21,721 bases of DNA from Pelagophyceae sp. CCMP2097. Its lineage: Eukaryota > Sar > Pelagophyceae. A program made the position numbers and the translations under genes. Below are positions 1-21,721 of this stretch, one piece after another (position 1 is the first letter of the stretch; each line of letters begins with the position of its first letter). The stretch spans positions 46,552 to 68,272 of the forward strand of contig MU657387.1 in assembly GCA_026770575.1 (NCBI GenBank). The letters are read 5' to 3'. The notes beneath the pieces are model-generated. The model searched no databases, had not been told where the DNA came from, and was given only the letters and a program-made list of their open reading frames with translations.

Positions 1-395
1 AGGAGCTTGAGAGACGCTCGAGAGACGCCGCGCGCCCGTCCTCGGGGGAAGCAGGGCGCGCCCGTCTGTAGGACCGTGCTCGGCATCTCCACGCTTCACC
101 TAGGACCGTGCTCGTCATCTCCACGCTACACCTAGGTGCGCTTACTCGAAGCGCGGCGTCCTTTGCCCTTGGAAACCGTTCGGTCTCTGTGGCTCCTTGT
201 TTGACTCTGCTCGTCCGCGCCCTGCTCGTCCACGACACGCGTCGCGTAAGCTCCCCCCCACCACCCCCGCTCCAATAGAAAATCCTTACCACGAATATGC
301 TGGTAGGGTGAAACTTTGGTCATTCTCGACAAAAAAGGCGACTCCAAGGGCTCGTCTGGCAGCTCGATGGCCGGCCTTTTGGGCGTCGTCGCGGG
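1..395. other. Non-genic leader with a 32-bp tandem duplication and a dispersed-repeat copy
   Basis: No convincing gene is seen here. A 32-bp unit beginning TAGGACCGTGCTCG is present twice in tandem (69-100 and 101-132, two mismatches). Positions 184-250 match the dispersed repeat also found near 2998-3064 and 7057-7123 (TGTGGCTCCTTG followed by GTCGCGTAAGC). The following 250-395 has short open frames but nothing recognisable; it may hold the 5' part of the broken gene that follows. Confidence 0.6.
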
Positions 396-1731
396 GTGGT
401 TGCCCGGCAGCCGGCAACGTCTGGCGCCGAGATCTCCGTCGTCGCCGCCGCAAAGGCGGAGCCGGCGGCGTTTTTAGACACGTCGGCAGGCGCCGTCCCC
501 AAGACGCCCAACAACCGGCCCGACGCTCTGCCCCGGATGTACCACGTGCCGCCGTCCTACGAGCCGTATTCGCCGCTCAACGCGGCGCCGCCCCCGGGCG
601 TGCGCGTTTCCCCTGGCGCCGCTTCCGAGGCGGCACCGTGGGACGGCGGGGAGGCGTCCTACGGCGCCGCCCACTTCTACGACGGCGCCCACCGGCCCCC
701 GGAATGTTTAGCCTCGCCCCCGGCGACCGACGAGCAGTCGCACTGGGCGGGTGAACGGCTGCCACCTCCCCCGGCTCCACCCGGGGAGTCTTTTGAGGCG
801 TGGGAACGCCGGTTAGCCTCGGCTGGCCACCGCCCAGGCCTTTTGGACGTGCCCGGCTCGCAGCTGATGGCGCGCACGGCCGCGCGCGACACGCTGATGC
901 CCTTCCCGCCGACGCCCGTTTCGCCGCCGTCGCCTCACCAGTACGGGCACGGCACGTCGCCGATCACGATGGGCCATGGGCCCGGCGCGCCGCTGTCGCG
1001 CTTGGCCTCGGCATCGTCTCAGACGCTCCGAAGCCCCCGGGCCAAAAGGCTATTATTTCGCTGGAAGAGTACGTTGCGCAGGTCAACATCGACGCCCTGG
1101 GCGCCCACGACCGCGAGACCATCGCGCTGAGCTACAAGCAAAACTCGTCACGCGGCCCGGCAGCGACGGCAGCGTCGCCACTGCCGTCTTCGCCAATACT
1201 CATGGTTCGTCGTATGTGGGCAAGGCCTCCCACGCAGGCCTCGGGGTCTGCGTGGGCATGCCGACGGGCCTCGCTCACTTCGTAGTCAATGTGCCCTCGG
1301 CTGGGCTCACCATCGACGGAATGAAGGGCTTCAACGTGCACCACACAGGCAACTATAAGTACATGAACACAATCGAGGATGCGCGGCTTTTTGGCGGCGC
1401 TTTTCTCTCAAAGGCCGGGATTGCAAAAAATGCCAACGAGGCCAACAAGTTATTGGGCAAGGACGTGAAGTCGTTCATCCAGTTGGCGTTCGAGTGTGGC
1501 CGCGGCCCAGCGTGGATCATGCAGAACTGCCCGTACGCACCGCCGCCGTCGAAGTCGCTGGCGTCGCGGGCGAAGCGCGCGCGGGCGGCGCCGGCCTCGC
1601 AGATCGCCGCCATGATGGACGACCAGGAGGCGGTGGAGCAGCAGAAGCGCGTCGCGCGCATGCGCGTGGACGGCATCCCACTCGACATGGCCGCGGTCCG
1701 CGCGGAGGAGGCGGCGTCGGCGGGCAACTAG
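396..1731 (+). pseudogene. Broken gene of unknown family, read in three frames
   Basis: Coding character passes through three frames. The first runs from about 396 to 1040 and is rich in Pro/Ala (PPSYEPYSPLNAAPPP). The second runs from about 1040 to 1142 (ISLEEYVAQVNIDALGAHDR). The third runs from about 1142 to the TAG at 1729-1731 and contains THGSSYVGKASHAGLGVCVG, a middle segment with HHTGNYKYMN, and a charged tail (MMDDQEAVEQQKRVARMR). Each switch is a -1 step that one extra base would repair, in a CCCCC run near 1037-1045 and an AAAA run near 1141-1144. This fits either single-base homopolymer undercalls or true decay. The start is uncertain, because open frame continues upstream of 396 in another phase. 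I do not recognise the family; a mobile-element or viral-type structural protein is possible but unsupported. A repaired product would be about 445 residues. Confidence 0.5.
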
Positions 1732-1735
1732 AGAT

Positions 1736-1984
1736 TCCGCGTCGAAAGTGACTGGCCGGACGGCGACGCCCCAAAAGAACAATTTCGGCTGCGGACACGC
1801 GGCGGACCTGGCGCTCGGCATCGACGCATCGACGGGATCGGCCTCACCTGGACTTGTTCTAAACCTGTTGTTTTCACAACATTTTTTATTTTTTTATTTT
1901 TTTATTTTTTATTTTTTATTTTTTATTTTTCCTTTATTTTTCCTTTATTATTTATTTATTTATTTATATTTATTTTTGTAGTCT
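1736..1984. repeat. AT-rich, T-tract low-complexity DNA
   Basis: After the stop of the broken gene the sequence becomes long runs of T with single A interruptions (about 1860-1980), in sharp contrast to the GC-rich surroundings. On the minus strand this reads as A-rich tracts, as seen in retroelement tails or simple-repeat expansion. No gene is seen here. Confidence 0.7.
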
Positions 1985-1989
1985 AGCTG

Positions 1990-2075
1990 AACATCTATCT
2001 TAGCTCAGGGGTTAAAACGCACTCCCGGAGGAAAGGACCCAGGCCCGGCCTGGGCCGATACGCGGTAGATCCACA
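1990..2075 (+). ncRNA. Candidate tRNA-like structured element (SINE head?)
   Basis: A 7-nt segment at 1993-1999 (ATCTATC) can pair with 2064-2070 (GGTAGAT, one G-U pair). Between them lie a Pol III A-box-like TAGCTCAGGGGTTA (2000-2013) and a perfect hairpin CCCAGGC-CCG-GCCTGGG (2038-2054). A canonical B box (GGTTCRANNC) is not clear, and spacing around the D arm is off by about one base, so this is not a functional tRNA. A tRNA-derived SINE head is the best reading; a chance fold remains possible. Confidence 0.3.
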
Positions 2076-2337
2076 TTCCGGCTGCGCACGATTACACCCT
2101 CGACGCCATCGCCCCCCAACCATGGCGCTCCCGACAACGCGACCAAAGAGCCAGAGTGTTAGCCTCCCTTCCTTTCACGAGGGGGTCGCGTGACATCTGT
2201 CGCGAGAACGACCCTCGCCGGCATGGCATCCGAGCCATCTCGCTCGGGTGACTGACTTTGTCACCACGGAGGCGGATATACCCTATTGGGCCAGCCCCAC
2301 CCAGGGTGGATATTAAGCAAGCAAATGCCTTAGACTG
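2076..2337. other. Non-genic spacer, possible body of the tRNA-like repeat
   Basis: There is no coding signal. The sequence is moderately GC-rich and includes short self-complementary stretches such as GAGCCATCTCGCTCGGGTG. It runs directly into the minisatellite. If 1990-2075 is a SINE head, this would be its body. Confidence 0.35.
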
Positions 2338-2552
2338 AACCTCTGGAACTGAACTGACCTTTTTTTGACCCTCTAAAACTGAACTGGCCCTTTTTTGACC
2401 CTCTGAAACTAAACTGGCCCTTTTTTGACCCTCTGAAACTGAACTAACCCTTTTTTGACCCTCTGAAACTGAACTGAACCTTTTTTTGACCCTCTGAAAC
2501 TGAACTGACCCTTTTTTTGACCCTCTGAAACTGAACTGAACCTTTTTTTTGC
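2338..2552. repeat. Minisatellite, about 7 units of 30-31 bp
   Basis: Units start with CTCTGAAACTGAACTG and end in a T6-T8 run plus GACC. Starts are at 2341, 2371, 2401, 2431, 2461, 2492 and 2523. The first four are 30 bp; later ones are 31 bp through an extra T. Unit-to-unit changes are single substitutions and T-run length, typical of slippage and unequal exchange. Confidence 0.9.
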
Positions 2553-2890
2553 CCTCGCCTTGTTTTCAGTACCCCAATTTTTGCCCAGAGTACAATTCTT
2601 TGCAAAGTCTTAGAGTGTCATCTAATCCCCAAGACCCAGTAAGGAGCGATCGACAGGATCGACGATGATCCGGGCAAGAGTCGACGCTTTATCGCCCTCT
2701 CCTCTGGGCCCAACCGGCCTTTATTGCCATCACCTCTCCAGTTCTCTCTTGCCGGGATATAAATAATACCCTCATGCCTCATATCGGTAGTACTTGGGTA
2801 TAGGGGCCGCCGGGCTTCGGGGCTGGTGGATACTGGAAAGTCGGCACGGGATATCCGGATGGTGCGTTGTTGCTGGTGCGTGTACTGGAA
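2553..2890. other. Non-genic spacer
   Basis: A 149-codon open frame lies on the minus strand (2618-3067), but it runs into the dispersed repeat at 2897 and has no recognisable domain, so I do not call it a gene. Nothing else is seen. Confidence 0.4.
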
Positions 2891-2896
2891 CGAGTT

Positions 2897-3180
2897 GGCA
2901 GTGGCAAAGGGTAGCTCCGGCGGGTCGTGCATACCGTGATAGTCGAAGCCCCCCTCTTCGATCAAGTGGTTTGCTTTCCCCATCCCGTCGAGTTCATCTC
3001 TGTGGCTCCTTGTCTGACTGTGCTTGTCCGCGCCCTGGTCGTCCACGACACACGTCGCGTAAGCCACCCACCCGTCGAGTTGAAGTCACCAACGGGCAGC
3101 TCCGTCCAACGGGCGCCTAGCGACGTCCGTTGGACTCCGCCATCCGTTGGCCTCGTCGCTCCGCTCCTTAAACGTGACGC
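2897..3180. repeat. Dispersed direct repeat, copy 1 (partner 6958-7226)
   Basis: From the GGCAAAGGGTAGCTCCG motif through GAAGCCCCCCTCTTCGATCA, the TGTGGCTCCTTG segment and CCATCCGTTGGCCTCGTCGC, this stretch repeats at about 6958-7226 with scattered substitutions and one short indel. A 67-bp piece also occurs at 184-250. The unit leads straight into the GC-rich hairpin module, so the two probably move or amplify together. Confidence 0.85.
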
Positions 3181-3188
3181 CCGCTGAA

Positions 3189-3722
3189 GGGCTCGCTGCG
3201 CTCTGTGAGACATTCGATCGCACGTTCCGGCGCGCCGCTTGGGGGCGTGCCGTGCCCGGAGTCTCGCGGGCGCTGGGGGGAGACCCCCCGGACTCCCCCC
3301 TTAAACTTCTTACACGCCTTCAAATCGCCGGCTTGCTTCGTATCGGTTTCGCCGGCGAGGCGCACCGCTTGGGAGCGCGCCGGCGCCGGACTGTCGCCCC
3401 GGACCCCGCTTTAACTTCTTTCCCGCATTCATCAAATCCGCGCTTACCAAGGGCTCGCTGCGCTCTGTGAGACATTCGATCGCACGTTTGGGCGCGCCGG
3501 TTGGGGGCGTGCCGGGCCTGGGCTCTCGCGGGCGCCGGGGGGAGACCCCCCGGACCCCCCCCTTAAACTTCTTACCCGCTTCTTAATCGTCGGCTTGCTT
3601 CGTTTCGGCTCGTCCGGCGAGGCGCACCGCCTGGGGGCGCGTCGGCCCCGGACTGTCGCGGGTGCCGGGGGGACACCCCTCGGGACCCCCCCTTTAAGTT
3701 CATACGCCCATTGATCCAATCC
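3189..3722. repeat. GC-rich hairpin module, two tandem copies (period 262 bp)
   Basis: The unit begins GGGCTCGCTGCGCTCTGTGA at 3189 and again at 3451. Each carries a GGGGGG-AGA-CCCCCC hairpin (3275-3289 and 3537-3551) followed by TTAAACTTCTTAC. A second sub-module with the GCACCGC(T/C)(T/G)GGG core follows each. Related copies sit at 7227 (same orientation) and, inverted, at 5966-6002, 6600-6735 and 7430-7525. No protein is supported. Confidence 0.85.
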
Positions 3723-4217
3723 ACGCTTGTCCCTATCGCTTAAAAATATGACGCCGGCTTTGGCTCGCTGCGCTGTCGGTCGCTCGCCCGCGGAGGCGTG
3801 CCGCTTGGAAACGCAGCAGGCCCCGGACTTTGGCGGGTGCCGGGGGGAGACCCCCCGGCCCCCCCTTAAACAAACGCGATAGGCTATCGCGGAAATTGTT
3901 CGAGTTCGACTCGGAAATTGTTTCCGCGGCGCGCAGCGCGGAGGACGGCGCGCTTCGGCAACGCGTTTGTCGCACCGAGCGCGCGGCGGCGGCGTGCGTC
4001 GATCGCGCCCGGGCGCGTCGAGAACGGTGCGCTACGGAGCGAGGAAGGCCGCCGGGACGGAAAAGCGCAAAATCTCGAAGTTGGCGGCGCGCGGCCCACG
4101 AAGCTTGGGCGGCGCTGTCGGTTTCATATAAGTTGGTTTGTACCCAAGCGCCCAACTCTTTCCAATGACCGAGTGTGTTGGAGTCCGACGGCGCGCGCAA
4201 TGTGGAGTTCCGCCTCA
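3700..4217 (+). repeat. Left arm of a large foldback (inverted repeat)
   Basis: This segment is the reverse complement, with divergence, of about 4936-5640. Matching landmarks are CTATCGCTTAAAAA (3733-3746) against TTTTTAAGCGATAG (5591-5604), GGAAACGCAGCAGG, the GC hairpin at 3842-3856, the GTTCGAGTTCGACTCGG stretch, GCGCCCGGGCGCG, and the inner end TGGAGTTCC. Long frames on both strands are by-products of the GC-rich arm sequence, not genes. A third, partial copy lies at 6737-6940. Confidence 0.85.
3876..3890. repeat. Perfect short palindrome at a possible element junction
   Basis: GCGATAG-G-CTATCGC is a perfect inverted repeat. The same half-site, in the form AAGCGATAG or CTATCGCTT, marks the ends at 3733, 5604 and 6940, so this looks like two element ends abutting head to head. 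Confidence 0.55.
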
Positions 4218-4935
4218 TTACAAGAGCGCGCCGGAGGCACACAGAGGACCCGAAGGATACATCCAAATCCAGTTGCAATGCCCACGTAAATAATTAAAAT
4301 TATTTAAAATAATCGTTGATTTTGCGGCCGACCAGATTTGAACCTTTGACCACCTTCTTCTTCTATGATGATTCCAATGATTCCCAATTTTAGCGATCGC
4401 ATAAACCACCAATCGTCGAATCGGCCGAGTCGCTGCCCTTTCCTCCCCAAAGGTGGAACCTCGCGGATTTACCCGTGGACAGACAGACGGACAGACAGAA
4501 GGACAGACGGGCGGACAGACAAAATTGCCCCTGGTAATCCTTCAATCAAAGGACCCGAAGGGTCCTTGCCGTAAACTGACGTTGATTAAACGGCAAGGAC
4601 CCGAAGAATAAGGCACGGTTTGCCAAAACCAATTATACATGGGGGGAGCTAGAGTAACACTCGGCCTGTCGGCGAAGGGCCCGGGCTTTCTTCTGCGCTC
4701 GGCTGCGAGTTCTAGGGATACAGGGGCGGCCTCGAGACTTTTTAAGTGCGATTGGGCGCGTGGGTTATGTGCCCCATTGCTACGGGTTTCGAGATTCGAT
4801 CCGGTAACTTCATACCGGAATGTCAGAAAACTTTAGACAACTCGCCGAAATCATTCTGGTGGATAATTCTGGTGGATAATGCAATGTAACACTAGCTCTC
4901 CCCATCTATAATTGATTTTGCCAAACCGTGCCTTC
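4218..4935. other. Interior of the foldback, non-genic
   Basis: The GC content is lower than in the arms. It contains a (GGACAGAC)n-type microsatellite (about 4479-4522) and a 13-bp perfect inverted repeat at 4560-4602. GATTTGAACC (about 4337-4346) and GATTCGATCC (about 4794-4803) resemble tRNA B boxes in opposite orientation, but no tRNA fold could be drawn. No transposase or other gene is seen, so the foldback appears non-autonomous. Confidence 0.6.
4560..4602. repeat. 13-bp perfect inverted repeat (hairpin)
   Basis: GGGTCCTTGCCGT at 4560-4572 is the exact reverse complement of ACGGCAAGGACCC at 4590-4602, with a 17-base spacer. The left arm is itself preceded by GGACCCGAA, giving a second small palindrome. 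No T run follows, so it is not a bacterial-type terminator. Confidence 0.8.
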
Positions 4936-5640
4936 TGAGCGGGAACTCCACATTGCGCGCGCCGTCGGAGTCCAACACACTCGGCCATTGGAAAGAGTTG
5001 GGCGCTTGGATACAACCACCCTATGTGAAACCGACAGCGCCGCCCAAGCCCCGTGGACCGCGCGCCGCCAACTTCGAGGATTGCGCTTTTCCGCCCCGGC
5101 GGCCTTCCTCGCTCCGTAGCGTACCGTTTTCGACGCGCCCGGGCGCGATCGACGCGCGCCGCCGCCGCGCGCTCGGCGCGACAAACGCGCCGCCGAAGCG
5201 CGCCGCCCTCCGCGCCGCGCGCCGCGAAAACAATTCCCGAGTCGAACTCGAACAATTTCCGTGATAACCGACCCCCCCCCCCAAAATTGACACTCCGCGA
5301 CCCGGCCGCGGGCCCAAAGACCGGCTAAGGGATTTTTAGAATGCGCGTTGGCTTCGACTCGGTCGGTCCTAGGGCGTGGTGCATCAAACGCGGCGATATC
5401 GCGTTAGTTTTAGGGGGGCCGACCATGTGGAACTCTGGCAATTTCCGTGATAGCCTATCGCGTTAGTTTTAGGGGGTCCGGGGGGTCTCCCCCCGGCACC
5501 CGTGAGAGTCCGGGGCCTGCTGCGTTTCCAAGCGGCGCGCCTCCGCGGGCGAGGAACCGACAGCGCAGCGAGCCAAAGCCGGCGTCACATTTTTTAAGCG
5601 ATAGTGCAAGCGGGGATTTGATGAAAGCGGGTAAGAAGGC
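4936..5640 (-). repeat. Right arm of the large foldback, with a 186-bp insertion
   Basis: This is the inverted partner of 3700-4217. Homology runs 4936-5266 and resumes at 5439. In between, 5267-5438 has no counterpart in the left arm, and the 14-mer CAATTTCCGTGATA is present on both sides (5253-5266 and 5439-5452). The outer end carries TTTTTAAGCGATAG (5591-5604). Confidence 0.8.
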
Positions 5641-5703
5641 GCTCCCAAGCGGCGCGCCTCGCCGGCCGCGGAAGGTACCTGTCACCCGCGCACGACTGCG
5701 GCT
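5641..5703. repeat. GC-rich module fragment
   Basis: GCTCCCAAGCGGCGCGCCTCGC here recurs at about 6609-6630 and, inverted, in the tandem modules near 3600-3640. It abuts the copia fragment directly. Confidence 0.6.
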
Positions 5704-5943
5704 TTGGTCGTCAAAAATATGTACGGTGACGAGGACGCGGCGCGATTGTGGTGCGTATTATACAGCACCTTGTTGTGCGACGAAGTTGGCTGTTCGCGCT
5801 CGCCTGTCGATCCGATGTTGGTCGTTTTACGTCGCGGGCCGCTCGTTGCTTTGCACGTCGCTCACGTCGACGATGGTTTGACCACGGGCGATCCAGAGCT
5901 CGTTGAGTATCTTGATGCGCGGATTGCCGCGCGCTTCCCGTGC
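5704..5943 (+). pseudogene. Ty1/copia reverse-transcriptase fragment
   Basis: About 80 residues fit the C-terminal half of the copia-type reverse transcriptase domain (RVT_2). MYGDEDAARLW occupies the place of the usual LYGLKQAPRAW. SRSPVDPMLVVLR fits the conserved S-x-D-P-x-L region. LHVAHVDDGLTTG carries the catalytic D-D pair (normally YVDD). YLDARIAARFP fits the following helix. Both sides pass directly into GC-rich repeat modules, so the rest of the element (gag, protease, integrase, RNase H, LTRs) is missing. The open frame extends to 6210 only through repeat sequence. It is a dead fragment. Confidence 0.85.
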
Positions 5944-6075
5944 ACGCCCCCAAGCGGCGCGCCGAAACGTGCGATCGAATGTCTCACAGAGCGCAGCGAG
6001 CCAAGCGTGGATTTGGTAAATGCGGGTAAGAAGTTAAAGGGGGGGGGGGTTCCGGGGGGTCTCCCCCCGGCACCC
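5944..6075 (-). repeat. Inverted copy of the GC-rich hairpin module
   Basis: AAACGTGCGATCGAATGTCT at about 5965-5984 is the reverse complement of the module start seen at 3189, 3451 and 7227. The hairpin GGGGGG-TCT-CCCCCC follows at 6054-6068, preceded by a G-run (about 6039-6049). Confidence 0.85.
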
Positions 6076-6127
6076 GCGACAAGGAGGGGTTACGCGAAAA
6101 AAGTACGATTTTGGAGCATGATATTTT

Positions 6128-6232
6128 TTGACTGCAAGAGGATGCCCGTTGTCATGGACTTCGGGGATCGCGAGAGGAGGCTGGGCTCTACCTCGATCCG
6201 TAGCCCGTGACAACGGGCACCCTTGCAGTCAA
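6128..6232. repeat. Small element bounded by about 25-bp inverted ends
   Basis: TTGACTGCAAGAGGATGCCC starts at 6128. Its near reverse complement, TGACAACGGGCACCCTTGCA, starts at 6208 and ends with GTCAA at 6232. The right end contains the 6-bp hairpin GCCCGT-GACA-ACGGGC. The same GCCCGTGACAACGGGCACCC recurs at about 6360-6379 without the left partner. Confidence 0.7.
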
Positions 6233-6564
6233 AAGTTATGCGGTCTCAAAGTTGGCCTTTTCTCGAACTTTGGCAACCTGTAGCTCAGCTCTGCAAGCAG
6301 CTTTAAAGTCACAGACTGAGGCGTTCGAAAGAGGAGGTTAAGGGCTCTCCATATCCGTCGCCCGTGACAACGGGCACCCCTGGAAAGCTGAGGTACTGGC
6401 CACCAAAGACCGACTAATCTCAAATTTCCGGGAAACTTTCCTCTTTTGGACTTGGAATTGTCAATAAGCCATCTTTTAAGAATTTATCAAGTCTAAAATG
6501 GGGCCTTAAGTCCACTACGGAGGGCGAACGGACTCAAGCCTATTCGGAACGGCTATCAAAAACA
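6233..6564. other. Non-genic spacer
   Basis: No gene is seen. The only structure is the second copy of GCCCGTGACAACGGGC near 6360-6375. Confidence 0.5.
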
Positions 6565-6599
6565 TTGGGCGCGCATCCCCTTCTCCCGCGACAGTCCGG

Positions 6600-6735
6600 C
6601 ACCCAAGAGCTCCCAAGCGGCGCGCCTCGCCGGCCGAGCCGATACGAGCAAGCCGGCGATTTGAAAGCGGGTAAGAAGTTTAAGGGGGGGTCCGGGGGGT
6701 CTCCCCCCGGCGCCCGCGAGAGTCCGAGCCCTGCA
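6600..6735 (-). repeat. Inverted copy of the GC-rich hairpin module
   Basis: AAGCGGCGCGCCTCGCCGGC, GCGGGTAAGAAGTTTAAGGG and the hairpin GGGGGG-TCT-CCCCCC (6694-6708) repeat the 3300-3600 module in reverse orientation. Confidence 0.85.
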
Positions 6736-6736
6736 G

Positions 6737-6940
6737 GGACGAAAAAACGCAATTCTCGAAGTTGGCGGCGCGCGGTCCACGGAGCTTGGGCGGCGCTGTC
6801 GGTTTCACATAAGGTGGTTTGTACCCACGCGCCCAACTCTTTCCAATGGCCGAGTGTGTTCGAGTCCGACGGCGCGCGCAATGTGGAGTTCCCTCTCAGA
6901 AACCATGGTTTGCGGAAACCAAACATTTTTAAGCGATAGG
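6737..6940 (+). repeat. Third, solo copy of the foldback arm
   Basis: It matches 4060-4217 in the same orientation (TTGGGCGGCGCTGTCGGTTT, CGCGCAATGTGGAGTTCC) and ends TTTTTAAGCGATAG (6927-6940), as the large foldback does. It has no inverted partner next to it. Confidence 0.8.
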
Positions 6941-6957
6941 GGCATACAGCGAGTGAG

Positions 6958-7226
6958 CAGTGGCAAAGGGTAGCTCCGACGGGACGTGCCCACCGTGATA
7001 GTCGAAGCCCCCCTCTTCGATCAAGTGGTTTTCCTAACGCATCCCGTCGAGTTCATCTCTGTGGCTCCTTGTCTGACTGTGCTTGTCCACGCCCTGCTCG
7101 TCCACGTCACGCGTCGCGTAAGCCACCCTCCCGTCGACTTGAAGTCACCAACGGACACCTCCGTCCAATGGACGCCGCCATCCGTTGGCCTCGTCGCTCC
7201 GCTCCTCAAACCTGACTCCCGCTGAA
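6958..7226. repeat. Dispersed direct repeat, copy 2
   Basis: Homologous to 2897-3180 over its full length, again leading into the GGGCTCGCTGCG module at 7227. Confidence 0.85.
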
Positions 7227-7525
7227 GGGCTCGCTGCGCTCTGTGAGACATTCGATCGCACGTTTCGGCGCACCGGTTGGGGGCGTGCCGGGCCCGGAGT
7301 CTCGCGGGCACCGGGGGAAGACCCCCCGGACTCCCCCCTTAAACTTCTTTCCCGCTTTCAAATCGTCGGCTTGCTCGTATGGGCGCGGCCGGCGAGGCGC
7401 GCCGCTTGGTAGCGCGTCGTCGCCGGACTGTCGCGGGTCCCGAGAGTCGGGGCCCAGCACGCCCCCAACCGGCGCGCAGAAATATATCATAGAGCGCAGC
7501 GAGCCCTTCAACGGGCGTCACGTTT
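7200..7525. repeat. Foldback formed by two inverted GC-rich modules
   Basis: Positions 7200-7308 and 7430-7525 are inverted copies of each other. GAAGGGCTCGCTGCGCTCT at the left pairs with AGAGCGCAGCGAGCCCTTC at the right, and GGTTGGGGGCGTGC with GCACGCCCCCAACC. The centre holds an imperfect GGGGG-AAGA-CCCCCC hairpin (7313-7327). Confidence 0.8.
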
Positions 7526-7545
7526 ATAAAAATCTAACGAGGAGG

Positions 7546-7560
7546 TTCTTGTAGGAATTC
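7546..7560 (+). repeat. 15-bp direct repeat, left copy
   Basis: TTCTTGTAGGAATTC is identical to 12436-12450. The pair brackets the whole 4.9-kb satellite-bearing block. Confidence 0.6.
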
Positions 7561-8340
7561 ACCGCGAGCGACGTGAGTCGGCGATAATTTGAGGGGACAT
7601 ACCATGGCAAAGCAAAGGTGGCTGTCCGGTGCACAATGATTTGATGTCTGGAAGGCCCCCGCTCCGGCATCTAGGCACAATGGGCAACCGGTTGAGCATT
7701 ACAGATAGAGCAGCATTACAGGAGCCCTCGTCCCCGGTCGGGCATGTGCGCATGATGGATTGCCGGAGGGCATGTAGCAGGAGCAAGCATACGCGCTTCG
7801 CTTAAGCAGTTGACGCGGCTATTAGAACTCGCCCAAGCTGCCGTCCACTCAGAGTGGAGTAAGTCCGAGCCAACGGACCGCAGGATCCAACGGACGGTTG
7901 AGCACAGCGAACCGTCCGTTGGATTCTGCGTTCCGTTGGCGTGTGGATTGTGGGCTTGAGGAAGGAACGGCGCTGGAGTTCCGCCCCAAAGCGGAGGCGA
8001 TCTTCCGCCCTCAAGCCATCCGCCTGAACTTCTCCACTCGGTGGCAGTAGCCGCTTGCCGAACCCAGACTTCCCACGCCCCAAAAAATAAGAGAGCGGGA
8101 GGGGGCAAGGCAACCGAGCTTGCACGGTCATCAAGACCGGGTGGTCACTGGCAGCGGAGCTTCGTGTAGCTGCGGGGTGCTTGCAATAAAGCAAGCACTC
8201 CCGATGCTAGCTTGTTTCAATCTGACGTTAGGGAGCGCAGCCTGTGTCTCGGGCTGGCGCATAGAATCCCGCAGGTCAGCTCCTTCGTGTGCCGTCGCAC
8301 GATGGTCGCATTTTGATTGAAGCAATGTTGAATTGAATTC
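7561..8340. other. Non-genic region flanking the satellite
   Basis: Open frames on the minus strand (7716-8108 and 7802-8194) overlap a perfect-stem hairpin and have no recognisable domain, so I do not call them genes. The main structure is the hairpin at 7869-7940. Confidence 0.5.
7869..7940. repeat. 72-bp near-perfect hairpin (31-bp arms, 10-base loop)
   Basis: The left arm (7869-7899) begins GCCAACGGA and ends GGACGGTT; the right arm (7910-7940) is its reverse complement at 29 of 31 positions. The loop is GAGCACAGCG. The right arm resembles CGTCCGTTGGACTCCGCCAT near 3125 and its truncated form near 7160, so it may be a short end of the same dispersed family folded onto itself. Confidence 0.85.
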
Positions 8341-8344
8341 CAGC

Positions 8345-9360
8345 GGTAACAAGCTGATAATGAGTGTGAAGCGTACCGAGATCGAGCTGAAAGCGAGCGG
8401 CGTACGGACGGCGGCTCTGCCGGCCGTCGCGGTCACGCCCCAAAATTGGAGCGCCACTTTTCGAGATGGCACCGCAAGACTGGGCGGCAAGAGCGAGCCG
8501 CAGGTGACTGCGAGCGACATGCCCAGATTTCAGCCGGCCGTCGGTCGTGCAGAGCGAGCTGAAAGCGAGCGCTGCACGGACGGCGGCACTGCCGGCCGTC
8601 GCGGTCACGCCCCAAAATTGGAGCGCCACTTTGCGAGAATACGCCGCGAGAGCGAGCCGCAGGTGACTGCGAGCGGTACGCCCAGACGTCAGGCGGGCTT
8701 CGGTCGTGCAGAGCGAACTGATGATGAGTGTGAAGCGTACTGCAGCTTCGATGATCGACGCGATCGCGACTCCAAAATTGCAGTCTCGAGGCCTCACCAA
8801 GGCTTGGCGAGAACCCGCTGCGAAAGTGAGCCGCTTAGGGCCTGCGAACGTTGCCAGCCAACGGCTGTCGGCTGTTCAGAACGTGCTGTTGCGATGTGTG
8901 GGGCGTACGGTGGTTTTGCCGATCGTCGCGATCACGCTACCAAGACCGCAGCCCCGATGCAAGCTGCGAAAGCGAGTTGCAGAGACTGCGGGCGGTGCGC
9001 GCCGAAAGCTGGCGTCCGCCGGTTTGTGTATAGCGAGCCAAAGTGTAAGTAGAACGTGCGGCGGCTCTGCCGACCGTCGCGATCACGCTCCCAAACCAGT
9101 AGCCCCTCTTTGCGAGATTAAGCTATGAGAACGGCCGCAGACGGATACGAACGGCGCGCGTCGACCGCTGGCCGCTGTCGGTTGGGCTGCGCAAAATGTG
9201 AGTGGTGTGGAGCGTATGGCGGCTCCGCCGATCGACGCGATCACATTTCAAAAGTGCGGCCTCGTTTGGCAAGAGCAAGCGGCGAGCAAACTGCTGCGAG
9301 TTGCGAGCGGCACGCACCGCCGGCTGGCGGCCGTCGATTGTGCAAGTGCGGGTGAGGGTG
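8345..9360. repeat. Satellite block A1 (172-bp monomers and diverged relatives)
   Basis: CGCCCCAAAATTGGAGCGCC occurs at 8436 and 8608, exactly 172 bp apart, with the whole unit between conserved. Further, more diverged units continue to about 9360, recognisable by GAGTGTGAAGCGTAC, GGCGGCTCTGCCG and GAGCGAGC(C/T)GCAG motifs. The 172-bp period is not a multiple of three, so open frames here shift from unit to unit and are not genes. Confidence 0.85.
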
Positions 9361-9570
9361 AAGACTGGGCACTGCGGGCCCCACTCGCCCCCCCCGGTGC
9401 GGAGCCTACTGCGGGCCCGCTTTGGCGTCGGCGTGGCCTGGTCCATACTGATCTGGCAGTCGTCGGGGGACCGCGCACTCGCGTTCAGCCCGGTTTCCGC
9501 CACGATCAAAATGGCCCAGAGGCCATACCTCATGCTGTTGTCACCGTACGCAAGGTTGCGTTTACACACG
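9361..9570. other. Unique spacer inside the satellite
   Basis: This stretch does not match the A, B or C units. Open frames cross it on both strands but none shows a domain. Confidence 0.4.
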
Positions 9571-9574
9571 GGTG

Positions 9575-9833
9575 TACTACCCCGTGGGGCGTGCAGAGGC
9601 GTGCCGCGCCGAGGCCTCTTACCCCGCAGGGCGTGCTGGGCCGAGGCGCACTACCCGCGAGTGGCAGCTCCCACGCCGCGCTGGCGGGGTGAACTTACTC
9701 AGGCCACGCTGGCGGAGTTTGCCCGTCGGCAGCACCCACGCCGTGCTGGCGGGGATGAACTTTTATACTCAGGCCGCGCTGGCGGAGTTTGTCCATCGGC
9801 AGCACCCATGCCGCCCCGGCGGGGTAGATGTTT
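9575..9833. repeat. Satellite block B1 (about 70-bp units)
   Basis: CTGGCGGAGTTT occurs at 9709 and 9779 (70 bp apart), with the surrounding TATACTCAGGCCGCGCTGGC shared with block B2. Earlier, shorter GCGCTGGCGGGG-type pieces start near 9580. Confidence 0.8.
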
Positions 9834-10040
9834 AGACTCGCGACGAGTATGCGATGTTTAGACTCGCGAGGAGTATTTAGACTCGCGATGAGTATGCGCT
9901 TAGACTCGCGAAGATTAATTATACTTGCGATGAGTGTGCGTTTAGACTCGCGACGAGTGTTTATACTCGCGAGGAATGTTCATTTAGACTCGCGAGGAGT
10001 GTTTATACTCGCGATGAGTGTGCGTTTAGACTCCCCTGCG
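9830..10040. repeat. Satellite block C1 (about 22-bp units)
   Basis: Roughly nine or ten copies of TTTAGACTCGCGA(T/C/G)GAGT with GTGCG or ATGCG spacers. Some units read TTATACTCGCGA instead of TTAGACTCGCGA. Confidence 0.85.
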
Positions 10041-11180
10041 CAAGAACGTGCTACAGAAGCGAGCTGCACAGCCACGAGCAGCGCACGCCCGACAGCTGTC
10101 GGTTGTGCAGAGCGGGCTGATTATAAGCGTGAAGTGGACGGCGGTTCCGTCGATTGACGGCGGCCACGCCCTGAAGATTGCGACCTTTGCAAGAGCAAGC
10201 TGCAGAAGGTAATTGCAAAGAGCCGCGAGCGGCACGCGCGGACGGCTGGCGGCTGTTGGGCGCGCTACGCGAGCTGACGATGGGTACGAAGCGCGCGTTG
10301 GCTCCGCCGATCAGCGCCCAAAACTGCAGCCTTTTCTGTGCAAGCTGCGGGGACGCGCTGCAGACAGCCGCGGGCGGCGCGGGCCAATAGCTGGCGGCCG
10401 TCGGCGGTTGTGCAGAACAAGCTTTGCGAGAATACGCCGCAAGACTGAGCGACAAGAGCGAGCCGCAGGTGACTGCGAGCGGCACGCCAGGACGTCAGGC
10501 GGCCGTCGGTCATGCAGAGCGAGCTGAAAGCGAGCGCTGTACGGACGGCGGCTCTGCCGGCCGTCGCGGTCACGCCCCAAAATTGGAGCGCCACTTTGCG
10601 AGAATACGCCGCAAGACTGAGCGACAGGAGCGAGCCGCAGGTGACTGCGAGCGGCACGCCAAGACGTCAGGCGGCCGTCGGTCATGCAGAGCGAGCTGAA
10701 AGCGAGCACTTTACGGACGGCGGCTCTGCCGGCCGTCGCGGTCACGCCCCAAAATTGGAGCGCCACTTTGCGAGAAGGCGCCGTAAGACTGAGCGGCAAG
10801 AGCGAGCCGCAAATGACTGCGTTTGGCACGCCAAGACGTCAGGCGGCCGTCGGTCATGCAGAGCGAGCTGAAAGCGAGCTCTGCACGGACGTCGGCTCCG
10901 CCGGCCGTCGCGGTCACGCCCCCAAATTGGAGTGCCACTTTGCGAGAATACGCCGCGAGAGCGAGTTGCAGGTGACTGCGAGCGGCACGCCCAAACGCTA
11001 GGCGGCCGTCGGTCATGCAGAGCGAGCTGAAAGCGAGCGCTGTACGGACGGTAGCTCTGCCGTCGCGGTACCGGCTGATATCTGTAGCTCTTTCATCGCG
11101 CGAGTGAGCTGCAGGAACGAACTCTTGAAGGCTGCGTGCGGCGCGCGCCGGCGGCTTGCGGCCGTCGGTTGTGCAGAGCG
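10040..11180. repeat. Satellite block A2 (172-bp monomers)
   Basis: CATGCAGAGCGAGCTGAAAG recurs at 10511, 10683 and 10855 (172 bp apart) and again at 11014 (159 bp, a small deletion). The units are nearly identical to those at 8436-8780. Diverged units fill 10040-10430 and 11030-11180. Each monomer contains a GACGGC...GCCGTC hairpin. Confidence 0.88.
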
Positions 11181-11219
11181 TGGGGCGCTGATGGCGGACC
11201 CCGGGGAGATAGGCGTCAC

Positions 11220-11700
11220 CAGAGGAAGGCTATATCCTCAGGCCCCGCTGGCGGAATTTTATGCCTTAACCGCGCTGGAAGAGTACCCACGGCCGCGCAG
11301 GCGGGGTGTGCAATACTCGGGCCGTGCTGGCGGAGATGCCTATACTCGGGCCGCGCTGGCGGAGATGTTCTATACTCGGGCCGCGCTGGCGGAGTCATCA
11401 CCCAGGCCGCGCTGGCGGGGTGGATTTTATACTCAGGCCGCGCTGGCGGAGTCTTCACGCTGGTTGGCTAACCGCGGCGTGGTGGTTTATACTCAGGCCG
11501 CGCTGGCGGAGTCTCACGCTGGTTGGTTAGNNNNNNNNNNNNNNNNNNNNNNNNNNNNNNNNNNNNNNNNNNNNNCGCTGGCGGAGTCTCACGCTGGTTG
11601 GTTAGACCGCGGCGTGGTGGTTTATACTCAGGCCGCGCTGGCGGAGTCTCACGCTGGTTGGTTAGACCGCTGCGTGTTGGTTTATAATCGGGCCGCATGC
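11220..11700. repeat. Satellite block B2 (60-bp units), interrupted by the gap
   Basis: Units of CGCTGGCGGAGTCTCACGCT followed by GGTTGGTTAGACCGC and GGTTTATACTCAGGCCG repeat every 60 bp near the right end; shorter variants lie to the left. Sixty bases is twenty codons, so one frame stays open across the array (about 11104-11730); this follows from the period and is not good evidence for a protein. Confidence 0.85.
11531..11575. other. Assembly gap (45 N)
   Basis: The gap lies inside the 60-bp array. The flanks would be in register if the missing piece were 30 or 90 bases, so 45 is probably an estimate and the true copy number is unknown. Confidence 0.95.
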
Positions 11701-11785
11701 TTAGACTCGCACCGAGTATGCGATGTTTAGACTCAAGACGAGTATGCGAATGCTTAGACTCACCCCGAGTGCGCGCGGTATGCGT
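11700..11785. repeat. Satellite block C2 (about 22-bp units)
   Basis: Three diverged copies of TTAGACTC...CGAGT(A/G)(T/C)GCG, the same unit type as block C1. Confidence 0.75.
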
Positions 11786-11835
11786 TCGCTCGTGGGCAAG
11801 CCCATAGGGCACCCCGACGCTGGCCACGCACCTGG

Positions 11836-12300
11836 CCGATCTTGATGCGCATGACGTTGTAGACTTTGCTGCGGCGCGCTACGTGCCGCCTGCGCCCCCG
11901 TGGGAGTTGCGCGCGCCCGTGCAGAGCGAGCTGGTGACGAGCGAGGCCGAGCCATTCCGCGCGTGTGGTCGGCGGCTGCGGCCGTCGACCGTGCAGAGCG
12001 AGCCGATAATGAACATTGCCAGGCTGCCGCGCACGGCCGCACCTATCGCCGCGCGCGTGGGAGCCGGCGACGTCGCCCCTGGTCATTGTTGATCTTGCCG
12101 AGCTTGAGGTTGTCATGTCGGCGGCGACGCGCCGCGCGCCGCCCGCGCCCATGTGGGAGTCGCGCGCGCCGCTCGAACAAGTAAAGCTTACCAACCTAGA
12201 GCGCGCAGCACGAGGCGACGCCCATGCGCTGTATAAGTGGCGAGTCGTTGCGCGCTTGAAAGCTCGCAAAGGCAGACGCGGATTTTATCAAATCCAATAG
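11836..12300. repeat. Two diverged direct repeats around a short A-type satellite piece
   Basis: About 90 bp at 11836-11925 recur at about 12090-12180; in one frame each reads PPAP(P/M)WE(L/S)RAP. Between them, GTGCAGAGCGAGC motifs are relics of block A. One open frame (12016-12300) ends in a basic stretch (KLTNLERAARGDAHALYKWR) before TAG. It may be the end of a small or broken gene, but I cannot support a function. Confidence 0.45.
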
Positions 12301-12515
12301 GCGCGAGAAGCGCGAAAACACATTGTGCGTTACATATCTCCGGACGCTCGCTTGCGCGGCGAAATGAACCAGTAAGAAAGACCTACCTTTCCACCCGATT
12401 CTAACTCCCTCAGGAATTCCTACGGTTCTACAAGCTTCTTGTAGGAATTCCTACATGCGCCAAGGAGCGTCTGCCGCGTAAACAGACCGAACTCGCCCAC
12501 CGCCGCCCGGCCGCC
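12301..12515. other. Intergenic DNA with a palindromic boundary sequence
   Basis: AGGAATTCCTAC (12412-12423) and GTAGGAATTCCT (12441-12452) form an inverted repeat with a 17-base spacer; the right copy is itself the perfect palindrome GTAGGAATTCCTAC (12441-12454). It contains the right copy of the 15-mer found at 7546. No gene is seen. Confidence 0.65.
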
Positions 12516-13428
12516 ATGGGGAAGATCATGCCTAGGAAGTGGGTGGGGAGCAGCGACAACAGAAGACTAGTGGACGCGAAGCGCCGCACACCCAATGACT
12601 ACGAGCACGTGAAGCGCGCGCGACGCAAGGCGAAGACGGCCCACCGGAAACATGGCGCGTCGGTGGTAAAGCGCAAGCGCACCGTGCGACAATGGGTGAA
12701 CCGCACTCCCGTCGCGCCGCGCGTCAAGCCGCCGTCAACAACCAGCGTCCGCGTCCCTTCGCCTCAACGCCGGAGCCCCGCCGCCGCCCTGCGTAATCGC
12801 CTTCCCCCTTTAGGCACTCCCACGTCGATCTGTCGACAAAGGCGGCTTTGAAGAAACGCACCATCGCGTGCGCACACAAGAAGGCGGCCTGCGCGCGATC
12901 GGTCTCAACGCCGACGCGGCGGCCGCCGACAAGGCGATCGAGAACGGCCGCGTGCAGCAGCGAGCGCCCGGCGCATTCGCCGTCTTCGACAAGGGCCTCG
13001 CGCGGCTCCGCGTCGACCACGTCGGCGCGGTCGCCGTCGCGAAGCAGACGCCGAGCTCTCTCTCTCGCGCGGCTGGCGGCGCCGCGTCCTCGCTCGACGT
13101 CGAGGCCGACCAGATCGAAGGCACCGCGTTTGAGGCGAAGACCATGCTTTCCCCGGCGATGACACTCGCGGCCGCGTCGCCCAATTACTGCTTCGCGCGC
13201 CTCAAGCTGCCCGTCGAGTACGCGCGCGGCGCTGTGGCAGCAGCGGCGCACGCCGCGACGGATCAGCGCGCGGCGACGGATCACCCGGGGCGCCCCTCGA
13301 CGGAGCTGGACTCGGAAGTCTCTTCGCCCGCGGCGCCGGCGTCCGACTCGGAAGTCTCTTCACCCACGGCGCCGGCGTCCGAGTCCCCCGCGGTCGACGT
13401 CGAACGCGTCGACGGCGCGTCTTTCTGA
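12516..13428 (+). CDS. Candidate two-exon gene, basic N terminus and acidic Ser-rich tail, unknown function
   Basis: The ATG at 12516 sits in GGCCGCCATGG, a near-ideal Kozak context. Exon 1 (12516-12665) encodes about 50 residues, strongly basic (KRARRKAKTAHRKHG), perhaps nucleic-acid binding or a nuclear signal. A plausible intron runs from GTAAAG at 12666 to CCCCCTTTAG ending at 12813, and both junctions fall in phase 0. Exon 2 (12814-13428) then has high third-position GC, reads GLNADAAAADKAIENGRV and LSPAMTLAAASPNYCFARLK, and ends in a Glu/Asp/Ser repeat (SDSEVSSPTAPASESP) before TGA. The model gives about 254 residues. I do not recognise the family. The tail lies in the first copy of a 212-bp repeat that also precedes the transposon frame, so the gene could instead be part of the element. 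A frameshift near 12814-12850 is the alternative to the intron. Confidence 0.45.
12666..12813 (+). other. Predicted spliceosomal intron (148 bp)
   Basis: The donor is GTG|GTAAAG and the acceptor is CGCCTTCCCCCTTTAG|GC with a clear pyrimidine tract. It joins two frames with different phase exactly (phase 0 to phase 0). This is a prediction from sequence only. Confidence 0.4.
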
Positions 13429-13800
13429 ACCGCGCATGGCGAGGGCACGGGCGACCTCTCGGCCGGAGAACGGAAGGCCGACGACGACGACGCCGCCGAC
13501 GGCCTCCGCGAGACGGAGCTGGACTCGGAAGTCTTTCGCCCGCGGCGCCGGCGTCCGACTCGGAAGTATCTTCGTTCGCGGCGCCGGCGTCCGAGTCCCC
13601 CGCGGTCGACGTCGAACGCGTCGACAGCGCGTTTTTCTGAACCGCGCATGGCGAGGGCACGGGCGACCTCTCGGCCGGAGAACGCAAGGCCGACGACGAC
13701 GACGCCGCCGTCGGCCTCCACGAGGAGGGCACCGGCGGCGACCTCTCGACGGAGCCGCTCTGCGCGTCCGGGATTCACGTCGCTTTCTGAACAGCGCAGA
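13308..13800. repeat. 212-bp tandem duplication with a third partial copy
   Basis: GAGTCCCCCGCGGTCGACGT occurs at 13381 and 13593 (212 bp apart), and the block through GGCCGACGACGACGACGCCG is nearly identical in both. A shorter relative follows, aligned on TTCTGAAC (13423, 13635 and 13785). In one frame each copy reads DSEVSS...VDVERVD, TGA, then TAHGEGTGDLSAGERKADDDD. Because 212 is not a multiple of three and the second copy also lacks one base, no single frame covers all copies. Confidence 0.85.
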
Positions 13801-13940
13801 GCGACGGCGCCGGCGACCTCTCGGCCCCGCGCGACGACGGAGAACGCAAGGCCGACGACGACGACGACGCCGACGCTGACGGGCTTTACGACGACGGCAG
13901 CGGCGGCGGCGCTTCCCGCGAGGATACCGGCGACGAAAGC

Positions 13941-14168
13941 ATGGAGGTGGTCGCGATGACGCTCGACGGCGCGACCGTCACCATCCCCGTTCGGCCCTCG
14001 GATAAAATGGACGACGTCTTGCGAAGGATCGACGACGCGGCGGACGTCCAAGTGGGGCCGAGTTGCCTCGTTTGGAACGGCCGCTACCTGGCCGGCGACA
14101 ACACGATCGGCGAATACGACATCCGGGGAGGGTCGACCCTCTGCCAAGTCCTCCGGGTCCGCGGCGGC
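13941..14168 (+). other. Ubiquitin-like domain, 76 codons, lysine-depleted
   Basis: The boundaries are set by Met1 and the Gly75-Gly76 pair, where deubiquitinases cleave linear fusions. Six further acidic or small residues (ADDAST) follow. The match is residue for residue with no insertion or deletion, which argues for descent from a ubiquitin gene rather than a remote beta-grasp fold. Confidence 0.9.
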
Positions 14169-15416
14169 GCCGACGACGCTTCGACACCCCCGGCGGGGAC
14201 TCCGACGAGACGAAGTAGCCGCAAGCGTACGCCAAGCAAGCGGGCTCTAGAAGCAGAAGAGCCGCGGGGCGAAGTTCTTATTCACAGCAGCGCCCCCCGT
14301 TCGACGACCGCCCATCTCTTCTCGAGAGGTCGTCAATCCAGCTCTAACTCTACCGTCCAGGCTCGGGCGACGCTCCGCACCGGCATCCTCGGCGGATCGT
14401 TTACCACGATGTACCACGTCTTCGATGCAAAGCTGCAGAAAGAGTTCAACGATTTTAAGTCGGACTTGAAAAAAAACCTTAGCGCGCCGCCGGCGCGCGT
14501 CCAGGACGTCGATGATGCCCGTCTTCTCGAGGCGATGGACGCCCTGCGAGTCCGCCTCCGCGTCACGCCCGCGTGGGTCGCGGCGAAGGTGACCTTCATC
14601 GCGTCCTACAAAGGACTCGACCGCGTCGCCGGCGCTGACGGGTCCGAGACGCGGGTTATCGAGGTCACCACGACGAAAAATCGATGGCTCGTGGCCACCG
14701 TCGTCTACGGCACGGCGGCCCCGGCCGACTCGGACGGCGCCCTCACGCTCCAATCCATTCAAAATGAGATACGGCGCGAGCAGACCGCCCTCCTGTCCAT
14801 CAAGCCGGAGTTTGAGGCGTGGCTCGAGAAGCCCCTGCGGCTCACGGTCGCCTGGCTCGCGAAGCACATGTCGTTCCTCGAAAACGTCGACCACTCCACT
14901 TTTCGCCTGCAAGACGAAGGTGGCCTCACAGCGACGCGCATCGTCGCCGTGACGGTACGCAAGAAAACTCGCAACGTTTCCGTCGTCTACGCCCTCCCGC
15001 CGACGCGCGCGAACATTTCACAAAAGGAGACGCGCAAGATTGAAAACTCGGAGCGCCTGCGCGAAATCGACGCCTTCTTCGCCTTGGACGCAGACACGCG
15101 CGCGACGTACGACGAAACCGCCCAAGGCGCGCTCCGATTGCGGCGCCGGAAGAAGAAGTACGACATGGACCTCCTGCTCTTGTACAATACCTGGACAACG
15201 CGCTGCACGATGAACTCGACGCGCTTCGCGTCGCTACAAAATGCGTTCAAAGTCGGGGTAGGAGGCGTGACGCAGGAGACGATCGACGTTTGCCGCAATG
15301 GCGTCCTCAATGACATCAAGCAGCTCGGAGTCGTCACCAAACGTCACAAGGTCGCCGCCGTCGCTCGCTTTAACCAGGCCTCGGACGCAGCCCTCAAGAA
15401 CATCGAATGCATGTGA
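13941..15416 (+). CDS. Ubiquitin-like head fused to an unrecognised transposon protein
   Basis: The first 76 residues align to ubiquitin without a gap: TLDGATVTIPVRPSD, LVWNGRYLAGDNTI, EYDIRGGSTL and the end VLRVRGG. By hand count 28 of 76 residues equal human ubiquitin. Met1, Leu8, Val70, Arg72, Arg74 and Gly75-Gly76 are kept and Ile44 is Val. All seven ubiquitin lysines are replaced (6 Met, 11 Ala, 27 Leu, 29 Arg, 33 Ala, 48 Arg, 63 Gly); the only lysine is at 22. After GG comes ADDASTPP, then an NLS-like RRSSRKRTPSKRA (about 90-103). Residues about 150-490 form an alpha/beta-looking region I do not recognise. The start is the ATG from which the ubiquitin register is exact. The TGA at 15414 falls in the zinc segment, so the true protein probably continued. 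Confidence 0.85.
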   Translation: MEVVAMTLDGATVTIPVRPSDKMDDVLRRIDDAADVQVGPSCLVWNGRYLAGDNTIGEYDIRGGSTLCQVLRVRGGADDASTPPAGTPTRRSSRKRTPSKRALEAEEPRGEVLIHSSAPRSTTAHLFSRGRQSSSNSTVQARATLRTGILGGSFTTMYHVFDAKLQKEFNDFKSDLKKNLSAPPARVQDVDDARLLEAMDALRVRLRVTPAWVAAKVTFIASYKGLDRVAGADGSETRVIEVTTTKNRWLVATVVYGTAAPADSDGALTLQSIQNEIRREQTALLSIKPEFEAWLEKPLRLTVAWLAKHMSFLENVDHSTFRLQDEGGLTATRIVAVTVRKKTRNVSVVYALPPTRANISQKETRKIENSERLREIDAFFALDADTRATYDETAQGALRLRRRKKKYDMDLLLLYNTWTTRCTMNSTRFASLQNAFKVGVGGVTQETIDVCRNGVLNDIKQLGVVTKRHKVAAVARFNQASDAALKNIECM

Positions 15417-15857
15417 AGCGCGTGTGGTCGGCGAGACCCAGCTGTGGAGAGTTTCAACGTCACGCTGCCCACCGAGGACTTCGACGAGGGCCATTGGATT
15501 CGCGTCTCCGAGGCTGGGCGCGCGTACCACGACGCCATGCACCGCGTCGACGTTCCACTCTACGTCCCGTCGGAAATCGGCTACGCCCGATTCGTGGTCC
15601 CCAAGGCGTCGTTCCGAAACTTTAACGTACGCGCGCGGGAAGACGGCCGCGATGGAAGCGACGTCGACGACGCCCCGGCGATGTACCACGTCATCCCAGA
15701 AACCATCCCCGTCTTGGGCAACGGCGACGTCGTTGCCACCCTCTGCGGTTCGTGCCACCGCGCCTTCAACGCCGCCAGCGTGGAGCACATCCTCGAAGAG
15801 CTCGAAACCGCGCTCGACACCGAAACCGTCAGGACGCGGGCGCAGCTGAAACGCTGA
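15417..15857 (+). pseudogene. Zinc-binding segment of the transposon protein, between two TGA codons
   Basis: The frame is continuous with the ubiquitin-headed segment. Right after the TGA at 15414 comes SACGRRDP, and about 105 residues on come CGSC (15744-15755) and HRAF. Helitron-type proteins often begin with a C-x2-C-G-x-R-D type pair followed later by a C-x2-C pair. In that pattern the TGA sits at the first Cys (TGC or TGT changed to TGA by one base). AMYHVIPETIPVLG lies between the pairs. There is no ATG near the start; a GTG at 15444 is not a believable initiator. The segment ends at TGA 15855, beyond which the frame goes on as GWLLRAQRLHEAYSKR. I read it as a broken internal part of the polyprotein, not a separate gene. 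Confidence 0.6.
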
Positions 15858-16865
15858 GGATGGCTCCTGCGCGCGCAGCGCCTCCACGAAGCGTACTCGA
15901 AGCGCATGGAACGCAGCGAGCTCGTCACTCTCCTCGAGCCGATCGTCTTCACGCTGAGTGCGATCTTCGCACAAAAAGAGGCCACTGACGACGCCGACGC
16001 TGAGGTCAATGCCGAGGCCGAGGCCGAGGCCGACGGCGACTTCGTCGACGAGGACGACGCTGGAACCGAGTCGGACTCGAGCGTCGACGAGGAAGAAATT
16101 GGCGACGGCGACGGCGGCGCCGCCGACGCCGCCGCCGATGGGACGCCGACGAAGACGCCGGCGAGCGACGGCGGGGCCAACGAGGAGGAGCAGGACCATC
16201 CCGGCGAGGGTAGCTCGGTTCTCGCCACGGCGAACGGTTACTATAATGTCGGTGCTCCGATCGACAGCATCGCGGTGGACAATGACGTCGGGCGCCGCCT
16301 CGTCACGGCACGCTGCGGCAATCAAGTCGACAATACCGACATCCCCGACCTAGGGCGCTTTAGGTTGGGCGACGAGACGCTACGCGCCGCCGTCCAGAAC
16401 TACCGCATCTACCTCGTCGACGACGAAGGGCACTCGTCTCAGTTGGAAAAGAAGGCGCTCGCCCTCGACGACTTGCGCCTGCGGCCCCACATCCTGTGGA
16501 ACCTCATGATGGTAATGGGGCGCGTCCCAGACGAGGGCCTCCAGCACTACGCCTTCGCGGCTTGGGCCGAGAACCCACAGCCCGTCGAAGAGTTCCAGAG
16601 ACTCGTCGCCAACGCCGTAGTCCCCAATTTGCTCCGGCAGACGGTCGTACACTCGACCGACACGGACCTCGAGGACTCCGTCCGGCCGTCCGACATCGCT
16701 CGGGTGCTCGTTGATGCTTCCGGCGGGGCGGCGGACGTCGACGATTTCGACGGTTCTTTTCCTCTTTCGCAAGTCGGCGTCTTACCCGTGGCCTCTCAGA
16801 GCATGAGTGCTGTCATCCACGGCATCCAAAAGACCGTGCGCGGCCGCACCTTCGCCGACGACGAG

Positions 16866-17245
16866 GACGAAGTCCCTCCCAACGACAATGCCGCACCGGA
16901 TGCGGGGTCTGCGCCGCAGGACACCCCGCCAGCGGCGCGAACCCTCGACCCCGCCGACGAAGACGTCGGCAAGGACGACGGCGAGGCCGAGTCCGAGGAC
17001 GACGATGAAGGACCTGCCCGCGACGGTGCTACGTCCGACGACAACGACGCCACCGCCGACGACGACGAAGTCCCTTTCCAGGACGACGGCGCGCCGCCTG
17101 GCGGCGTCGGGTCGAACGATTCGGAATCTTCGATGCCGGATTCCCCGCCGACGGCGCGAACCCTCGACTTCGCCGACGAAGATGCGGGCAAGGACGACAT
17201 CGACGAAGACGAAGGACCCCCTGCCCGCGGCGGCGCCGGCGGCGA
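16866..17245 (+). repeat. 198-bp in-frame tandem duplication of an acidic linker
   Basis: GACGAAGTCCCT starts at 16866 and 17064, 198 bp (66 codons) apart. Both copies read DEVP..., later P(A/T)ARTLD(P/F)ADED and GKDD, then an Asp/Glu run and PAR. The length keeps the frame, unlike the 212-bp repeat upstream. Confidence 0.85.
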
Positions 17246-17405
17246 CGCCGGGACCCGGGCCGGCGCGTCGCGCGTCGCCGGCACCGTCGACGCGGGACCT
17301 TCCCCCACCTCCGCCGGCAAACCTCCTGGGGCCACGGACGTCGGACCGCATGCGCCGCTGGGCTTAGAGCCGCCGCCGCCGCAGACGACGGGCGACGACA
17401 CGCGC

Positions 17406-17447
17406 TGCGACAAGTGCGACGCCGTGGACCACGCGACGGCTTCTTGC
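17406..17447 (+). other. CCHC zinc knuckle
   Basis: CDKCDAVDHATASC gives the exact C-x2-C-x4-H-x4-C spacing (residues 501-514 of the 15906 segment). Such knuckles bind single-stranded nucleic acid in retroelement Gag and in some DNA-transposon proteins. Confidence 0.8.
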
Positions 17448-17549
17448 CCCCACTTCACCGACGGGCGCACGGACCACCCGGACGCGAAGCGGAAGAAGCT
17501 TGAGGACATGTTGGGCTCTGACAAGGGCAACGCGTTCCTCGAACGCGCC

Positions 17550-17990
17550 GACGAAGTGAAGCAGCCCGGCGACGGGCTGTGCCTCTTCCACTCGCTCGCA
17601 TGGGGCCTCGAGCGACTCGGCGAAGCGCCACAACGCATCAAGGGCCCGGAGCTCCGCAATATGCTCATGGGATGGGTCGCACTGCACCCGGAGACGTCAG
17701 TCTACGGCAAGACGCTCGAGGAGTGGGTCAAGTGGGACTCGAACACTACCGTCGACGCGTACACGACTAGCATACTCTACGGCAAATGGGACGGCGGCAT
17801 CAAGATGGCCGCATTTGTGCACCTCTACGGCGTCGGCGTCCACGTCTACGAACGCTCGAGCCGCGGCGACGGCGTGTTCCCGTTCAAGCGCATGGCGCGC
17901 TTCGACGCGCCGACCGACGGGGCCGCGGCGGCGCAGGCTGCGTTCGTCTCCATACTTTATGACAGCGGGAATCACTACAACGGCCTCGAC
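17550..17990 (+). other. OTU-type cysteine protease domain
   Basis: QPGDGLCLFHSLAWGLERL has the OTU catalytic loop D-G-x-C-x-F with Cys559 (codon 17580). YDSGNHYNGL supplies the catalytic His690 (codon 17973), 131 residues on, a normal OTU spacing. All residues I can check are intact, so this domain may be under less decay than the Rep. Confidence 0.85.
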
Positions 17991-19480
17991 CCGGGCGGCG
18001 ACGCCGTTGAGCTCGGCGACGAAGAAGCCGAGCAGCGTACGTACAAGCTTCGCCGCATGAAGTTACCCCCCAACGACTATGCGCAGTTCGGCATGGGTCT
18101 CCTCGGCACGTTCCCCGACCTATTTCCTCTCGGCCGCGGCATCGAGAGGAAAAAGATCCCCAAAGCCAAGCGTCGGCGCCACTTACTCACGTATGGAGAC
18201 AACCGGTTCGCGCAATGCATGCCGTTGGTCTTCCACTTCGCGAGCCTGACGCAGCGTATCGCCGTCAACTTGGGCGTCGCGGCTTCCGTCAAATGCGACC
18301 CCGCGCGGTTTGAAAAGTTTACCGAGATGATCAGCGACCCGGGCTTCCGGGAGTCGTTGGACCGCGCGAACGCGGATCGCACGGGCGAGGACGCCACCGC
18401 CATCCTGAAAAAGGTCCTCGGGTACTGCCGCCTCTCGACTTCGAAGGTGCCCTGGGGCGAGGGCCAACGGGCGAACGAAATCACCGGCGCTATGGCCACG
18501 CACCGCTGCATGAGCTCGGCAACGATGTTCATCTCCGTGGCGCCCGACGACGTCAAGGACCTCTTCACCGTCGCCCTTAGCACGCCGTGGACGAGCCTCA
18601 ACCGTTTTCCGACGACGACCGGCGTCGACTTCGACGCGGCTGTGCGCAACCTGCAGGGCGCCACCCCCGGAGAACGCGGGGCTGGCACCCGTCTCGACAT
18701 GAGCGAGTCCCGGCTGCAGCGCAAGGTCGCGGAGAACCCCGTGGCAGCGGCGCTGGCATTTCAGGTGACGATGGACAACGTGTTGCAGAACGCCATCGGC
18801 GGCTCGCCGCAGGCGATGAGGGACGTGCCGATCACCGAAGTGCCCATGGGCTGCGTCGGGCGCACTGCGGCATGCGACGGCGTCAAAGAGTGCAACGACC
18901 GGCACGCCATGTACATGCACGCGCAGTCCCGCCGGGGGATCACGCCCAACCTCGTCAACGACGTCGCCGACGACCCGGTGCTACGAGCCGCCGTCGTCGC
19001 TGCGCTCGACACGCAGATTTCTGGCGAGTTACCTCTCGCGTTACACGCACTCGACGTGGCGAGGAAAGCATTAAGGGCGCCGAGCCGCCGAGACCGCGCC
19101 TTCAACGTGCCGCCGATGGGCCCGGACTTCGACGCGCACGTGGGGTCCGTCCTCATCAACAAAAACATACACAGTCACATGGCCACGTACACCAAAGGCT
19201 CGTTCGGCAAGGACGGCTGCCGCATGTGCGCTCGCTGGCCGCACGACGTCGCCGACTCGCGCTTCGTGCAACTCGTGCCACACGACCCGAAGCGGTACGA
19301 CGGAGACGACGTCGCCGCTGGAGACTGGGCAATAAGTCCTCGCGACGGCGACGAATGCGACGCGACGCGCCTTCGATGCCGCGCCTGCTTCGCTAAGGAC
19401 GATGACGCCAATCAAAGCCCCGACGACGGCGACGTCATCGCGGCGTATGCGCGCCGCCGCCTCGCGTACGACACCGCCAA

Positions 19481-20398
19481 GGACCCCGAGCCAAGGTCGC
19501 GTCGGCCAACGAGTCGTTCCGAGACGTCGAATCGCGCGCAATCGCCCTCGACATTGCGCGCAGGCCTTTATACGGCGCCGGGCCAAATGGGCTCGACCCC
19601 GACGCGACCGACGCCGCGGCAGCCGAGCATTTCGACCTGGAATCGCTCGAAGACGGCGCCGACGTCCTAGAGGCCATCTTGACGACGCGCGGGTTTAAAG
19701 TCGCCGACGGACACGAAGGCGACGTCCACCTCCGAAGGCTGCTGTCTCGTATCATCGCCCCTGGGCAGCCTCTGCACGCGTTCATGACGAACGCCGCGGC
19801 CCAGGCTCCCTTGCGCGACGCCCTCGTCGACCTTGCGACGGGCCAGCTCGTCCCGACGGAGCCCCCGCAGGGCGAAGTCGGCGACGCCATGCGGGACGAC
19901 GACGGTCGACCCGGGGCGGCCGGCGCCGACGGTCGACCCGGGACGGCCGGCGCGACGCAACGGACGCCCCCGGCGACTGCGGATACCCACGACGTGTGCG
20001 ACGCGCGGGCGGTGAACCTGCGAAAGATCTTCGCGGGTTGGTTCGAGCCCAAGTTTCGCTGCCGCAATGGCATGGTTGCGACCTTTTCGTCCATCCTCAC
20101 CGGGACGATCAAGAACAACGCGAATCCTCTCTCGCTCGGCGCCGGCAGCGGGTCGGCGGCGACCACGTTTTACCAAAACAAATACACAACCAAAAACGAC
20201 TTTAAGCACGCAGCGTCGCTGTCCGTCCTCGTCGACAGTTACAGCAAAATTAAGGCGCATACATCCACCGCGGAGGACTCGGGCACCGCGACGCGCTTCG
20301 CGAAGCACTTCCTGCAAAGCGTGTGCAACAAGTCGACGCACGAACTCAAGGGCACGCAAGCCGCGGCCGTCGCGCTCGGCCTGACATCATCGTTCCAT
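19481..20398 (+). pseudogene. Helitron Rep C-terminal part with the two-tyrosine motif
   Basis: This is the continuation of the Rep in the next frame. It opens at least from 19481 (KVASANESFRDVESRAIALD) and runs to TAG 20399. A Pro/Gly/Asp-rich linker with a short repeat (DGRPGAAGA, DGRPGTAGA) lies near 19904-19960. The conserved part is FSSILTGTIKNNANPLSLGA followed by TTFYQNKYTTKNDF. Here the tyrosines at 20171 and 20183 fit the Y-x3-Y catalytic pair of Helitron Rep, each Tyr forming a covalent link to DNA in the family. HELKGTQAAAVALGL matches the usual E-x-x-x-x-Q-A-A-x-x-L-L-G segment. A start at 19679 is not real. It ends inside homology, so TAG is a disabling change unless read through. 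Confidence 0.8.
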
Positions 20399-20401
20399 TA
20401 G

Positions 20402-20635
20402 CGCAAACTCGCCTTTACAAACGCCCGTGCGCTCGCTCATCTCGCCCAGACGACGCGCCCCGTCGGAGACGAGGATGACCCGATTTACGAGCCTCACGAG
20501 GGGCATTTCTTCTCTGAGTGGCATGGGCCCGATTTAGTGAATCTCACGAAGAGCCGAATTAAGACGTTCGTCGATGACTTGCTTTGCAAAAATGGCACGC
20601 TCACGCTGGGCGACCTACACAAGCGCGTCCTGTAG
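20402..20635 (+). pseudogene. Short Rep-to-helicase linker between two TAG codons
   Basis: In the same frame as the segments on both sides it reads RKLAFTNARALAHLAQTTRP, then HGPDLVNLTKSRIKTFVDDL, and ends at TAG 20633. The sequence after that TAG carries on with DLRSFLDLSTTENKAWFEAT, so the amber codon again interrupts a continuous coding stretch. No domain is recognised. Confidence 0.6.
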
Positions 20636-21622
20636 GACCTCAGATCCTTCTTAGACCTGTCAACGACGGAGAATAAAGCGTGGTTCGAAGCCACAGTGCT
20701 GTACTGTAGAGGCGGCGGCAAAGAAGACTCCGAAGTGGGATCAGCGGAGTCTGGCAGCGACTCGCTGCGGTCCAGAGACTCCGAAGACTCCAACAACGAA
20801 CACTCTTACCCCATTGAACGTCCAGACGGCGGCAACGAAGACTCTGAAGTAGGGTCAACGGAGACTGGAGCCGACTCGCCGCGGTTTGGAGACTCCGAAG
20901 ACTCCAACCACGACTCCGACGGTGGCTCGCCAGCGGCGCTATGCGACGTCGAGTCGGTCGTCGACTCGGACAACGCCGCGGCTGACGACGATTCCGAGAT
21001 TGCCGAGAAGCCGGCCACGGGGGAGCCGCAGCTGCCACGCCCGACGGCCCCTCGGCGTCGGGTACATGCGACGGCCCCTCGGCCGAGTGCTCGGGTACGT
21101 TCGACGGCCCGTCGGACGATTGGTCCGAGGGTACAAATGGGTTATAACAAGTTGCGGTCTTGCTATCAACTTCACTGTCTTTGGGAAGACTTGCCACCGA
21201 CGCTTCTCCCGGGTTCACCTCACGACTATATCCTCGAGATGCGCGTCGTCGACTTCCTCACCGCCGGGAACGTGCGAAACGAGTGGATCACTGAACTCGT
21301 CGTGTGGGCGCAGCGGCTCGGCTTTACCGTCGACTTTACGAACGACCCCAACGTTACACCGACCGGTGCTTCTTGTGGTCCGAAAGCCGCATGGACGGCA
21401 TTGAAGCTTATGCGTGCACAAGAGATCGAACCCGGCACCTTTATGACAGTCGACGTCAGTGCAGCCATCACGCCCAAGGTCCGAATCGCCGGGTATTGCG
21501 CCGCTTTAGTGACTGTCGAAGATCAACGGCTTCTCGTCGAGGACCTCGAGGCGATGGCGAGACTTAGCGACGAAGCAAAAACCTTGTGGGATTGCGGGAA
21601 ACGGCGCCTCGACGTTTTATGA
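20636..21622 (+). pseudogene. C-terminal transposon segment: acidic repeats and an unrecognised domain
   Basis: Three parts are visible. The first is an acidic Ser/Asp/Glu region made of a 114-bp (38-codon) in-frame duplication (20723 and 20837, EDSEVGSAESGSDS against EDSEVGSTETGADS). The second is an Arg/Pro-rich linker (PTAPRRRVHATAPRPSARVR). The third is a compact domain of about 155 residues: YQLHCLWEDLPPTLLPG, FLTAGNVRNEWITELVVWAQ, then PTGASCGPKAAWTALKLMRA, ending CGKRRLDVL and TGA. The SCG and a downstream VDVS segment hint at a cysteine-peptidase-like fold, but no full catalytic set can be assigned. It occupies the place where the helicase is expected and has no Walker A motif. The 20696 start often chosen here is internal; the frame opens right after TAG 20633. 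Confidence 0.6.
20723..20935 (+). repeat. 114-bp in-frame tandem duplication (acidic module)
   Basis: GAAGACTC starts at 20723 and 20837, exactly 38 codons apart. Both copies also share GGAGACTCCGAAGACTCCAA or its near match. Length conservation in codons supports this frame as formerly coding. Confidence 0.8.
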
Positions 21623-21721
21623 CAGACCCAAACAAAAGACGGCGGAACCCCTGGGGCTGCGACTCCGTTCATCGGCGACACGGAAGTGGCCAGGGCGTTC
21701 TTGGGATTACGCGGGGAGAAA
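21623..21721 (+). other. Window end, no feature
   Basis: About 100 bases after the last stop. Nothing is recognised and no Helitron-type terminal hairpin plus CTRR is seen. Confidence 0.5.

Follow-up and report, generated by a model that had tools for sequence, protein, structure and literature searches.

What is a relative of ubiquitin doing inside the coding region of a transposon, and could it still act there as a ubiquitin-type module? The question is raised by a 76-residue segment, 13941-14168(+), in a 21,721-nucleotide stretch of DNA from the pelagophyte CCMP2097. This whole stretch (contig C216:46552-68272, reaching the end of C216) is referred to below as the window, and all numbering is that of window positions on the (+) strand. 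The genome examined comprised 638 contigs and 66 Mb; the window holds the C216 copy of the element, other copies are named after their contigs in the same genome (C192, C224 and C122), and P0002, P0003, P0004 and P0005 are deposited CCMP2097 proteins. An earlier note on this DNA had described the segment as a ubiquitin stripped of its seven lysines at the head of a 491-codon Helitron product, and had suggested that it might cap ubiquitin chains if conjugated, or serve as a cleavable tag. Judging from sequence comparisons, the locus is a decayed Helitron-type element in which a diverged ubiquitin-like domain and a likely OTU-type protease share the same coding region; together the two would likely have given the element protein an internal cut site or a handle on the ubiquitin pathway.

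Layout of the element

The element spans 12454-21721(+), its left limit being the start of blastn similarity to C192 and its right end lying beyond the contig end. A basic reading frame at 12516-12851, for which Pfam gave no match and which has a counterpart in C192 without a Met, may represent the true N-terminal region of the element protein. Further on, Tandem Repeats Finder reported two copies of a 212-bp repeat (13299-13724), partly coding acidic sequence and also found in C192 and P0003, and an acidic segment (13803-13940) runs in open frame directly into the ubiquitin-like domain, as it does in both C192 domains (C192-A and C192-B) and in P0003. The VRGG tail and linker that follow (14157-14360) are open here but treated as intronic by the gene model of P0003, and the remainder of the first reading frame (14361-15413), conserved in P0002 and P0003, has no Pfam match. 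Two further tandem arrays lie elsewhere in the window, at 10422-11062 (172 bp, 3.8 copies) and 2336-2556 (30 bp, 7.3 copies).

The ORF at 15906-19670 holds two matches, each under its Pfam cut-off in the window: an OTU-type cysteine protease domain at 17565-17978 (PF02338, E=0.009 over the whole profile, 1-128) and a Helitron Rep-like domain at 18177-18920 (PF14214, Helitron_like_N, E=1.7e-4; 22.3 bits against a cut-off of 28.9). The Rep match rises above the cut-off in C192 (30.9 bits), and the OTU match does so in C224 (27.6 bits), though not in P0005, C192 or the window. GDGLC and GNHY, which we take to be the catalytic Cys and His motifs of OTU proteases, were present in three of three copies; the predicted OTU structure had a pLDDT of 39, too low for its fold to be compared. 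The frame changes between about 19.5 and 19.7 kb, and the element frame is resumed at 19679-20401 in another frame, where C192 is open for 336 codons. A further element frame at 20696-21622 has a matching frame in C192 and no Pfam match; it contains GASCGP, followed in C192 (L014:1961-4815) by GHHYFTVAF in another frame, a stretch that presumably resembles a cysteine protease and for which Pfam returned no protease match in either the window or C192. The helicase position lies past the end of C216 and is known from C192, where a PIF1-like match (PF05970, 22.1 bits against a cut-off of 25.9) with the Walker A sequence GPGGSGKS was found downstream. With Rep-like and OTU-like matches in the window and, in C192, a Rep match over the cut-off and this helicase-like match, the placement of the ubiquitin relative inside a Helitron-type element stood.

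What did not stand was its position at the N-terminus, for 50 codons ahead of the supposed start are open in the same frame. The acidic sequence there is conserved, GASRE[D/E]TGDE[S/G] directly preceding the domain in all four copies, C192-A has Ile instead of Met at domain position 1, and in P0003 the domain begins at residue 151, after 150 other residues; because of these features we read the domain as internal in the element protein. Nor does an intact 491-codon product seem to exist, since the window copy is decayed: its frame ends at an in-frame TGA (15414-15416) where all four sequences showing the site (C192, C224, P0002 and P0004) read on, and a second in-frame TGA (15855-15857) is absent from P0002, P0004 and P0005. 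We also considered reassignment of TGA and rejected it, as other copies carry TAG or TAA stops and have no stop at the TGA places of the window. C192 and C224 contain other stops, and all genomic copies seen carry stops or truncations, none being intact.

The ubiquitin-like domain and its copies

The domain aligned to ubiquitin without gaps over all 76 residues, with 28 of 76 identical, and as such the earlier description of an ungapped ubiquitin relative was borne out. PF00240 matched with E=9e-9 (35.4 bits against a cut-off of 25.4) and phmmer scored 44.9 bits over residues 1-76 against the ubiquitin sequence that occurs most often in the PDB, so that chance is not a reasonable explanation for the match. 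The Leu8, Val44 and Val70 patch is present in the window domain together with the tail LRVRGG (LRLRGG in ubiquitin); Leu8, Val44, Val70 and Arg72 are kept in all four copies, as is the hydrophobic core, position 69 excepted. Changes beyond the lysines include Arg42 to Cys or Ser, Gln49 to Tyr and His68 to Cys. Structure prediction gave the beta-grasp fold that had been anticipated, with modest confidence (mean pLDDT 65.4, TM about 0.75 to PDB ubiquitin chains), and the best PDB matches of the model were ubiquitins; the alignment behind this model consisted of seven sequences, of which four were ubiquitins or ubiquitin repeats of the host. Capture from a ubiquitin-type gene, followed by divergence along with the element, is the probable origin of the domain. 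The genome also encodes, in one open frame, a host ubiquitin fused to a Skp1-type domain (L006:1498-1965 on C230; PF00240 1.7e-30, PF03931 5.1e-17), and its tail RGGADEA resembles RGGADDA of the transposon, which may hint at where the captured sequence came from.

Four such domains were found at three loci (C216, C192 and P0003), C192 having two, A and B, by duplication of the unit of acidic segment and domain. The window domain shares 88% identity with C192-A, 91% with C192-B, and 55 of 72 residues with P0003 (24% different); the best match of P0003 in the part of the genome examined is 82%, its own locus lying outside that part. Genome searches scored the best candidates, and copy numbers are thus lower bounds. 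The earlier note had regarded related elements lacking the domain as a sign of recent chance capture. Two copies do lack it, but both are partial: C224 is 5' truncated, starting only past the domain at the place that corresponds to window 14864, and C122 consists of a 358 bp leader, 97% identical to window 12827-13184, that ends about 760 bp upstream of the domain site, with no domain in the 2.6 kb examined. All three loci that show sequence on both sides have the domain, and no two-sided copy without it was seen. The leader itself (12454-13139) is 76-79% identical between the window and C192, against 94-95% for the body; this divergence and the 97% match of C122 may perhaps reflect recombination between element variants.

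Across the genome, PF14214 gave 13 matches on 12 contigs and PF00240 gave 41; only C192 appears in both sets of contigs, the Rep match of the window's contig being below the reporting level. Applied to 18 stretches holding or adjoining Helitron loci, of which 12 were only about 3.5 kb long, so that farther or more diverged domains would escape, a profile of the domain found only the window domain and the two of C192. Another Helitron lineage, L075 (C110) and L044 (C177), has long open frames in which no ubiquitin-like domain was found, and OTU-family matches of near-equal score, mostly in open frames of 156-195 aa, recur on more than 10 contigs, a pattern suggesting that a gene family or mobile element has been amplified. 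Protein searches, which required shared five-residue words and could miss distant relatives, turned up relatives of the element in CCMP2097 alone: with the OTU-Rep part as query they yielded one protein, P0005, and with the P0003 domain region only P0003 itself among 163 candidates.

Lysines and selection

The absence of all seven ubiquitin lysines, central to the earlier interpretation, held for three of the four copies (window, C192-A and C192-B), but P0003 retains Lys29, so that one copy with one canonical lysine exists. Lysines 6, 11, 27, 33, 48 and 63 are gone in all four copies and that at position 29 in three. Lys22, correctly noted as the sole lysine of the window domain, occurs in that copy alone; C192-A and C192-B have no lysine and P0003 has only Lys29. 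That all seven lysine sites should fall among the 48 of 76 changed sites has P=0.034, and for P0003 at least six of the seven among 42 of 72 changed sites has P=0.13. Measured against the 6.0% Lys of the rest of ORF1, the low lysine count has P=0.05 in the window and 0.009 in C192-A, and against the 3.3% Lys of ORF2 it has P=0.28 and 0.08, respectively; the copies are related, and these P values are accordingly not independent. Base composition as the whole cause of the loss was rejected, given that host ubiquitin keeps all seven lysines and that ORF1 outside the domain has 6.0% Lys. Lysine scarcity is common to the copies but constitutes weak evidence of selection.

Substitution rates were estimated by the Nei-Gojobori method on pairs among the genomic copies (window, C192-A and C192-B). 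The dN/dS of the domain was 0.83 between the window and C192-B (12 changes), 1.18 between the window and C192-A (13 changes) and 0.40 between C192-A and C192-B (13 changes), values not distinguishable from 1. Between the window and C192 it was 1.54 for the acidic segment (6 changes), 0.87 for the linker, 0.96 for the rest of ORF1 (inflated by a frame-shifted stretch in C192), 0.44 for ORF2 before the OTU domain, 0.81 for the OTU domain and 0.64 for the Rep-like domain. The domain values do not demonstrate constraint and speak against asserting function firmly for these copies.

Possible roles and known systems

We tentatively prefer a reading in which, in active copies, the domain would be a ubiquitin-type fusion module, cut after RGG by a deubiquitinase that is probably the element's own OTU. 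According to this proposal the OTU domain or a host deubiquitinase would cut after the RGG tail and thereby separate the acidic N-terminal region from the Rep-helicase portion, and a module with so few lysines would be poorly ubiquitinated. We lean this way because LRVRGG aligns ungapped to LRLRGG and Gly75-Gly76 is kept in all three genomic domains, because the patch residues persist in all four copies and the OTU motifs in three of three in the same element, and because C192 alone, besides the window's contig, joins Rep and ubiquitin-family matches among 12 Rep contigs. The partly available text of PMC9741609 lends further weight, as it reports that zebrafish Helitron deubiquitinases of the VTD class are active and that some such elements also hold OTU domains, there untested. 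Against this, the P0003 model splices the tail out, one tail reads SGG, the stretch has intron-like features, the domain dN/dS is not clearly below 1, and the OTU match falls short of the cut-off in the window as well as in C192 and P0005. A bolder extension, which we regard as speculative and on balance improbable, would be a transposon family with its own ubiquitin/deubiquitinase pair in one polyprotein, in which the nearly lysine-free RGG module would be the cleavage signal, the candidate OTU the protease and the Rep-helicase the part released.

Much hinges on whether the tail is translated. The GG emphasised earlier is indeed kept in the three genomic domains (RGG, RGG and SGG), but in the P0003 gene model QVLR is spliced directly to ARATLR, so that VRGG and the linker (window 14157-14360) are lost. 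If that model were right, the domain might instead be an integral, uncleaved docking or regulatory module whose binding partner is a ubiquitin receptor, the proteasome or the OTU itself, and we consider this possibility nearly as likely as the cleavable module. The donor GTCCGC resembles GTCCGT, the frame-implied donor of a host ubiquitin intron in L012, and the 3' end of the stretch has CTAAC (CTTAC in C192-B) followed by CCAG or TCAG, a plausible branch point and acceptor. The GC3 of the stretch is 0.60-0.70 against 0.73-0.90 in most flanking intervals (two further on also have 0.63 and 0.70), and the changes between the window and C192-B are spread evenly there over the codon positions (6, 6 and 5). 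An internal position would also suit such a role, as many non-conjugated UBL proteins carry their domain internally. Yet the tail is in frame with that of ubiquitin, which would not be expected of a random intron start, and the stretch is open and indel-free in the window and C192-B. Moreover, deposited gene models have proved unreliable here, because that of P0005, which agrees letter for letter with C224 over residues 293-804 and without mismatch over residues 1-292, leaves out two stretches of 25 and 42 codons within residues 1-292, one surrounding a stop and the other free of stops, and so drops conserved coding sequence. On balance we slightly favour an RGG tail that is translated rather than spliced out.

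It may also be that a piece of a ubiquitin gene, captured by a single Helitron lineage, has no function and simply drifts with dead copies. The lack of clear purifying selection, the restriction to one element lineage in one organism, with no homologue outside CCMP2097 in the protein searches, and the stops or truncations in every genomic copy seen would all agree with such a passenger, but at 37% identity to ubiquitin the domain still keeps its length, core (position 69 excepted), patch and GG, and it does so in copies that differ by 24% within the domain (window against P0003), which makes this account rather unlikely in our view. The original proposal, a conjugatable lysine-free ubiquitin released to cap host chains, would draw on the GG tail and the near absence of lysine, and it is the least likely of all. 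The changes at Arg42, Gln49 and His68 would make charging by host E1 doubtful, a domain that is not N-terminal would need a second cut to be freed, and Lys29 persists in P0003; together with the lysine statistics given above, this leaves a designed chain cap weakly supported and, in our estimation, very improbable. The cleavable fusion module remains our working interpretation, and the joint occurrence of ubiquitin-like, OTU-like and Rep-like sequences in this decayed copy is a real and uncommon combination of domains.

In cellular ubiquitin fusions, such as Ub-S27a and this genome's Ub-Skp1 fusion, a ubiquitin fold ends in GG and is followed by more protein, as it would in the element if the tail is translated. 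Host ubiquitin is, in contrast, about 96% identical to human ubiquitin and has all seven lysines, whereas the transposon domain, which is internal, has 37% identity and at most one lysine. In a set of related host genes (L009, L010, L011 and L013, on C15, C129 and C7) a long N-terminal region precedes one or two diverged repeats of ubiquitin, and a tail starting MYH[K/E]SSAQD is common to them, L013 containing stops. Pestivirus polyproteins, which appeared among the fold matches, similarly harbour a ubiquitin unit within the polyprotein of a mobile genome, and these inserts have a role in processing; however, the pestivirus insert is near-intact host ubiquitin, while the transposon domain is long diverged and its cleavage only proposed.

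Among transposons, Ginger1 and Mutator-like elements with OTU or Ulp1 (PMC2836005) combine a transposon protein with a ubiquitin or SUMO protease, as our element probably does, but belong to another transposase class, and the accessible part of that source mentions no ubiquitin-like domain. The earlier remark of knowing no Helitron described with such a head agrees with the open-licence literature on Helitrons or transposons and ubiquitin, or on pelagophytes: the available portions of PMC9741609, PMC4067079, PMC6431247, PMC2836005, PMC12062965 and PMC9756366 describe none. It is unsettled why transposons carry ubiquitin proteases at all, and as far as their available text goes PMC9741609 and PMC4067079 offer only proposals. 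Helitrons and Helentrons with VTD or OTU domains (PMC9741609; PMC4067079 for OTU domains in Helentrons), as portrayed in those portions, share with our element the Rep-like part and the candidate PIF1-like helicase and OTU-type parts, but the ubiquitin-like domain, which is mentioned in neither, is extra here, and an element that has both this module and an OTU would provide a candidate substrate in cis for that question.
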